Assembly (NCBI RefSeq): GCF_014174215.1
Contig: NZ_JABEQL010000010.1
Location: 1-64,000 of the forward strand
Direction of reading: 5' to 3'
From: Gluconacetobacter tumulicola
GTDB lineage: Bacteria > Pseudomonadota > Alphaproteobacteria > Acetobacterales > Acetobacteraceae
DNA: 64,000 nucleotides
Shown: one piece after another, positions 1 to 64,000 of the stretch
Numbering within the stretch: position 1 is the stretch's first letter
How the letters are laid out: every line of letters begins with the position of its first letter
Made by a program: the position numbers and the translations under genes
Notes under the pieces: model-generated
Database searches by the model: none
What the model was told of the DNA's origin: nothing
Seen by the model: the letters and a program-made list of their open reading frames with translations, nothing else

Positions 1-35
1 GACGTGTCGATGGCAATGCGTTTAAACTCGCTCAT
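1..35 (-). CDS. 5' end of a truncated minus-strand gene
   Basis: Only the first 11 codons are inside the window, reading MSEFKRIAIDT from an ATG at 35. A good Shine-Dalgarno sequence (AGGAG on the minus strand, 43-47) lies 7 nt upstream of the ATG, which makes this a convincing start. The product cannot be identified from so few residues. The gene is divergent from pyrD, and the space between them is filled by a degenerate copy of the window's dispersed repeat. Confidence 0.6.
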   Translation of the reverse strand, partial: MSEFKRIAIDT

Positions 36-108
36 GGGCGGCTCCTGGGTTCAGTGTGATGACCCCCTGAACCTTGGCACATGATGCCGTGGGGGCCGTC
101 CACCCCAA

Positions 109-259
109 CACGGCCGTCAAGGCCGCTCCGCTTCGGTGCTCGGAAACACACGACGGGCGTACCGCTGCGCGGCACTCTCGCTCACCAGCCCACATTTTCA
201 CGAAGGCTCTTCGGGGCTCACTGGGCATGCATACTGGCGGCGATTCCGTGTGTGTTTCC
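109..259 (+). repeat. Structured dispersed repeat, copy 1 (degenerate, rearranged)
   Basis: Positions 109-193 match the loop half of the repeat at 16333-16409 closely (shared blocks such as AAGGCCGCTCCG, CGCTGCGCGGCA and CGCTCACCAGCCCAC). The conserved core, which precedes this half in other copies, appears after it here, at about 233-259 and with several changes. GGAAACACAC (142-151) is complementary to GTGTGTTTCC (250-259). No long flanking arms are left. The 36-364 gap holds only this repeat plus a weak GC hairpin near 311-330; I see no gene in it. Confidence 0.7.
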
Positions 260-364
260 ATTTCGGCTCTGACGACGTCATCGTCATGATCCGAGGGCTG
301 TCGGGCGGGGTTTTTCCCGCGAGGCCCTTTTAACGTCGGGGGATGTACGGCAGAAAATCGGGTC

Positions 365-1438
365 ATGATGGATATCGTGTCGAATATGCTGATGAAGCTG
401 GTGCGGCGGCTGGACCCTGAGGACGCGCATCGCCTGGCCCTGGATGCCCTCATGCTCGGTCTGGGGGGAGGCAATGGCTCGGGCCAGGACGATCCGGCCC
501 TGTCGGTGCGGGCGATGGGGCTGCGCTTTCCCAATCCGATCGGCATTGCCGCCGGTTTCGACAAGAACGCCCAGGTGATCCGGCCGCTGGCGAGGATCGG
601 GTTCGGCTTTGTCGAGGCCGGAACGGTGACGCCGCTGCCGCAGGAAGGTAACCCGCGTCCGCGCCTGTTCCGGTTGACGGAAGATCGGGCGATCATCAAC
701 CGCATGGGTTTCAACAACCAGGGCATCGACCGGTTCGCGGTTCGCATGGCGCGGCTGCACAAGCTTCCCGCCAAGGGCAATGGCGCCGGCGCGCGGGTGC
801 CGGTGGGGGCCAATCTGGGCATCAACAAGAATGGTGCCGACCCCGAGCGCGACTATCCCCGTCTGGTCGGGCGCGTGAAGCATTATGCGGACTATATTGT
901 ACTGAACCTGTCATCGCCCAACACGCCCGGCCTGCGCGACCTGCAGCAGGCTGACCGGCTGCAGGCAATCCTGCAGGCGATCGGCGAGGCCCATCCCGAC
1001 CGGCCGCCGCTGCTGGTCAAGCTGGCGCCCGATCTGGCCCGTGACGATATCGGGCCGGTGATCGAGGCCGTGATTGCCGGTGGCGCGCAGGGTGTGACCG
1101 TGACCAACACCACGATCTCGCGGCCCGACGGGTTGCGCAGCCCCCATGCCGGCGAAACCGGCGGCCTGTCGGGGCGCCCGCTGCGCCCCCTGGCCGAGGC
1201 GGTGCTGCGCGACGTGGCGCAGATTGCCGCCGGGCGGCTGACGCTGGTGGCCTGTGGCGGGATCGAGACCGGGGCCGATATCGTGGACCGGGTGCGTGCC
1301 GGGGCCGACCTGGTGCAGCTTTATAGTGCCTTCGCCTATGAGGGGCCGGGGATCGTGCGGCGCCTGAAGCGTGAGACGGTTCGTGCCCTGAATGCCGAAG
1401 GGTTCGAGACGCTGGCCGACGCGAAGGGGACCGCATGA
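365..1438 (+). CDS. pyrD: Dihydroorotate dehydrogenase (quinone), class 2
   Basis: This is the fourth step of pyrimidine biosynthesis: oxidation of dihydroorotate to orotate at the inner membrane with quinone as acceptor and FMN as cofactor. At 357 aa it is a normal class 2 length. Visible family blocks are [44 protein letters not shown], the catalytic-serine block [30 protein letters not shown] and the C-terminal [15 protein letters not shown]. The serine rather than cysteine base and the N-terminal extension mark class 2. The start is ATG 365; a second ATG directly follows, so 368 is equally possible. It overlaps the next gene by ATGA. Confidence 0.97.
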
Positions 1439-2295
1439 TGCGCTTTCTCGACGGGATCGCGCCGCTGGCCGGGCAGTATGACGGTTTTATCGTCGATCTC
1501 TGGGGTGTCATACATGACGGTGTCAGCCCCTATCCGGGGGCGCGGGACTGTCTGGCGGCGCTGCGCGCGGCGGGGCGGCGCGTTGTGCTGTTATCCAACG
1601 CGCCACGGCGGGTATCGGTGGTGCGCGAGGGGCTGCGAGCCATGGGGGTGGCGGACGATCTGTACGACGGGGTGATGACCAGCGGCGAATATACGCGCGG
1701 CCTGCTGGCCGAACGTACCGATCCCTGGTTTGCCGGACTGGGGCGCCGGATGCTGCATCTGGGGGCGCCGAAAGACTATAATCTGTTCGAAGGGCTGGAT
1801 CTGGAGCGGGTCGAAGACCCGGCCGATGCGGATTTCATCCTGAATACCGGACCGAACCCGGAGCAGGGCGAGGGCGACCCTGCACCCTATCTGCCGCTGC
1901 TGGACGCCTGTGCGGCGCGCGGGCTGAAGATGGTGTGCGCCAATCCGGATATGGAAGTGATCCGTGCCGGCCGGCGGCTGATCTGCGCCGGCTTGCTGGC
2001 CAGCCTGTATGAGCAGAAAGGCTGCGCCGTCCGCTGGATCGGCAAGCCGCATCCGGAGGTCTATGGCCCCGTCCTGCGCATGCTCGACGTACCGCCCGAG
2101 CGCGTGCTGGCGGTCGGCGACGCACTGGCCACCGACATGCGCGGAGCAAAGGCAATAGGGGTCGATGGCTGCTGGGTTCTGGGCGGTATCCATCAGGAAA
2201 TGATCGGCGACGACACGGCACTGGCCGAAGCGGAAGCCTTGTCGGCGGGGCTGGCCCCGGTGGCCTGCGTGCCGGCCTTTCGCTGGGCGCTCTGA
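1435..2295 (+). CDS. HAD-superfamily class IIA hydrolase (NagD-like, TIGR01459 type)
   Basis: A 286-aa phosphatase-like protein of the HAD superfamily. Motif I is DLWGVIHDG (nucleophile and acid/base Asp), motif II is LLSNAPRR, the substrate-loop block is GKPHPEVYGPVLRML, and the acidic motif is GDALATDMRGAKAIG. This is the arrangement of the alphaproteobacterial HAD-IIA family TIGR01459, whose substrate is not known. The ATG lies inside the pyrD stop (ATGA overlap), so the two are probably co-translated. It is convergent with yqgE, with a structured repeat between them. Confidence 0.9.
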   Translation: MMRFLDGIAPLAGQYDGFIVDLWGVIHDGVSPYPGARDCLAALRAAGRRVVLLSNAPRRVSVVREGLRAMGVADDLYDGVMTSGEYTRGLLAERTDPWFAGLGRRMLHLGAPKDYNLFEGLDLERVEDPADADFILNTGPNPEQGEGDPAPYLPLLDACAARGLKMVCANPDMEVIRAGRRLICAGLLASLYEQKGCAVRWIGKPHPEVYGPVLRMLDVPPERVLAVGDALATDMRGAKAIGVDGCWVLGGIHQEMIGDDTALAEAEALSAGLAPVACVPAFRWAL

Positions 2296-2396
2296 GCGAC
2301 GCTCAGGCGCCAGCGCTCGGGCTTTGTCCGACTCCCGCATACCGATTCGTTGATACGAAAGAGTAACGGAGGTGCGGCTTGATCAGCTGTCGGCAT

Positions 2397-2535
2397 GGGA
2401 GAGGCTGCTTTAAAAGTGCTGATGCTGAGCAAGAGCGACCCTTGAGGGTCGCGGCCGGCGTGTGTTTTTGAGCATCGGAGCGCAGAAAACGCGCGTCGGA
2501 TTGCCGGCAGCGGCGCTTTTAAAGCAGCCTCTCTC
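2397..2535 (-). repeat. Structured dispersed repeat, copy 2 (3' end of yqgE)
   Basis: The outer arms 2397-2417 and 2515-2535 are complementary at 19 of 21 positions (arm contains CTGCTTTAAAAG). The conserved core is at 2489-2512 and reads CGCTGCCGGCAATCC... on the minus strand. An inner hairpin GCGACCC/GGGTCGC (2435-2441 with 2446-2452) has a TTGA loop. The yqgE stop codon is inside the arm. The CGGCCATCAAGGCCG segment found in copies 3 and 4 is missing here. Copy 2 matches copy 4 almost exactly over the core and differs completely in its arms. Confidence 0.85.
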
Positions 2536-3118
2536 AGGCTCGGCTGGTTTGGTGGGTTAGGTGCATCGGATCCATGTTGATGGTCGCCAGGGCCTGGCGC
2601 CATTTGGCGCCGTGGTCCAGCCCGAAGAGGATTTCGTCGCTGGGCGGGGCTGGTAGCCAGGCATTGTGGCGGATGATCTCGTCTTCCAGCTGATCGTCGC
2701 ACCAGCTTGCATGGCCCAGGGCCAGCAGGGCGTTGCGGGGGCCGGCGCCGTCGGCGATTTCGCGCAGTACATCCAGGCTGGCGGTCAGCGTCGTGCCGTT
2801 ATCGACCGACAGGCTGCTATCGCCGATCCAGTCCGAGGAATGCAGCACGAAGCCACGGCCGCCATCCACCGGGCCGCCGGCGCACAGCGCGATCCGACGG
2901 CGCGGCGGCACCGGATCGATGCCGAGCCGTTCCAGCACGTCATCCAGGCCTGGTTGCGACAATCGGCGATTGACGATCAGCCCCATCGCGCCTTCTCCGG
3001 GCACATGGGCGCACAGATAGATCACGGTGCGGGCGAAGGGGCTGTCCGCCAGGGCCGGGGAGGCGACAAGCAGGGAACCGGTGAGGGAGTCAGCCGAGGT
3101 CTGGGAGAGAGGAAACAT
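2534..3118 (-). CDS. yqgE: YqgE/AlgH family protein (UPF0301)
   Basis: A protein of about 194 aa with the YqgE/AlgH core: GSLLVASPALADSPFARTVI, then GAMGLIVNRRL, CAGGPVDGGRGFVLH, ALGHASWCDDQLEDEI and a C-terminal FGLDHGAKWRQAL. The family is conserved in proteobacteria. AlgH was named for an effect on alginate, but the biochemical role is not established. The start is uncertain. I use ATG 3118 because AAGGTG lies just upstream; ATG 3130 and 3151-region starts are in frame but lack a Shine-Dalgarno. It is divergent from the SDR gene and ends inside repeat copy 2. Confidence 0.9.
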   Translation of the reverse strand: MFPLSQTSADSLTGSLLVASPALADSPFARTVIYLCAHVPGEGAMGLIVNRRLSQPGLDDVLERLGIDPVPPRRRIALCAGGPVDGGRGFVLHSSDWIGDSSLSVDNGTTLTASLDVLREIADGAGPRNALLALGHASWCDDQLEDEIIRHNAWLPAPPSDEILFGLDHGAKWRQALATINMDPMHLTHQTSRA

Positions 3119-3235
3119 CACCTTGTACATAGAACAAGAACCGCCGGCCATTGCAACCGCAGCATGCCGATTTGCGGCGGCGGGGGGATTGGCGCTTAAA
3201 TATTCGCGACAGAATGGCCATGGGAGCATCCGGCG

Positions 3236-3994
3236 ATGACGAAGATTGTTTTGGTGACGGGGGCAACGGCGGGTTTCGGCAAGGCGATTGCGGAACGGCT
3301 GGTGCATGACGGATATCGGGTGATTGCCAGCGGGCGCCGCCGCGACCGGCTGGAGGCGCTGGCCGGGTCGCTCGGGCCGGCGCTGCTGCCGCTGGTGCTG
3401 GACATGGATGACAGCGCGGCCCTGCGCGCGCTGCCTGCCAGCCTGCCGGACGGATGGCAGGAGGTGGATATCCTGATCAACAATGCCGGCCTGGCGCTGG
3501 GCATGGGCAAGGCGCAGGACAGCGCGGTCGCGGACTGGCGGCAGATGATCGAGACCAATATCGCCGGGCTGGTCGAGATTACGCACGCCCTGCTGCCCGG
3601 CATGGTGGCGCGCGATCGGGGCCATATCGTCTCGATCGGCAGCACCGCCGGCACCTATCCGTATCTGGGCGGCAACGTCTATGGCGGCACCAAGGCGTTC
3701 GTGGCGCAGTTTATGCGCAATCTGCGCTGCGACCTGCTGGGCACCAGGGTACGGGCGACGAACCTGGAGCCGGGCCTGTGCGGGGGCAGCGAATTCAGCA
3801 ATGTGCGCCTGCGTGACGATGCCAAGGCGGCGGCCGTGTATCAGGACACGCACCCGATTCAGCCCGAGGACATCGCCGAGACCGTGGCGTGGGTGCTGGG
3901 ACTGCCGGCGCATGTCAACATCAACCGTATCGAGATGATGCCGACCTGTCAGGCGGCCGGTGGGCTGGCCGTGGCGAGGGGGCTGGAGGTCTGA
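3236..3994 (+). CDS. ydfG: YdfG-type NADP-dependent short-chain dehydrogenase
   Basis: A classical 252-aa SDR. The nucleotide motif is TGATAGFGKAIA, the NNAG motif is ILINNAGLALGMGKA, and the active site is Ser in SIGSTAG with YGGTK (Tyr-x3-Lys). The C-terminal GLPAHVNINRIEMMP is diagnostic of the E. coli YdfG group, NADP-dependent 3-hydroxy acid/serine dehydrogenases (also malonic semialdehyde reductase RutE-like). True substrate here is inferred. It is followed after only 2 nt by ppk2, whose Shine-Dalgarno lies inside this gene. Confidence 0.9.
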   Translation: MTKIVLVTGATAGFGKAIAERLVHDGYRVIASGRRRDRLEALAGSLGPALLPLVLDMDDSAALRALPASLPDGWQEVDILINNAGLALGMGKAQDSAVADWRQMIETNIAGLVEITHALLPGMVARDRGHIVSIGSTAGTYPYLGGNVYGGTKAFVAQFMRNLRCDLLGTRVRATNLEPGLCGGSEFSNVRLRDDAKAAAVYQDTHPIQPEDIAETVAWVLGLPAHVNINRIEMMPTCQAAGGLAVARGLEV

Positions 3995-3996
3995 CG

Positions 3997-4911
3997 GTGG
4001 GTGAGAACGCGCTCGACCTGAAGACAGTGCTGCATCGCTGCCGGGTCGAGGAGGGGGCGCGTTTCGACCTGGCGGACCATCCGACCCGCATCGCGGAGAT
4101 CGCGGATATCGACAAGGCGGCGGGCAAGCACATGCTGCGTCATGGCGTGAAGCGCCTGTCGGCCTTGCAGGAGCTGCTGTACGCCAACGGCACCTGGTCG
4201 CTGCTGCTGGTGTTCCAGGCGATGGATGCCGGCGGTAAGGACGGAATGATCAAGCATGTGATGTCCGGGGTGAATCCCCAGGGCGTGACGGTGACGTCCT
4301 TCAAGCAGCCGGGGCCGGTCGAGCTGGCGCATGATTATCTGTGGCGGGTGCATCTGGCGGCGCCCTCCAGCGGACGGATCGGGATCTTCAATCGCAGCCA
4401 TTACGAGGAAGTTCTCGTCACGCGGGTGCATCCCGAACTGCTGGTCCGGCAGAAGATTCCGGCCCCGCTGCGCGATGGCACGATCTGGGAAGAGCGGTAT
4501 CGCGACATACGGCATTTCGAACATTACCTGTCGCGGCAGGGGACGGTGGTGCTGAAATTCTTCCTGAACCTGTCGAAGGAAGAGCAGCGGAAACGCTTCC
4601 TGCGGCGGATCGATCAGGATGAGAAGCACTGGAAATTCTCGGTCTCGGACGCGCGGGAGCGGGAGCATTGGGATGCCTATCGCAATGCCTATCGCGAGGC
4701 GATCTGCAATACCGCCCAACCCAGCGCCCCGTGGTTCGTGATTCCGGCCGATCGGAAATGGATGGCGCGGCTGCTGGTGATGGAAACGACCATCGCGGCG
4801 TTGGAGGGGCTGAAGCTGAGCATTCCCGACCCGGCGCCCGACATCGTCCGCGACATGGCGGCGGTGCGCCGCGAACTGGAAGCGCAGGCGCCGAAGGCGA
4901 AGCACGCATGA
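3997..4911 (+). CDS. ppk2: Polyphosphate kinase 2 family protein (polyP:nucleotide phosphotransferase)
   Basis: A 304-aa P-loop kinase of the PPK2 family, which moves phosphate between polyphosphate and nucleoside mono/diphosphates. Walker A is MDAGGKDGMIKHVMSGVNPQ; the Walker B/lid region includes GIFNRSHYEEVLVTRVHPE, and FLRRIDQDEKHWKFS follows. The sequence resembles the TIGR03709/class III-like branch, which can act on AMP and ADP; class is inferred. The start is GTG 3997, with GGAGG 7 nt upstream (3985-3989). A longer reading frame upstream overlaps ydfG and is not credible. It overlaps the next gene by ATGA. Confidence 0.93.
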   Translation: MGENALDLKTVLHRCRVEEGARFDLADHPTRIAEIADIDKAAGKHMLRHGVKRLSALQELLYANGTWSLLLVFQAMDAGGKDGMIKHVMSGVNPQGVTVTSFKQPGPVELAHDYLWRVHLAAPSSGRIGIFNRSHYEEVLVTRVHPELLVRQKIPAPLRDGTIWEERYRDIRHFEHYLSRQGTVVLKFFLNLSKEEQRKRFLRRIDQDEKHWKFSVSDAREREHWDAYRNAYREAICNTAQPSAPWFVIPADRKWMARLLVMETTIAALEGLKLSIPDPAPDIVRDMAAVRRELEAQAPKAKHA

Positions 4912-5402
4912 TGATGGAACGGAGTGGACCTTCGCGCATGGATCATAAGGGCTGGCGGGTGTGGGCGGCCATCGCGGGTGCTGTCTTCGCGATGAGCCTG
5001 CACGGCGCGCAGGCGCAGGAGGCCATCGGGCCCGCCTGCGACAACCGGCATTTCCTGGCGGTGCAGCAAGCGTTCGAGGGCGGATCGCTGCGTGGAGACC
5101 AGCCGGTGCATGTCTGTGGCCGGGTGATCGCGGTCTCGCGTCAGCGCCGGACGCGCAGCGGATGGCATGGTTATTTCTATGTCGATGTCGGGCAGGGTGT
5201 GTCGATCCGCATCGTGTCGGACCTGGACCGGATGGCGGCGCCGGCCTGGCCGTGGGTCGCCAAGGGGGATGCGGTCGATGTCGTTGGTCGCTATTATTAC
5301 GACAATCCGCGTAGTCAGGGCATCGACTGGACTCATCATGGCACGGGCCGGACATGGGGCATGCCGGGATATGTCGCCGTTAATGGCGCGCGGTATCAGT
5401 GA
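4908..5402 (+). CDS. Secreted DUF3465-like OB-fold protein
   Basis: A small exported protein of about 164 aa. The hydrophobic stretch WAAIAGAVFAMSLHG ends in AQAQEA, a signal-peptidase I-like site. The mature part has VHVCGRVIAVS, GWHGYFYVDVGQGVSIRIV, GDAVDVVGRYYYDNP and GIDWTHHGTG...MPGYVAVNG, the pattern of DUF3465, a predicted OB-fold of unknown function. Three consecutive ATGs begin at 4908; another in-frame ATG at 4938 gives a cleaner signal peptide. The ATGA overlap with ppk2 suggests co-translation, but no functional link is evident. Confidence 0.78.
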   Translation: MMMERSGPSRMDHKGWRVWAAIAGAVFAMSLHGAQAQEAIGPACDNRHFLAVQQAFEGGSLRGDQPVHVCGRVIAVSRQRRTRSGWHGYFYVDVGQGVSIRIVSDLDRMAAPAWPWVAKGDAVDVVGRYYYDNPRSQGIDWTHHGTGRTWGMPGYVAVNGARYQ

Positions 5403-5411
5403 ATAGGGGCG

Positions 5412-5511
5412 GGCGGGCTTTGTGGGGCTCTGCCCCACAAAGCCCGCCAAAGGGCAGGCGCCCTTTGGAAACCCATTCGTTATCAGATGATTGGGGTGTG
5501 GGGCGGAGCCC
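5412..5511. repeat. Compound palindromic repeat (REP-like)
   Basis: It starts with a perfect 17-bp hairpin (5412-5428 with 5432-5448, loop TCT). A second hairpin AAAGGGC-AGGC-GCCCTTT follows (5449-5466). GGGCTCTGCCCCAC in the first stem is nearly complementary to GTGTGGGGCGGAGCCC near 5499-5514, closing a larger structure. There is no T-run, so it is not a typical intrinsic terminator. From memory, similar GGGGCTCTGCCCC / CCCTTTGG palindromes are scattered in acetic acid bacterial genomes. It lies between the convergent DUF3465 gene and clpA. Confidence 0.75.
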
Positions 5512-5520
5512 TGGTTGCCA

Positions 5521-5559
5521 GATAAAAGAAGGGCCGCGCGGCTTGTGCCGTGCGGCCCT
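5521..5559 (-). terminator. Intrinsic terminator of clpA
   Basis: A 13-bp stem AGGGCCGCGCGGC / GCCGTGCGGCCCT (5530-5542 with 5547-5559, one G-U/A-C type mismatch) with a TTGT loop. It is followed on the minus strand by TCTTTTATC, 27 nt past the clpA stop. This is a standard rho-independent terminator. Confidence 0.88.
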
Positions 5560-5585
5560 CTTTATAGGTCCCGGCTGGGACGGGG

Positions 5586-7919
<2,334 letters not shown>

Positions 7920-8186
7920 CCGTGACGCTCCTTTTCCTGGGCCGGACACGAACCCGACGGGTCGGGCCGGTCGAACAGGACCATATTTGGTGTGTTTTGG
8001 ACGGAAAGCCAGTGGAAAGAACGATAAAGTTCTGACGGGGGCGCGCAGTTGCCGCATGGCTGCGACAGGGTGGGCTTTGCGCACGCCGCATGTGCCCACG
8101 CGCGTGGGCCGGAGGGGAGGTGCGCTGCCGGCGGCATGCCGGGCATCCGGTTTGGGCCGAACGGCCCGAATGGCCGGAGATGGGTT

Positions 8187-8214
8187 GCAAAAACAACGAT
8201 CTGGCGGAGATCGT
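8187..8214 (-). terminator. Intrinsic terminator of clpS; rest of the clpS-clpA gap is featureless
   Basis: ACGATCT (8196-8202) pairs with AGATCGT (8208-8214). On the minus strand the hairpin is followed by TTGTTTTTG, 29 nt after the clpS stop. It should end the clpS transcript before clpA. The 7920-8242 gap is 323 nt. Apart from this terminator and the clpA Shine-Dalgarno I see no gene in it; the clpA promoter must lie here, but I cannot pick a convincing -35/-10 pair. Confidence 0.75.
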
Positions 8215-8242
8215 GCGCTAAATCCGCAAGGCGGGGTTCAGC

Positions 8243-8680
8243 CTAGTCTTTCTCGATCGTGCATTGCAGCGGGTGCTGGTTCTGCCGCGCCAGGTCCATT
8301 ACCTGCGTCACCTTGGTCTCGGCGACCTCGTAGGTGAAGACGCCGCAGACGCCGACGCCGCGCTTGTGGACATGCAGCATGATGTCCGTCGCTTCCTCGC
8401 GCGATTTCTGGAAGAACCGTTCGAGGACATGAACGACGAATTCCATCGGCGTGTAATCGTCGTTCAGCATCAGGACCTTGTACATCGCGGGCTTGCGCGT
8501 TTGCGGCCGGGTGCGGACGACGACGCCGATCGTGGGGGAATCGGGATTATCCGGGTCGGAATCCTGTCCGTTGCCATCGCGTCGGGTCGGGTTGTTGCCG
8601 CCATGCGCCCACACCGAACCCGCCGCGACTGTGACGCGCGGGCCGATCATGGGACGGACAGGGGAAAATGCTGCTGTCAT
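8243..8680 (-). CDS. clpS: ClpS adaptor of the N-end rule
   Basis: A ClpA adaptor of about 145 aa that binds N-degron substrates (Leu, Phe, Tyr, Trp) and hands them to ClpAP. The ClpS core is plain: [55 protein letters not shown], and a C-terminal [10 protein letters not shown]. The DDYTP and HVHKRG blocks contribute to the substrate pocket. An unstructured N-terminal region of about 65 residues (rich in Asn, Asp, Pro) precedes the core. The start is unsure: ATG 8680 is used, but ATG 8704 and 8650 are in frame and none has a clear Shine-Dalgarno. It is divergent from the carboxypeptidase gene. Confidence 0.95.
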
Positions 8681-8952
8681 GGTGATACCATATTGGATCG
8701 GCATCGTGGGTTGGAAGAGCGAAGCGGTGGAATTTTAAGCATGGCTGGGCCCGCTTTCGATGATCAAATCCACCGGAAGCGGCGCATGGCTGCCTGCTCC
8801 CGCCTGCGGCCGGGCGCGGGCATCACTGAAAAGACTGTATTTTCTTCCCCTTATCGTGGTTTTCTCTGGACGGGTTCCGAAAAAAGGCCATAAAGTTGAC
8901 GGATGATGCGGATCCTGTAACGAGGGGACAGGCGGTGACCGACGGAGCATGG

Positions 8953-10092
8953 ATGGACGAGAAGCGGGGATGGCTCGCCCACCTGCGTCGCACTGTGGTG
9001 TCTCTCGTTCCTGACGGCGCGCGCCGTCAGGCTGGTCGCGGGCGCACCCTGCGCCTGTCCGTTGGTCTGGCGGCCGGATATCTGGCCACGACCGTGGTCG
9101 CCACGCCCCGTGCCCATGCCCAGTATGTCGGCCAGATCAGCTCCATCGTCATGGACGCCCGCACGGGCGCCGTGCTGTCGCAGAGCAACCCCGACCTCCA
9201 GCGCTTTCCCGCAAGCCTGACAAAGTTGATGACGCTCTACATGGCTTTCAAGGCCATGCGGGGCGGGCAGATCACGCTCGACCAGTCGGTGCCGGTCTCG
9301 GCCCATTCCGCCTCCATGGAACCGTCGAAGCTGGGGCTGGTGCCCGGCAGCTACCTGACGGTGGAGCAGGCGGTGCTGGGGTTGGTGACCAAATCGGCCA
9401 ATGATGCCGCCTGCGCGCTGGGTGAATTGCTGGGCGGGGGGGACGAGGCCCGGTTCGCCGATCTCATGACCCGTCAGGCGCGGGCGCTGGGCATGGTCAA
9501 CACGACTTTCCGCAATGCCTCGGGCCTGCCGAATGACGAGCAGATGACCTCGGCGCGCGATCTGGCGGTGCTGACCAGGCAGATCATCACCGAATTCCCG
9601 GAATATTATCATTATTTCTCGGTTCCGGCCTTCTATTTCCATGGTCGGCAGGTGCCCAACCATGATCCGATGCTGCGGATCTATCCGGGCGCCGACGGGC
9701 TGAAGACGGGCTATACGGTGCTGGCCGGGCGTAATCTGGTCACTTCGGCGGTTCGCGAGAATGTGCGGCTGATCGGCGTGGTGCTGGGGGCGCGGAGCAA
9801 TCCGCAGCGCAGCGCCCTGATGGCCGGTATCCTCGATGACGGTTTCCGCCAGGAAGGCGTGGCCGATGTGCGCCGGCCGCTGGTGCTGGCGCGTGGGACC
9901 CATCGCCGGGCCGCGATCATGCTGGCCGCAGCGACGCGCGGCAGCGCCGGGCCGGAGCAGGTGGCCGAACTGCCGAGCACGCCCCATCATCGTGCCGGGA
10001 TGCACCATGCGCGCGCCCATGCCCCCGTGCATATGGTCGCGGCGGGCCATGCAGGCCACGCAACGCGCCGGCGTGGGCGCAGCCACGGCTGA
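8953..10092 (+). CDS. Penicillin-binding D-alanyl-D-alanine carboxypeptidase (S11)
   Basis: A periplasmic peptidoglycan D,D-carboxypeptidase of the DacA/DacF type, about 379 aa. A long basic n-region leads to a hydrophobic stretch LSVGLAAGYLATTVV and an AHAQ cleavage site. The catalytic triad motifs are present: SLTK (Ser88), SAN (Ser148) and KTG (Lys251). The last 37 residues are unusual: a His-rich basic tail (9 His) ending RRRGRSHG replaces the usual C-terminal beta domain and amphipathic anchor. The start is ATG 8953 with GGAG 5 nt upstream; GTG 8935, with GAGGGG upstream, is a fair alternative. Confidence 0.93.
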   Translation: MDEKRGWLAHLRRTVVSLVPDGARRQAGRGRTLRLSVGLAAGYLATTVVATPRAHAQYVGQISSIVMDARTGAVLSQSNPDLQRFPASLTKLMTLYMAFKAMRGGQITLDQSVPVSAHSASMEPSKLGLVPGSYLTVEQAVLGLVTKSANDAACALGELLGGGDEARFADLMTRQARALGMVNTTFRNASGLPNDEQMTSARDLAVLTRQIITEFPEYYHYFSVPAFYFHGRQVPNHDPMLRIYPGADGLKTGYTVLAGRNLVTSAVRENVRLIGVVLGARSNPQRSALMAGILDDGFRQEGVADVRRPLVLARGTHRRAAIMLAAATRGSAGPEQVAELPSTPHHRAGMHHARAHAPVHMVAAGHAGHATRRRGRSHG

Positions 10093-10205
10093 GGCGAGGG
10101 GACGAGCGGCGCGTTGCCCTTGCCTAGCGGCCCTGTCCCGCGCATTTATCCCCGAGAGTTGATGGTGCCGTTCTGCGGCGAATGAACAAGCGAGGGGGCA
10201 TCGTT

Positions 10206-11015
10206 ATGGATGGTGATACGGACGCGCGGCGCGTGATCCTGCATGCGCAGGAGGATTTCGTCGGCATGCGGGCGGCGGGCCAACTGGCGGCGCGTACACT
10301 GGACATGATCGTGCCGCACGTTCGCGCGGGCGTGACGACCGGGGAACTGGACCGGCTGATTCATGATTTCATGATCGCGCACGGGGCCACGCCGGCGACG
10401 CTGGGCTATCGCGGCTATCCGAAATCGAGCTGCATTTCGCTCAATCACGTCGTCTGCCATGGGATTCCGGGCGACCGGCAGTTGCAGGATGGCGATATCC
10501 TGAACATCGACGTGACCGTGATCCTGGACGGCTGGTTCGGCGATACCAGCCGCATGTACACGGTCGGCGCGGTGCCGCGGAAAGCGGAGAAGCTGATCGA
10601 GGCGACCTATGAGGCGCTGATGCTGGGCATCGCCCAGGTGCGTCCGGGCAATACGCTGGGCGATATCGGGCATGCGATCCAGGAATTCGCCGAATCGCAT
10701 CGTTTTTCGGTGGTGCGCGATTTCTGCGGCCATGGCATCGGCCGCACCTTCCATGCCGCGCCGAACGTGCTGCATTACGGCCGCCCCGGCCAGGGGCTGG
10801 TGCTGCGTCCGGGCATGTTCTTCACCATCGAACCGATGCTCAATGGCGGCCGGCCGGACGTGAAGGTGCTCGATGACGGCTGGACAGCGGTGACGCGCGA
10901 CCGTTCGCTGTCGGCCCAGTTCGAACATATGCTGGGCGTGACCGAGGATGGGTGCGAAATCTTTACGCTTTCGCCCGCCGGTCTGGACCACCCGCCTTAT
11001 ACGGTCACGGCCTGA
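10206..11015 (+). CDS. map: Methionine aminopeptidase, type I
   Basis: Removes the initiator Met from nascent cytosolic proteins. The protein is 269 aa with the pita-bread fold motifs and all five metal ligands visible: Asp102 (NIDVT), Asp113 (GDTSRMY), His176 (CGHGIGRTFH), Glu209 (FFTIEPML) and Glu240 (SAQFEHMLGVTEDG). The catalytic His is in VVCHGIPGD. The start ATG 10206 has GAGGGGG 7 nt upstream. An in-frame ATG at 10182 has no ribosome-binding site, so I prefer the shorter form. It stands alone between the carboxypeptidase and ggt on the same strand. Confidence 0.96.
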   Translation: MDGDTDARRVILHAQEDFVGMRAAGQLAARTLDMIVPHVRAGVTTGELDRLIHDFMIAHGATPATLGYRGYPKSSCISLNHVVCHGIPGDRQLQDGDILNIDVTVILDGWFGDTSRMYTVGAVPRKAEKLIEATYEALMLGIAQVRPGNTLGDIGHAIQEFAESHRFSVVRDFCGHGIGRTFHAAPNVLHYGRPGQGLVLRPGMFFTIEPMLNGGRPDVKVLDDGWTAVTRDRSLSAQFEHMLGVTEDGCEIFTLSPAGLDHPPYTVTA

Positions 11016-11070
11016 TCCGATCACGGCTGGGCGTTCGTGACGGAAATCCCTTATCCTTGAAGGGTTTGTA

Positions 11071-12858
11071 ATGCGCTTTCCCCTGTTTCGAGTCCGCTGT
11101 GCGTCCCTCATGCTGGCGGGGTCGATGCTGGCGGCGCTGCCCGCCGGGGCGGCGCCGGCGACGCAGGGGGATGTGCTGACCTTCGGCCAGGCGCAGGCTG
11201 CCCTGCCGCCGCTGGCGCCGGCGCAGGGGGCGCATGGCATGGTCGTGTCGGCCCAGCATCTGGCCTCGGAGGTCGGGGCGCATATTCTGGCGCAGGGCGG
11301 CAACGCGGCGGATGCGGCGGTGGCGGTGGCCTATGCGCTGGCCGTGGTCTATCCGGCGGCGGGCAATATCGGTGGCGGCGGGTTCATGACGCTGCGCGCG
11401 CCGGACGGGCATGCGGTCTTCATCGATTTCCGAGAACATGCGCCGCTGGCCGCGACCGCAACCATGTATCAGGATGCCAAGGGGACGGTCGTGCCCAACC
11501 TGTCGATCGTGGGCTGGAAGGCCGTCGCGGTGCCGGGAACGGTGGCGGGCATGGACATGATCCTGCATCGCTGGGGGCATATGACGCGCCAGCAGGTGAT
11601 GGCGCCCGCGATCGCGCTGGCGCGGGACGGTTTTGTCCTGGCCGAGGGCGATGTGCAGTTGCTGAACACGTCGACCGCCGATTTCGCCCGCGATCCGGAG
11701 GCGCGGCGGATCTTCCTGCGGCCGGACGGCACGCCGTTGCAGGTCGGCGACCGCCTGGTGCAGGCCGACCTGGCCGACAGCCTGTCGCTGATCGCGCGAA
11801 GCGGGGCGGCGGCCTTCTATCGCGGGCCGATCGCCGATGCGATCGTCCAGGCCAGCAAGGTCGGGGGCGGCATTCTCCAGGCCGAGGATTTCCGCCGCTA
11901 CGCGCCCCGCGTGCTGCCGACGCTGACCTGCTCTTATCGGGGCTACAAGGTCGATACGGCCCCGCCGCCCAGCGGTGGCGGGGTGGCGCTGTGCGAGATG
12001 CTGACCATTCTCTCGGGCTATGACATGCACAGGCTCGGCCTGCACAGCGCGCCCGCGGTGCAGCGCGAGGTGGAGGCGATGCGCCGTGCCTATGCCGACC
12101 GGCAGGGTCTGGGCGACCCGGCCTTTGTGCAGAATCCGGTGACACATCTGATCGACCCGAGCTATGCGCGGCAGGTGCGGGCGGCGATTCCCACCGATCG
12201 CGCGGTGCCCTCGGCCGCGCTGACGCCCGGCCAGATCGAGCCCGAGAAGCACGAGACGACCCAGTTTTCGGTCGCCGACGACAAAGGCATGGCGATTTCG
12301 GTGACCTATACGCTGAACGGCTGGTTCGGCGCGAAGGTGATCGGCGGGCATACCGGCATTTTCCTGAATGACGAGATGGACGATTTCTCGTCCCGTCCGG
12401 GCGTGCCCAACATGTTCGGCATTGTCGGCAGCGCCGCCAATGCCATCGCGCCCGGCAAGACGCCGCTCTCGTCGATGTCGCCCACCATTCTGTCGCGCAA
12501 CGGCAAGCCGGTCATGGTGATCGGCAGTCCCGGCGGATCGCGCATTCCGACTATTGTGCTGTCCGCGATCCTGGGCGTGGTGGATTACGGGCTGGATATC
12601 CAGCAGGCGGTGGACCTGCCGCGCATCCACGAGCAATGGCAGCCCGAGCCGGTCGAGATCGAGCAGGGGGCGCTGACCGACGCGGTGGCGGCGACGCTGG
12701 AGCAGGAGGGATACAAGCTGGCGCCGCATGCGCCGTGGGGCGTGGCCGAGGGCATCCTGGTCGGTGCGCCGCGCCTGGGCGCGCGGCCTGTCGGGACGGC
12801 GCGCTATTTCGGCGGCTTCGACCGGCGGCATCCCGGCGGGGCGGCTGTCGGGGAGTAA
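11071..12858 (+). CDS. ggt: Gamma-glutamyltransferase
   Basis: A periplasmic gamma-glutamyl transpeptidase/hydrolase acting on glutathione and related peptides. It is 595 aa and made as a proenzyme. A signal peptide (SLMLAGSMLAALPAGAAPA) comes first. The large-subunit signature NIGGGGFMTLRAPDG is present. The autoprocessing point is before Thr396 in HETTQFSVADDKG, the nucleophile of the small subunit. Oxyanion and substrate-loop blocks PLSSMSPTI and GSPGGSRIPT follow. Start ATG 11071 with GAAGGG upstream. The family length is about 580 aa, so the gene is intact. Confidence 0.96.
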   Translation: MRFPLFRVRCASLMLAGSMLAALPAGAAPATQGDVLTFGQAQAALPPLAPAQGAHGMVVSAQHLASEVGAHILAQGGNAADAAVAVAYALAVVYPAAGNIGGGGFMTLRAPDGHAVFIDFREHAPLAATATMYQDAKGTVVPNLSIVGWKAVAVPGTVAGMDMILHRWGHMTRQQVMAPAIALARDGFVLAEGDVQLLNTSTADFARDPEARRIFLRPDGTPLQVGDRLVQADLADSLSLIARSGAAAFYRGPIADAIVQASKVGGGILQAEDFRRYAPRVLPTLTCSYRGYKVDTAPPPSGGGVALCEMLTILSGYDMHRLGLHSAPAVQREVEAMRRAYADRQGLGDPAFVQNPVTHLIDPSYARQVRAAIPTDRAVPSAALTPGQIEPEKHETTQFSVADDKGMAISVTYTLNGWFGAKVIGGHTGIFLNDEMDDFSSRPGVPNMFGIVGSAANAIAPGKTPLSSMSPTILSRNGKPVMVIGSPGGSRIPTIVLSAILGVVDYGLDIQQAVDLPRIHEQWQPEPVEIEQGALTDAVAATLEQEGYKLAPHAPWGVAEGILVGAPRLGARPVGTARYFGGFDRRHPGGAAVGE

Positions 12859-13072
12859 AGGCTGGTCCCGTGGCGGCTCTGCCGGTACGGGAAGTGTTTC
12901 TTCTTTCGGTCGCGCGATTCGGCCCGCATAAGGGAGAGCCTGCGTCGTGCGATCGGCCCGAGGGATTTTGGCTTTGGGGGTTATTGTAATAAAATCAAAA
13001 GATTGATGGATTTCTGATCCACGGGATGCGTCGGTGGCATGTTGAAACCGGCCTGCCGGCCCGTTGGCCCCC

Positions 13073-13100
13073 TTGTGCCCGCCACCCGTTTGCGTGCTAA
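13073..13100 (+). promoter_or_regulatory. Candidate promoter of ffs
   Basis: TTGTGC (13073-13078) and TGCTAA (13095-13100) are separated by 16 nt, and the SRP RNA 5' end at about 13107 falls 7 nt after the -10 box, as expected. It matches sigma-70 only partly. The 12859-13072 stretch before it holds an A/T-rich patch near 12968-13010 and no gene. Confidence 0.5.
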
Positions 13101-13106
13101 GAAGGT

Positions 13107-13208
13107 GGTGGGAGACCGGCAACGGACGGGCGCCTTGCCAACCCGGTCAGGTCCGGAAGGAAGCAGCCGCAGTGAGTTTCGCCCGGGTCGTCTGTCCGGT
13201 CTCCCACC
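13107..13208 (+). ncRNA. ffs: Signal recognition particle 4.5S RNA
   Basis: Bacterial small-type SRP RNA of about 102 nt. The ends GGTGGGAGACCGG (13107-13119) and CCGGTCTCCCACC (13196-13208) form a perfect 13-bp closing helix. The diagnostic apical domain reads GGTCAGGTCCGGAAGGAAGC with AGCCGCAGT after it, carrying the GGAA tetraloop and the Ffh-binding asymmetric loop. It sits just upstream of dnaX, a placement often seen in alphaproteobacteria. Ends are estimated from the helix. Confidence 0.97.
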
Positions 13209-13293
13209 TCGGGATTTCAGTGGTCCCTGAGATTTCAGCTTTCGATGATGCCGCCGCCCCGGATGCGGTGCTGCGCTCTCTCCGGAAATCGTG

Positions 13294-15324
13294 ATGACCG
13301 TGTCTTCGGACCAGGATGTTTCCGGGGACCCGGACCTGCCGCTTCCGCCCGATTCGGGCATGGGCCTGTTCGGGGACACCCCTGCACCCGCCGCCCCCAA
13401 GGCACCCGCGCCCACGCAGGGCCCCTATCGCGTGCTGGCGCGCAAATATCGCCCGACCACCCTCGATGACCTGATTGGTCAGGATTCCACCGTCCGCATC
13501 CTGCGCAATGCCTTTGCGCTGGGGCGGGTGGCCCATGCCTTCATGCTGACGGGCGTGCGTGGGGTGGGCAAGACGACCACCGCGCGTATCATTGCCCGGG
13601 CGCTGAACTGTGTCGGACCGGACGGTAACGGCGGGCCCACCGCCGATCCGTGTGGGGTGTGTGCCAATTGCGTGGCGATTCTGGCCGATCGCCACCCCGA
13701 CGTGCTGGAGATGGACGCGGCTTCGCGCACCGGCGTGGACGATGTGCGCGAGATCATCGAGGCCACGCGCTTCCGCCCGATGCAGGGGCGGATGAAGGTC
13801 TTCATCATCGACGAGGTCCACATGCTGTCGCGCAACGCGTTCAACGCGTTGCTCAAGACGCTGGAGGAGCCGCCGGCCCAGGTCACGTTTATCTTCGCCA
13901 CCACCGAACTGCGCAAGGTGCCGGTGACGGTGCTGTCGCGCTGCCAGCGATTCGATCTGCGCCGTGTGCCGCAAGCCGAACTGGCGGCCCATTTCGGCCG
14001 GATCGCCCGGGCCGAGGGCGCGGAGTGCACGCAGGATGCGCTGGCGCTGATCGCCCGTGCCGCCGACGGATCGGTGCGTGACGGGCTCTCGTTGCTGGAT
14101 CAGGCGATTGCCCAGGGTAGCGCCGAGGCTGATGGCGGGCCGATCGGCGCCGAGCGTGTGGCGGACATGCTGGGGCTGGCCGATCGTGGTCGGGTGTTCG
14201 ATCTGCTGGAAGCCGTGCTGTCGGGCCAGCCGGACCGGGCGCTGACCATTACCGACGAAGCCCATGCCCGTGGCGCCGATCTGGGCGTGATGCTGGGCGA
14301 CCTGCTGGAACTGATTCATACCGTCTCGCGCCTCAAGGCCGTGCCGGCGCTGCGTCAGGCCGCCGATCTGCCGGAGGCCGAGCGCGAGCGGGGCGGGGCG
14401 CTGGCCGACAGGCTGTCGGTGCCGGTGCTGGGGCGGACCTGGCAGATGCTGCTGAAAGGCCTGTCGGAGGTCGAGATGGCGGCCGACCGGCGCCAGGCGG
14501 CCGAAATGGTGCTGATCCGCCTGTGCTATGTGGCCGACCTGCCGCCGCCTGGCGATCTGGTGCGGCGCCTGACCGAGGGCGGCACTTCTGCGGTGGCCGG
14601 CCCGGCGGTGCGGAGCGGGGTATCCGATGGCGGGCCGAGCGCGAGCGGCGGCGGGATGGCGGTATCGGCTTCCGGCATGGCGGCCCCCGGGCGGCCGGGT
14701 GGCGGGCAGGTGATGGCCCATGGCGGGTTGCGGATGGTGGCCAATGGCGGCGTGCGGATTGCCGACTCGGTTGCCGACCCGGTGGTGCCGGAAGCTCCAG
14801 GCGAACTTCCGGACGCGCCGGTGCCGGAAGATGATATTCCGCCCGCGCTGACGACATGGCGCGCGGTCATGGCCTTCGTGTCCGGGCGGGATGCCATGCT
14901 GCATGGCCACATGCTGCATTCCACCCATCTGGTCGCCTTTGCGCCGCTGCGCATCGATATCCGGGTGCAGCGCGCCGGCCTGCCGGGGCTGGCCCGCCGG
15001 CTGGAAGCCCTGCTGCGCCGGGAGACCGGGCATGAATGGGAGGTCCGGTCCTCGACCGAGGAGGGGCAGGCGACGCTGGCGGAACAGGGTGCCCAGGTCA
15101 TCCAGTTTCATCGTGCGGCGGCCGAGAGCCACCCGCTGGTGCGAGCGATCTTCGCGCGCTTTCCCGACGCCGTACTCGGGGCGGTGACCGATCATTCCCT
15201 TGACGATTACGGGCTGCCGCCCGAAGAGGCGGCATCCGTCACGCTGGCGCCGGATCTGGAATTCGCCCCGCTCGATGCCGAACTGGTGGACGAGGACGAT
15301 CTGGACGCGGGCGACGAGAGGTAA
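13294..15324 (+). CDS. dnaX: DNA polymerase III subunits gamma/tau
   Basis: The clamp-loader ATPase, 676 aa. After a disordered N-terminus of about 45 residues come [20 protein letters not shown], Walker [14 protein letters not shown], a four-Cys zinc module (LNC...CGVCANC), Walker [10 protein letters not shown], sensor FATTE and the arginine-finger region [13 protein letters not shown]. Domain III and a Gly/Ala/Pro-rich linker (about 430-510) lead into a tau-like C-terminal domain. I see no A-run slippery site of the E. coli kind. ATG 13294 is preceded immediately by an in-frame GTG (13291). It begins the dnaX-ybaB-recR operon. Confidence 0.97.
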
Positions 15325-15337
15325 GGAGAGACAGTCG

Positions 15338-15661
15338 ATGAAGAATCTTGCCGGGCTGATGAAGCAGGCCACCCAGATGCAGGCGCGCATGGAAGAGATG
15401 CAGTCCAAGCTGGAAGGCATGACGATCGAGGGCAGTGCCGGGGCCGGCATGGTGCAGGTGACGCTGAATGGCAAAGGCGACATGAGGGCCATCAAGGTCG
15501 ACCCCAAGCTGGCCGATCCGAACGAGATGGAAATGTTGCAGGACCTGATCGTTGCCGCCTGCGCCGATGCGCGCAAGCTGCTGGACGAGCGGGCGTCCGA
15601 GGAAATGAAGAAGGTCACGGGCGGGCTGAACCTGCCGGCGGGCCTGAAGCTGCCGTTCTAA
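15338..15661 (+). CDS. ybaB: YbaB/EbfC nucleoid-associated protein
   Basis: A 107-aa DNA-binding dimer of the YbaB/EbfC family. It starts [20 protein letters not shown], continues with a helical [20 protein letters not shown] and ends [12 protein letters not shown], all typical. AAGGAG (15323-15328) overlaps the dnaX stop region and precedes the ATG by about 9 nt. The conserved position between dnaX and recR supports the call and suggests a single transcript. Confidence 0.96.
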
Positions 15662-15686
15662 GAACCAACGCGGGTCAGGCGGACGC

Positions 15687-16283
15687 ATGGGTGGAGCGGA
15701 CATCGAACGGCTGATCGCGCTGTTGGCGCGTCTGCCGGGACTGGGGCCGCGTTCGGCCCGGCGCGCGGCGCTGGCGCTGCTGCGCCAGCCGCAGACGCGC
15801 ATGCTCCCGCTGGCCCAGGCGATGGAGCAGGCGGCGCGCTCGGTGCGGACCTGCTCCAGTTGCGGCAATCTGGATACGCACGACCCCTGCGGCATCTGCG
15901 CCGATCTGGCGCGCGACCGGGCGGTGGTCTGCGTGGTCGAGACGGTGGGCGACCTGTGGGCGCTGGAGCGTGCCTGCGTGCATCGCGGTGTCTATCAGGT
16001 GCTGGGCGGCACGCTGTCGGCGTTGTCGGGCACCGGCCCGGACGATCTGAATCTGGCGCCGCTGTTGGCACGGCTGGAAGAGGGCGGCGTGCGCGAGGTG
16101 ATCCTGGCGCTGGGGGCGACGGTCGAGGGTGCCGCGACCGCGCACTGGCTGCAGGACCGTCTGGCGGCCTATGATGTGCCGGTCAGCCGCGTCGGGCAGG
16201 GCGTGCCGATGGGCGGTGCCCTGGACGTGCTGGATGACGGGACGCTCGCCGCCGCCCTCACCGCCCGAAAAATCTGTTCGTAA
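15687..16283 (+). CDS. recR: Recombination protein RecR
   Basis: Gap-repair partner of RecF/RecO in recombination. The protein is 198 aa with the helix-hairpin-helix ARLPGLGPRSARRAAL, the C4 zinc finger CSSCGNLDTHDPCGIC, the Toprim domain opening VCVVETVGDLWALER, and the conserved ALGATVEGAATA and SRVGQGVPMGG blocks. It is the last gene of the dnaX-ybaB-recR operon. The last codons, KICS and the stop, are encoded within the left arm of repeat copy 3, so the C-terminus seems fitted to that element. Confidence 0.97.
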   Translation: MGGADIERLIALLARLPGLGPRSARRAALALLRQPQTRMLPLAQAMEQAARSVRTCSSCGNLDTHDPCGICADLARDRAVVCVVETVGDLWALERACVHRGVYQVLGGTLSALSGTGPDDLNLAPLLARLEEGGVREVILALGATVEGAATAHWLQDRLAAYDVPVSRVGQGVPMGGALDVLDDGTLAAALTARKICS

Positions 16284-16428
16284 ACGCGCGCTGGTGGCGA
16301 TCCGACGCGCGTCCGCTGTGCTCCGGTGCTCACGGCCATCAAGGCCGCTCCGGTGCTCGCGGACACACGCCGGGCGTGCCGCTGCGCGGCACTTTCGCTC
16401 ACCAGCCCACGTTTCCGAACAGATTTTT
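16268..16428 (+). repeat. Structured dispersed repeat, copy 3 (3' end of recR)
   Basis: This is the best complete copy. Left arm AAAAATCTGTTCGTAAACG (16268-16286) and right arm CGTTTCCGAACAGATTTTT (16410-16428) pair at 18 of 19 positions. The recR stop is in the left arm and the right arm ends in a T-run, so the whole thing could act as an intrinsic terminator with a long loop. The core is at 16289-16312. CGGCCATCAAGGCCG lies in the middle. The inner hairpin is GTGCCG/CGGCAC (16376-16381 with 16387-16392). GCTGGTG near the core can pair with CACCAGC near 16400. Confidence 0.9.
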
Positions 16429-16452
16429 GGAGATTTGGATTAAGGAGGGGGA

Positions 16453-17244
16453 ATGACGATGTGGCCGGTTTCTGAGGCGATTCCCCGGGTTGCTTTTGTG
16501 ACGGGTGGGGCGGTGCGGCTGGGGCGGGCCATTGCGCTGGCGCTGGCGGATGCGGGCTTTGACGTCGCCATTCATTATCGTTCGGGGGACGATGAGGCCC
16601 GGCGGACGGTGGAAGATATCGTGGCGCGCGGGCGGCGTGCCTGCATGCTGCGGGCCGATCTGGCCCATGAAGCCGAGGTGACGCCGCTGATCGCGCGGGT
16701 GCGGGCGGAGCTGGGGCCGGTGGGCGTGCTGGTGAACAATGCCAGCACGTTCGAGCGTGACGAATGGTTCGATGCCACCCGTGCCGGCTGGGATGCGCAT
16801 CTGGAGCCCAATCTGCGCGCGCCCTTCGTGCTGACGCAGGCCTTCGCGGGGCAGGTGCCCGAAGGGGCCGAGGGCATGGTGCTGAACATGCTCGACGAGC
16901 GCGTCTGGTCGCTGACGCCGCATTTCGTCAGCTATACGGTTTCGAAATCCGCGCTGTGGACGCTGACGCGCACCATGGCGCTGGCGCTGGCGCCAAGGCG
17001 CATCCGCGTCAACGCCATCGGGCCCGGCCCCGCCCTGCCCAGCCCGCGCCAGAGCGTGGAACAGTTCGCGCGGCAATGCGCCTCGGTGCCGATGGGGCGG
17101 GGGACCGATCCTGACGAGATCGCGCGGGCCGCGTTGTCGCTGCTGTGCCTGCCGTCGGTCACAGGGCAGATGCTGGCGCTGGATGGCGGGCAGCATCTGC
17201 AATGGTCGCCGGCGCCCCCGTCCGGCCTGACTCCGGAAGAGTAA
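16453..17244 (+). CDS. folM: FolM/PTR1-like pteridine reductase (SDR)
   Basis: A 263-aa short-chain reductase with TGGAVRLGRAIA, the TGxxxRLG form of the nucleotide motif used by FolM and protozoan PTR1. The active site is Asp148, Tyr161, Lys165 (NMLDER... and SYTVSK): Asp replaces the usual SDR serine 13 residues before Tyr, as in PTR1. FolM reduces dihydromonapterin or dihydrofolate with NADPH. The neighbour folB, 20 nt downstream, supports a pterin substrate. The start ATG 16453 has AAGGAGG close upstream; ATG 16459 is an alternative. Specificity is inferred. Confidence 0.8.
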   Translation: MTMWPVSEAIPRVAFVTGGAVRLGRAIALALADAGFDVAIHYRSGDDEARRTVEDIVARGRRACMLRADLAHEAEVTPLIARVRAELGPVGVLVNNASTFERDEWFDATRAGWDAHLEPNLRAPFVLTQAFAGQVPEGAEGMVLNMLDERVWSLTPHFVSYTVSKSALWTLTRTMALALAPRRIRVNAIGPGPALPSPRQSVEQFARQCASVPMGRGTDPDEIARAALSLLCLPSVTGQMLALDGGQHLQWSPAPPSGLTPEE

Positions 17245-17264
17245 CCAGAACAGGAAGCCGTTCG

Positions 17265-17663
17265 ATGTCCATTTTCGCCGCCTGGCCGGTCCAGCCTCCG
17301 CTGCGCCGCGTGTTCCTGAAGGACATGGCGCTTCAGGCCAATATCGGGATCTATCCCCACGAGCAGGGCGTCACCCAGCGTATCCGGGTGAATATCTCGT
17401 TCGGCGTGCCGGACGAGCCGGGGCTGACGGTCGGCCGCGACGATCTGAGCCGCACCGTGTCGTATGAACGGATCGTGCTGATGGTGCGGCGGATTATCGC
17501 CGAGGGCCATGTGCGCCTGGTCGAGACGCTGGCCGAGCGAATCGCCATCGGCGTGCTGGCCGACGAGCGGGTGCATGTGGTGCGGGTACGGGTCGAGAAG
17601 CTGGACATCTTCGACGATCTCGATGCCGTGGGCGTCGAGATCGAGCGCTGGCAACCCGACTGA
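17265..17663 (+). CDS. folB: Dihydroneopterin aldolase
   Basis: A folate-pathway enzyme converting dihydroneopterin to hydroxymethyl-dihydropterin and glycolaldehyde. It is 132 aa with the T-fold signature: RVFLKDMALQANIGIYPHEQ, the pterin-binding YERIV region, VRLVETLAERIAIGVL, and VRVEKLDIFDDLDAVGVEIE with the catalytic Lys. A CAGGAAG precedes ATG 17265. It is placed behind the FolM-like reductase and ended by two strong hairpins. Confidence 0.95.
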   Translation: MSIFAAWPVQPPLRRVFLKDMALQANIGIYPHEQGVTQRIRVNISFGVPDEPGLTVGRDDLSRTVSYERIVLMVRRIIAEGHVRLVETLAERIAIGVLADERVHVVRVRVEKLDIFDDLDAVGVEIERWQPD

Positions 17664-17666
17664 CAA

Positions 17667-17714
17667 GGCCGTTGTCGAACGGCCTCTGGAAGGTCCCCCG
17701 CCCGAAGGCGGGGG
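17667..17714. terminator. Paired hairpins between convergent folB and the FYDLN gene
   Basis: Hairpin 1 is GGCCGTT-GTCG-AACGGCC (17667-17684). Hairpin 2 is CCCCCGCC-CGAA-GGCGGGGG (17695-17714), a perfect 8-bp stem with a stable CGAA tetraloop, 6 nt from the stop of the minus-strand gene. There are no long T-runs. They probably stop or pause transcription from both sides. Confidence 0.65.
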
Positions 17715-17720
17715 AGAGGG

Positions 17721-18047
17721 TCAGCTATCGTGCTCGTCGGAGTCGGTGCTGACGTCGATGTCGGCGCTGATCTCGTCGTCATCGTCGTCCAGATCCGACG
17801 TATCTTCCATCACGTCGTCATCAGCCTCGTCGTCGGCATCCAGATCGACGGCGGTGTCGATGTCACCGTCCTGGGCCTTTTTCGGGCTCTCGGGGACGGC
17901 ATCGGTGGGGGTACGGCGCGGGCGGGGCACATCCGCCGGTTGCTCGGTGCCGCATTTCGGGCAGATGACCGGGCTTTTGCCCAGATCGTAGAAACGGGCG
18001 CCGCAGGAGACACAGACGCGCTTGGTGCCGAGATTAGGCTGGGCCAT
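17721..18047 (-). CDS. FYDLN acid protein (TIGR02300)
   Basis: A 108-aa alphaproteobacterial protein of unknown function. The N-terminal zinc-ribbon-like part is NLGTKRVCVSCGARFYDLGK and VICPKCGTEQP (two CxxC pairs). The rest is a strongly acidic, probably disordered tail with runs of Asp (DLDDDDDEISADID). That layout defines TIGR02300; here FYDLG replaces FYDLN. It is divergent from aroA, and TTGACA on the minus strand at 18138-18143 is a possible -35 element, though I see no good -10. Confidence 0.88.
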   Translation of the reverse strand: MAQPNLGTKRVCVSCGARFYDLGKSPVICPKCGTEQPADVPRPRRTPTDAVPESPKKAQDGDIDTAVDLDADDEADDDVMEDTSDLDDDDDEISADIDVSTDSDEHDS

Positions 18048-18242
18048 GCTTGAAACCTGTCGATCCTGGAGTGGGTTGGACAAAAGCCGCGGCGAAGGCT
18101 GCTCAGGGCGGAGCCCCATGCCAGCTTGCGCGCCGCATGTCAAACCGCGATCGTGGCATCTGCGACATTCCGGCGTTTTTTGATGTCGGGATGCACACCG
18201 GTAATTGACTTCGCTGCGAACAATCCGGAAGGGATTGGTCCC

Positions 18243-19592
18243 ATGGAAAGCATGAATGCCCCCGCCTCGCGCCCGCTGACCGTCCGTTTGGCGACGACTC
18301 CTCTTTCCGGCTCCGTCGCGGTGCCGGGCGACAAGTCGATCAGCCACCGCGCGCTGATGTTCGCGGCGCTGGCGCGCGGCGAAACCGGGATCACCGGCCT
18401 GCTGGAAGGTGAGGACGTGCTGCGCACCGCCGCCGCCATGCGGGCCCTGGGCGCCACCGTCACGCGTGTGGCGCCGGGCACATGGCAGGTGACGGGCCAG
18501 GGGCTGGGCGCGTTGCAGGAGCCGGACGACGTGCTGGACATGGGCAATTCCGGCACGGCGGCGCGGCTGCTGTCCGGCATCCTGGCCAGCCATGGCATCT
18601 TTTCGGTCATGACCGGTGACGGCAGCCTGCGCGGCCGGCCGATGAAGCGGGTGATCGACCCGCTATCGGCCACGGGCGCGCGCTTCAACGCCCGTTCGGG
18701 CGGGCGGCTGCCGCTGGCGATCGAGGGCGTGGCCGACCCGGCGCCGCTTGCCTACCGCCTGCCGGTGGCCTCGGCGCAGGTGAAGTCGGCCGTGCTGCTG
18801 GCCGGGCTGAATGCCGCCGGCACCACGCGCGTCGAGGAGCCGGTGGCGACGCGCGACCATACGGAAAACATGCTGCGCCATTTCGGCGCCGAGGTTTCGG
18901 TCGCCCCGCTGGATGCCGGCGGGCGCATGATCACCCTGACCGGCCGGCCGGAACTGGTGGCGCGGGACGTGGCGGTGCCGGGCGACCCGTCATCGGCCGC
19001 GTTCGTGCTGGCGGCGGCGCTGCTGGTGCCCGGATCGTCGGTGACGGTGCGCGGCGTGGGGCTGAACCCGCTGCGCACCGGCCTGTTCACCACTCTGCGC
19101 GAGATGGGTGCCGATTTGCGCCTGTCGAACGAGCGGGTGGAGGGCGGCGAGCCCGTCGGCGACCTGACGGCGGTGGCGGGCCCGCTGCATGGCGTGGACG
19201 TGCCCGCCGAGCGCGCGCCGTCGATGATCGACGAATATCCCATACTGGCCGTTGTCGCCGCCCATGCTACCGGCCCGTCGCGGTTCCGGGGGCTGGAGGA
19301 GTTGCGCGTGAAGGAAAGCGACCGCCTGTCGGCCACCGTGGCGCTGTTGCAGCGGAACGGCGTGAGCGTGGACGTGGTGGGGGACGACATGCTGGTCATC
19401 GGTACCGGCGGGGCGGTACCCGGCGGCGGGGTGGTCGAGACCCGCATGGATCACCGTCTGGCCATGAGCGCCACGGTGCTGGGCCTGATCGCGGTCCAGC
19501 CGGTGCAGGTGGACGACACGGCCTTTATCGATACGAGCTTCCCCGGCTTCATCGCGCTGATGAACAGCATCGGCGCGGGACTGGCGGCATGA
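18243..19592 (+). CDS. aroA: 3-Phosphoshikimate 1-carboxyvinyltransferase (EPSP synthase, class II-like)
   Basis: The sixth step of the shikimate pathway. The 449-aa protein has VAVPGDKSISHRALMFAALA, MTGDGSLRGRPMKRV, ASAQVKSAVLLAGL, the RDHTENML block, VPGDPSSAAFVLAAALL, RAPSMIDEYPILAV and GLEELRVKESDRL. These match class II enzymes (CP4-like) much better than class I. The residue matching CP4 Ala100 is Gly104 here (GNSGTA). The start is ATG 18243 after AAGGGA; ATG 18252 is possible. It overlaps cmk by ATGA, giving the common aroA-cmk-rpsA order. Confidence 0.97.
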   Translation: MESMNAPASRPLTVRLATTPLSGSVAVPGDKSISHRALMFAALARGETGITGLLEGEDVLRTAAAMRALGATVTRVAPGTWQVTGQGLGALQEPDDVLDMGNSGTAARLLSGILASHGIFSVMTGDGSLRGRPMKRVIDPLSATGARFNARSGGRLPLAIEGVADPAPLAYRLPVASAQVKSAVLLAGLNAAGTTRVEEPVATRDHTENMLRHFGAEVSVAPLDAGGRMITLTGRPELVARDVAVPGDPSSAAFVLAAALLVPGSSVTVRGVGLNPLRTGLFTTLREMGADLRLSNERVEGGEPVGDLTAVAGPLHGVDVPAERAPSMIDEYPILAVVAAHATGPSRFRGLEELRVKESDRLSATVALLQRNGVSVDVVGDDMLVIGTGGAVPGGGVVETRMDHRLAMSATVLGLIAVQPVQVDDTAFIDTSFPGFIALMNSIGAGLAA

Positions 19593-20245
19593 GTCGCGCG
19601 CTGGTCATTGCCGTCGACGGCCCGGCGGCGGCCGGCAAGGGCACGCTGGCCCGCCGGCTGGCCGACGCGCTGGGCCTGCCGTACCTGGATACCGGGCTGC
19701 TCTATCGCGCGGTCGGGCGACGGATGCTGGATGCCGGGCTGGACCCGGCGGCTCACCCGGCCGACGAACAGGCGCGGCGGGTCACGCCTGAGGATCTGAA
19801 GCGCGGCGATCTGCGGGTGCCGGAAGTCGATCGTGCGGCCAGCCTGGTCGCCGCCCAGCAGGCGGTGCGGGCGATCCTGGTCGATCTGCAGCGCGATTTC
19901 GCCCGCGCGGCCGGCGGCGTGCTGGATGGGCGCGATATCGGCACCGTCATTTTCCCCGATGCGCAGGTCAAGCTGTTCATCACCGCCTCGCCCGCCGCGC
20001 GGGCCCGCCGGCGGTGGGAGCAGTTGGCGACCGACCTCCATGTCCCCGACCGCGAGGCCCAGATCGCGCGGGTCGAGGCGGAGCTGGTGGCGCGCGACGC
20101 GGCCGATGCCGGCCGCGCGGTGGCGCCGCTGAAGGCCGCCGCCGACGCGGTGGTGATCGATACCGACCAGTTGACCGCCGAACAGGTGCTGGTCGAGGCG
20201 TTGCGGGTGGTGCGCGTGCGGGCCGGGGCTCTCGGCACCGTGTAG
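19589..20245 (+). CDS. cmk: Cytidylate kinase
   Basis: Phosphorylates CMP and dCMP with ATP. It is 218 aa with P-loop DGPAAAGKGTLARRLA, the substrate block LPYLDTGLLYRAVGRR, GRDIGTVIFPDAQVKLFITA and RRRWEQL, then the lid region. All are standard for the bacterial Cmk family. The ATG overlaps the aroA stop, so translation is probably coupled. rpsA follows 235 nt downstream. Confidence 0.96.
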   Translation: MSRALVIAVDGPAAAGKGTLARRLADALGLPYLDTGLLYRAVGRRMLDAGLDPAAHPADEQARRVTPEDLKRGDLRVPEVDRAASLVAAQQAVRAILVDLQRDFARAAGGVLDGRDIGTVIFPDAQVKLFITASPAARARRRWEQLATDLHVPDREAQIARVEAELVARDAADAGRAVAPLKAAADAVVIDTDQLTAEQVLVEALRVVRVRAGALGTV

Positions 20246-20286
20246 GTGGATTTTGCGCGGCGGGGGCTGGTCTGTGCCGGTTTGTG

Positions 20287-20480
20287 TTGACAGGCCGGGG
20301 TGCGAGGGTGTCTGTGCATGCCACGCGCGGTTCCTCCCTGGGACGCGCTGATGCATCGGCCGTCAGGCATGTCGCGACAAGGGTCGTGGACCAAGCCGGG
20401 CAAGTCGTTCCGCCGTTGACCGGTGGCGCGCAAGACATCCGGTCCGCCCGCCGTGCCGGAGACAGGATTTACGGTACCTC
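20287..20480 (+). promoter_or_regulatory. Possible rpsA promoter -35 and leader
   Basis: A perfect TTGACA lies at 20287-20292 in the cmk-rpsA gap, but no good -10 box is found 16-18 nt further on. The 5' leader would be about 160 nt. In other bacteria S1 controls its own mRNA through such a leader; nothing here proves it. No reading frame in the gap looks coding. Confidence 0.3.
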
Positions 20481-22196
20481 ATGGCTTCAGCCACCTTACA
20501 GTCTGCCACCGACCATTTCGGCGGTGAAGATTTCGCGACCCTGCTGGACGAGACCCTCGGCCGCGATACTGCGTTCGACGGTTCGGTCGTCACCGGCCGC
20601 GTCGTGCGCCTGACCGACGAATTCGCCATCGTCGATGTCGGCCTCAAGAGCGAAGGGCGCGTGGCGCTCAAGGAATTCGGCCCGCCGGGCGTGTCGCCGG
20701 ACGTGAAGCCGGGTGACGTCATCGAACTGTTCGTCGAACGGTACGAAGACCGCGATGGCTCGATCGTCCTGTCGCGCGAGAAGGCGCGGCGCGAAGAAGC
20801 CTGGACGAACCTGGAAAAGGCGTTCGAGAACAACCAGCGCGTCAACGGCACGATCTATGGCCGCGTCAAGGGTGGCTTCACGGTCGACCTCGGCGGCGCC
20901 ATGGCCTTCCTGCCGGGCAGCCAGGTCGATATCCGCCCCGTGCGCGACGTCACCCCGCTGATGGGCGTGCCGCAGCCGTTCCAGATCCTGAAGATGGACC
21001 GCGCGCGTGGCAACATCGTCGTCTCGCGCCGTGCGGTGCTGGAAGAGACGCGTGCCGAGCAGCGCAGCGAGCTGATCCAGGGCCTGAAGGAAGGCATGAT
21101 CCTGGACGGCGTGGTCAAGAACATCACCGACTACGGTGCGTTCGTCGACCTGGGCGGCGTGGACGGCCTGCTGCATGTCACCGACATCGCCTGGAAGCGC
21201 ATCAACCACCCGTCCGAGGCTCTGCAGATCGGTCAGCCGGTTCGCGTGCAGGTTATCCGCTTCAACCCGGATACGCAGCGCATCTCGCTGGGCATGAAGC
21301 AGCTCGAGGCTGATCCGTGGGAGAACGTGGCGATCAAGTATCCGCCGGGTGCCCGCTATTCCGGCCGCGTCACCAACATCACCGACTACGGCGCGTTCGT
21401 CGAGCTGGAGCCGGGTGTCGAAGGTCTGGTGCACGTCTCCGAAATGTCCTGGACGAAGAAGAACGTCCATCCGGGCAAGATCGTCGCGACCTCGCAGGAA
21501 GTCGACGTCATGGTCCTGGATGTGGACAGCGGCAAGCGTCGTATCTCGCTGGGTCTGAAGCAGGTGCAGCGCAACCCGTGGGAGCAGTTCGCCGAGGAGC
21601 ACAAGATCGGTTCCACGGTCGAGGGCGAGATCCGCAACATCACCGAGTTCGGCCTGTTCATCGGCCTGTCCGCGGACATCGACGGCATGGTCCACATGTC
21701 CGACCTGTCGTGGGACGAAGCCGGCGAAGTCGCCATGACCCACTACGAGAAGGGTCAGGTCGTCCAGGCGAAGGTGCTGGATGTCGACGTCGAGAAGGAG
21801 CGCATCTCGCTCGGCATCAAGCAGCTGCATGAAGACCCCGCCGCCGACGCGCTGGGCAAGGTGCAGAAGGGCGCGATCGTCACCTGCATCGTGACCGCCG
21901 TGCAGTCGAACGGCATCGAGGTGAAGGTCGACGACGTGCTGACCGGCTTCATCCGCCGCGCCGAGCTGGCGCGCGACAAGGCCGAGCAGCGTCCGGAGCG
22001 TTTCGCCGTCGGCGAGAAGGTCGATGCGAAGATCGTGTCGGTCGATCGTGCGGCCCGCAAGCTGGCCCTGACCATCCGCGGCCGCGAGGTCGAGGAAGAC
22101 AAGCAGGCGATCAACGAGTACGGCTCGTCCGACAGCGGTGCCTCGCTGGGTGACATCCTGAGTGCCGCGATCCGTCGTCGTAACGCCGACGCCTGA
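20481..22196 (+). CDS. rpsA: 30S ribosomal protein S1
   Basis: Six S1 OB-fold repeats in 571 aa, which bring mRNA to the 30S subunit. The repeats are roughly at 37-103, 122-185, 207-275, 294-362, 381-449 and 467-535; repeats 3-5 carry the strong forms NITDYGAFVDLGGVDGLLHV, NITDYGAFVELEPGVEGLVH and NITEFGLFIGLSADIDGMVH. The N-terminus (DFATLLDETLGRDTAFDGSV) binds the ribosome via S2 in E. coli. Its codon use is visibly more biased (GGC, ATC, AAG) than its neighbours, as expected for a highly expressed gene. It ends in a strong terminator. Confidence 0.98.
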   Translation: MASATLQSATDHFGGEDFATLLDETLGRDTAFDGSVVTGRVVRLTDEFAIVDVGLKSEGRVALKEFGPPGVSPDVKPGDVIELFVERYEDRDGSIVLSREKARREEAWTNLEKAFENNQRVNGTIYGRVKGGFTVDLGGAMAFLPGSQVDIRPVRDVTPLMGVPQPFQILKMDRARGNIVVSRRAVLEETRAEQRSELIQGLKEGMILDGVVKNITDYGAFVDLGGVDGLLHVTDIAWKRINHPSEALQIGQPVRVQVIRFNPDTQRISLGMKQLEADPWENVAIKYPPGARYSGRVTNITDYGAFVELEPGVEGLVHVSEMSWTKKNVHPGKIVATSQEVDVMVLDVDSGKRRISLGLKQVQRNPWEQFAEEHKIGSTVEGEIRNITEFGLFIGLSADIDGMVHMSDLSWDEAGEVAMTHYEKGQVVQAKVLDVDVEKERISLGIKQLHEDPAADALGKVQKGAIVTCIVTAVQSNGIEVKVDDVLTGFIRRAELARDKAEQRPERFAVGEKVDAKIVSVDRAARKLALTIRGREVEEDKQAINEYGSSDSGASLGDILSAAIRRRNADA

Positions 22197-22224
22197 TCGG
22201 TCCGGTTCACGGATTGAACTAAGG

Positions 22225-22259
22225 AAAGGGCGGTGCCGGAAACGGCACCGCCCTTTTTC
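22225..22259 (+). terminator. Intrinsic terminator of rpsA
   Basis: AAGGGCGGTGCCG (22226-22238), a GAAA tetraloop and CGGCACCGCCCTT (22243-22255), then TTTCT. A perfect 13-bp stem placed 29 nt after the rpsA stop. Confidence 0.96.
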
Positions 22260-22275
22260 TGTTCAGGGACTTTCG

Positions 22276-22715
22276 ATGATGCTTGGAGATCATGAGCTGG
22301 CTTCGGTGGAAGCGCATTGTCTGGAATATGAAAGCGAGCTGTGGGGTATTTACAGGCATATAGCAGAGAAGCATTCCCGGAGCGGAACAGGGAACAGCAT
22401 AAGGAAATATTCTTTCATTTCCTGCGGCATGCTCTGGAGAAAAAGCTCTTCCTTTTGAAAGAAGACCCCGATTTCGTGCGTCATCTCAACAGTGTGGCGC
22501 CGCCGCACAAGCAGTATCCTCTGACCGAGCCCCGGACGCCTGCGGAATTCGAAGGCTTCTTTCGGCTTTTCTGGCCAGAACCCGAAAACCCCGAATATGA
22601 CATGGAAATTCTGGTCGTGCTGGAAGCCGGCGGCCGTATCTGGTGGATGCGGGGTGGCGAACCGACGGAGTGGTTTCTCGGTTATCCGGGAAACAAGAAG
22701 AAACCTGCCCGATAG
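22276..22715 (+). pseudogene. Small acidic hypothetical gene broken by a frameshift (possibly DUF596-like)
   Basis: Two frames together make one plausible protein of about 146 aa. The first starts at ATG 22276, after AGGGA, and reads MMLGDHELASVEAHCLEY then SELWGIYRHIAEK. From about 22358-22372 the sense passes to the frame carrying AFPERNREQHKEIFFHFL, ALEKKLFLLKEDPD, and a C-terminal ILVVLEAGGRIWWMRGGEPT ending at 22715. A one-base deletion would explain it. The FP...FFHFL and W...P layout recalls DUF596 proteins, found among polymorphic-toxin immunity genes, but that is a guess. It is clearly more A/T-rich than its neighbours, suggesting acquisition. A sequencing error is the alternative. 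Confidence 0.6.
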
Positions 22716-22731
22716 CGCACCATCGGGCAGG
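22704..22731 (-). terminator. Terminator of the M16 peptidase gene
   Basis: CCTGCCCGAT (22704-22713) and ATCGGGCAGG (22722-22731) form a perfect 10-bp stem with an 8-nt loop. On the minus strand it lies 7 nt after the peptidase stop and is followed by TTTCTTCTTGTTT. It may also serve the small plus-strand gene, whose stop falls in the loop side. Confidence 0.85.
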
Positions 22732-22738
22732 GATGTGT

Positions 22739-25453
22739 TCAGGGCGTCGGCGTCGGCCCCTTGACGATTTCCGCCATGTCGTGCGGGCGGACCCAGGTGC
22801 GGAAGGCGGTCTGCACGGCGGCGGCGGTCATGTCGTAATAGGCGTGGGCGGCGCGGTCCGGGGTGTCGAGCGGCAGGCCCAGTTCGATCAGGTGCAGATC
22901 TTCCGCCGCGATCGAATCCAGGCTGGCACGGGCGAGCGGCAGCCCGCGCAGCAGTGACGCCTTGGCCAGCGTCAGTTCGGCGTCGGTCACCGGTTGGTCC
23001 CGCAGGGCCTGGACGTCGTGCAGGGCGGCGTCGCGGGCGCGGCCGACCTTGTCGGGGTCGGCACCGAAGCTGATGCTGTAGCCGCCGCGATGGCGCGACC
23101 AGGAAAAACTGCTGCTGACGGAATAGACATAGCCCGTGCGCACCCGCAGGTCGCGATAGAGGCGCGACGAGAAGCCATCGCCCAGGATCTCGTTGCCGAC
23201 CGTCAGCGCGAAATGGTCCGGGTGGGCTGCGGTCAGGCCCAGGCTTTCGGCCAGGATGGCCGAATCCTGCACGCTGGTGCGGTCGGGCACCTGGGTGCGC
23301 GAGGCCCGGCTGTCGGGGCGGGGCGGCAGGTCGACCGTGGGCGTCGGGCCGGCGGGCCTGGCCCACGCGCCGAAGGTGCGGCCGATCACGTCATGCGCCT
23401 GTTCGGGTGTGACGTCGCCGACCACGACGATGGTGGTCAGGTCGGGGCGGTAGGCGCTGGTGTAGAAGGCCTGCACGTCGGTCTGTTTCAGCATCATGAT
23501 CCGTTGCGGATCGGGCTGGCGCAGCGTGGGGTCGCCGGCCGGCGAGACCGCGGCCTTGACCGCGCGGCCGAACAGGTAGTTGGGCGAGGTCAGCAGCCCG
23601 GCATAGGATTGGGCCGTCTGCATGCGGACCACCTGGAACGCACGGTCGGGCAGGGCCGGGTGCATTTCGTTATCGGCCAGCAGGCGCGTGGCTTTTTCGA
23701 AATCAGGGGTCAGTACCGACACGCTGAAGCCGGGGCCGGCGCTCTCGGTGGCGGCGATGTCGTCCAGCGCCTTCTGGAAGGCCAGCCGGTCCAGCGACCG
23801 GGTGCCGTAGCTGAACAGATCCTCGGTGATCGCGGCGATGCCGTCCTGGCCTTTCGGCTCCTGCATGTTGGCGTTCTGGCGGATCTGGCCGTAGACCGAC
23901 ACGGTGTGGCTGACATGGGCCGGGTGGACGATCAGCCGCAGCCCGTTGGGAAAGGTGAAGACGCTGGGAAGGCCGACCGGCGGCGGCAGGGTGACGGTCG
24001 ACAGGGCCTCGTGCGCCCAGTCGGGCAGGGCCACCGGGTGGTCGGGCGGGGTGGCGAAGGATTCGGAGCCGCCGAAACCCTTGCCGGCGATGGGGTGGCC
24101 GGAATCCTCGGGTGTCAGCAGGGCGGTGACCGCCTGGCGTGGGTCGAGGATCTGTTTGGCCAGGCGGTTGACGTCCTCCACCGTGACCGCCTTGAGGGCG
24201 GTGCCCAGCGCGTCGGGCGAGTTCACGCCCATCACCGCCAGCGCCTGCGACCAGGTTTCCGCCAGGCCGCTGATGCTGTTGGCCGAGAAGCCGAGCTGGG
24301 CCAGTTCCTTGCGTCGTGCGGCCTCGACCAGATCCGGGGGCACGCCCTTGTCCCGGATGGCGGCGATGATGCCGTTGATCTCGGCCAGCAGGGGGGCGGG
24401 GTCCTGGTTGCGGGGGAAGGCCGCCACCGCGATGCCGATGCCGGCATCGGCCTTGGGCGCGAATTCGAAGCCGGCGAACAGCGCCTTGCCCGACGGCACG
24501 AGGTCGTAGAGCGCGCCGCGCTGGCTGGTCAGCACGTCGGCCAGGATCTGCGCGGTTGCGTAATCCTTCGACCGCAGGCCGGGCATGCGCCAGGCGACCG
24601 TTGCCAGCCCGACCGGGTAATCGGTGGGGAAATGCAGCGTCTGGCCCGTGACCGGGCCGGGCTGGACGGGCGTGCGTTCGGGCAGCGTGCGGCGGGGAAT
24701 GTCGCCGAAGATGGCTCGTACCCGTTCGATGGCGTGGTCCGGGTCCACATTGCCGGCAATGACCAGGATGGCGTTGTTGGGGGCGTACCACGCATCATAG
24801 AAGCGGCGCAGCAGGGTGGCGTCGGTCTTGTCGAAGGAGGGGCGGGTGCCCAGCGCGTCATGCTCGTAGGGCGTGCCGGCGAACAGGATCGATTGCAGGC
24901 GGGTCAGATACTGGTAGCTGGGGCTGGACAGGTCGCGCGCCACTTCCTGTTCGATCGCGCCGCGCTCCTTCTCCCAGTCGGGGGCCGCCAGTGCCAGTCC
25001 GCGCATGCGCAGCGCCTCGATGCGCAGCATGACGTCGAGATCCTCGGCCGGAGCGGTGTAGAAATACTGGGTGACGTTCTCGGTCGTGTCGGCATTGTAG
25101 CTGCCGCCCAGTCGTGCGCCGATGGCGGCGAGCTGGTCCTTGTCCAGCCCGTCGCTGCCGCGGAACATCATATGTTCCAGCGCGTGGGCGGTGCCGGGAA
25201 AGTCTTTCGGTGCCTCGCTGGAGCCGACCAGGTAGTTCACCTCGGTCGTCACCACCGGGGCCAGCCGGTCGCGAACCACCACCACGCGCAGGCCGTTCGG
25301 CAGGGTGGCGCGGACCGCATTGTCGGCGATGGTCGCCACGGGGGCTGCCAGTGGCCGGGGGGGCGGCGCGTCGGCCCGAGCGGCCTGTGGCATGGGCATG
25401 GCCAGAAGGGCCAGGGAAAGGCTTAATGCGGTGGTGGCCAGGCGCGCTGTCAT
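22739..25453 (-). CDS. Secreted M16 family zinc metallopeptidase (two-domain)
   Basis: A 904-aa pitrilysin-clan peptidase with an N-terminal signal peptide (ALSLSLALLAMPMPQAARADA). The first half has the inverted zinc motif HALEHMMFRG (HxxEH) with the third ligand region IEQEVARD about 80 residues on, and YAPNNAILVIAGNVDP. The second half (from about residue 500) repeats the fold without the zinc site (FPNGLRLIVHPAHVSHTVSV), as in PqqL/YhjJ-type proteins. Predicted periplasmic peptide or protein degradation. It has its own terminator and is convergent with the broken gene at 22.3 kb. Confidence 0.93.
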   Translation of the reverse strand: MTARLATTALSLSLALLAMPMPQAARADAPPPRPLAAPVATIADNAVRATLPNGLRVVVVRDRLAPVVTTEVNYLVGSSEAPKDFPGTAHALEHMMFRGSDGLDKDQLAAIGARLGGSYNADTTENVTQYFYTAPAEDLDVMLRIEALRMRGLALAAPDWEKERGAIEQEVARDLSSPSYQYLTRLQSILFAGTPYEHDALGTRPSFDKTDATLLRRFYDAWYAPNNAILVIAGNVDPDHAIERVRAIFGDIPRRTLPERTPVQPGPVTGQTLHFPTDYPVGLATVAWRMPGLRSKDYATAQILADVLTSQRGALYDLVPSGKALFAGFEFAPKADAGIGIAVAAFPRNQDPAPLLAEINGIIAAIRDKGVPPDLVEAARRKELAQLGFSANSISGLAETWSQALAVMGVNSPDALGTALKAVTVEDVNRLAKQILDPRQAVTALLTPEDSGHPIAGKGFGGSESFATPPDHPVALPDWAHEALSTVTLPPPVGLPSVFTFPNGLRLIVHPAHVSHTVSVYGQIRQNANMQEPKGQDGIAAITEDLFSYGTRSLDRLAFQKALDDIAATESAGPGFSVSVLTPDFEKATRLLADNEMHPALPDRAFQVVRMQTAQSYAGLLTSPNYLFGRAVKAAVSPAGDPTLRQPDPQRIMMLKQTDVQAFYTSAYRPDLTTIVVVGDVTPEQAHDVIGRTFGAWARPAGPTPTVDLPPRPDSRASRTQVPDRTSVQDSAILAESLGLTAAHPDHFALTVGNEILGDGFSSRLYRDLRVRTGYVYSVSSSFSWSRHRGGYSISFGADPDKVGRARDAALHDVQALRDQPVTDAELTLAKASLLRGLPLARASLDSIAAEDLHLIELGLPLDTPDRAAHAYYDMTAAAVQTAFRTWVRPHDMAEIVKGPTPTP

Positions 25454-25558
25454 GATTCACGGGTACTCCTGCTGACCCGGACAGCGTAGACGCGGGGCGT
25501 CCCGGTGAAAACCGGGGGGCGGTCAGGTAGGGAAAGGCGACGGAAAAGGGAGGACGCG

Positions 25559-26731
25559 ATGAGCGAGGCCATGCCGGTTGCGGGGATGGATGCGCGTGTC
25601 GGCCAGGTGATGGATGCGGCGATCGCGCGCGGACGGCTGGTGGGCGCCGCGGTGCTGGTGTCGGTGGACGGAAAGACGCTGGTGCGCCGTGCAGCCGGGC
25701 TGGCGAATCGCGAAGCGGGGGAGCCGATGGGGCCGGACACGCTGGTGCGCCTGGCATCGCTGACCAAACCGGTGGTGACGGCGGTGGCGCTGGCCCTGGC
25801 GGAGCGGGGCGTGCTGTCGCTGGAAGATCCTGTGACGCGTTTCCTGCCCGATTTCCGCCCCGCCTGCGCCGATGGGTCGGTGCCGACGATCACGTTGCGG
25901 CATCTGCTGACGCATAGTTCGGGCCTGTCCTACGGGTTTGCCTTTCCGCGCGACGACAATCCTTATGCAAGAGCCGGGATTTCGGACGGGATTGCCGAGC
26001 CGGGCATGGCGCTGGAGGAGAATCTGGCCCGTCTGGCGAGCGTCAAGCTGCTGTTCGCGCCGGGCGAAGGCTGGGCGTACTCGCTGGCGCTGGATGTGAT
26101 GGGCGGGGTGCTGGAACGTGCGGGCGGTGCGACGCTGCCGGAGCTGGTGCAGCGCCATGTGGGTGCGAAGCTGGGCTGGACCCGCACCGGGTTCGCTGTG
26201 CCCGACCCGGACGCGCTCTGTCCGCCTTATGCCGATGGGCGGCCCGTTCCGGTGGTGATGGGCGCGCATTATGCGATGCCGCGCCAGTTGGGCGGCGGCA
26301 AGGTCAGTGAGATCCTGTTCGCCCCCGATCGGGTGCTGGACCCGCGATCCTATCCGTCGGGTGGCGCCGGGATGGTCGGCACCGCCGAGGAGTTCCTGCT
26401 GTTTGTCGAGGCGCTGTGCAGCGGGGGCGGGCCGATCCTGTCGCCGGAAAGTGCGGCACTGTTCGGGCGGAATGCGATTGGCGACCTGTCGATGGGGCCG
26501 ATGAATGCCGGGATGGGCTTCGCGATCGGGGCGGCGGTGGTTGAAGACCCGGCGCGGGCGCGGACCCCGGTTTCGCGGGGCGGTTTCACCTGGGGTGGCG
26601 TGTATGGCCATCAATGGATCGCCGACCCCGTGCGGGGCGTGTCGATCGTGATGATCAGCAACACTGCGCTGGCGGGCATGGTCGGGTCCTATCCCGACGC
26701 GGTGCGGGATGCGGTGTATGACGCCCGGTAG
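25559..26731 (+). CDS. Serine hydrolase of the beta-lactamase/esterase (class C-like) family
   Basis: A 390-aa penicillin-recognising-fold enzyme without a signal peptide, so probably cytosolic and esterase-like (EstB type) rather than an antibiotic-destroying enzyme. Motif 1 is SLTK in VRLASLTKPVVTAVA. HLLTHSSGLSYGF follows. Motif 2 is YSL (GWAYSLALDVMG) in place of YxN. SGGAGMVGTAEEF and the C-terminal FTWGGVYGHQWIADP take the KTG position. GGGAGG precedes ATG 25559. An upstream in-frame start at 25505 lacks support. Confidence 0.88.
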   Translation: MSEAMPVAGMDARVGQVMDAAIARGRLVGAAVLVSVDGKTLVRRAAGLANREAGEPMGPDTLVRLASLTKPVVTAVALALAERGVLSLEDPVTRFLPDFRPACADGSVPTITLRHLLTHSSGLSYGFAFPRDDNPYARAGISDGIAEPGMALEENLARLASVKLLFAPGEGWAYSLALDVMGGVLERAGGATLPELVQRHVGAKLGWTRTGFAVPDPDALCPPYADGRPVPVVMGAHYAMPRQLGGGKVSEILFAPDRVLDPRSYPSGGAGMVGTAEEFLLFVEALCSGGGPILSPESAALFGRNAIGDLSMGPMNAGMGFAIGAAVVEDPARARTPVSRGGFTWGGVYGHQWIADPVRGVSIVMISNTALAGMVGSYPDAVRDAVYDAR

Positions 26732-26785
26732 CGCGGGCAGGAGGCGACATCCGCGAGGAGCGGTGGCCGCCTATGTGAAAAGAAG

Positions 26786-26814
26786 ATGAGAATGCTATTG
26801 CGAACCATTATCAT
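26786..26814 (+). promoter_or_regulatory. Candidate Fur-type iron box upstream of bfd
   Basis: ATGAGAATG (26786-26794) and CATTATCAT (26806-26814) are inverted half-sites 11 nt apart in an A/T-rich patch. The stretch TGCGAACCATTATCA matches the 7-1-7 Fur consensus at 12 of 15 positions. It lies 27 nt before the bfd start, where a bound repressor would block transcription. Confidence 0.6.
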
Positions 26815-26840
26815 CCGTGCTTGAAGGGAGGGGCACGGAG

Positions 26841-27059
26841 ATGGGACGCCTGATGTTTGTGTGTTCTTGCAATATGCTGACCGACCAGGATGTGGAGCGC
26901 GCGGTTGACGGGGGAGCGACCCGCCCGCGCGAGATCTATGCGGCACGCGGGTGCCGGGCGCAGTGCGGCAATTGCGTGCCAGGCGTGCTGTGCCTGCTGC
27001 GCCGCGCGCTTCAGGCCCGCGCCGAAATAGCGCCGTCGGAGGCGTTGCCCGCCGTTTGA
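26841..27059 (+). CDS. bfd: Bacterioferritin-associated ferredoxin-like [2Fe-2S] protein
   Basis: A 72-aa protein with the BFD-like [2Fe-2S] cysteine pattern: CSCN near the N-terminus and CRAQCGNC later, giving C-x-C and C-x2-C pairs around a helix of about 30 residues. Bfd reduces the iron stored in bacterioferritin so that it can be released. No bacterioferritin gene is in this window. The Fur-type box upstream fits iron control. ATG 26841 follows AGGGAGGGG; ATG 26853 is also in frame. Its 3' side holds repeat copy 6. Confidence 0.88.
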   Translation: MGRLMFVCSCNMLTDQDVERAVDGGATRPREIYAARGCRAQCGNCVPGVLCLLRRALQARAEIAPSEALPAV

Positions 27060-27070
27060 GCGCGTTGCCG

Positions 27071-27125
27071 GGCCTGCTGGGAAACGTGCATCGGATCGCC
27101 ACCAGCGCGGATTTCCCCACAGGCC
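27071..27125 (-). repeat. Structured dispersed repeat, copy 6 (minimal form)
   Basis: Only arms and core are present. GGCCTGCTGGGAAA (27071-27084) and TTTCCCCACAGGCC (27112-27125) pair at 12 of 14 positions, and the core at 27084-27107 reads CGCTGGTGGCGATCC... on the minus strand. There is no inner hairpin. Unlike the other intact copies it is not at the 3' end of a gene in its own sense; both flanking genes are on the plus strand. Confidence 0.75.
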
Positions 27126-27172
27126 TCCGAAAAGGGGATGCGGCGGGTTGGCGGGCTTGATACAAGGTCCGC

Positions 27173-27694
27173 ATGTCTTTTGGTGATCGCATCAATCAGT
27201 TCGATGTCTGGCTGCTGGACCGGGTGTTCCAGCCTTTTGCCGACCGTCTGCCGGAGCGCTTGCCTGCGCTGGCCCTGGGCATGAATTTCCAGTTCGGTGC
27301 CATCATGCTGTCGGCGGCGTCGATCGTCGCCATGATCGTCATCGGGCACATGTCGATCAGCGATGCGATGTTCAATGTGCTGGTCTGGTGTCTCGGCCTG
27401 GCATTCTATGTCGGCATCAACCGGGTGCGGCCGCTGGTCCGGCCCGGGCATATGAACCCGCTGCGCGTGATGCTGTCGGGCATGCGGCCGCTCTCGATCC
27501 CGTTTGCGATCTATGCGCTCTATCAGGGTGCGACGGCGCCGCCGCATTTCGAGATCGCGCTGTGGTTCAATTCGTTGGCCAATATCATCTTCGTCGCCGG
27601 GATTTATCTGATCTCGTGCGAAGTGCGCCCACCCGGCCATCGTCAGACCGCTCGTGCGCGCTTCGGGCGCATGCAGGAGCAGGGCGGGTTATAG
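27173..27694 (+). CDS. Integral membrane protein, function unknown
   Basis: 173 aa with about four hydrophobic segments: near residues 42-60 (AIMLSAASIVAMIVIGHMSI), 66-83 (FNVLVWCLGLAFYVGI), 104-121 (SIPFAIYALYQG) and 130-148 (LANIIFVAGIYLISC). The N-terminus carries an amphipathic MSFGDRINQFDVWLLDRVFQ and the C-terminus is short and basic. I do not recognise the family. It stands alone between repeat copy 6 and the convergent DUF1674 gene. Confidence 0.75.
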   Translation: MSFGDRINQFDVWLLDRVFQPFADRLPERLPALALGMNFQFGAIMLSAASIVAMIVIGHMSISDAMFNVLVWCLGLAFYVGINRVRPLVRPGHMNPLRVMLSGMRPLSIPFAIYALYQGATAPPHFEIALWFNSLANIIFVAGIYLISCEVRPPGHRQTARARFGRMQEQGGL

Positions 27695-27728
27695 AGACGG
27701 GCGCTATTGCAAGCGCCCTCCGCGATTT

Positions 27729-27896
27729 TCAGAAGTCGATGCAACGCCCTTTGACGGTCCAGTCACCATAGCGCGTGGGCTGCTTTTCCTTGGGGCCGCC
27801 ATATTCCTTGGCGTCGGCCGAGGTCGCGGTTTCGGGCGCGTCGGCTGCCGGCGTGGCGGGCGAGGGTGCTTCGGTGTTGGTATCGGTGCTGATCAT
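27729..27896 (-). CDS. DUF1674 / SDHAF4-like small protein
   Basis: A 55-aa gene. The second half, KEYGGPKEKQPTRYGDWTVK followed by GRCIDF and the stop, is the DUF1674 signature (E-x-GGPK-x-PTRYGDWE-x-KGR-x-DF). In eukaryotes this domain is Sdh8/SDHAF4, a factor that helps assemble flavinylated SdhA; bacterial members are presumed similar. The N-terminus is Ala/Thr/Pro-rich. The start is ATG 27896 without an obvious Shine-Dalgarno. It is the last gene of the minus-strand run that starts with ccmC, which fits a respiratory-assembly theme. Confidence 0.85.
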   Translation of the reverse strand: MISTDTNTEAPSPATPAADAPETATSADAKEYGGPKEKQPTRYGDWTVKGRCIDF

Positions 27897-27950
27897 GGCG
27901 TCAGCTTGGCCCGACTTTCGGCCATGGGCAAGAAACGGGCGTGTGATCGG

Positions 27951-28247
27951 TCAGGGTTTGTCGGGCGGCTTCATCCAGCGATCGCCGGCATGGCGGGAAT
28001 GGGCGATGAAGAAGCCGATCAGGCCGCCGATCGCCCCCGCCAGGAGCGCCAGTTGGGTACCCGCGCCGATCAGCAGCATGAAGACCGGGCCGGCCGTCAC
28101 CCCGACCGCGAAGGTCAGCACGCTTTCGCGCAAGGTCGGGCCGAAGCGCCGTTCCGCGCCGCAATGGGGGCAGATTTCGGCCGTGCCGCGGATCGTGCGG
28201 CGGCAGAACGGACATTGCTCGACGGTGCCGGCGATGGGTTCGATCAT
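27951..28247 (-). CDS. Zinc-ribbon membrane protein, function unknown
   Basis: 98 aa. The N-terminus holds a double CxxC zinc ribbon, QCPFCRRTI and EICPHCGAERRFG. Two hydrophobic segments follow (VLTFAVGVTAGPVFMLLIG and LALLAGAIGGLIGFFIA), then a short basic tail. No enzymatic motif is visible. It lies between ccmI and the DUF1674 gene on the same strand, so it may be part of the cytochrome-maturation transcript. Confidence 0.75.
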   Translation of the reverse strand: MIEPIAGTVEQCPFCRRTIRGTAEICPHCGAERRFGPTLRESVLTFAVGVTAGPVFMLLIGAGTQLALLAGAIGGLIGFFIAHSRHAGDRWMKPPDKP

Positions 28248-28274
28248 GATGCTCCCTATGGTTCGCCGCGATAT

Positions 28275-28997
28275 CTATTGATGTTCGGACTGGGCGATCC
28301 GCTGCTGGGCGGCCATGCGCCACGGCGCGTCGGCCGGGGCGGTATCGAGCGCGCGGCGGAACAGGGCGGCGCTTTCGGGGCTTACCCGGCCATCGGCCAG
28401 GGTCTGGGCCTCGGCGGCGCGGGCGGCGACTTCGGGAACGAACTGGATCGTCGTGGCCTGACGCCATGCTTCGGCCGCCGCCGCATAATGGTCGCGCGCG
28501 GCTTCGGCCTGGCCCAGCAGCAGGAAGCCCCGGAAGCGGTTCGGATCGTCCGGCGGCATCCGGCCCAGTCCGGCGCGCAGTTCGGCCAGCAGCCCGTCAT
28601 CGCGCTTGTCCTGCGCCTTCTGCGCCAGCAGGCGCGGAGCCAGGGGCTGCGCGGGCAGGGACGGGTGGCCGCACAGCAGATACAGCCCCGTCGCGGTCAG
28701 CGGCAGCAGCAGCAGGCAGACCAGCACCACCGGGGTGGTGATGGAGCGGCCGATGCCGCGCGCGGGCGCTGCGTCCGACGCCAGCAGGCGCCGCTGGATT
28801 TCCAGCCGCGCGCCTTCATGCTCGCTGGCGGCGATCAGGCCGCACTCCCGGTCGCGGTCCAGTTCGGCAAGCTGCGCGCGCAGCAGGACCAGGGCCGATT
28901 CCCGTTCGTCCCGCAGGCGGGTCGTGTGGCGGAAGGCCAGGAGAGAAGGCAGCAGCACCACGGCGCTGAGTAGGAAAATGCCAATCCAGATCATCAT
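28275..28997 (-). CDS. ccmI: Cytochrome c biogenesis protein CcmI
   Basis: 240 aa. A membrane helix at the N-terminus (IWIGIFLLSAVVLLPSLLAF) is followed by a coiled region (LRDERESALVLLRAQLAELD), a second helix (VVLVCLLLLPLTATGLYLL) and a TPR-like periplasmic domain (FLLLGQAEAARDHYAAAAEA). CcmI presents apocytochrome c to the CcmF/H haem lyase. Sequence conservation in CcmI is low, so the call leans on architecture and on its place right after ccmH. Two ATGs at 28997 and 28994 are equally possible starts. Confidence 0.85.
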   Translation of the reverse strand: MMIWIGIFLLSAVVLLPSLLAFRHTTRLRDERESALVLLRAQLAELDRDRECGLIAASEHEGARLEIQRRLLASDAAPARGIGRSITTPVVLVCLLLLPLTATGLYLLCGHPSLPAQPLAPRLLAQKAQDKRDDGLLAELRAGLGRMPPDDPNRFRGFLLLGQAEAARDHYAAAAEAWRQATTIQFVPEVAARAAEAQTLADGRVSPESAALFRRALDTAPADAPWRMAAQQRIAQSEHQ

Positions 28998-29015
28998 TAT
29001 CTCAGCGCGGTCAGG

Positions 29016-29492
29016 TCAGGTCAGGTCGGTCAGGCGCGCGCGCTCGTCGTCGCTCAGCGGTGCGGGGCCGGTGCCGCGGGCGCGGCGGAAGGACAGGAAG
29101 GCGACGAGACCGCCGACCAGCAGGGCGAGGACCGGCATCAGCCACAGCAGGACCGTACCGATGGTCAGCGGCGGGCTCAGGCGGATGAAATTGCCGTAGC
29201 GGCCGACCATCCAGTCCATGATCTGGCGATCGGATTCCCCCTTGGCGACATGCGCGCGCACCACGTGGCGCAGGTCGCGGGCCAGGCCGGCGCTGCTGTC
29301 CTCGATCGATTCGTTCTGGCAGACCAGGCAGCGCAGTTGCGACCCGATGGCCTGGGCGCGGGCTTCCTGATGGGGGTCGGGCAGCATTTCCGACGGGTCG
29401 TCCACCGCCACGGCGGCCAGCGGCGACAGGCCGATCGTCAGGGCGAGGACGGTGGCCAGCATGGCGGCCAGACGACGCGTCGCGGCACTCAT
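29016..29492 (-). CDS. ccmH: Cytochrome c maturation protein CcmH
   Basis: 158 aa with a signal-like N-terminus (MLATVLALTIGLSPLAAVA), the thioredox motif LRCLVCQNESIEDS (CxxC) that reduces apocytochrome haem-binding cysteines, and a C-terminal membrane helix (GTVLLWLMPVLALLVGGLVA). ATGA overlap with ccmG. Its final codons lie in a small TCAGG tandem (29011-29025), so the length of the tail (TDLT) may vary among relatives. Confidence 0.95.
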   Translation of the reverse strand: MSAATRRLAAMLATVLALTIGLSPLAAVAVDDPSEMLPDPHQEARAQAIGSQLRCLVCQNESIEDSSAGLARDLRHVVRAHVAKGESDRQIMDWMVGRYGNFIRLSPPLTIGTVLLWLMPVLALLVGGLVAFLSFRRARGTGPAPLSDDERARLTDLT

Positions 29493-30067
29493 GTCCGCAG
29501 GCTCGCGGCCAGGGGCAGCAGGGTCTGGTGGGCGGTGGCCTCGTCCAGCGCGGCGGCGGAATGCCAGCGGATGACGCCGCCGGGGCCGATCAGGAACGAT
29601 TCCGGCACGCCCGACACGCCCCAGTCGATCGCGGTCATGCCCGACAGGTCGCTGGCGATGCGGGCATAGGGATTGCCCGCGCGGCGGACGAAGCCCAGCG
29701 CGTCGGCCGGCTTGTCCTTGTAGGCGATGCCCCAGATGGGCAGCTGGGCCTTCAGGGCGTTGAGCTGCGGCATCTCGGCGATGCAGGGGATGCACCAGGA
29801 GGCAAAGAAATTGACCAGCACCGGCACTTTCAGGGCCCGCAGGTCGGCAGCGCCGAAGCCCTGGCCCGGCAACTGGTCGGGCAGGGTGAAATCCGGCACC
29901 GGGCGGTTCAGCGCCGGGGCCTGGATGTCGTGCGGATCGAACGAGCCCTGCTGCATGCCCGACAGCATGCGCCAGAATGCGACGCCCGCGCCGCCCGCCA
30001 CCACGAGCGGGGCCGCCATCAGCAAACGCCGGCGCGCCAGGTCCGGCCGGGGTGCGTTGTCGCTCAT
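29489..30067 (-). CDS. ccmG: Thiol:disulfide interchange protein CcmG/DsbE
   Basis: 192 aa, a membrane-anchored periplasmic thioredoxin. The N-terminal anchor RLLMAAPLVVAGGAGVAFW is preceded by arginines (twin-arginine-like RRR). The active site is FFASWCIPCIAEMP (WCxxC), and GVSGVPESFLIGPGG carries the cis-Pro. It supplies electrons to CcmH for keeping apocytochrome thiols reduced. It overlaps ccmF and ccmH by 4 nt each, so the genes are co-translated. Confidence 0.95.
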   Translation of the reverse strand: MSDNAPRPDLARRRLLMAAPLVVAGGAGVAFWRMLSGMQQGSFDPHDIQAPALNRPVPDFTLPDQLPGQGFGAADLRALKVPVLVNFFASWCIPCIAEMPQLNALKAQLPIWGIAYKDKPADALGFVRRAGNPYARIASDLSGMTAIDWGVSGVPESFLIGPGGVIRWHSAAALDEATAHQTLLPLAASLRT

Positions 30068-32043
30068 GACGTGGCCACCAGGCCGGCGGCCGCGGCGCGG
30101 CGGGGGGCGCCCACGCGCATCCGCCGGTCGGACAGGGACAGCACCCCGCCCAGGGCCATGATCAGCCCGCCCAGCCACATCCATGGTGCCAGCGGGTTGT
30201 AATGCAGGCGCAGCACGTAGGTCGTCTCCGCGCCGTTATCGTGCCGGTCGCCCAGCACGCCGTACAGGTCGGACATCAGGTTGGTATGAATGGCCACCTC
30301 CGTCGTCGTCTGGTTCTGGCTGGCGAATGTGCGTTTGGCGGGGTGCAGCACCGTGACCAGGTGTCCGTCATGCCGCACCTCGATGGTCGCGATCAGCGCC
30401 GTGTAGTTCGGGCCCGGTGCGGCGCGCACCTCGGTCAGCGTCCAGGAATCGCCGGCCAGCATTTCGGTCTGGCCGATATGGACCTCGACGATCCGGTGCT
30501 GGGCCTGCGACATCGCGGCCAGCCCCAGCACGCTGACGCCCACCCCGGCATGGGCCAGCGCCGCGCCGAGGGCCGCGCGCGGCAGCATGCGGGCACGCTG
30601 CCAGCTTGCACCCACGGGGATGCGGAACAGGCGGATGCGCTCGGCGATGTCGGTGATGCTGCTGGCGATGACCCAGACGGCGCCGGTGGCGGCCAGCAGC
30701 GGCAGCAGGTCGCGGACCCGCCAGGCCGCGAAGGCGAAGGCCAGCACGGTCACGGCCCCGGCCCACCATAGCCGGCGCAGCACCGGCCAGAGCTGCGCGC
30801 GCTTCCACGGCATCATCGGGCCCAGCCCCATGAAGGCCATCAGCGGGATCGCCATCGGCGCCGCCGTGGCGTCGAAGAATGGCTTGCCGACCGAGATCGT
30901 CTTGCCGAACAGCAGCGACATGAAGGGCGGGTACATCGTGCCGGTCAGCACTACCGCGCAGATCGAACACAGCAGGATGTTGTTGAGCACCAGCAGCCCC
31001 TCGCGCGATACCGGGGCGAACACGCCGCCGGCCGCGAGCTGCGGCGCACGGATGGCGAACAGCAGCAGCGACCCGCCGATCACCAGCCCCAGCAGGCCCA
31101 GGATGAAGATGCCGCGCGCGGGATCATTGGCGAACGCATGGACGGAATTGAGGATGCCCGAGCGCACCAGGAACGTGCCGGAGAGCGAGAAGGAGAAGGT
31201 GCCGATGGCCAGCAGCACGGTCCAGATCTTCAGCGCCTCGCGCTTTTCCACGACGATGGCGGAATGGACCAATGCGGTGCCGGTCAGCCATGGGATCAGC
31301 GACGCGTTTTCCACCGGGTCCCAGAACCAGTAGCCGCCCCAGCCGAGCACGTAATACGACCACCAGGAGCCGAGCGCGATGCCGCAGGTGAGGAAGCACC
31401 AGGCCGCGACCGCCCACGGGCGGACCCAGCGGCCCCAGGCGGCATCGACGCGGCCTTCGATCAGCGCCGCGACGGCGAAGGCGAACGGCACCGCGAAGCC
31501 GACATAGCCGGTATAGAGAATGGGCGGATGGAAGGCCAGGCCGGGGTCCTGCAACAGCGGGTTCATCCCCTGGCCGTCCATCGGTGCCGGCCAGACACGG
31601 TCGAACGGGTTCGACGTGGTGAGGCAGAAAAGCTGGAAGCCCGCCGAGACGCCGCCCAGTACCGCGATCACCCGTGCCCGCAGGGCGGAGGGCAGGTCGC
31701 GGCCGAACAGCGCCACCGCGCCGCCGCACAGGCCCAGGATCAGCGCCCACAGCAGGACCGAGCCCTCGTGATTGCCCCACACGCCGGTGATCTTGTACAG
31801 CAGGGGCTTGGCCACCGCACTGTTGGCCGCGACGTTCTGGACCGAGAAATCGTCCTGGATCGCGGAATGGATCAGGCAGGCGAAGGAATAGAGCAGCGCC
31901 AGAAGCTGCCCGATGGCCAAAGCAGGGGCCAGCGCCATCAGGCGCGGATCGCGGCGTTGCGCGCCGACCATCGGCAGCACTGCCTGCCCGGCGGCGAGGC
32001 AGCAGGCCAGCGCGAGGGCGAAATTTCCCAGTTCCGGGGTCAT
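30064..32043 (-). CDS. ccmF: Haem lyase subunit CcmF
   Basis: 659 aa, polytopic. It has the haem-handling WWD domain (GWGGYWFWDPVENASLIPWL), a conserved GVWGNHEGSVLLWALIL early on, and SGTFLVRSGILNSVHAFAND. CcmF with CcmH and CcmI ligates haem from holo-CcmE to apocytochrome c in the periplasm. Length and motifs are normal. The gap to ccmE is 6 nt. Confidence 0.97.
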   Translation of the reverse strand: MTPELGNFALALACCLAAGQAVLPMVGAQRRDPRLMALAPALAIGQLLALLYSFACLIHSAIQDDFSVQNVAANSAVAKPLLYKITGVWGNHEGSVLLWALILGLCGGAVALFGRDLPSALRARVIAVLGGVSAGFQLFCLTTSNPFDRVWPAPMDGQGMNPLLQDPGLAFHPPILYTGYVGFAVPFAFAVAALIEGRVDAAWGRWVRPWAVAAWCFLTCGIALGSWWSYYVLGWGGYWFWDPVENASLIPWLTGTALVHSAIVVEKREALKIWTVLLAIGTFSFSLSGTFLVRSGILNSVHAFANDPARGIFILGLLGLVIGGSLLLFAIRAPQLAAGGVFAPVSREGLLVLNNILLCSICAVVLTGTMYPPFMSLLFGKTISVGKPFFDATAAPMAIPLMAFMGLGPMMPWKRAQLWPVLRRLWWAGAVTVLAFAFAAWRVRDLLPLLAATGAVWVIASSITDIAERIRLFRIPVGASWQRARMLPRAALGAALAHAGVGVSVLGLAAMSQAQHRIVEVHIGQTEMLAGDSWTLTEVRAAPGPNYTALIATIEVRHDGHLVTVLHPAKRTFASQNQTTTEVAIHTNLMSDLYGVLGDRHDNGAETTYVLRLHYNPLAPWMWLGGLIMALGGVLSLSDRRMRVGAPRRAAAAGLVATS

Positions 32044-32049
32044 GTTCAG

Positions 32050-32580
32050 TCAGCTTCCATGCTGCGAGGCAGCTTTATCCTGGCCCGTGGCGCTTGTGGT
32101 CATGGCATTCCAGCTCGCGGCATCGGGGGCCTTGCCGTAGCGGGGGTCCCATTTGCCGCTGCGGCGCAGGGCCTCGGCGACTTCCTTGGGCATGTAGGTC
32201 TCGTCATGCTTGGCCAGCACTTCGCTGGCGCGGAACGATCCGTCGGCCAGCACGGTGCCGATGGCCACCACGCTCTGCCCCTCGCGGAACAGGTCGGGCA
32301 GGATGCCTTCGTAACGCACCGTGACGGCGTCCTGGCCGTCGGTGACGTTGAACTGGTTGACGGGTGTGTCGCCGTTCTTCTGCTGGCGCACCGATCCGGC
32401 CACCACCATGCCGCCCAGCCGGATGGTGCGGTCGGCGGCCGGCGGGTGGGCATGGACCTGCGACGGCGCCATGAAGAAGACGATGTTGGAGGAGAACGCG
32501 CTCAGCGTCAGCGCGGTGGCGGTGCCCAGTCCGATCAGGCACCCGCCGACCAACCACAGGCGACGGCTCTTGCGGGTCAT
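32050..32580 (-). CDS. ccmE: Haem chaperone CcmE
   Basis: 176 aa. One N-terminal membrane helix (LWLVGGCLIGLGTATALTLS) is followed by an OB-fold with GGMVVAGSVRQ, FNVTDGQDAVTVRYEG and LPDLFREGQSVVAIG. The covalent haem-binding site is LAKHDETYMP (His in HDExY). It carries haem from CcmC/D to CcmF/H. The start overlaps the ccmD stop (ATGA). Confidence 0.96.
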   Translation of the reverse strand: MTRKSRRLWLVGGCLIGLGTATALTLSAFSSNIVFFMAPSQVHAHPPAADRTIRLGGMVVAGSVRQQKNGDTPVNQFNVTDGQDAVTVRYEGILPDLFREGQSVVAIGTVLADGSFRASEVLAKHDETYMPKEVAEALRRSGKWDPRYGKAPDAASWNAMTTSATGQDKAASQHGS

Positions 32581-32732
32581 GGTGCGGAGGCTCCGCCGGT
32601 GCGGGAAGGGCGCTCGAGCGCTGCCAGGCGGGCGCGGGCCCGGCGCAGGCGCAGCGCGGCACCGCCGCCCAGGATGATGGCGAGCCCGATGGTCAGCCCG
32701 TAGGCGGTGACGATGTAGGGCAGGTGGGTCAT
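32577..32732 (-). CDS. ccmD: Haem exporter protein CcmD
   Basis: A 51-aa gene. It reads MTHLPYIVTAYGLTIGLAII then LGGGAALRLRRARARLAALE, one membrane helix followed by a strongly basic cytoplasmic stretch, the CcmD pattern. CcmD bridges the ABC/CcmC complex and CcmE and promotes release of haem-loaded CcmE. It overlaps both ccmC and ccmE by 4 nt, which strongly supports it as a real coding sequence. Confidence 0.93.
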   Translation of the reverse strand: MTHLPYIVTAYGLTIGLAIILGGGAALRLRRARARLAALERPSRTGGASAP

Positions 32733-33565
32733 GCGACGGCTCCGCTCAGGTCCTGGCCCGAATCCTGGGCGTCATGGCTGTCGGCTCGGCCACGGCGCAT
32801 GGCCAGCGCCGTGCGGACCCGGCTTTCCATCACGGCGGCGCGCAGGCGCGCGACCAGGATGGCGGCGAAGCCCAGCGTGAAGCCGATGGTGCAGACCAGC
32901 AGCGGCCACAGCATGGCGGTCGACATGGTGGGGGCGGCCGTCAGCGTGATGCTGTCGGGCTGGTGCAGCGTGTTCCACCATTGCACGCTGAACTTGATGA
33001 TCGGCAGGTCGACCGCCCCGGCGAGGCCGAGGATCGCGGCGGCGCGATAGCCGCGCTGCGGCTCGTCGAAGGCGCGGATCAGCGCGATATGGCCCAGATA
33101 GAGGAAGAACAGCACCAGCACCGAGGTCAGCCGTGCGTCCCACACCCACCAGGTGCCCCACATCGGCTTGCCCCACAGCGAACCGGTGGCCAGGCAGATG
33201 GCGGTGACCGAGGCGCCGACCGGGCCGATTTCCACCGCCGCCAGGTCGGCCAGCGGATGGCGCCAGACCAGCGACAGCAGCGAGCAGATTGCCAGCCCCA
33301 TATAGCCCGACGATGCCAGCCATGCGGCAGGCACATGGACATACATGATCCGCACACTGTCCCCCTGCTGCCAGTCGGCGGGCGAAAGGAACAGGCCCCA
33401 GGCGATGCCGGCGACCGACAGCAGGATGGCGGGCCAGGTCAGCCAGGGTTGCAGGCGCGCGCCAAGCCGGAGAAACCGCCCCGGATTGGCGTAGCGGTGG
33501 AAGAAATTGCCCGTGCGTGCGGCAAGGCTCGGTGTGGCGTTCAAGACGGTTTCGTTCTCCCCCAC
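32729..33565 (-). CDS. ccmC: Haem exporter/handling protein CcmC
   Basis: 278 aa, six membrane segments. The WWD motif is GTWWVWDARLTSVLVLFFLY, with conserved haem-ligand His in YVHVPAAW and in NTLHQPDSI. CcmC places haem on CcmE. The start is a GTG at 33565 (MGENETV...), chosen because no ATG occurs before the conserved region; a TTG a few codons later is possible. It is the first gene of the minus-strand ccm run. The ABC subunits CcmA and CcmB are not beside it. Confidence 0.92.
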   Translation of the reverse strand: MGENETVLNATPSLAARTGNFFHRYANPGRFLRLGARLQPWLTWPAILLSVAGIAWGLFLSPADWQQGDSVRIMYVHVPAAWLASSGYMGLAICSLLSLVWRHPLADLAAVEIGPVGASVTAICLATGSLWGKPMWGTWWVWDARLTSVLVLFFLYLGHIALIRAFDEPQRGYRAAAILGLAGAVDLPIIKFSVQWWNTLHQPDSITLTAAPTMSTAMLWPLLVCTIGFTLGFAAILVARLRAAVMESRVRTALAMRRGRADSHDAQDSGQDLSGAVA

Positions 33566-33688
33566 GCGCGGGGGGACTCCTGCTTTATGCGTCCGTCGGG
33601 GACGGTGGGGGCGTTTCGCTTTCCGTTCCTACACGAACATGCGAAGAAAGGCACGGCCCGCGCCGGATTCATGGCGCGTTGTTCACGT

Positions 33689-33708
33689 GGCGGGCCGGCC
33701 CGCCTTTT
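33689..33708 (+). terminator. Palindrome followed by T-run just before yciI
   Basis: GGCGGGCCGGCCCGCC (33689-33704) is a perfect palindrome and is followed by TTTT, then by the yciI Shine-Dalgarno (AAGGAG). It looks like a short terminator or attenuator in the yciI leader. There is no plus-strand gene upstream for it to terminate. Confidence 0.4.
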
Positions 33709-33725
33709 CCGGAAGGAGACTTCCC

Positions 33726-34019
33726 ATGCTCTTCGCCATCATCTGCACCGACAAGCCGGGGGCGCTGGAAACGCGCATCGCCACGCGGCCGCAGCATCTG
33801 GCCTATCTGCAGGCCTATCAGGACCGGATCATCCAGGGCGGCCCGCTGATGGGCGCGGACGGGCGGCCCTGCGGCAGCATGCTGCTGATCGACGTGGAAG
33901 ACCGTGCAACCGCCGAGGGTTTTGCCGCCAGCGACCCGTATGCCAAGGCCGACGTGTTCGAAAGCGTGGTGATCCGCCCCTTCCGCCCGGTCTTCCGTGA
34001 CGGGCAGCTGGTGGAATAG
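33726..34019 (+). CDS. YciI family protein
   Basis: 97 aa with the ferredoxin-like YciI fold. MLFAIICTDKPGALETRIAT is followed by RPQHLAYLQAYQDRIIQGGP, which holds the conserved His of the family, then GSMLLIDVEDRATAEGFAAS and DPYAKADVFESVVIRPFRPV. The His/Asp pair has suggested a hydrolytic or dehalogenase-like role, but function is unproven. AGGAG precedes ATG 33726. The EVE gene starts 3 nt after the stop, so the two are an operon. Confidence 0.92.
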   Translation: MLFAIICTDKPGALETRIATRPQHLAYLQAYQDRIIQGGPLMGADGRPCGSMLLIDVEDRATAEGFAASDPYAKADVFESVVIRPFRPVFRDGQLVE

Positions 34020-34022
34020 CGG

Positions 34023-34433
34023 ATGGCGTACTGGCTTGTGAAATCCGAACCCGACGCCTTTTCGTGGGACCAGCAGGTCGCCCATGGCGTCGAGCCCTGG
34101 ACCGGCGTGCGCAACCACCAGGCAAAGCGCAACCTGATGGCGATGGCGCGGGGTGACCGTGCCTTCTTCTATCATTCCAATATCGGCCGCGAGATCGTGG
34201 GCGTGGTCGAGATCGTGCGGGAAGCCTATCCCGACCCGACCGCCGCCGATGGCGGCTGGGTCTGTGTCGATGTCCGCGCCGTGGGGCCGATGCCCCATCC
34301 GGTGACGCTGGCGGCGATCAAGGCCGACCCGGACCTGGCCGACCTGGCCCTGGTGCGCCAGTCGCGCCTTTCGGTCGTGCCGGTGTCGGATGCGCACTGG
34401 GCGCATCTTTGCCGTATGGGCGGATTTAAATGA
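34023..34433 (+). CDS. EVE domain protein
   Basis: 136 aa, one EVE domain (PUA-like fold). MAYWLVKSEPDAFSWDQQ, WTGVRNHQAKRNLMAMARGD, FFYHSNIGREIVGVVEIVRE and YPDPTAADGGWVCVDV match the thymocyte nuclear protein 1/YcgN-type group. These domains read modified bases in nucleic acids; the actual ligand in stand-alone bacterial EVE proteins is not known. It is coupled to yciI. Repeat copy 4 begins 13 nt after the stop. Confidence 0.93.
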   Translation: MAYWLVKSEPDAFSWDQQVAHGVEPWTGVRNHQAKRNLMAMARGDRAFFYHSNIGREIVGVVEIVREAYPDPTAADGGWVCVDVRAVGPMPHPVTLAAIKADPDLADLALVRQSRLSVVPVSDAHWAHLCRMGGFK

Positions 34434-34446
34434 AGTAAGAGAATGC

Positions 34447-34608
34447 GGAGAGCCGTAAAGGCCCCGCTGCCGAGCGAGAGCGGCCCGGCGCGGGCCGCGT
34501 CCGGCGTGCGTCTTCGAGCATCGGAGCGGAGCGGCCTTGATGGCCGTGAGTAACGAAGCGCAGAAAACGCGCGTCGGATTGCCGGCAGCGGGGCCTTTAC
34601 GGCTCTCC
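34447..34608 (-). repeat. Structured dispersed repeat, copy 4
   Basis: The arms 34447-34472 and 34583-34608 are perfectly complementary over 26 nt (arm contains GAGAGCCGTAAAGGCC). Core at 34567-34590 on the minus strand. Inner hairpin GCGGCCCG/CGGGCCGC (34480-34487 with 34491-34498) is perfect. The central GGAGCGGCCTTGATGGCCGT matches the complement of copy 3. The stop of the minus-strand secreted-protein gene lies inside the arm. It fills the gap between this gene and the convergent EVE gene. Confidence 0.92.
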
Positions 34609-35136
34609 GGCGGCGCCTTCGGCGCCGATGGCCTGGATGCCGCGTCCGGGTTGGCCGCCATAGGTCGAATAGGTGAAGGCCGCGTTATAAGCAGGCTGCA
34701 CCGGGGCGTTGAACTTCACGGGCACGTCGAAGACGCTGAAATGCGATGGCACGTCGCGGGAATCGCGCGGGGTCTGGCGGGCCTCGATCGATGGCAGGCC
34801 GGGGCCGTGGAGGGCGGCGATCTCCGGGCTGAAGGTCTGGGCCGTGACATCCTCGTCCTGCACCACCTGATAGCCGTCGGGCGGCGGCGGGGCCGGGGGA
34901 TTGTCGGGATCGGCGGTCGGGTCGTGGCGGGCGTCGGCCGGCTCGAGCGACGACGAAACGGGCGCATTCAAGGTGCCGGTCGCGGACACCGGCGCGCGGG
35001 TTGCGTGGCGCGGGGCGGCCTGGGCGGCGTGTATCGCCGCCATGCTCCAGCCGGCCACAAGGGCCGCGCCGGCGCAGAAAAGCAGGGTCGGGGGCGTCGT
35101 CCGCATGGTAGCCCCTGGGGCCTTCATCGCATCCAT
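34597..35136 (-). CDS. Secreted Pro/Ala-rich protein, function unknown
   Basis: 179 aa. A signal peptide (TLLFCAGAALVAGWSMAAIH with AQAAP cleavage) is followed by a disordered linker rich in Asp and Pro (DNPPAPPPPDGYQVVQDED) and a conserved-looking end, SHFSVFDVPVKFNAPVQPAY, with YSTYGGQPGRGIQAIG. I do not recognise a domain. ATG 35136 has AAGGAG 6 nt upstream; a longer frame to 35226 is unlikely. Its stop is within the arm of repeat copy 4. The 35137-35368 gap before ecsC has no gene. Confidence 0.7.
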   Translation of the reverse strand: MDAMKAPGATMRTTPPTLLFCAGAALVAGWSMAAIHAAQAAPRHATRAPVSATGTLNAPVSSSLEPADARHDPTADPDNPPAPPPPDGYQVVQDEDVTAQTFSPEIAALHGPGLPSIEARQTPRDSRDVPSHFSVFDVPVKFNAPVQPAYNAAFTYSTYGGQPGRGIQAIGAEGAAGEP

Positions 35137-35368
35137 AAGGGTTCTCCTTGCGTTCGGACTGTATCTGGGCTGTGACCGGTTCGTCCTCTCCCGGCATGGA
35201 CATGGCGGCCCTGCGTCACGAACCATATACGGCGTGACGGTGGATTTGCGAGAGGGGTAATATGCTTGATAAAGCGACGCCCGCCGTTACCGGTGGGGCT
35301 TCATCTACTGGCCGTCGCCTCGTCCATGCGGGCGGGCGGGGGCGCATGATCGGCAGGAGGGTTGGGGA

Positions 35369-36259
35369 ATGACCATTCAAACCGGGGGCGAGGTCGCTTC
35401 ACTGGTGCTGGACGCCCCGGCGATCGCCGAACTGCAGCGCGCGCTGGAAAAGGTCGAATCGGGCCGCGGCGTGCTGGTGCGGCTGGCGGACCTGATGGGT
35501 GGCGCGGTCGGCCAGGCGGCCCTGCTGGGCATGCGGGGCCTGGGCATGGCGCCCACCATGCAAGCCAAGCTGAAGGGAATCGCCGAGAGCGCGATTTCAC
35601 GCGCTTTTGATATCGCGGTCGTCGGCATGACCCCGCTCAAGGGCGAGCAGGCGGTAGGCGACTCGGCTGCGGTGGCGACCGGCCCCTCTGTTTCCGCCGT
35701 TGTTCCCGCCCCGATTTCCACCCCGGCATGGCGGGGGCCGGCGCTGCAGGCGGCGGTGACGGTGTCGGGTGCGGTCGGCGGGTTTGCCGGGCTGGCCGGC
35801 CTGCTGCCCGATGTCACCTTCACCACCCTGGCCATCATGCGCGAGATCGCGCGCATTGCCCGTGAAGAAGGCGAAGATCTGTCCACCCAGGATGCCAGGC
35901 GCGCGTGCCTCGAAGTGTTCGCGCTGCGGGCCTTTCCGGTCGGTGCCGCCGATGACGAGAGCGAACTGGGCTATTTCTCGGCCCGTGCGATGCTGCGCGG
36001 CCGACCAGTGGTGATGCTGGTATCCGAGGTGGCGTCCCATTACGGGCTGGGCCTGTCGCGCAAGCTGGCGGTGCAGATGATGCCGGTTGCCGGCGCGCTG
36101 TGCGGGGCCTCGCTCAACGTGGCCTTCCTGGCCCATTACCGCGCCCTGGCCCGGGCCCATTTCACCATCCGGCGCCTGGAGCGCGAACATGGGCCGGAAG
36201 TGCGGCGCACCGCCGAATCGCTGCGTGCCGGCATGACCGGCGCCAGCCAGCCCTTCTGA
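35369..36259 (+). CDS. EcsC family protein
   Basis: 296 aa. The EcsC block is plain: GLLPDVTFTTLAIMREIARI with AREEGEDLSTQDARRACLEV, preceded by a Gly-rich hydrophobic SGAVGGFAGLAGLLPD. A second helical hydrophobic region (KLAVQMMPVAGALCGASLNV) and a basic C-terminal helix follow. EcsC was named from the B. subtilis ecs operon; its biochemical function is unknown. AGGAGGG precedes the ATG. It is convergent with fruA. Confidence 0.88.
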   Translation: MTIQTGGEVASLVLDAPAIAELQRALEKVESGRGVLVRLADLMGGAVGQAALLGMRGLGMAPTMQAKLKGIAESAISRAFDIAVVGMTPLKGEQAVGDSAAVATGPSVSAVVPAPISTPAWRGPALQAAVTVSGAVGGFAGLAGLLPDVTFTTLAIMREIARIAREEGEDLSTQDARRACLEVFALRAFPVGAADDESELGYFSARAMLRGRPVVMLVSEVASHYGLGLSRKLAVQMMPVAGALCGASLNVAFLAHYRALARAHFTIRRLEREHGPEVRRTAESLRAGMTGASQPF

Positions 36260-36260
36260 C

Positions 36261-36283
36261 GAAGGGCGCGCCCGGCGCCCTTC
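36261..36283. terminator. Hairpin between convergent ecsC and fruA
   Basis: GAAGGGCGC (36261-36269) and GCGCCCTTC (36275-36283) form a perfect 9-bp stem with a GCCCG loop. It starts 2 nt after the ecsC stop and overlaps the fruA stop. There is no long T-run, so strength is unsure. Confidence 0.6.
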
Positions 36284-38021
36284 AGGCCATCTTTTCGGCT
36301 CGTACAGGCGCGCGCATCAGCAGGCCGATCAATACGGCGCTGACGACTGTGCCCGCGAGCAGCGCCACCACATAGGCGGCCAGATGGGTGACGGCGCCCG
36401 GAATGGGCAGGACGAAGATGCCGCCATGCGGCACTTTCAGTTCCACGCCCGCCACCATGGAGATCGCGCCCGCCGTTGCCGAACCCGCCATCATGGCGGG
36501 AATGACCCGCAGGGGATCGCGGGCGGCGAAGGGAATGGCGCCCTCGGTGATGAAGGCCAGCCCCAGCACCGCTGCCGTCGCGCCGGCCTCGCGCTCCTCG
36601 GCCGTGAAGCGCGCATGGAACAGGCGTGTTGCCAGCGCCGCCGCCAGGGGCGGCACCATGCCGGCGACCATCGTGGCGGCCATCGGCGTATAGACCGCGC
36701 TGGCGATCAGCCCGACCGAGAAGGCATAGCCCGCCTTGTTCACCGGGCCGCCCATGTCGAAGGCGGACATCGCCCCCAGGATCAGCCCCAGCAATATCGC
36801 GCTGGACCCCTGCATGCCGCGCAGCCAGTCCGTGAGGAAGGCCATCAGGGCGGCGACGGGCTGGCCGATCGCGTAGACCGTCAGCAGGCCGGTGATCAGC
36901 GTGCCCAGCAACGGCAGGATCAGGATCGGCTTCAGCCCTTGCAGGGTCTTGGGCAGTTGGATCAGGCGATTGAGTGCGTCCACCGCATAGCCTGCGACGA
37001 AGCCTGCCGCGATGCCGCCGAGAAAGCCGGCATTGAGGTTCGCGGCGAGGATGCCGCCGATCATGCCCGGCGCCAGGCCCGGACGGTCGGCGATCGAGAA
37101 GGCGATATAGCCCGCCAGTGCCGGGACCATCAGCGCGAAGCCGGCCTTGGCGCCGATGGTGAACAGGGTGTGGGCCAGGGTTCCGCCCGACGAGGCATCG
37201 TTGGCATGGATGCCGCCCAGCGCGAAGGCGAGCGCGATCAGCAGGCCGCCGGACACGACGAAGGGCAGCATGAAGGACACGCCCGTCATCAGATGCTTGT
37301 AGGGACCGGCGCGTTCGCCCTTGCCGGACGATTGCGACCCGCCGGCGGATGCCGAGCCGGCCGCGGGCTGCACGGTCGCCTCGGCCAGTGCCTTCGCGAT
37401 CACGGCGGCGCCGCCGGTAATGGCCGGCTTGGCGCCGGTGGCATAGACGCGCTTGCCGCCGAAGCGGCCGCGATCGACCTCCCGGTCGGCCGCGATCACC
37501 ACCACGTCGGCGTCGGCGATTTCCTGCTCGGTCAGCGGATTGCCCGCGCCGACTGAGCCTTGCGTTTCGACGCGGAAAGGGTAGCCGAGCTGGCGCGCGG
37601 CTTCCTGCAGGCCCTCGGCCGCCATGAAGGTATGGGCGATGCCAGTCGGGCAGGATGTGACGGCGACGATGCGCGGTGGGCGCGCAGCCTGCGGCGCGGC
37701 ACCCGGGCGCACGGCGTCGGTCGGGTGGTCCAGGTCCGCGATCGCGCGGCCCGGATCGGCCAGGACGGATTCGAGCGTCAGATGGCGGCTGGCCCGTGCG
37801 GCCAGGGCCTCGTCGGGCTGTCCGCTGGTGCCAACCAGCAGCAGCACCTCGTCCTCGCCCGGGGCGTCGGCGGGCAGGGGGTTGAGGGTCCCCTGCGCGG
37901 TGCGGATTTCGACGTCCAGCGGGCGGCCCGTTTCGCGCGCCGCGCGGCGCAGTGCCTCGCCGGCGAGAACGCCCGTGACGCTCTCCTCGCCGGCCTGGAT
38001 GACGGCCAGTATGCGCTTCAT
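36282..38021 (-). CDS. fruA: PTS fructose-specific transporter IIB'BC
   Basis: 579 aa. It takes up fructose and phosphorylates it at C1. Domains: a degenerate IIB' (1-90) without the cysteine; an active IIB with [20 protein letters not shown] (phospho-Cys124); a Gly/Ser linker near 230; and a polytopic IIC from about 250 ([58 protein letters not shown]). GGGAG precedes ATG 38021. It overlaps fruK by 4 nt and is the last gene of fruBKA. Confidence 0.96.
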
Positions 38022-38986
38022 GCTGTTTCTCCCGCGCTGCCGGCTTCGATATGTCCGGCTGGCGCGATCGTCACGTTCTTCATCAGGGCCAGGACCGCGT
38101 CGCGGCCTGGAAGATTCGGTCCGGCCAGGCCGAGCTTGCCGACCGCGAAGGCGGTGGACAGGCACGCGATATCTTCCAGCGCCGCTTCTTCCGACAGGGC
38201 GGCGACCAGGCCCGCGACCATGGCATCGCCGGCGCCGACCGTGCTGGTGACCGTATGGGCCCGCAACCGTGCGGTGATCGCGCCCGAATCCTGGAGGAAC
38301 AGCGCGCCGTCCGCGCCCATCGACACCACGACCAGTTCGACGCCCCGGGCGATCAGCCGCGCTCCGATGCGCAGGGCATCATCCGTCGTCTCGACGGGTT
38401 CGCCCGCCCAGTCCGCGAGTTCCCGCAGGTTCGGCTTGATGATGTTGGGGAGCGTGTCGCCCTGGAGCGCCAGCGTCAGCGGCGTGCCGCTGGTGTCCAG
38501 CAGCACGCGCGCGCCCTTGCCGCGCAGCCGGGCGACCAGGCCGGCATAGAGGTCGGGCGGGCATCCCGGCGGCAGGCTGCCCGACAGCACGATCAGGCTG
38601 CCATCGCCGGCAAATGCCTCCACCATCCCGACCTGCCGTTCGGCGGTGGCCGCATCGACGGGGGCGCCGTCCATGTTGATGTCGGTGGTGTCGCGATCAT
38701 CGACGATCTTCATGTTGACGCGGGTGGCGCCCGGGATGCGCAGGAAGCGGTCCGTGATCTTCTTTTGCGCGCACAGGGCCTCGAACAGCGCGGCATTCTC
38801 GCGGCCCAGCAGCCCGAATGCGGTGACTTCGATGCCCCAGTCAGCCAGGCAGCTGGCGACGTTCACGCCCTTGCCGCCCGCATTCTGCCGCACGGCACGG
38901 GCGCGATGGACTTCGCCGGGCACCAGGTGATCGACCGTGATGGTCTGGTCGATCGCGGGGTTGAAGGTGACGGTTGCAATACGCAT
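38018..38986 (-). CDS. fruK: 1-Phosphofructokinase
   Basis: 322 aa, PfkB/ribokinase fold. It converts fructose-1-phosphate to fructose-1,6-bisphosphate. Visible: [20 protein letters not shown], the sugar-binding [17 protein letters not shown], the second PfkB signature [17 protein letters not shown] with catalytic Asp, and [17 protein letters not shown] 38986 has AAAGGA 6 nt upstream; a GTG one codon earlier is less likely. It touches fruB by one base (TGATG) and overlaps fruA. Confidence 0.95.
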
Positions 38987-41523
38987 CACGCGTCCTTTCC
39001 ATCGGGCGCGCGGTCCAGTGCGCGGACCGCATCCGGTGTGCCGACCTCGAGCGCGCGCGCGGCGAGGGCGTGCAGATCCGCCAGGCTGGTGTTGCGAATC
39101 CGCGCCTTGACGGCGGGAATGTCGCGCGGGGTCATCGACAGTTCATCGACACCGAGCCCGGTGAGCAGGGCGGCCCCGAACGGATCGCCCGCCAGCCCGC
39201 CGCAGACGCCGACCCAGCGCCCATGGCGCTGCGCGCCCTCTACCGTCTGTGCGATCAGGCGCAGCACGGCGGGGTGCAGGCTGTCGGCCTCGCTGGCCAG
39301 TTCCGGATTCTGCCGGTCGATGGCCAGCGTGTATTGCGTGAGGTCGTTGGTACCGACCGAGAAAAAATCGGCATGTTCCGCCAGGATATGGGCCTGGACC
39401 GCCGCCGCCGGGACCTCGATCATGATGCCGATCGGGACCGTCGGTGCGTCAAGCTCGGCACGGATGGCCTCGCAGCGCTGCCGCAGCGTCACCAGTTCGG
39501 GGACCGAGGTGATCATCGGGAACATGATCAGCAGTTCCCCGCCCGCCTTCGCCGCCCGATAGAGCGCGCGCAGCTGCGGGTCGAGCAGGTCGGGCCGGCG
39601 CAGCAGCAGCCGTGCGCCGCGCACGCCCAGGAACGGGTTTTCCTCATGGGGCAGGTCCAGGTGCGGGACCTGCTTGTCACCGCCGATATCGAGCGTGCGC
39701 ACGATCAGCGGGCGGTCGCCCAGGGCCTCGATCATGTCGCGATAGACGGCGTATTGCTCGTCCTCGCTGGGGGTTTCGCCGCGTTCGAGGAACAGGAACT
39801 CGGTCCGCATCAGGCCGACGCCCTCGGCCCCCTGCGACAGGCAGAACGCTACCTGGTCGGGGCGGTTGACGTTGGCGCCGATGGCGACGCGATGACCGTC
39901 CGTCGTCTCGGCGGGGTTGGCGCGCTTTTCTTCTTCCGCCGCGCGCAGGCGCGCGCGGTCGGCGAGCCAGGCCCGTGCCGAGTCCAGGTCGGCCTCCGTC
40001 GGGTCCAGCCAGATGCGCCCCGTATCGCCATCGACGATCGCCATGCTGCCGGGTGCCAGGGCCAGCAGCCCGGGGCCGCCCGCGACGACCGAAGGCAGGC
40101 CCAGTGTGCGCGCCAGGATCGCGCTGTGCGATGTCGGGCCGCCCAGCGCGGTAGCGATGCCGGCGACGCGGCTGATGTCCAGGGTCGCGGTATCGGAGGG
40201 CGACAGGTCCGAGGCGACCAGGATGCACGGTTCTTCCGGCAGGTCGTCCAGCGTGCCGGTGCCCAGATCGGGGTCGATCTGCGCCAGGACGCGGCGCCCG
40301 ATATCGCGCAGGTCCGCCGCGCGCGCGGCCAGGACCGGGTTGCCGAGCGACGAGAGCCTGGCCGCCATCTGCTCGACGGCCTCGTGCCACGACCAGGCGA
40401 CGCCATGGCCTTCGACCATGATCTGGCAGGTCAGCGTGATCAGGTCGGTGTCGTCCAGCAGACCGGCCTGCGCGATGAAGATTGCCGCATCCCCAGCACC
40501 CAGACGGCGGGTCGTATCGTCGATCAGTCCTTCCATCTGCGCGCGCGTGCGCACCAGGGCGCCATTGAGCAGCGCGCCGCCGGTCACCAGATCCACCGGT
40601 TCGTCCGGGACTTCGGTTTCGGCGGCGGCGAGGATATGGATCTTGCCGATGGCCAGGCCGGGACTGGCGGCGACACCGGGCATGAGGCGCGGCGTGCTGA
40701 CGGGCGTCCAGCCCTTCAGCGGGCCGGCTTTTGCCGCCGCGGCGGCTTTCTCGGCAGCGCGGGCGGCATCGGCCTTTTCCTGCGGCGTCAGGCGTGTGAC
40801 GACATTGTGAAACCGTTCCAGTGCCGCACGGGCATTGGCGCCACCGGCCGAGATCACAATCGTGTCACCGGCTTTCAGGCCCAGCTGCAGCAGGGCGACC
40901 AGGCTGCGCGGATCGGCGGCTTCCGCGCCATGCCGCACGCGCAGCGGGGTGCCGGCGCTCTTCGCGGTTTCGGACCATGTGGAAGCGGGGCGCGCGTGCA
41001 GGCCCGTCGGGTAATCGACAATCCATTCGATCCGCTCGGGATAATCCTCGGCGGCGCCCGAGGAGGCGGGGGGCGGGGGCTCGTCCCGCAGGGCGGCGGA
41101 AATGACATCCGGGTCGCGCGTGGCAACCAGTTCCTGCAGGCGGGCCTCGTTCTGGATCAGGCGTGTCAGGCGCCGCAGGATCGCGATATGGCTGTCCGAT
41201 CCGGCAGCGATTCCGACGACCAGATGGGCGACCTGACCGGGATTCCATTCGATTCCATCGATGAATTGCAGGATCACGATGCCGTCCTGGCGCACCAGCC
41301 CCTTGTCATCGCCGGTGCCGTGCGGAATGGCGACGCCCGAGCCGAGATAGGTGTTGGCCACCTGCTCGCGCCGGATCATGCTTTCTTCGTAGCCGGGGAT
41401 CACGCAGCCGGCCGCGACCAGCAATTGCCCCGCCTGGCGGATGGCATCGTCCTTGTTCGCTGCGCGGGCATCAATCCGGATCAGGGTTTCGACCGCCGGG
41501 CCGATAACGGTGGTGGGGGGCAT
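38986..41523 (-). CDS. fruB: Fused PTS phosphotransferase EIIA(Fru)-HPr-EI
   Basis: 845 aa holding the whole soluble phosphorelay. EIIA: 1-150 with phospho-His68 in GSGVAIPHGTGDDKG. HPr: about 165-250 with His176 in YPTGLHARPAS. EI: about 280-845 with His466 in ALGGPTSHSAILARTLG, the PEP-binding EGVGLMRTEFLFLERGETPS and the C-terminal cysteine in VGVCGGLAGDP. Phosphate passes from PEP through EI, HPr and EIIA to FruA. Because EI and HPr are built in, no separate ptsHI is needed. First gene of the operon; a candidate operator lies 34 nt upstream. Confidence 0.97.
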   Translation of the reverse strand: MPPTTVIGPAVETLIRIDARAANKDDAIRQAGQLLVAAGCVIPGYEESMIRREQVANTYLGSGVAIPHGTGDDKGLVRQDGIVILQFIDGIEWNPGQVAHLVVGIAAGSDSHIAILRRLTRLIQNEARLQELVATRDPDVISAALRDEPPPPASSGAAEDYPERIEWIVDYPTGLHARPASTWSETAKSAGTPLRVRHGAEAADPRSLVALLQLGLKAGDTIVISAGGANARAALERFHNVVTRLTPQEKADAARAAEKAAAAAKAGPLKGWTPVSTPRLMPGVAASPGLAIGKIHILAAAETEVPDEPVDLVTGGALLNGALVRTRAQMEGLIDDTTRRLGAGDAAIFIAQAGLLDDTDLITLTCQIMVEGHGVAWSWHEAVEQMAARLSSLGNPVLAARAADLRDIGRRVLAQIDPDLGTGTLDDLPEEPCILVASDLSPSDTATLDISRVAGIATALGGPTSHSAILARTLGLPSVVAGGPGLLALAPGSMAIVDGDTGRIWLDPTEADLDSARAWLADRARLRAAEEEKRANPAETTDGHRVAIGANVNRPDQVAFCLSQGAEGVGLMRTEFLFLERGETPSEDEQYAVYRDMIEALGDRPLIVRTLDIGGDKQVPHLDLPHEENPFLGVRGARLLLRRPDLLDPQLRALYRAAKAGGELLIMFPMITSVPELVTLRQRCEAIRAELDAPTVPIGIMIEVPAAAVQAHILAEHADFFSVGTNDLTQYTLAIDRQNPELASEADSLHPAVLRLIAQTVEGAQRHGRWVGVCGGLAGDPFGAALLTGLGVDELSMTPRDIPAVKARIRNTSLADLHALAARALEVGTPDAVRALDRAPDGKDA

Positions 41524-41556
41524 TCGACAAGCCTCTCCGTTCTTATTTTCCTAGTA

Positions 41557-41585
41557 GGGAAAACGTTCTCTGTGGTTTTTGTCAA
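41557..41585 (-). promoter_or_regulatory. fruB promoter region with LacI-type operator O1
   Basis: GGGAAAACGTTCTC (41557-41570; GAGAACGTTTTCCC on the minus strand) is an AACGTT-centred site like those of the LacI/FruR family. On the minus strand a perfect -35 TTGACA (41585-41580) lies 9 nt upstream, so a bound repressor would cover the -10 region. The -10 box itself is not clear. Confidence 0.65.
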
Positions 41586-41655
41586 TAGACAGGATATTCG
41601 AACGGTGCCATGGCATAATCACTTCCCCTGGATACCGTTTCCTGCAGCGCGTGGA

Positions 41656-41671
41656 GGGAGAACGTTTTCCC
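41656..41671 (+). promoter_or_regulatory. LacI-type operator O2 at the regulator start
   Basis: GGGAGAACGTTTTCCC, an imperfect palindrome centred on AACGTT, repeats O1 in inverse orientation. It overlaps the regulator's own GGAGGGAG ribosome-binding site and ends 1 nt before the ATG at 41673. Binding here would block the regulator's own expression. Spacing between O1 and O2 centres is about 100 nt, long enough for a loop. Confidence 0.65.
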
Positions 41672-41672
41672 G

Positions 41673-42668
41673 ATGAATGTCGGAATCAAGGATGTCGCGC
41701 GGGTGGCGGCGGTCTCGCCTGCCACGGTATCGCGTGTTCTGGCCGGACGTCCGGTCGATCCCGACATGCGCGATCGGGTGATGGCGGCGGTGCACGAGAC
41801 GGGCTACCGCCCCAATCTGGCGGCCCGGCGCCTGCGCTCGCGGCATACCAATACCATCGGCCTGATCGTCGCCGATATCCGTAACCCGTTCTTTACCGCC
41901 GTGTCCCGCACGGTCGAGGCCATCGCCTATGACCGGGGGCTGCGCGTCATCTTCTGCAATACCGACGAGGATGCGGCAAAAGAGGCGATGTACCTGCAAC
42001 TGATGCAGGAGGAACGGGTCACCGGCGTCATCCTGGCGCCGACGCGCGAAGGGGCGGACAGGATCGCGCATGTGGAGAGCGATTTTCCGATTGTCCTGAT
42101 CGACCGTGCGGCGCCGAATGCCTCGTGCGACAGCGTCGTCATCGACAATGCGGCCATGGCGGCGAAGCTGGTCGTGCATCTGCACCGGCTGGGGCACCGC
42201 CGCATTGCCGGCCTGTTCGGCACCGATACCGTGACCGGGCGCGAGCGCTGTGATGGATATGGGCGTGCGATGGAGGAATGCGGCATTCCCGGGCAGGTCG
42301 TCCCGGTGCCGCATGAACGCGAGCAGGCCCAGCGGGTGATCACGGCATTGCTGGAGGATGCGTCGCGGCGGCCGAGTGCGCTGGTCGTCAGCAACAGCGT
42401 CATGCTGCAAAGCGTGCTGCGGGTCGCCGACGCGCTGGAGCTTGAGATCCCCCGGGATCTGGCCCTGACGAGTTTCGACAACGAACCCTGGATGGAATTC
42501 GTCGGCGGCGGGCTGAGCGTGATCGAGCAGCCGGTGGAAGAAATCGGGCGCGCGGCCGTGACGATGCTGATGGACCGGCTGGATCATGCCGATTGCGTCA
42601 CGCGCCGCGTCGTGCTGGCGGGGCGTTTCATCGCCCGGGGATCGGGGGGGCGGGGCGCCGAGGCCTGA
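41673..42668 (+). CDS. fruR: LacI family regulator of the fructose operon
   Basis: 331 aa. The N-terminal helix-turn-helix IKDVARVAAVSPATVSRVLA and the hinge helix RRLRSRHTNTIGLIVADIRN are standard LacI features. The periplasmic-binding-like core (NPFFTAVSRTVEAIAYDRGL, GHRRIAGLFGTD, PRDLALTSFDNEPW) follows. It is divergent from fruBKA with matching operators on both sides, so it most likely represses fru and itself, with a fructose phosphate as inducer. The effector is inferred. The name is by analogy. Confidence 0.9.
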   Translation: MNVGIKDVARVAAVSPATVSRVLAGRPVDPDMRDRVMAAVHETGYRPNLAARRLRSRHTNTIGLIVADIRNPFFTAVSRTVEAIAYDRGLRVIFCNTDEDAAKEAMYLQLMQEERVTGVILAPTREGADRIAHVESDFPIVLIDRAAPNASCDSVVIDNAAMAAKLVVHLHRLGHRRIAGLFGTDTVTGRERCDGYGRAMEECGIPGQVVPVPHEREQAQRVITALLEDASRRPSALVVSNSVMLQSVLRVADALELEIPRDLALTSFDNEPWMEFVGGGLSVIEQPVEEIGRAAVTMLMDRLDHADCVTRRVVLAGRFIARGSGGRGAEA

Positions 42669-42712
42669 TCGCCGCCCGGAAAAACGAAGAAAAACGAAAG
42701 GAGAATACGGAC

Positions 42713-43564
42713 ATGAAACCGCCGATTGGTCGTGACACGAAATTGTGCATGTCGCTGTCCGGCAGGCCCGGCAATGCCGGGTCGCGGCTGCATAACCGTC
42801 TCTATGAGCTGCTGGAGCTCGATTATATCTACAAATCCTTCAGCACCACCGACCTGCCGGCGGCGATCGGCGGGGTGCGCGCGCTCGGCATTCGGGGCTG
42901 CGCGATTTCCATGCCGTTCAAGGAAGCCGTCATTCCGCTGATCGACCGGCTGGAACCGTCGGCCCGGGCGATCGAGAGCGTCAATACCATCGTCAATGAC
43001 GATGGCGTGCTGGTCGGGCACAATACGGATTACATCGCGGCGCAGACCTTGCTGGCCCAGCGGGGGATCGACCCGGCGACGCCCTTCCTGCTGCGCGGCA
43101 GCGGGGGCATGGCCCGGGCGGTGGTGGCGGCCCTGCGCGACAGCGGCTTCGAGGACGGGACGATCGTGGCCCGCAATGAAGAGGCGGGCCGGCGCCTGGC
43201 CGAGGAATATGGCTATCAGTGGCGCCCCGACCTGCCGGAGCAGGGGGCGTCGCTGCTGATCAATGTGACGCCGCTGGGTATGGAAGGGCCGGACAGCGCG
43301 GCGCTGGCCTTTCCCGAATCGCTGATCGATACCTGCACCATCGCCTTCGACGTGGTGGCCCTGCCGCCGGAGACGCCCTTTCTGCGGGCGGCGCGCGCGC
43401 GCGGAAAGATCGTCATTTCCGGTGCCGAGGTGATCGTGCTGCAGGCTATCGAGCAGTTCGTGCTCTATACCGGCATCCGGCCATCCCCGACCCAGGTGCG
43501 CGAGGCGGTGCTGTTCGCCCATGGTCCCGCCACGGCCGAAGCCCTGGCCCTACCGGCGAACTGA
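42713..43564 (+). CDS. Shikimate dehydrogenase-like protein (HI0607/SDH-L type)
   Basis: 283 aa. It closely follows the Haemophilus HI0607 pattern: LCMSLSGRPGNAGSRLHNRL, ALGIRGCAISMPFKEAVIPL (catalytic Lys), SVNTIVNDDGVLVGHNTDYI (catalytic Asp), the NADP loop RGSGGMARAVVAAL, INVTPLGMEG and SGAEVIVLQAIEQF. SDH-L proteins reduce dehydroshikimate only weakly in vitro, so the true substrate may differ. GAAAGGAG precedes ATG 42713. It starts 44 nt after the fru regulator and could share its transcript. Confidence 0.9.
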   Translation: MKPPIGRDTKLCMSLSGRPGNAGSRLHNRLYELLELDYIYKSFSTTDLPAAIGGVRALGIRGCAISMPFKEAVIPLIDRLEPSARAIESVNTIVNDDGVLVGHNTDYIAAQTLLAQRGIDPATPFLLRGSGGMARAVVAALRDSGFEDGTIVARNEEAGRRLAEEYGYQWRPDLPEQGASLLINVTPLGMEGPDSAALAFPESLIDTCTIAFDVVALPPETPFLRAARARGKIVISGAEVIVLQAIEQFVLYTGIRPSPTQVREAVLFAHGPATAEALALPAN

Positions 43565-43569
43565 AGGCC

Positions 43570-43691
43570 GGCCTGGCAGGAAATACGCGCTGGCGGCGAT
43601 CCCGACGTGCGTTTCCGGCCAGGCTTCCCGGGAGCGATGATTATCCGTGTGGCGACGGCCACCGCCGCCGGCGCGTATTTCCGGTCAGGCT
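43570..43691 (+). repeat. Structured dispersed repeat, copy 5
   Basis: The arms 43570-43598 and 43663-43691 are complementary at 25 of 29 positions (shared GGAAATACGCGC). The core starts inside the left arm (43588-43612, GATCCCGACG with one extra C). The inner hairpin is GTGGC-GACG-GCCAC (about 43649-43662). The element begins 5 nt after the stop of the plus-strand SDH-L gene and its right arm contains the stop of the convergent 54-aa gene. Confidence 0.82.
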
Positions 43692-43849
43692 TTGATGGCC
43701 ATCCGTGTGGCCGCGGCCATTGCGGCGAGGAGATAGAAGCCGATCAGCGTGCGGGCCATGCCGGCGTAATGCGGCATCAGCAGCAGCAGGGCGACTGCCG
43801 TGGCGCAGCCTGCCAGGCAGCAGAGGAAGAAGGTCTGGCTGGCCTGCAT
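43685..43849 (-). CDS. Small two-helix membrane protein, function unknown
   Basis: A 54-aa protein starting MQASQTFFLCCLAGCATAVA, continuing with LLLLMPHYAGMARTLIGFYL and ending in LAAMAAATRMAIKA. It has two hydrophobic segments separated by a short PHYAGMAR turn. Its ATG is 5 nt after the stop of the 2-hydroxyacid dehydrogenase, so it is probably translated from the same message. No family is recognised. Confidence 0.6.
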   Translation of the reverse strand: MQASQTFFLCCLAGCATAVALLLLMPHYAGMARTLIGFYLLAAMAAATRMAIKA

Positions 43850-43854
43850 GGTCG

Positions 43855-44829
43855 TTATCCCGCAACCGGGGTCAGGGCCGGGCGGCCGGCAAGGACGGCA
43901 TCGACGTTGTCCAGCGCCAGCATGCACATGTCGGTGCGGGTTTCCACCGTGGCACTGCCCACATGCGGCGTCAGGAACAGGTTCGGCAGGGAAAGCAGGC
44001 GCGGGTCGGGGTTCGGCTCGTTGCGGCAGACATCAAGCCCCGCGCCCGCGAGCTGGCCATCCTTCAGGGCTGCGATCAGCGCGCCCTCATCCACCAGGCT
44101 GCCGCGTGCGGCGTTGACGAAGATGGCGCCGCGCGGCAGCAGGCCGAACAATTCGGCGGTCATGACCGGCTTGCCGTCCTTGCTGCCCGGCATGTGCAGG
44201 CTCAGTACGTCGCACTGGGGCAGCATGTCGCGCGGATCGGCGAAATAGGTGGCGCCTTCTTCCAGTTCCGGCGCCAGGCGGCTGCGGTTGGAATAGAGGA
44301 TCTTCATCTCGAATCCGCGTGCCCGCCGGGCCACGGCGCGGCCGATGCGCCCCATGCCGATGATGCCCAGCGCCTTGCCGGTGACGCGCGTGCCCAGCAT
44401 TTCGTCCAGGCCCAGCGTCCGGCCCCAGCCCGAATCGACCAGTGAGAGATATTCCTTCGCTCGGCGCGATGCCGCCAGGATCAGCATCATCGCCAGGTCG
44501 GCGTTGCAGTCGGTCAGTACGTCGGGCGTGTTGGTCAGGGCGATGCCGCGCCCGAGGATCGCCGGAATGTCCAGATGATCGGTGCCGACGCTGATGGTGG
44601 CGATGACGCGCACGCTGTCGGGCAGGGCGGCGATGGTGGCGGCGGAGACCGGCGTGCTGCTGGTCACCACCACGGCATCGGGGCGAAATTCCCGGGCTTG
44701 GGCAACCAGTTCGTCTTCCGTCAGCTTGTGGTCCGGGGCGGGCAGCGTGTCATAATCCCGGGCGATGCGGGCGTTGGCGGCGGCCAGCAGGTGCTGGGAA
44801 ACGATCAGGCGGGGGCGTGTCCGGGACAT
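43855..44829 (-). CDS. D-isomer-specific 2-hydroxyacid dehydrogenase (glyoxylate/hydroxypyruvate reductase type)
   Basis: 324 aa. NAD(P)-binding loop GIIGMGRIGRAVARRARGFE, active-site Arg in NAARGSLVDEGAL, Glu in DVCRNEPNPDP and His in FLTPHVGSATVETR, the usual catalytic trio. The substrate-side VGTDHLDIPAILGRGI is typical of GyaR/GhrB-like enzymes that reduce glyoxylate, hydroxypyruvate or 2-ketogluconate; acetic acid bacteria have several. GAGG lies 8 nt before ATG 44829. A longer upstream frame is not supported. Confidence 0.9.
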   Translation of the reverse strand: MSRTRPRLIVSQHLLAAANARIARDYDTLPAPDHKLTEDELVAQAREFRPDAVVVTSSTPVSAATIAALPDSVRVIATISVGTDHLDIPAILGRGIALTNTPDVLTDCNADLAMMLILAASRRAKEYLSLVDSGWGRTLGLDEMLGTRVTGKALGIIGMGRIGRAVARRARGFEMKILYSNRSRLAPELEEGATYFADPRDMLPQCDVLSLHMPGSKDGKPVMTAELFGLLPRGAIFVNAARGSLVDEGALIAALKDGQLAGAGLDVCRNEPNPDPRLLSLPNLFLTPHVGSATVETRTDMCMLALDNVDAVLAGRPALTPVAG

Positions 44830-44935
44830 GGGATCGACCTCTTTTCCATGGATGCCGCGCATCCGGCTTCCGTAACAGGTTCGACCTATTGCCGGTTTGT
44901 GTCCAGACGCCCGGCATGACGAGAAAGAGAGCGCG

Positions 44936-45640
44936 ATGGGCAACGGGATGGACATCACCCCCGAGATCATGATCCAGGCCTATTCGATCGGCCTGTTTCC
45001 CATGGCGCCCGATGCACGGTCGCAACACCTGGAATGGTACGATCCGGAATTGCGGGGAATCCTGCCGCTGGACGGGTTTCACGCCCCTCGCCGCCTGCTG
45101 CGCACCGTGCTGTCCGACCGGTTCGAGATCGTGTCGGACCGTGATTTCGAGGCGACGATCCGTGCCTGTGCCGCCCCCGCACCGGGGCGGGAAGAGACAT
45201 GGATCAACGAACGGATCGTCCGCCTGTTCTGCGACCTGCATGCGCTGGGCCATGCCCACAGCGTGGAAAGCTGGTGCGACGGGGAACTGGTGGGCGGGCT
45301 CTACGGGGTGGCGATCGGCGGGGCGTTCTTTGGCGAGAGCATGTTCAGCCGCGCCCGCGATTCGTCGAAGGCGGCGCTGGTCTCGCTGGTCGCGCGGCTG
45401 CGGCGTGGCGGCTTCACGCTGCTCGATACGCAGTTCGGCACCGAGCATCTGGCGCGGTTCGGCGGGATCGAAATTCCCGCATGGCGCTACAAGAAGCAGT
45501 TGGCGGCCGCGCTGCTTCTGCCGGCCCGCTGGCCGGACGAGTCCTCGCCCGTGGAGCGCGAGGCGATCCGTCATGAAATTATCGCCATGCGGGGCGGAAG
45601 CGGCGCGGGCGCAATTTCGTCTGGCGACGGAAGCGGTTAG
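44936..45640 (+). CDS. aat: Leucyl/phenylalanyl-tRNA-protein transferase
   Basis: Adds Leu or Phe to proteins with N-terminal Arg or Lys, making ClpS substrates. 234 aa with IQAYSIGLFPMAPDARSQHL, LEWYDPELRGILPLDGFHAP, the acceptor pocket SVESWCDGELVGGLYGVAIG, FFGESMFSRARDSSKAALVS and LLDTQFGTEHLARFGG. The start is ATG 44936; ATG 44948 is an alternative. It is divergent from the dehydrogenase gene. clpS and clpA of the same pathway are also in this window. Confidence 0.96.
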   Translation: MGNGMDITPEIMIQAYSIGLFPMAPDARSQHLEWYDPELRGILPLDGFHAPRRLLRTVLSDRFEIVSDRDFEATIRACAAPAPGREETWINERIVRLFCDLHALGHAHSVESWCDGELVGGLYGVAIGGAFFGESMFSRARDSSKAALVSLVARLRRGGFTLLDTQFGTEHLARFGGIEIPAWRYKKQLAAALLLPARWPDESSPVEREAIRHEIIAMRGGSGAGAISSGDGSG

Positions 45641-45686
45641 GGTCGTCGGGCATTATTGGAAGAAGCGGGAAGAGGAATTCGGGATC

Positions 45687-46361
45687 ATGATCCATCCGAC
45701 AGGGGCGCGCGCGGGCGTGGCTGGCGCGCTGGCGGTGAGCCTGATGACGGCCATTGCAGTTCAGCCGGCGCGGGCGCAGGCCGATGCCGACCATCCGCCG
45801 CTGGCACCCGCGCGCGACGTGCAGGTGCAATATGCCGTGCAGCCCGATGGCGCCCCGGCCCCCAAGACGATCGAGGCCTGGTTCACCGCGAATGGCGGGA
45901 TGATGCGCATCGACAGCCCCGAGGCCATGGGCTCGACGATTCTGAACCGCACCACGCGGCAGGTGACGATCGTGCTGAACAAGCAGAAGGTCTACACGCA
46001 GTTCGAGGCGCATAACGGGATTCGCAACCCGTTCCTGCTGGATCTGTCGATGCAGTTTACCCGCAGGGGCACGGCGCAGGTCGCGGGCGTGTCCTGCACC
46101 GAATGGGGCGTGGTGTCGGGGCGCGGGACGGCGACCGCCTGCGTGACCGATGACGGCGTGATCCTGCGCGAGGACGGGGTGGATGGCGACGGCATGAAGG
46201 GCCGGCTGGAGGCGACGCGCGTCACCTATGGCCCCATTCCGACCAGCACGTTCCAGCCGCCCGAGGGCTATCAGATGGTCACGCGCCATCGCGTCGCCCC
46301 GTCGCATGCGGTGGGTGGCGGCCAGCCGGTGACCGGTGGAGCGGCGCAGTCCGGCCAATGA
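45687..46361 (+). CDS. Secreted DUF4412-like protein A
   Basis: 224 aa with a signal peptide (GALAVSLMTAIAVQPARAQA). The mature part is mostly beta: DVQVQYAVQPDGAPAPKTIE, MMRIDSPEAMGSTILNRTTR, VTIVLNKQKVYTQFEA and a cysteine pair in VAGVSCTEWGVVSGRGTATA...CVTDDGVIL. The layout resembles DUF4412, exported proteins of unknown role. A low-complexity Gly/Gln tail ends the protein. It overlaps the next gene by ATGA, and the two look like diverged duplicates. Confidence 0.7.
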   Translation: MIHPTGARAGVAGALAVSLMTAIAVQPARAQADADHPPLAPARDVQVQYAVQPDGAPAPKTIEAWFTANGGMMRIDSPEAMGSTILNRTTRQVTIVLNKQKVYTQFEAHNGIRNPFLLDLSMQFTRRGTAQVAGVSCTEWGVVSGRGTATACVTDDGVILREDGVDGDGMKGRLEATRVTYGPIPTSTFQPPEGYQMVTRHRVAPSHAVGGGQPVTGGAAQSGQ

Positions 46362-46948
46362 GCGGCGAATCGCGCCGCCTGGCGCTGGCGGGTCTGGTCC
46401 TTGCCCTGGCGCTGCCGGTTGGTCCGGCGGCGCGGGCGGCCGGGGACGCGCCCTTCGTCACGCCGCAGCAGGATGTCGACATCAGCTACGCACTGGCATC
46501 GCCCGATCCGTCGATTCCGGTGCAGCACCAACGCATGCGCTGGTCGGCCGGCACACGCCGCCAGCGTGTCGATCCCGACGGGTCGGCCACCTACATGATC
46601 ACCGATTATCGGGCGGGCAGCCTGACGGTGATCGACCAGGCCCACGGTGCCCGCACAATCATCCCCGCCCCCGGCCCGGCCCTGTCGGAACCCGGGCAGC
46701 GGGCATCGGGGGACTGGGCGCGCGGCGAGACGATGCTGGTGGCCGGCGAAAGCTGCACCGTCTGGCATACCCATGACACGGACGGCCGGGTGAGCGATGT
46801 CTGCTACAGCGATGACGGCGTCATGCTCCAGGTCATGCAGGGCGACCGGATCGTGGTGCGTGCGGAACAGGTGACCCGCGCTATCCAGCCGGATTCGGTG
46901 TTCGTCGTGCCAGCCGGGCTGAAGCCTATCCAGGCCGCCCATCCCTAG
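46358..46948 (+). CDS. Secreted DUF4412-like protein B (paralogue of the preceding gene)
   Basis: 196 aa with a signal peptide (LALAGLVLALALPVGPAARAA). It mirrors the preceding protein: DVDISYALASPDPSIPVQHQ, MRWSAGTRRQRVDPDGSATY, AGESCTVWHTHDTDG and VCYSDDGVMLQVMQGD, with the same Cys-x(n)-Cys-x-DDGV arrangement. The function is unknown. Translation is probably coupled to the first copy. Confidence 0.7.
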   Translation: MSGESRRLALAGLVLALALPVGPAARAAGDAPFVTPQQDVDISYALASPDPSIPVQHQRMRWSAGTRRQRVDPDGSATYMITDYRAGSLTVIDQAHGARTIIPAPGPALSEPGQRASGDWARGETMLVAGESCTVWHTHDTDGRVSDVCYSDDGVMLQVMQGDRIVVRAEQVTRAIQPDSVFVVPAGLKPIQAAHP

Positions 46949-47076
46949 AAATCCGCTCATTGGCGGGGTTCGTGACGGAAATGGGGCGAAACCTGCCCGT
47001 AAATCGCCATGAGTGGGTGGTGTGTTTCTTTTTACGCGGGGCGGTTTGCTCCCGCCTGGAAAGAAAGGGTACGGCC

Positions 47077-47475
47077 ATGCGTAAAATGGCGCGACTTCTG
47101 CTGGTGGTTCCGGTGATGGCGGCGGGTCTTGCCGCTGCTGCTCCGGCGGCCCATGCGGAATGGCACGGACATGGGTGGGGCGGTCCCGGCCCGGGCTGGC
47201 ATGGCGGTGGCTGGCATGACGGCGGCTGGCACGGTGGTGGCTGGCGTGGCCCCGGTTGGCGTGGCCCGGGTTGGGGCGGGCGGGGCTATTATGGCCGTGG
47301 CTCCGGTGTGGGCGGTGCCTTTGTCGGCGGGCTGATCGGCGGGGCGCTGATTGGCGCGGCCGGAACGGCAATCGCGGCCGATGCCTATGCCTATGCGCCG
47401 CCGCCCCCTCCGCCGCCGCCTCCGCCCCCGGTGGTCTATGTGCAGCCTTATGCCTATGCCTATCCGGCTTATTGA
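47077..47475 (+). CDS. Gly/His/Trp-rich secreted protein
   Basis: 132 aa. A signal peptide (LLLVVPVMAAGLAAAAPAAHA) precedes a low-complexity region with repeated GW-H-GG units (WHGGGWHDGGWHGGGWRGPG), a Gly-zipper-like hydrophobic block (VGGAFVGGLIGGALIGAAG), a poly-Pro run and a Tyr-rich end (YVQPYAYAYPAY). Such proteins are common in alphaproteobacteria; some belong to glycine-zipper envelope families. The role is unknown. AAAGGG lies 8 nt before the ATG. Confidence 0.75.
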   Translation: MRKMARLLLVVPVMAAGLAAAAPAAHAEWHGHGWGGPGPGWHGGGWHDGGWHGGGWRGPGWRGPGWGGRGYYGRGSGVGGAFVGGLIGGALIGAAGTAIAADAYAYAPPPPPPPPPPPVVYVQPYAYAYPAY

Positions 47476-47486
47476 TCGCGTGGGAC

Positions 47487-47516
47487 GCGGGCCGTCAGAT
47501 CTGTGAGGCGGCCCGC
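47487..47516 (-). terminator. Hairpin at the end of bcp
   Basis: GCGGGCCG (47487-47494) pairs with CGGCCCGC (47509-47516); the bcp stop lies in the loop. It is placed between two convergent genes and has no T-run. Confidence 0.5.
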
Positions 47517-47974
47517 ATCACCTCGGCGACATGGCCGGGCACCTTGACGTTGCGCCACACATGGGCGACCCGGCCGTCGGCGTCGATCAGGAAGGTGGCG
47601 CGTTCGATGCCCATATATTTGCGGCCGTACAGCGTCTTCTCGACCCAGACGCCATAGGCTTCGGTGACCGCGCCGGTGGCGTCCGAGGCCAGCGGAAAAT
47701 CGAGATTCTGCCTGGTGGCGAAAGTGTCGATGGCCTTCATCGAATCGCGCGAGACGCCGATGATGGGAATGCCCGTGCCGCCCAGCGCGGCCAGGGCCTC
47801 CTGGAAACCGCAGGCCTCGGTGGTGCAGCCCGGCGTGCTGGCCTTGGGGTAGAAATACAGGATGAACGGCTTGCCCCGCATCGCCGCCAGGCTGACATGC
47901 CGCCCCTTGCTGGCCGGCATGTCGAAATCCGGCACCGGGGCGCCGACGGCGGGAAAGATCGGGGTTTCGGCCAT
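47495..47974 (-). CDS. bcp: Thioredoxin-dependent peroxiredoxin (Bcp/PrxQ)
   Basis: 159 aa. It reduces hydroperoxides with thioredoxin. The peroxidatic Cys50 and resolving Cys55 are in KASTPGCTTEACGFQ, the 5-residue spacing of PrxQ. FILYFYPKA, GVSRDSMKAIDTFA, FPLASDATGAVTEAYGVW and ATFLIDADGRVAHVW are all family blocks. Convergent with the Gly-rich gene; glnE lies just upstream on the same strand. Confidence 0.96.
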   Translation of the reverse strand: MAETPIFPAVGAPVPDFDMPASKGRHVSLAAMRGKPFILYFYPKASTPGCTTEACGFQEALAALGGTGIPIIGVSRDSMKAIDTFATRQNLDFPLASDATGAVTEAYGVWVEKTLYGRKYMGIERATFLIDADGRVAHVWRNVKVPGHVAEVMRAASQI

Positions 47975-48025
47975 GATGGGTCTCCGTTCGGCCCCGGTCG
48001 GGGCGGGGTGCGGTGGGCGGGCTTT

Positions 48026-51000
48026 CTATTTCGATGGGTTTGCCGGTGCCCGCAAGCGTTCCGTCGTGTCCTCGACCGGGCCGATCAGGCGGATGAACAG
48101 GGCGCGCACCGAGTCCGCGAGGTCGTCCATCAGGGACAGGGCGTCGTCCATCGACCCAACACCGATCTCGCGCAGCAGGATGTCGCTGGTGGCGGCAGGC
48201 ATGGTGGCGGGGTCGGTCGGCGGGCGGGCGCCGAAGAGGATGCGCAGCATGCTCTGCACCGACCGCCATGTCCGGTCCGCGCGCAGCAGCACGCGCTCCG
48301 CCGCCAGGTCCAACTCGCCATGCCGCGCCAGCAGGCGCAGGGCTTCGCGCGTCGAGGGCGCGCGCGCCTCGGCGGTGCCTGCGACGAGTTGCAGCGCCTG
48401 GGCGATGAATTCCACATCCATCAGGCCGCCCGGACGGCGCCTGATATCCCACGGGCCCTCGGCCGGCAGGTCGCGCGCGATGCGGGCGCGCATCGCGCGT
48501 GCATCGTCCAGAATCGTCTGGCGGGCGGCGGGGGAGGGGTTGCCATCCAGCGCGGTGGCGATCGCCGCGCGCATGGCGCGGACCAACGGCGGCGCGCCGG
48601 CGACGACCCGTGCGCGGGTCAGGGCCATGCGCTCCCACGTCCAGGCGCTTTCGGCGTGATAACGGCGGAACGAGTCCAGCGACAGCGCGACAGGGCCCTT
48701 GGAGCCGGAGGGGCGCAGGCGCATGTCGACCTCGTAGAGCGGCCCTTCCGGGCCCGGTGCGGTGAGGGCGGCGATGAAGGCATGGGCCAGCCGGACGAAA
48801 TACTGCCCGACCGGCAGCGGGCGTGGCGGCAGCCCGCCCCCCTCGGCGGCGGCGCGCGGCGAGACCACGCTGTCGGTCACCCCGGGCGGGTGGTCGTAGA
48901 TCAGCATCAGGTCGAGGTCCGAACCCGGCATCATCTCGCGCGATCCGGCCTTGCCCAGTGCCACCACCGCGATCGCCCCGCCTTGGATGCGCCCGTAGCG
49001 TTCGCGATGTTCGGCGGTGACGGTGCGCAGCAGGCCGCGGATCACCGCATCGGCCATGTCGGTGCGGGCGCGGCTGGCGCTGTCCACGTCCAGCCGACCT
49101 TCCAGCCGGGCGGTGGACAGGCGGAATTCCTCGCCGCGCACCAGCGTGCGCAGGACCGGCAGGAGCTGCTCGGTCGAGGTGGCACCCGCCACATGCTGGC
49201 GCACGAGCTGGGCGGGCGTGAGGTCGGCGGTGCGCGTATCGGCCTCGTCGTCGCCGATGCCGCCCAGCAGTCCTTCCAGCGCCGCCGGGGTTTCGGCCAG
49301 ATGGTCGGCCAGGAAGGGCGAGCCGTCGAGGATGGTGGCGATGCGTCCGATCAGCGCCGGATTGCGCTCCAACAGTGTCAGGAACTGCACCCCCGCCCAT
49401 TGGCGGGCGAGCATGGCGTCGAACCGGCGCAGGCAGGTCAGCGGCTCGCGGCGCTGGCCGAAGCAGGACAGGATCACCGGCATCAGGCGGCGCAGCAGGC
49501 TGCGCGCGCGGTCCGAGCGCAGGGCGCGCAGGCGGTTGCCGCTCCAGCGGCCCAGCAGGGCCAGCGCATCGGGGATCTCGGCTACCGGGAAGCCGGCGAG
49601 GCGCAGATGCTCCTCCATGTCCTCGGCCTCGGGGTCGATCGAGGCGTCCGTGCCCTCGGGTTCGGCGAACTGGCGCTCGAAGATCCGGCGGGAGTCCTGC
49701 ATGATCGGCAGCATCATGGCCGCCAGGGCGCGGCCGTTTTCCTCCTGCATGAAGATCGCGTAGATGTTGAAGGCTTCGCGCGTTGTCGGCAGGCGGTGGG
49801 TCTGGTGGTCGGCCTGCATCTGCAGCCGATGTTCCGCGCGGCGCAGCATGCGATAGGTGCGGGCCAGGCTTTCGCCCTGCAAGCGGGGCAGGATGCCGGC
49901 GCGCACCAGTCGGCGCAGCGCGCCCAGCGTGGTGGGATCGCGCAGTTCGGGCTGCCGCCCGCCCCAGACCAGTTGCAGCGCCTGGGCGACGAATTCGACC
50001 TCGCGGATGCCGCCCTGGCCCAGTTTCAGGTCGTGGCCCAGCAGCCAGTCGCGGGCCAGTCGCGGATCGTGGACCGTGCGGTCGCCCAGGCGCGACAGGC
50101 CGGTATGGCCGGCATTGCGGTGGCGGTCGATGCGCGCCTTCATATCGTGCAGGTCGTCGATCACCGCGAAATCGAGGTGGCGGCGCCAGACGAACGGGTG
50201 GATCGCGCGCAGGAAGCGGCGGCCGGCGCTGATGTCGCCCGCCACCGGGCGCGCCTTGGTCATGGCCGCGCGTTCCCAGGTCTGGCCCATGCTTTCGTAA
50301 TAGGCGATGCCGGTGGGAAACGAGATTGCGGGCGGGGTGGCCGACGGGTCGGGGCGCAGGCGCAGGTCGGTGCGGAAGACGTAGCCATCGGCATCGCGCG
50401 CTTCCATCAGGCTGACAAGATCGCTAGTCATGCGGATGAAGATCCGGCGCAAATCCTCGTGGCCCGGATGGCAGTCCGGATCGTACAGCACGATCAGGTC
50501 GATATCCGAGGAGTAGTTCAGTTCCCGCGCACCCAGTTTCCCCATTGCCAGCACGACGAATCCGCTGCCCCGGGTCGGGTGGCCCGGGTCTGGCAGAACG
50601 AGTTGCCCCGTATCATGTGCCGTCCGCAGCAGATGTCTGACCGCGGCATCCAGCGCGCCCTCGGCCAGGCGGCTGAGCGCGAGGGTGACCTGTTCCAGCG
50701 TCCACAGACCGCCGATATCGGCCAGCGCGATGGCCAGCGCGGCCTGCCGCTTGGCCGCGCGCAGGGTTGCCGCGATCGTGGCGCGGTCGTCGCGCGGGGT
50801 CAACGCCGCCATGCTGTCCAGGGCGGTGGCCATGCCCGCGTCCGGCCCTTCGGCCAGCAGGTGGGCGAAGGGAATGACGTCGCGCCGGGCCAGGCCGGCC
50901 AGATAGGGGCTGTTGCCGCCGATCGCCGCCAACATGGCCGCCACGCCCTCGGCCTTCAGCAATGCCGGGTCCAGCGCGTGGTCCTGCCACAGCTCGTCCA

Positions 51001-51124
51001 GGTCCTCGCGCAGCAGGGCGGCGCCGCGCGGATCGGCGGGGGCGGGCCAGGCGCGGTCGGTCCAGGCGGTTGGGCCACCGGCGGGCGGCGCCTGCGTGGC
51101 GCGGGCGGTGCGATGTCCGGGCAT
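48026..51124 (-). CDS. glnE: Bifunctional glutamine synthetase adenylyltransferase/adenylyl-removing enzyme
   Basis: Controls glutamine synthetase by adenylylation. 1032 aa with two nucleotidyltransferase halves: the N-terminal removase site VLAMGKLGARELNYSSDIDL (GS-x(n)-DxD) and the C-terminal transferase site VVALGKAGSREMMPGSDLDL. REVEFVAQALQLVWGGRQPE and LMDVEFIAQALQLVAGTAEA are the paired conserved helices. The start ATG 51124 has AGGA 6 nt upstream; the frame extends to 51250 but would overlap the divergent gene's start. Only 89 nt separate it from the AsmA-like gene. Confidence 0.96.
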   Translation of the reverse strand: MPGHRTARATQAPPAGGPTAWTDRAWPAPADPRGAALLREDLDELWQDHALDPALLKAEGVAAMLAAIGGNSPYLAGLARRDVIPFAHLLAEGPDAGMATALDSMAALTPRDDRATIAATLRAAKRQAALAIALADIGGLWTLEQVTLALSRLAEGALDAAVRHLLRTAHDTGQLVLPDPGHPTRGSGFVVLAMGKLGARELNYSSDIDLIVLYDPDCHPGHEDLRRIFIRMTSDLVSLMEARDADGYVFRTDLRLRPDPSATPPAISFPTGIAYYESMGQTWERAAMTKARPVAGDISAGRRFLRAIHPFVWRRHLDFAVIDDLHDMKARIDRHRNAGHTGLSRLGDRTVHDPRLARDWLLGHDLKLGQGGIREVEFVAQALQLVWGGRQPELRDPTTLGALRRLVRAGILPRLQGESLARTYRMLRRAEHRLQMQADHQTHRLPTTREAFNIYAIFMQEENGRALAAMMLPIMQDSRRIFERQFAEPEGTDASIDPEAEDMEEHLRLAGFPVAEIPDALALLGRWSGNRLRALRSDRARSLLRRLMPVILSCFGQRREPLTCLRRFDAMLARQWAGVQFLTLLERNPALIGRIATILDGSPFLADHLAETPAALEGLLGGIGDDEADTRTADLTPAQLVRQHVAGATSTEQLLPVLRTLVRGEEFRLSTARLEGRLDVDSASRARTDMADAVIRGLLRTVTAEHRERYGRIQGGAIAVVALGKAGSREMMPGSDLDLMLIYDHPPGVTDSVVSPRAAAEGGGLPPRPLPVGQYFVRLAHAFIAALTAPGPEGPLYEVDMRLRPSGSKGPVALSLDSFRRYHAESAWTWERMALTRARVVAGAPPLVRAMRAAIATALDGNPSPAARQTILDDARAMRARIARDLPAEGPWDIRRRPGGLMDVEFIAQALQLVAGTAEARAPSTREALRLLARHGELDLAAERVLLRADRTWRSVQSMLRILFGARPPTDPATMPAATSDILLREIGVGSMDDALSLMDDLADSVRALFIRLIGPVEDTTERLRAPANPSK

Positions 51125-51213
51125 GGGGCGTCCTGGTCCGGGAGGCAGAAAAGAGAAGGGGCCATATCCCGCGCCATGTCGCGCCGGGGCCGCGGCGCAC
51201 CCTGGACGGCGCG

Positions 51214-54200
51214 ATGACCCCCGGTCAAGGCCCCCGATCTTCGGCGCCACGCAGGGGGTGGCGCATCGTCCGGGTGCTGGCAGCGGCCTGCGTGGCCGTG
51301 CCGGTTCTGCTGGTTGTGGGGCTGGCGGGGTGGCTCTCCTGGCGGCCCGTCGATGTCACGCCGCTGGCGCGGCTGGCGCTGGCGCGCGTGCTGCCGCCCG
51401 GCGCGCGGGGACAGAAGGCGGTCCATCTGGAACTGGGGCGGATGCGCGTTGGCTGGGACTGGCTGCATCGCGGCGTGGCCGCGCCGCTGGACGTTGCGGC
51501 CGATGATCTGCGCCTGCGCCGGCCCGATGGAAGCGTGGCGGAGAGCGTCGGCGCGCTGCGGCTGGTGCTGGCCAGCGGGCCGCTGTTGCATGGCCAGCTT
51601 GTCGCGCCCGAGCTGGCGGTGTCGGACGCGCGGGTGACGCTGCGTCGGGACGCGGATGGAGCGATCGGTCTCGATACCGGCGTGGCGCAGGATGGAGGCG
51701 GCACGGCTGGTCTGCCGCTTGATCCCCGGATGATGGAAAGGCTGGCTCTGGAGGATGTCGCGGTCACGCTGCGCGATGTGCCGACCGGCCAGACATGGCG
51801 CGCCGACGGGGTGAATGCCGAGCTGCGTGCCGTGCGTCATGCCGCCCTGTTCGGCCTGGTCGGCCATGCCGGGGTGACGCTGGCGGGGCCGGGGCTGCGC
51901 GCGACGCTGCGCGCCGATGGCCAGGCCGATGGTGCGGCGGGACTGGTCTGGCATCTCGCCGCCACGCCGGTGACGCCGAGCGCGCTGGCCCCGCTGGCGC
52001 CGGGCCTGGCCCATGCCGACCTGCCCGTCGGGCTGGATGCAACGGTTCGTCTGGCGGCGGATCGGGATGGCCTGATGGCCCGCCCGGTCGCGGCCGCCCT
52101 GCGCGTGCGGGCGGGTGCCGGGCGGATCGTGACGGGCGCGCGGGGCCTGGTTCGCGTGGCCGGCGCGCAGGCGGATTTCACGGCCCGTTTCACGCCCGAT
52201 GCCGGCGGCGGCGCTATTCCGGGTGGGGCGAAGATCCGGCTGGAGACGCTGGCGGCCAGCATACTGCCCTCCGACCGTCCGGCGAGCATGCCCGGCGATA
52301 CGGTCACGCTGTCCGCGCATGCGGCGCTGGATGTTGCCAGCCTGAATGGCCCCGGGCCGATCTACGGCGCGGTGGATGCGACCATTCCCACACTCGATTT
52401 CGCGACCCTGGCTTCCTACTGGCCTGCGGGGGCGATGAAGGGCGCGCGGGCGTGGGTGACGCGGAATATCACGCGCGGCACGGCGCAGAACCTGCATGTC
52501 GCCATCGGGCTGGGCAGCGCTTCGGGGTGGAAGGCGCTTGCCATGCGGTCGATGGCGGGCGGCGTCACCGGGTCGGGCCTGGACCTGCACTGGCTGCGTC
52601 CGATCCCGCCGATCCAGGGGGTGAATGCCGTCCTGACCTTCGAGGGGCCGGACGCGCTGTCGATCGCCTTCAGCGACGGTGTCCAGACCATGGAGCGCGC
52701 CGGCCGCCATGTCGGCGCCACCGGCACCGGGCGGCTTGCGGTCGGCGACGGGCACATGCGCATCACCGGCCTGCAGGGGAAGGACCAGACCGGCGACATT
52801 ACGACGACCCTGCGCGGCAATCTGCGCGATGTGCTGGCTCTGCTGGCCGAGCCCCGCCTGCATCTGCTGTCGCGCCATCCGGTCGCGTTCGACCAGCCCA
52901 GCGGCAATGCGCGGGTCGTCCTGCATCTGGGCCTGCCGCTGGACGACAAGGTCTCGGTGGATCAGATCCAGCTGAATGGCCATGCCGACCTGGATCATCT
53001 GCATCTGGGCGACGTGGTGCAGGGGCGCGCCCTGGATGACGGGCGGGTGACGCTGGATGCCACGACGCAAGGGTTGACCATGCGGGGCACGGCGCTGCTG
53101 GGCGGCATGCAGTCGGCCCTGACCTATGCCATGGATTTTCGTGGCACGCCGGAGGTCCGCACCACCGAGAGCGCGCATGTGCGCATCCATGTTACGCCCG
53201 AGAGCGCGGTGCGCGCCGGTTTCGATGTCGGCCAGCGTTTCCATGGCAGCGCGGACCTGGATGTCGATTACGATCGCTTCCCCGACAGTACCGGTCAGGT
53301 GGACCTGAAGCTGGACCTGACGGATACGGCGCTGACCATTCCGGTGTGGAGCAAGCAGCGGGGGCAGGCGGCAGCGGCCTCGGCACGGCTGGGGCTGGAT
53401 GATGGGCGTCTGGTCTCGGTCGAGGCCATTCATGCCACCGGCCCCGACTTGCTGATCGATGGCCGTGCGACCATGGGGCGGGATGGCGGACGCAGCCTGA
53501 TCATGCGCGGGTTCCGCGTCGGCCGGTCGCGGGGGGATGCGACAGTGGGGGTTTCGCCGCGACCGTCCGATCCGCTTCGTGTGGCGGTCCATGCCTCGGT
53601 GCTGGACCTGTCGCCGCTTCTGGCGCCCACGCCGGAGGCGGCTGCGTCTCCCAAGGAAGCGGAAAAAGGGGCCTATCACATGCCAGAGGCCGCGTCGGGC
53701 CGGGTGCATGGGCCGCCTGGGCGGAGCTGGCTGATCGATGCCGATGTCCGTACATTGTTCTATGCCCGCGCCGCGGCACTGACCGGTGTGCATGCGCATC
53801 TGGAGGATAATGGCGTCCGCCTGACGCGGATGCGGTTTTCCATGGCCGGGCCGTCGCCGGCCAGTGCGACCCTGACACCGGAGCGGGACGGGCGGCACCT
53901 GTGGGCCAGTGTCCAGGATCTGGGCCTGATGCTGCGTACGCTGGGCGTGACGACCAAGTTCGAGGGCGGGCGGACCGTGATGCGGGGCGTGTTCGACGAT
54001 GCCCAGCCCAGTGCGCCCTTTACGGGTGTGCTGACTGTCGATCCCATCACGTTGCGCGAGGTGCCGCAGGCGGTGCGCCTGGCAAATAATGCCTCGCTCT
54101 ATGGCTGGATGCAGGCCGCGCCGACGCCGGGGTTCGCGATCCAGCGCGTTTCCCTGCCCTTCACCTTCCGCGACGGGGTGCTGGAGGTCCATGACGGGGT

Positions 54201-54471
54201 GGCCAGCAATGCCTCGCTGGGGGTGACGGTCGAGGGGCCGGTCGATCTGGACCGGGGGAAGCTGGAGCTGAAAGGGACCATCGTCCCGGCTTTTGCCGTG
54301 AATACCATCCCCGGTCACATGCCGGGCGTGGGGCGGCTGATGAGCCCGGAGAAGGGGGGTGGCCTGCTGGCGGCTACCTTCGTGGTCAGCGGGGCGCTGG
54401 ATTCGCCGGCGCTGCGGGTCAATCCGTTTTCGCTCTTCCTGCCCGGCGTGATGCGCCGGCTGGTCGAGTAG
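51214..54471 (+). CDS. AsmA-like/DUF3971 inner-membrane-anchored envelope protein (YhdP-like)
   Basis: 1085 aa. One N-terminal membrane helix (VLAAACVAVPVLLVVGLAGW) anchors a long repetitive beta periplasmic region (DUF3971, roughly 270-800). The C-terminal AsmA-like end, RVSLPFTFRDGVLEVHDGVA, NASLGVTVEGPVDLDRGKLE, GTIVPAFAVNTIPGHMPGVG and GGLLAATFVVSGALDSPALR, is characteristic. By analogy with YhdP/TamB it may bridge the periplasm for phospholipid transport; this is inference. ATG 51214 is used; no strong Shine-Dalgarno is visible. rmuC follows 22 nt later. Confidence 0.88.
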   Translation: MTPGQGPRSSAPRRGWRIVRVLAAACVAVPVLLVVGLAGWLSWRPVDVTPLARLALARVLPPGARGQKAVHLELGRMRVGWDWLHRGVAAPLDVAADDLRLRRPDGSVAESVGALRLVLASGPLLHGQLVAPELAVSDARVTLRRDADGAIGLDTGVAQDGGGTAGLPLDPRMMERLALEDVAVTLRDVPTGQTWRADGVNAELRAVRHAALFGLVGHAGVTLAGPGLRATLRADGQADGAAGLVWHLAATPVTPSALAPLAPGLAHADLPVGLDATVRLAADRDGLMARPVAAALRVRAGAGRIVTGARGLVRVAGAQADFTARFTPDAGGGAIPGGAKIRLETLAASILPSDRPASMPGDTVTLSAHAALDVASLNGPGPIYGAVDATIPTLDFATLASYWPAGAMKGARAWVTRNITRGTAQNLHVAIGLGSASGWKALAMRSMAGGVTGSGLDLHWLRPIPPIQGVNAVLTFEGPDALSIAFSDGVQTMERAGRHVGATGTGRLAVGDGHMRITGLQGKDQTGDITTTLRGNLRDVLALLAEPRLHLLSRHPVAFDQPSGNARVVLHLGLPLDDKVSVDQIQLNGHADLDHLHLGDVVQGRALDDGRVTLDATTQGLTMRGTALLGGMQSALTYAMDFRGTPEVRTTESAHVRIHVTPESAVRAGFDVGQRFHGSADLDVDYDRFPDSTGQVDLKLDLTDTALTIPVWSKQRGQAAAASARLGLDDGRLVSVEAIHATGPDLLIDGRATMGRDGGRSLIMRGFRVGRSRGDATVGVSPRPSDPLRVAVHASVLDLSPLLAPTPEAAASPKEAEKGAYHMPEAASGRVHGPPGRSWLIDADVRTLFYARAAALTGVHAHLEDNGVRLTRMRFSMAGPSPASATLTPERDGRHLWASVQDLGLMLRTLGVTTKFEGGRTVMRGVFDDAQPSAPFTGVLTVDPITLREVPQAVRLANNASLYGWMQAAPTPGFAIQRVSLPFTFRDGVLEVHDGVASNASLGVTVEGPVDLDRGKLELKGTIVPAFAVNTIPGHMPGVGRLMSPEKGGGLLAATFVVSGALDSPALRVNPFSLFLPGVMRRLVE

Positions 54472-54493
54472 GCGGTCCGTGGAAGGAGAAGCG

Positions 54494-55732
54494 ATGGACG
54501 GTCTGGGGGCCGGGGGGTGGGGGCTTGTGGCCCTGGTGGTGATCGCGATCGTGGCCGCGCTGGTGCTGCTGGCGCGGCGCGGACGTGGAGCGGATGGGGG
54601 TGACCTGCTGGCGCGCGTCTATGTCATGATGGAGCGCGATTCCGCCGCGCGCCTGGCCGATGGCGAGGCCCAGCGTACCCGGCTGGACCAGTTTCGTGCC
54701 GAGACGGCGGACCGGCTGGGGGCGATGGCGCAATCGCTGACTCGGGACTTGGCCGAGGCGCGGGTGCGCCAGAGCGAGGCGCTGCGCGAGATGGCCGAGA
54801 CCTCGGCCCGGCAGCTCGACGCCATTCGCGCCACGGTGGACGAGCGTCTGCACGAGGCGGTGGAGCGGCAGATGCAGACCTCGTTCCAGCGGGTGCTGGA
54901 GCAGTTTACGGCCATGCAGAAGGCGATGGGCGAGGTCTCGGCGATGACGGCGCAGATCGGCGACCTCAAGCGCCTGTTCTCCAACGTCAAGACGCGTGGC
55001 GGCTGGGGCGAGGCGCAGTTGCGCGCGATTCTGGACGATGTGCTGCCGCCCGGTGCCTACGAGGCCAATTGCCGCCTGCGCGAGGGTAGTGGCGAGGTGG
55101 TGGAATTTGCCGTGCGCATGCCGGTAAAGGCTACCACGCCGCCATTGCTGGCGATCGATTCCAAATTCCCCACCGAGGCGTATGAGCGCCTGCTGGATGC
55201 CGTGGACCGCGTGGATGCCGAGGCCGAGCGCGCCGCCCGCCGCGCGCTGGAGACGACGCTGAAGATTGAAGCCCGCAAGATCGCCGCCAAATATATCGTC
55301 CCGCCTGTGACGGTGGAATTCGCGGTCCTGTATCTGCCGACCGACGGGCTCTATGCCGAGATCGCGCGGATTCCGGGACTGATGGACGAGATCGGGCGGA
55401 CCTGCCGGGTGATGATCATGGGTCCCGGCCTGCTGCCGGCCATGCTGCGGACGATCCATCTGGGATACGTCACCATGGCGCTGGAGGAGAGGACGGACGG
55501 CATCGCGCGCCTGCTGGGCGCCACCCGGCAGGAAATGCTGCGGATGGATGGCGTGCTGGAGCGACTGGCGCGCAATGCCTCGGCCATGTCGTCGTCGATC
55601 GACGAGGCACGGCGGCGGACGCGGGTGGTGGCGAAGCAGTTGCGCGGGCTGGACGGGATCGACGCGGCCGCCATCCCGCCGCTGGACGAGGAAGTGGCGG
55701 GGCGGGGTGAAACCGAATTTAATGGTGCTTGA
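54494..55732 (+). CDS. rmuC: RmuC family DNA recombination protein
   Basis: 412 aa. An N-terminal membrane helix (WGLVALVVIAIVAALVLLAR) is followed by a long coiled coil (about 35-160, rich in Ala/Glu/Arg/Gln) and the RmuC nuclease-like domain: KTRGGWGEAQLRAILDDVLP, EFAVRMPVKATTPPLLAIDS with KFPTEAYERL, and YLPTDGLYAEIARIPGLMDE. RmuC limits inversions at short inverted repeats in E. coli. AAGGAG precedes ATG 54494. Confidence 0.93.
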   Translation: MDGLGAGGWGLVALVVIAIVAALVLLARRGRGADGGDLLARVYVMMERDSAARLADGEAQRTRLDQFRAETADRLGAMAQSLTRDLAEARVRQSEALREMAETSARQLDAIRATVDERLHEAVERQMQTSFQRVLEQFTAMQKAMGEVSAMTAQIGDLKRLFSNVKTRGGWGEAQLRAILDDVLPPGAYEANCRLREGSGEVVEFAVRMPVKATTPPLLAIDSKFPTEAYERLLDAVDRVDAEAERAARRALETTLKIEARKIAAKYIVPPVTVEFAVLYLPTDGLYAEIARIPGLMDEIGRTCRVMIMGPGLLPAMLRTIHLGYVTMALEERTDGIARLLGATRQEMLRMDGVLERLARNASAMSSSIDEARRRTRVVAKQLRGLDGIDAAAIPPLDEEVAGRGETEFNGA

Positions 55733-55746
55733 GGCGGGGGGAGATC

Positions 55747-56505
55747 ATGCCTGACCGGACCATGAATGCGACATCGACCTCAGAACCGTTTTCCCACTCC
55801 GGGGGGGCTGGACCGGGCCGCGAGGGCCGGCCGCGGGTGCTGCTGGTGGAGGATGACGGCAAGATCGCCCAGGAAGTCGCCGAGGAACTGGAAAGCCGGG
55901 GCTTTGCCGTTCGTCATGCCCAGACGGGACGGGACGGGCTGGCGGCGGCCATGGCCGAGACGTTCGACGTGATGATCGTGGACCGGATGCTGCCGCAGAT
56001 GGACGGGCTGACGCTGATCGAGACCCTGCGCGGGCGCCAGGTGCCGAGCCCGGTGCTGGTGCTGTCGGCGCTGTCGGCCGTCGATGACCGGGTGAGCGGG
56101 TTGAAGGCGGGTGGCGACGATTACCTGACCAAGCCCTTCGCGATGGAGGAACTGACCGCTCGGCTGGAGGCGCTGATGCGCCGCCCCAACAATACGCGCG
56201 AGACCATGCTGCATGTCGGGCCGCTGAGCATGGACCTGATCGAGCGCACGGTGACGCGGGACGGACAGCCGATCGACCTGCTGCCGCGCGAATTCCGGCT
56301 GCTGGAGTATCTGATGCGCCGGCCGAACCAGGTGCTGACCCGCACCATGCTGCTGGAAGATGTGTGGAACTACCGCTTCATCCCGCAGACCAACCTGGTG
56401 GATGTCCATATCGGCAAGCTGCGGCGCAAGATCGACGACCCGGCCGGGGTGCCGCTGATCCAGAGCATCAGGGGCACCGGATTCATGCTGCGCGTGCCCG
56501 AATAG
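55747..56505 (+). CDS. OmpR-family response regulator
   Basis: 252 aa. The receiver domain (about 29-145) has acidic residues in VLLVEDDGK, phospho-Asp79 in MIVDRMLPQMDG and Lys129 in DDYLTKPFAMEEL. The winged-helix output domain (about 155-250) has DLLPREFRLLEYLMRRPNQV, LLEDVWNYRFIPQTNLVDVH and IRGTGFMLRVPE. A 28-residue disordered N-terminal extension precedes the receiver. ATG 55747 follows GGGGAG. The kinase starts 3 nt after the stop. Confidence 0.94.
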   Translation: MPDRTMNATSTSEPFSHSGGAGPGREGRPRVLLVEDDGKIAQEVAEELESRGFAVRHAQTGRDGLAAAMAETFDVMIVDRMLPQMDGLTLIETLRGRQVPSPVLVLSALSAVDDRVSGLKAGGDDYLTKPFAMEELTARLEALMRRPNNTRETMLHVGPLSMDLIERTVTRDGQPIDLLPREFRLLEYLMRRPNQVLTRTMLLEDVWNYRFIPQTNLVDVHIGKLRRKIDDPAGVPLIQSIRGTGFMLRVPE

Positions 56506-56508
56506 GTC

Positions 56509-57921
56509 ATGCAACTGGGCGAGGTGCTGCGCACCGCGACGTTCCGGCTGACGCTGGCGGTGGTCGTGGCGATGATCGGTACGGCGGCGCTGCAATTCTC
56601 GGTCGGATACAGCCAGACCAAGGCGTTCGAGTTCCGGCGCACGGACGAACTGCTGCATCGCGAGGCTGCCCTGCTGGCGCGCGAGCAGAAGCAGGATCTG
56701 GAACACAAGATCAGCGAGCGCGCGACCGACGATCTGCGCGTGGTGATCAATCAGGCCGCGCTGTTCGATACCGCCCATCGCCATATCGCGGGCGACCTGC
56801 ATACCTGGCCCGAAGGGCTGGTGGTCGATGGCCATGTCCATGAAGTGACCGTTCTGCCGAACGAGGATGCGCCCTATGTCCTACGCATCCTGGCCGTGCC
56901 GGTTGAGGGCGACCGGGTGCTGGTCCTGGGGCGCGGCCTGCACATGATTGCGGAATGGCGGCTGATGATGCGCCATTCGCTGCTGGTCTCGATCGTGCCC
57001 ACGGTGCTGTTCGCGCTGCTGTGCGGCATCGTGCTGAGCCATCGCGCGCTGGGGCGCGTGGGCCGGATGCATGAGGCGATCGACCGGATCATGGATGGCG
57101 ACCTGCATGAGCGTCTGCCTGCCGGGCGCCAGCGGGACGAGATGCAGCGCCTGGCCGGCAGCGTAAACCGCATGCTGGACCGGCTGGAGCATCTGATGGG
57201 CGAGATCCGCGATGTCGGCAACGACATCGCCCATGACCTGCGCACGCCCCTGGCCCGCGTACGCGCCCGTCTGGACCGCGCGCAGGCGGGCATGCTGTCA
57301 GCCGATGACCTGCGCACCGTCATCGCGCGCTCGATCGACGATCTGGACCAGTGTTTTTCCATCATCACCGCCCTGCTGCGGATCGGCGAGATCGAGAATG
57401 CCCGTCGGCGGGTCGGATTCTCGGTCGTGGACCTCAACGAGATCGCGACCGATATCGTCGATCTGTACGAGCCGATCGCCGAAACGCGGCAGATCAGGCT
57501 GGCATTCCGCGCGGCATCGGGGCCCGTGCCGGTGCATGGCGACCGGGACCTGCTGATCGAGGTGCTGGCGAACCTGATCGATAATGCGTTGAAATTCACC
57601 GATCCCGGCGGCGACGTCACGCTGGCGACCTATCCGGACGGCCAGGGCGGGGTGCGGCTGGAGGTCGCCGATACCGGCATCGGCATCATGCCCGAGGAGC
57701 GGCAGGCGGTGATGAACCGGTTCTACCGTTCGGACAAGAGCCGCCATGTGCCGGGCAGCGGGCTGGGCCTCAGCCTGGTTTCGGCCATCCTGCGCCTGCA
57801 TAACGCGCAACTGACCATTTCGAGCGCCCGCCGGCACGATGCCCGGCCCGGCGCGCTGTTCGGGGTGGCATTCCCGCCTTCCACGCCGGTCGCGGCCCCG
57901 CCGGCCCAGGCCGGTTTTTAA
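56509..57921 (+). CDS. Sensor histidine kinase
   Basis: 470 aa. Two membrane helices (about 13-33 and 157-177) enclose a periplasmic sensor of about 125 residues. HAMP (about 178-230, LGRVGRMHEAIDRIMDGDLH) leads to the H-box NDIAHDLRTPLARVRARLDR with phospho-His242, the N-box LANLIDNALKFTDPGGDV, G1 VADTGIGIMPEE and G2 VPGSGLGLSLVSAILRLHNA. It pairs with the preceding regulator. The RND efflux genes directly downstream are the likely target; the signal is unknown. Confidence 0.94.
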   Translation: MQLGEVLRTATFRLTLAVVVAMIGTAALQFSVGYSQTKAFEFRRTDELLHREAALLAREQKQDLEHKISERATDDLRVVINQAALFDTAHRHIAGDLHTWPEGLVVDGHVHEVTVLPNEDAPYVLRILAVPVEGDRVLVLGRGLHMIAEWRLMMRHSLLVSIVPTVLFALLCGIVLSHRALGRVGRMHEAIDRIMDGDLHERLPAGRQRDEMQRLAGSVNRMLDRLEHLMGEIRDVGNDIAHDLRTPLARVRARLDRAQAGMLSADDLRTVIARSIDDLDQCFSIITALLRIGEIENARRRVGFSVVDLNEIATDIVDLYEPIAETRQIRLAFRAASGPVPVHGDRDLLIEVLANLIDNALKFTDPGGDVTLATYPDGQGGVRLEVADTGIGIMPEERQAVMNRFYRSDKSRHVPGSGLGLSLVSAILRLHNAQLTISSARRHDARPGALFGVAFPPSTPVAAPPAQAGF

Positions 57922-57933
57922 ATGGGAATTTCA

Positions 57934-57961
57934 TTGGCGCGTTCGCATGGCGTGCTAACGA
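57934..57961 (+). promoter_or_regulatory. Candidate promoter of the efflux operon
   Basis: TTGGCG (57934-57939), a 16-nt spacer and TAACGA (57956-57961), in the gap after the kinase gene. It is a partial sigma-70 match only. It would put the start of transcription about 20 nt before the short reading frame at 57990. Confidence 0.35.
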
Positions 57962-57989
57962 GGCCCCCGAACGATCGGGAGTGACGACG

Positions 57990-58082
57990 ATGCACGCTTG
58001 CGGGCCAGATCGCAGGGGCGTGGCGGACAGGCGGGATGGACGGCGCGCGGACCCGCGCGCAGGAGGTTCGCGCCGCGCATGA
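57990..58082 (+). CDS. Possible 30-aa leader peptide coupled to the RND pump gene
   Basis: ATG 57990 has GGGAG 8 nt upstream. The frame encodes 30 residues rich in Arg, Asp and Gly (begins MHACGPDRRGVADRR) and its TGA overlaps the pump gene's ATG as ATGA. The pump gene's own AGGAGG is 12 nt from its ATG, further than usual, so translation may be coupled through this frame. No homology is recognisable; it could be chance in GC-rich DNA. Confidence 0.35.
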   Translation: MHACGPDRRGVADRRDGRRADPRAGGSRRA

Positions 58083-61000
58083 ACGCCATTGTCGTCACCG
58101 CGCTCAAGCGGCCCTATACGTTCGTCGTCCTGTCGATTCTTATCGTCGTCTTTGGTGTCCGGTCGATGGTCCAGACCCCGACCGACGTCTTCCCCAGCAT
58201 CAAGATCCCGGTCGTCGCCATCGTCTGGACCTATACCGGCCTGATGCCGGAAGACATGTCGGGGCGCGTCATCTACTATTACGAGCGCGCGCTGACCGCG
58301 ACCGTCAACAATATCGAGCATATCGAGAGCCAGTCCTATTACGGGCGCGGCATCGTCAAGGTGTTCTTCCAGCCCGGCACCGATACCGCGGTGGCGCAGA
58401 CGCAGATCACCTCGGTCTCGCAGACCGTGATCAAGCAGATGCCGGCGGGCATGACGCCGCCCCTTGTGCTGACCTACAATGCGTCCTCGGTGCCGGTACT
58501 GACGCTTCAGGTGTCGTCGGACTCGATGACCGCGTCGCAGATCTACGACATGTCGTCGAACCTGATCCGGCCGGCCCTGGTGTCGGTGGCGGGGGCCGCG
58601 ATTCCGAACCCCTATGGTGGCCAGCCAGGCAATATCATGGTCGATTTGGATCAGGCGAAGCTGCTGGCGCATGGGCTGTCGGCCACCGACGTAGGCAATG
58701 CGCTGGGCAAGCAGAATATCGTGCTGCCGGCGGGTGACCAGAAAATCGGGGCGCTGGACTTCATGGTCCAGACGAATGCGACGCCCCGCGCGATCGACGA
58801 ATTCAACGCGATTCCGATCAAGCAGGTCGGCAATGCGGTCGTCTATATGCGTGACGTGGCGTGGGTGCATCAGGGCGGGCCGCCGCAGACCAACATGGTG
58901 CTGGTCAAGGGGCATCAGGCGGTCCTGATCGTGATCATGAAGAGCGGCGACGCCTCGACGCTGGACGTGGTCAGCGGGGTGAAGGCGCTGCTGCCCGGCG
59001 TGACCGCGACGCTGCCGCCCGGGGTGCAGATCAAGGTGCTGAACGACGCCTCGACCTTCGTGAAGGAGGCGGTGCGCGACGTGGTGCAGGAAATGGGCAC
59101 GGCGGCGCTGCTGACCAGCCTGGTGGTGCTGGTGTTCCTGGGCTCCTGGCGCTCCACGGTGATCATCGCCACCTCGATCCCGCTGGCCATGCTGTGCTCG
59201 ATCATCGGGCTGGGCTGGGCTGGGCAGACGATCAACGTCATGACGCTGGGTGGCCTGGCGCTGGCGGTCGGCATCCTGGTTGATGACGCCACCGTCATGA
59301 TCGAGAATATCGATGCCCATCTGGAGATGGACAAGGATCTGGAAACCGCGATCATCGACGCGGCCAACCAGATCGTGATCCCGACCTTCGTCTCCACCAT
59401 GTGCATCTGCATCGTCTGGATGCCGTTGTTCCAGCTGACCGGCGTTGCGGGCTGGCTGTTCATGCCGATGGCCGAGGCCATCATCTTCGCGATGATCGCC
59501 TCTTTCATCCTGTCGCGTACCCTGGTGCCGACCATGGCGAAATACCTGCTGGCGGCCCAGGTCGCGGCCCATCATGCCGCCAAGCATGGTCATGCGGCGC
59601 CGAAGGGCTTCTTCGGCCGCTTCCAGCAGGGATTCGAGGCCCGGTTTACCGCCTTCCGCCATGCCTATCGCGACCTGCTCACGGCGCTGGTGGCCGCGCG
59701 CATGCGCTTTATCGGCACCTTCCTGGGGCTGGCCGTGGGCTCGGTGGGGCTGCTGGTGTTCGTGGGGCAGGATTTCTTCCCCGAGATTAATTCGAACGCG
59801 CTGGCGATGCATATGCGCGCCCCGCTGGGCAGCAAGATCAACGAGGCGGGCAAGATCTCGATGCTGGTCAGCGGCGAGATCCATCGCCTGCTGCCCGGCG
59901 AGGTCGATGACATCGTGGCCAATTGCGGCCTGCCGTTCAGTGGCCTGAACCAGGCCTTCATCCCGACCCCCACCGTCGGCGCGCAGGATTGCGACCTGAC
60001 CATCACCCTGCGCGACGAGGAGGCGCCGGTCGCGGCCTATCGCGATATCCTGCGCAAGGGGCTGGCCGAACGGTTTCCGGGCACCGAACTGACCTTCATG
60101 CCGGCCGACCTGACGGCGAAGATCCTCAATTTCGGCCTGCCGGCACCGCTCGACGTGCAGATCAGCGGCCGTAACCTGGCGGAGAATTTCACCTTCGCCC
60201 AGCATCTGGCCGAGCGGCTGCGGCATGTGACGGGCGTGACCGACGTGTCGGTGCAGGAGCCGATGACGACGCCCACCCTGCGGGTGAACGCCCGGCGCTC
60301 CTACGCGCTGGGGACCGGCCTGACGGAAGCCGACATCGCCAACAACGCGCTGGCGACCCTGTCGGGCAGCGGCCAGGTCTCGCCGACCTACTGGCTGGAT
60401 CCGAAGACCGGCGTGTCGCATCTGGTCGATATCCAGACGCCGCTGCAGTTCCTGCAGAGGCTGAACGATCTGGAGACGATTCCGATCGACCGGGGCGACG
60501 GCAACCCGATGAGCAAGGCGCCGCAGATCCTGGGCGGGCTGAGTCAGATCGTCCAGACCGGCACGCCCGGCGAGGTCTCGCACTACAACATCCTGCCGGT
60601 GTTCAACATCTACGCCACCAATAACGGTCTGGACCTGGGTGCGGTCTCGCGCGCGGTGAGCCGGGTGGTCGAGGCGTCGCGCCATGACCTGCCGATGGGC
60701 TCCAGCCTGGTCGTGCGCGGGCAGGCGGTGACGATGAACGACGCGTATCGCCAGTTGGGCATCGGATTGGCGATGTCGATCCTGCTGGTGTACCTGATCA
60801 TCGTCGTCAATTTCCAGTCGTGGCTGGACCCGTTCATCATCATCACCGCGCTGCCCGGCGCGCTGGCGGGGATCGCGTGGAGCCTGTTCCTGACGCATAC
60901 CGCGCTGTCTGTGCCGGCGCTGACGGGGGCGATCATGTGCATGGGCACCGCCACCGCCAACTCGATCCTGGTCGTGTCGTTCGCCCGTGAGCGGCTGGAA

Positions 61001-61261
61001 GTGCATGGCGATGCCGTGAAGGCCGCCATCGAGGCCGGGTTCGAACGTATCCGGCCGGTGTTGATGACGGCATCGGCCATGATCATCGGCATGCTGCCGA
61101 TGTCCCTGAGCAATTCGCAGAACGCGCCGCTCGGCCGGGCGGTGATGGGCGGGCTGATGGTAGCGACGGTGGCGACGCTGCTGTTCGTGCCTTCCGTCTT
61201 CGCCCTGCTGCATGGCAGGCGGTCCGAGAGACACCGTAGCGCCGAAGGAGAACGCGCATGA
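58079..61261 (+). CDS. RND family efflux transporter, permease subunit
   Basis: 1060 aa, AcrB-like inner-membrane proton antiporter. It starts MNAIVVTALKRPYTFVVLSI and has 12 predicted membrane helices with two large periplasmic loops. The proton-relay pair Asp-Asp is in TM4 (GGLALAVGILVDDATVMIEN). TM11-12 regions include GAIMCMGTATANSILVVSFA and SAMIIGMLPMSLSNSQNAPL. A His-rich cytoplasmic loop (AAHHAAKHGHAAPKG) is visible near residue 500. The substrate is unknown. It overlaps the adaptor gene by ATGA. Confidence 0.95.
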   Translation: MNAIVVTALKRPYTFVVLSILIVVFGVRSMVQTPTDVFPSIKIPVVAIVWTYTGLMPEDMSGRVIYYYERALTATVNNIEHIESQSYYGRGIVKVFFQPGTDTAVAQTQITSVSQTVIKQMPAGMTPPLVLTYNASSVPVLTLQVSSDSMTASQIYDMSSNLIRPALVSVAGAAIPNPYGGQPGNIMVDLDQAKLLAHGLSATDVGNALGKQNIVLPAGDQKIGALDFMVQTNATPRAIDEFNAIPIKQVGNAVVYMRDVAWVHQGGPPQTNMVLVKGHQAVLIVIMKSGDASTLDVVSGVKALLPGVTATLPPGVQIKVLNDASTFVKEAVRDVVQEMGTAALLTSLVVLVFLGSWRSTVIIATSIPLAMLCSIIGLGWAGQTINVMTLGGLALAVGILVDDATVMIENIDAHLEMDKDLETAIIDAANQIVIPTFVSTMCICIVWMPLFQLTGVAGWLFMPMAEAIIFAMIASFILSRTLVPTMAKYLLAAQVAAHHAAKHGHAAPKGFFGRFQQGFEARFTAFRHAYRDLLTALVAARMRFIGTFLGLAVGSVGLLVFVGQDFFPEINSNALAMHMRAPLGSKINEAGKISMLVSGEIHRLLPGEVDDIVANCGLPFSGLNQAFIPTPTVGAQDCDLTITLRDEEAPVAAYRDILRKGLAERFPGTELTFMPADLTAKILNFGLPAPLDVQISGRNLAENFTFAQHLAERLRHVTGVTDVSVQEPMTTPTLRVNARRSYALGTGLTEADIANNALATLSGSGQVSPTYWLDPKTGVSHLVDIQTPLQFLQRLNDLETIPIDRGDGNPMSKAPQILGGLSQIVQTGTPGEVSHYNILPVFNIYATNNGLDLGAVSRAVSRVVEASRHDLPMGSSLVVRGQAVTMNDAYRQLGIGLAMSILLVYLIIVVNFQSWLDPFIIITALPGALAGIAWSLFLTHTALSVPALTGAIMCMGTATANSILVVSFARERLEVHGDAVKAAIEAGFERIRPVLMTASAMIIGMLPMSLSNSQNAPLGRAVMGGLMVATVATLLFVPSVFALLHGRRSERHRSAEGERA

Positions 61262-62541
61262 GCGCCGTGGAACAGACCCGCGGACCAAAACCGTCGGGGC
61301 GCGGGAAGCTGCTGGCCGGCGTCGGCGTCATCCTTGCGGTGGTGGTGGTCGGCGGCGGGATCATCCAGCGGCAGGCGCATCTGGGCGCGCTGCGTCACCA
61401 GACGGAAGATGCCGCGATCCCGCGGGTGCAGCTGATCTCGCCCGGCAAGGGGCCGAGCATCCGCACGCTGGACCTGCCGGGCAATATCTCGGCCTGGTAC
61501 CTGGCGCCGATCTATGCCCAGGTCTCGGGCTATGTGCGCATGTGGTACAAGGATTTCGGCGCCGAGGTGAAGGCGGGCGACGTGCTGGCCACCATCGACA
61601 CGCCGGGGCTGGATGCGCAGTACGCCGCGTCGAAGGCGAATTTCGACGTGGCGATGGCGCGCTACAAGCTGGCACAGATCACGGCGAAGCGCTGGAAGGC
61701 GCTGCAGGGCACGCAGGCCGTATCCCAGCAGGAAGTCGACGTGCAGGCCGCGAACGCCGAGGCCGAGCAGGCGCAGGTGGAGGCCGCCCGGCATGAGGTG
61801 TCGCGCTATGCGGCGCTGATCGGCTTCAAGCAGATTGTCGCCCCCTTCGACGGGGTGGTGACGTCGCGCCTGGCCGATGTCGGCGATTATGTGAATGCCG
61901 GCGGCGGCGATGTCAGCGCACGCGGGACCGCGACAGAGCTGTTCAGCGTGGCCGACGTGCATCGCATGCGCGTGTTCGTCTCGGTGCCGCAGGATTATGC
62001 CGATATCATCAGCCCCAAGCTGACGGCCGAAGTGACGGTACCGCAGCATCCGGGGCGGGTGTACAAGGCCACGTTCCTGGCCACTGCCGGCGCGTTCAAC
62101 GCGACGACCCGCACGGTGACCACCGAACTGACGCTGGATAACAGCGACCGCACGCTGTGGCCGGATTCCTATGCCACCGTTCATTTCCGCGCGCCGGGCG
62201 ACCCGGACATTCTGGTGATTCCGGAAGGTGCGCTGATCTTCCGGGCCGAGGGCATGCAGGTGGCGCTGGTCGACGAGCATAACCGTATCCGCCTGCATAA
62301 TGTGACCGTCGGGGCCAATCTGGGCACCACGGTGCAGATCCGGGGCGGGCTGAAGGCGACCGACCGGCTGGTCAACAACCCCTCGGCCGGCCTGCTGGAC
62401 GGGCAGGAGGTCCGGGTGGTGGATGCGACGCCGGGCTATAACGCGCAGCCGGCCGTGGCGAACGATTCGGCCCGTACCGACGATGTCCGTGCCATGCCGA
62501 ACGATCGGTCGGGTGCGGAGGAGGCGGGAGCCCGTCAATGA
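61258..62541 (+). CDS. RND efflux periplasmic adaptor (membrane fusion protein)
   Basis: 427 aa. An N-terminal membrane anchor (LLAGVGVILAVVVVGGGIIQ) is followed by a lipoyl/barrel-sandwich half (IYAQVSGYVRMWYKDFGAEV with KAGDVLATIDTPGLDAQYAA), an alpha-hairpin (about 125-185), the second lipoyl half (IVAPFDGVVTSRLADVGDYV) and a beta-barrel domain. It links the inner-membrane pump to the outer-membrane channel. Overlapping ATGA at both ends ties it to its neighbours. Confidence 0.94.
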   Translation: MSAVEQTRGPKPSGRGKLLAGVGVILAVVVVGGGIIQRQAHLGALRHQTEDAAIPRVQLISPGKGPSIRTLDLPGNISAWYLAPIYAQVSGYVRMWYKDFGAEVKAGDVLATIDTPGLDAQYAASKANFDVAMARYKLAQITAKRWKALQGTQAVSQQEVDVQAANAEAEQAQVEAARHEVSRYAALIGFKQIVAPFDGVVTSRLADVGDYVNAGGGDVSARGTATELFSVADVHRMRVFVSVPQDYADIISPKLTAEVTVPQHPGRVYKATFLATAGAFNATTRTVTTELTLDNSDRTLWPDSYATVHFRAPGDPDILVIPEGALIFRAEGMQVALVDEHNRIRLHNVTVGANLGTTVQIRGGLKATDRLVNNPSAGLLDGQEVRVVDATPGYNAQPAVANDSARTDDVRAMPNDRSGAEEAGARQ

Positions 62542-64000
62542 CTCTGTCCTCTCCCGCGCGGCGATTGCGGCGCCGTTCCGCCGGCCGGCTGCAGCACGCG
62601 GCCCGCTGGGCCGGCGGCCTGGCGCTGCTGACCGGCCTGGCCGGGTGCGACATGGCGCCCGCCTATCACCCCGACCATTTCGTCTTTCCCGACAATTGGA
62701 AGGGCGAGGGCACGGTGCGCTACGCCGCGCCCGACGAGGCCGCGTTGCGGGGGGATTGGTGGACCCTGCTCGGCGACCCGATGCTGAACCGGCTGGAAGA
62801 GCAGGCCAATCGCGCCAATCCGGACCTTCAGGTCGCGGCCGAGACCTTCACCCAGGCGCGCGACATGGCGGCCGAGGCCCAGGCGGGCCTGTATCCGCAG
62901 GTGACGGCGGGTGCGGGCATGGCCAAATACAAGGGCTCGGCGCATCGGCTGTGGCGCGGGGCAGGATCGACCGGCCCGACTTATATGTCGTCGGAGCAAT
63001 ATAGCGGCACCGCGACGTGGGAGCCTGATTTCTGGTCGGCGATCCGCAATCGCAAGCGGATGCGCGTGCAAGCGGCGCAGGAACGCGCCGCCGATTACGC
63101 GCTGACGCGGCTGAGCACCGACGCCGAACTGGCGTCCGATTACATCGCCCTACGCGGGCTGGACGTGCAGGACGCGGTCTATCGCGACTCGATCAATACC
63201 TACAAGCTGGCGGTGCAGATCACGCATATGCGCCAGGCCGGGGCGATTGCCGCCGGGTTGGACGTCTCGCGCGCCGAAAACCAGCTCTATGCCACCCAGG
63301 CGCAGGAGACCGACCTGCTGGCGCGCCGGGCGGTGCTGGAACATGCGATCGCGGCGCTGGTGGGCGTAGCGCCGGCATCCTTTCGTCTGGAGCCGGAAAA
63401 CCAGATGCATTTCCCCGATGTCGGAGTGCCGATGCTGCTGCCCTCGGCGCTGCTGGAGCGTCGGCCGGACGTGGCGGCCGCCGAGCGCGAGATGGCCCAG
63501 GCCAACCGCGCCATCGGCGTGTCGCGCGCCGCGTTCTATCCGAACGTGTCGGTGAACGCGATGACCGGATTCATGGATAACGGCTTCACCCTCGCCGACT
63601 TGTCGAACAGCATGTATTCCTATGCCGTGCAGGCGGCGATGCCGCTGTTCCAGGGGGGGCTGCGCCGGGCGGAGCTGCAACGCACCTGGTCGCAATATCG
63701 CCAGGCAGAGGATAATTATCGCGGCGTGGTGCTACAGGCCTTCCAGGATGTCGAGGACGGGCTGACCATGACCGGGCAGCTACGTACCGAACTGGCGCAG
63801 CAGCACCGTTCGGTGCAGGCCGCCGTCCGGACCCAGGGCATGACCATGGCGCTCTATACGGGCGGGCTGACCAACTATCTGGACGTGGTGGTGGCCCAGA
63901 TCGCCGCCCTGACCGCGCGCACTGCCGAGGTCCAGGTCGAGACCCGCCGCCATCAGGCGACGGTGGCGCTGATCCGCGCGCTGGGCGGCGGATGGTCGCG
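62538..64000 (+). CDS. Outer-membrane efflux lipoprotein (NodT/OprM family), 3' truncated by window end
   Basis: 487 codons are in the window, with no stop before 64000. It starts MTLSSPARRLRRRSAGRLQH. The lipobox LTGLAGC marks a lipid-anchored cysteine at about residue 36. NodT/OprM features follow: WWTLLGDPMLNRLEEQANRA, the repeated TolC-like helices (LYPQVTAGAG, WEPDFWSAIRNRKRMRVQAA), PSALLERRPDVAAAEREMAQ, AFYPNVSVNA and MPLFQGGLRRAELQRTW. It completes the tripartite pump. The start overlaps the adaptor stop by ATGA. Confidence 0.95.
   Translation, partial: MTLSSPARRLRRRSAGRLQHAARWAGGLALLTGLAGCDMAPAYHPDHFVFPDNWKGEGTVRYAAPDEAALRGDWWTLLGDPMLNRLEEQANRANPDLQVAAETFTQARDMAAEAQAGLYPQVTAGAGMAKYKGSAHRLWRGAGSTGPTYMSSEQYSGTATWEPDFWSAIRNRKRMRVQAAQERAADYALTRLSTDAELASDYIALRGLDVQDAVYRDSINTYKLAVQITHMRQAGAIAAGLDVSRAENQLYATQAQETDLLARRAVLEHAIAALVGVAPASFRLEPENQMHFPDVGVPMLLPSALLERRPDVAAAEREMAQANRAIGVSRAAFYPNVSVNAMTGFMDNGFTLADLSNSMYSYAVQAAMPLFQGGLRRAELQRTWSQYRQAEDNYRGVVLQAFQDVEDGLTMTGQLRTELAQQHRSVQAAVRTQGMTMALYTGGLTNYLDVVVAQIAALTARTAEVQVETRRHQATVALIRALGGGWS

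Follow-up and report, generated by a model that had tools for sequence, protein, structure and literature searches.

How can a dispersed repeat keep a common core while its two flanking arms pair with each other and yet differ from locus to locus? This question was raised by the window, i.e., the whole 64-kb stretch of Gluconacetobacter DNA analysed here, in which the first-pass annotation had described five such copies. Two origins had been proposed: the core inserted itself into loops of stem-loops that were already there, or selection keeps a fold while the sequence drifts. The repeat is a dispersed element of several alphaproteobacterial groups, is often located at gene ends and has an RNA-like fold. 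It is probably a mobile, MITE-like repeat carrying a structured RNA, in which selection for the fold and template switching together keep the outer stem complementary.

Copies in the window and in the source genome

A full copy occupies positions 16268..16428, with the better-folding strand on minus and the core motif on plus (158.6 bits, E 1e-33 with R2, a minus-strand covariance model). Its left arm (16268..16296) overlaps the 3' end of recR, identified by Pfam RecR domains, including the stop TAA at 16281-16283; its right arm (16400..16428) was delimited by an inverted-repeat search, and the conserved core motif, as first annotated, spans 16289..16312 (+). The second full copy, with perfect 27-nt arms, lies at 34446..34609 (+, core motif on −), where one arm covers the 3' end and the TAA (34597-34599) of a minus-strand ORF (34597-35226) without a Pfam match. 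The copy at 2397..2535 (+, core motif on −) lacks the tip of the long hairpin, and one of its arms abuts the TGA (2534-2536) of a minus-strand AlgH-like (DUF179) gene (2534-3913). The covariance models recovered each of these three with E 4e-20 or better, as 16267-16429, 34443-34612 and 2398-2534. A degenerate copy at 43566..43695 retained its arms with the core mostly gone (E 4.4e-4 with R1, the model built from 33 Gluconacetobacter copies, and 2.4e-4 with R2), and a sixth, truncated or broken copy was found at 66..212 (−; R2 36.5 bits, E 1.8e-6). The interval 27071..27125 is a possible short deletion form of ~55 nt that was not significant by covariance model: the R1 match at 27010-27129 had E 0.18, no R2 match was found at E ≤ 1, and the interval was absent among the 25 longest inverted repeats listed for the window. 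Three of the five copies first described score strongly, the one given as 43570-43691 weakly, and 27071-27125 not significantly. Pairing of the arms within a locus was corroborated at four of the five, where the inverted repeats measure 33 nt (85%) for 2393-2539, 29 nt (90%) for 16268-16428, 27 nt (100%) for 34446-34609, and 28 nt (89%) for 43571-43690. Judged by eye, 27071-27125 resembles the short forms L009 (in G000) and L254 (in G. aggeris, G005), and this short form of ~57 nt apparently arose by deletion between TTTCC repeats, with the paired arms retained.

The core ATCCGACGCGCGT had 54 exact matches across the source genome (4.29 Mb, 90 contigs) and the reversed pattern had none, which bears out the conserved, repeated core of the first-pass annotation. 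Three exact matches fall in the window (2489-2501 −, 16300-16312 + and 34567-34579 −); with up to two mismatches, nine were found there vs 7.4 expected, i.e., no excess over chance. At least one of the 54 matches (L003) is apparently ordinary coding sequence outside the repeat. Exact cores were present in all 13 congeners searched (4-59 per genome; reversed control 0-3), and the 26 non-congener genomes of the same search had 0-2 each. From the 54 core places, 51 were extracted and 33 were aligned (length 155-185 nt, left arm 28-40 nt); since these copies were gathered through an exact core, older copies were missed. Head-to-tail tandems of two to three copies with a period of 156-198 nt also occur (L225, L227, L214, L220 and L253 in G003; L266 in G005; L015 in G000), and some of these sites hold a single copy in a relative.

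Arms of the element and their relation to IS5-type sequences

The full element measures ~165 nt and consists of ~28-nt arms at a near-constant distance around a three-way-junction core. Among the 33 full copies, the arm starts with GAGCCTG exactly in 14, is one or two bases off in 10 and at least three off in 9. The earlier statement that the arms have no sequence in common between loci does not hold, because 24 of 33 copies start within two mismatches of GAGCCTG, resembling IS5-type ends, and the arms in the window are divergent members of this family end. An IS of 885 bp was seen in the congener G. diazotrophicus and not in the source genome. It carries a DUF4096 (PF13340) gene, has the ends AGAGCCTGTTTGGAAA / AGAGCCTGTTTGGAAAGTC and shares 13 of 16 bases of its end AGAGCCTGTTTGGAAA with the majority arm AGAGCCTGACCGGAAA; the identity is 16/16 in one of the 33 copies. 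Identical 3-bp flanks were found at 7 of 33 copies (five TGA, one TTA, one CAG) vs 3.5 expected (P 0.019). For a related 930-bp IS, they were found at 10 of 11 loci, mostly as TNA (15 loci sampled, four dropped since no end pair was found). The picture of an IS-derived MITE with fixed ends, which the first-pass annotation had set against its own reading, thus applies by half: the majority of copies carry an IS5-type family end.

The target preference of these IS does not match that of the repeat. In these small samples, a stop codon was the site of none of the 11 copies of the 930-bp IS (five of them without a gene called within 250 nt) and none of the three copies of the 885-bp IS, vs 29 of 41 for the repeat. 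Mobilisation by IS5 in Acetobacteraceae is plausible, but given that none of the IS5 copies examined lies at a stop, an IS5 transposase does not by itself account for the placement.

Predicted fold, strand and covariation

RNAalifold applied to the 33 aligned copies gave 58 pairs, 30 of them with double changes, and changes in the outer arms of this alignment were nearly always two-sided. The predicted structure is a three-way junction in which the arms form the outer stem P1 and the other two helices are hairpins, the short P2 and the long P3, the latter with a near-invariant middle. On the RNA strand, P3 (columns 77-123 of the family-level alignment A3, described below) contains two facing copies of GAGCACCGGAGCG and G-A-rich internal loops; within Acetobacteraceae this GAGCACCGGAGCG pair hardly varies, and it can be recognised in other families as well.

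The strand opposite to the core motif was predicted to be the more stable in 33/33, 34/36 and 18/18 copies of three genomes, with an average gain of ~19 kcal/mol over these 87 copies. An RNA read from the plus strand was rejected as a candidate because that strand folds worse in 85 of the 87. The same folding strand was better in 20/20 copies from six other Acetobacteraceae genomes, which had been found by a plus-strand model. All 17 loci used from other families (17 of 18 hits, the partial L428 being omitted) also folded better on the strand of the model, but this result is biased since they were found with the minus-strand model.

The family-level Acetobacteraceae alignment A3 comprises 34 sequences, i.e., 18 of the 20 loci from the other genomes and 16 from Gluconacetobacter. 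In A3, 96.2% of 1985 cells were paired and 45 of 60 pairs showed double changes. The covariation score was 0.525, compared with 0.159 for shuffled alignments and 0.062-0.091 for slid partners; none of 500 shuffles, which do not preserve relatedness, reached the observed value. The folding strand had 140 G-U vs 14 A-C cells, and 90 vs 14 when two nearly fixed columns were removed, for a structure that was itself predicted on that strand. Within the arms of three close genomes taken by themselves, no significant G-U strand bias was found (7 vs 17, 15 vs 21 and 8 vs 10; P 0.06, 0.41 and 0.81). This pattern of strand and pairing looks RNA-like to us; similar traces would be expected of single-stranded DNA that contains G-T pairs. 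Searching Rfam 15 with the window returned only SRP RNA, the bacterial small form at 13111-13207 + (61.3 bits), and three copies of the repeat (L331, L028 and L325) gave three chance-level hits at E ≤ 5, far under the gathering score. If the repeat is an RNA, it would represent a widespread alphaproteobacterial family that is absent from Rfam 15.

Orthologous insertions and matched changes in the arms

Three insertion sites were compared between congeners. With a query from the recR-side flank, the 16268 copy was found to be common to six genomes (the source and five congeners), G007 (G. sacchari) has a deleted relic and six genomes are without it. At the L035 site, the copy is present in six genomes and absent from six, and only a short perfect hairpin, GAAATCCGCCT-TTCG-AGGCGGATTTC, is left in G007 (L339). 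Eight loci have a copy at the L036 site, G011 contributing a second locus to this number, and the copy is absent from six genomes. Columns with two Watson-Crick types between species numbered 11 at L036, eight at L035 and three at 16268. When right arms were dealt among species, own-arm mismatches were 24 vs 49.3 for dealt arms at L036 (fraction 0.0006) and 22 vs 38.2 at L035 (fraction 0.003), with a weak effect at 16268 (23 vs 29.3, P 0.033). Furthermore, orthologs of the same insertion had 14 same-pair changes vs 4.3 expected, and none of 20,000 permutations had as many (28 of 31 close comparisons used, three dropped for indel slips); 12 of the 14 were from Watson-Crick to Watson-Crick, and the single locus L036 supplied eight. 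The 34447 copy also differs from its G. asukensis ortholog by a matched A-T to G-C change, and G. aggeris is without an element at this site, probably by deletion.

The two origins proposed in the first-pass annotation fared differently. Insertion into the loop of pre-existing hairpins finds no support in 18 element-free congener loci at the three sites, in which the outermost 13 nt of the own arm, taken directly or as complement, were matched at 10/13 at best within 2-4 kb, nor in the arm length and the arm-core distance, which hardly vary among copies. On the other hand, selection that keeps the fold while the sequence drifts fits the matched changes between orthologs, the family-level covariation and the strand-specific G-U pairs.

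Arms that match each other could also arise without any RNA function. In that case, the repeat would be an inert IS5-derived MITE, and the complementarity of its arms would reflect correction of a DNA quasi-palindrome by template switching. Such an origin would account for the IS5-like ends, for some of the TGA/TTA flank duplications, for matched differences in blocks (e.g., L236/L271) and for the mosaic, mismatched arms of G001 at L035 and G011 at L036, which appear to be uncorrected intermediates. We nevertheless regard it as unlikely, since the same strand folds better in 85/87 and 20/20 copies, G-U pairs are almost all on one strand, the middle of P3 is recognisable in other families, and the IS did not show placement at stop codons in one set orientation.

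Placement at stop codons

The left arm lies at the stop of the upstream gene in the same direction (−6 to +30) in 29/41, 35/43 and 18/23 copies of three Gluconacetobacter genomes, of which the first is the source genome, while the mirror arrangement, in which an opposing gene has its stop at the right arm, was found in 5, 0 and 2. These values cover 107 of 139 copies (arm score ≥10) and use heuristic gene calls from reading frames and GC3; orthologs are shared between the genomes. The 20 copies from the six other Acetobacteraceae genomes gave 16 left-arm stops vs three in mirror position. Among the 17 loci of other families, an ORF stop is located ≤6 nt from the left end in seven and from the right end in two (L417 and L427, both of which also have one at the left). 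On NCBI-annotated plasmids, 6 of 8 copies start ≤4 nt from the end of a gene in the same direction (nine of 26 records examined, selected by us, one without annotation). The six are from Sphingobium, Shinella, Allorhizobium and Novosphingobium, two of them from related Shinella, and the two that do not fit are both from Phyllobacterium; one of the eight (L441) also meets the end of an opposing gene. The abutting stops are of all types (TGA, TAA and TAG), and the folding strand is antisense to the abutting gene. Replication-strand bias was considered as the cause of the orientation; the agreement between element orientation and GC skew was only loose for exact-core copies in the near-complete genomes G004 and G012.

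At L035, the stop is at the identical codon in genomes without the element, so the element did not bring the stop there. The two genes at L036 overlap, the start of a lipoprotein gene, presumably PqiC-like from its LAACASPPVRFYTLG motif, coinciding in part with the stop of the other gene, and the element continues in-frame after the ATG as an N-terminal extension in 8/8 orthologs (L347-L354), a possible case of protein extension. The preference for gene ends in a single orientation, in several families, raises a question of targeting that the IS5 elements examined leave unanswered.

Two further explanations of this placement were considered. According to the first, the repeat is a 3'-end regulatory element, such as a terminator, an mRNA protector or a barrier to antisense transcription, which is maintained by selection and for which mobility is secondary. 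The position and orientation at stops in several families, together with the retention of nothing but a perfect short hairpin at L035 in G007, are consistent with such a role. However, at the three best-read loci about half of the congeners have an empty or reduced orthologous site, the L036 copy is inside a reading frame, and by eye most copies have no evident terminator-like U tract at their RNA 3' end (the arm ends at 16268 and L035 are A/T-rich), so that we hold this role to be very doubtful. Intrinsic terminators were also considered as the origin of the arms and were judged, by eye, to be unlikely.

The second explanation is RNA-templated (target-primed) integration, in which the end of the coding strand at the stop would prime the copying of the RNA, starting at the RNA 3' end, and snap-back copying would then yield host-derived arms. 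This route predicts that the junction is precise at the stop and looser at the far side, and its support is one of geometry: the left junction is precise at TGA, TAA or TAG, the right spacers are variable, and the RNA 3' end is located at the stop. Moreover, the 34447 arm contains the end of the host gene, GAG CCG TAA, and the codons are similar in congeners without the full element. The same arm can, however, also be interpreted as a family arm that underwent a small matched deletion, and the IS5-like ends and some flank duplications suit DNA transposition, which leaves target priming highly improbable.

Proposed origin and maintenance of the arms

We hypothesize that a mobile, MITE-like repeat with a structured RNA core arrived at these sites and was then remodelled. 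Because the arms resemble terminal inverted repeats of the IS5 kind, spread of the copies by an IS5-type transposase is conceivable in Acetobacteraceae. After insertion, the arms would drift in sequence, and their pairing would be re-established both by compensatory mutations, with selection acting on the fold, and by template switching at the hairpin, which would copy one arm onto the other in a single step. Such drift and re-matching would make the arms private to each locus and yet complementary. The copies retained are mostly found at the stop of an upstream gene in the same direction, where the protein is left intact. The available text of two published studies describes template switching as a process that makes and mends RNA hairpins (PMC8794818) and homogenisation of arms by template switching (PMC8604942).

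Compensatory changes in RNA stems are usually ascribed to two separate mutations. Orthologous copies from genomes ~2-10% apart showed matched changes in both arms, some of them in blocks, and a few mosaic arms are possible intermediates; the template-switch model thus becomes testable in bacteria. More tentatively, the repeat could belong to a family of mobile structured RNAs, so far undescribed and class-wide in Alphaproteobacteria, that settle precisely at stops, antisense to the preceding gene, with a near-invariant P3 and an outer stem rebuilt at each locus by arm copying. Were this so, it would provide a natural record of multi-base compensatory template switching and an example of a selfish element that seeks stop codons.

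Relation to known repeats

Rhizobium intergenic mosaic elements (RIME) are palindromic intergenic repeats of alphaproteobacteria and are, by description rather than by sequence, comparable with the present repeat; neither of the two sets of matched plasmid records (26 and 28) included one from Sinorhizobium meliloti. IS5-family IS and MITEs are alike in the GAGCCTG-type ends and some TNA flank duplications and unlike in placement, as the IS copies examined are not at stops. The enterobacterial ERIC/RU repeats are, in the accessible portion of their description, intergenic and MITE-like, sometimes within ORFs, with 127 bp for RU-1 and 168 bp for RU-2 (PMC2759123). They thereby resemble the repeat in size, intergenic and MITE-like character and occasional ORF location; they are set apart, by description, by their different hosts, and stop anchoring is not mentioned in that portion of the text. 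Rickettsia palindromic elements (RPE), as far as the available text describes them, are palindromic alphaproteobacterial elements of ~150 bp that are in-frame within genes (PMC10969869). The repeat is palindromic and of comparable size, and its L036 copy is likewise in-frame in 8/8 orthologs, but, compared by description, it mostly abuts stops whereas RPE lie inside genes. The literature searched gave no name for the repeat; an older name is possible, as subscription papers were mostly outside the coverage.

Distribution

R1, with at most the 47 best scored per genome, matched 15 of 60 Acetobacteraceae genomes, or 14 of 59 genera including Gluconacetobacter. R2, with the best nine scored per genome, matched 14 of 289 alphaproteobacterial genomes, i.e., the source and 13 others in 11 other families, of which the three weakest (E 3e-5 to 6e-4) may be due to chance. 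The distribution is patchy, since 275 of the 289 genomes, three of them from Acetobacteraceae, had no R2 match. A Gluconacetobacter query matched no phage and one Sphingobium plasmid record, and a query with a Sphingobium copy matched 26 plasmid records. Unlike the IS5-family IS, the repeat has a conserved RNA-like core. Its IS5-type arms mostly differ outside Acetobacteraceae: the arms in other families are complementary, locus-specific and mostly not GAGCCTG-like, and on plasmids outside Acetobacteraceae eight of nine copies have arms that are not GAGCCTG-like, the ninth (L438) being weakly so.
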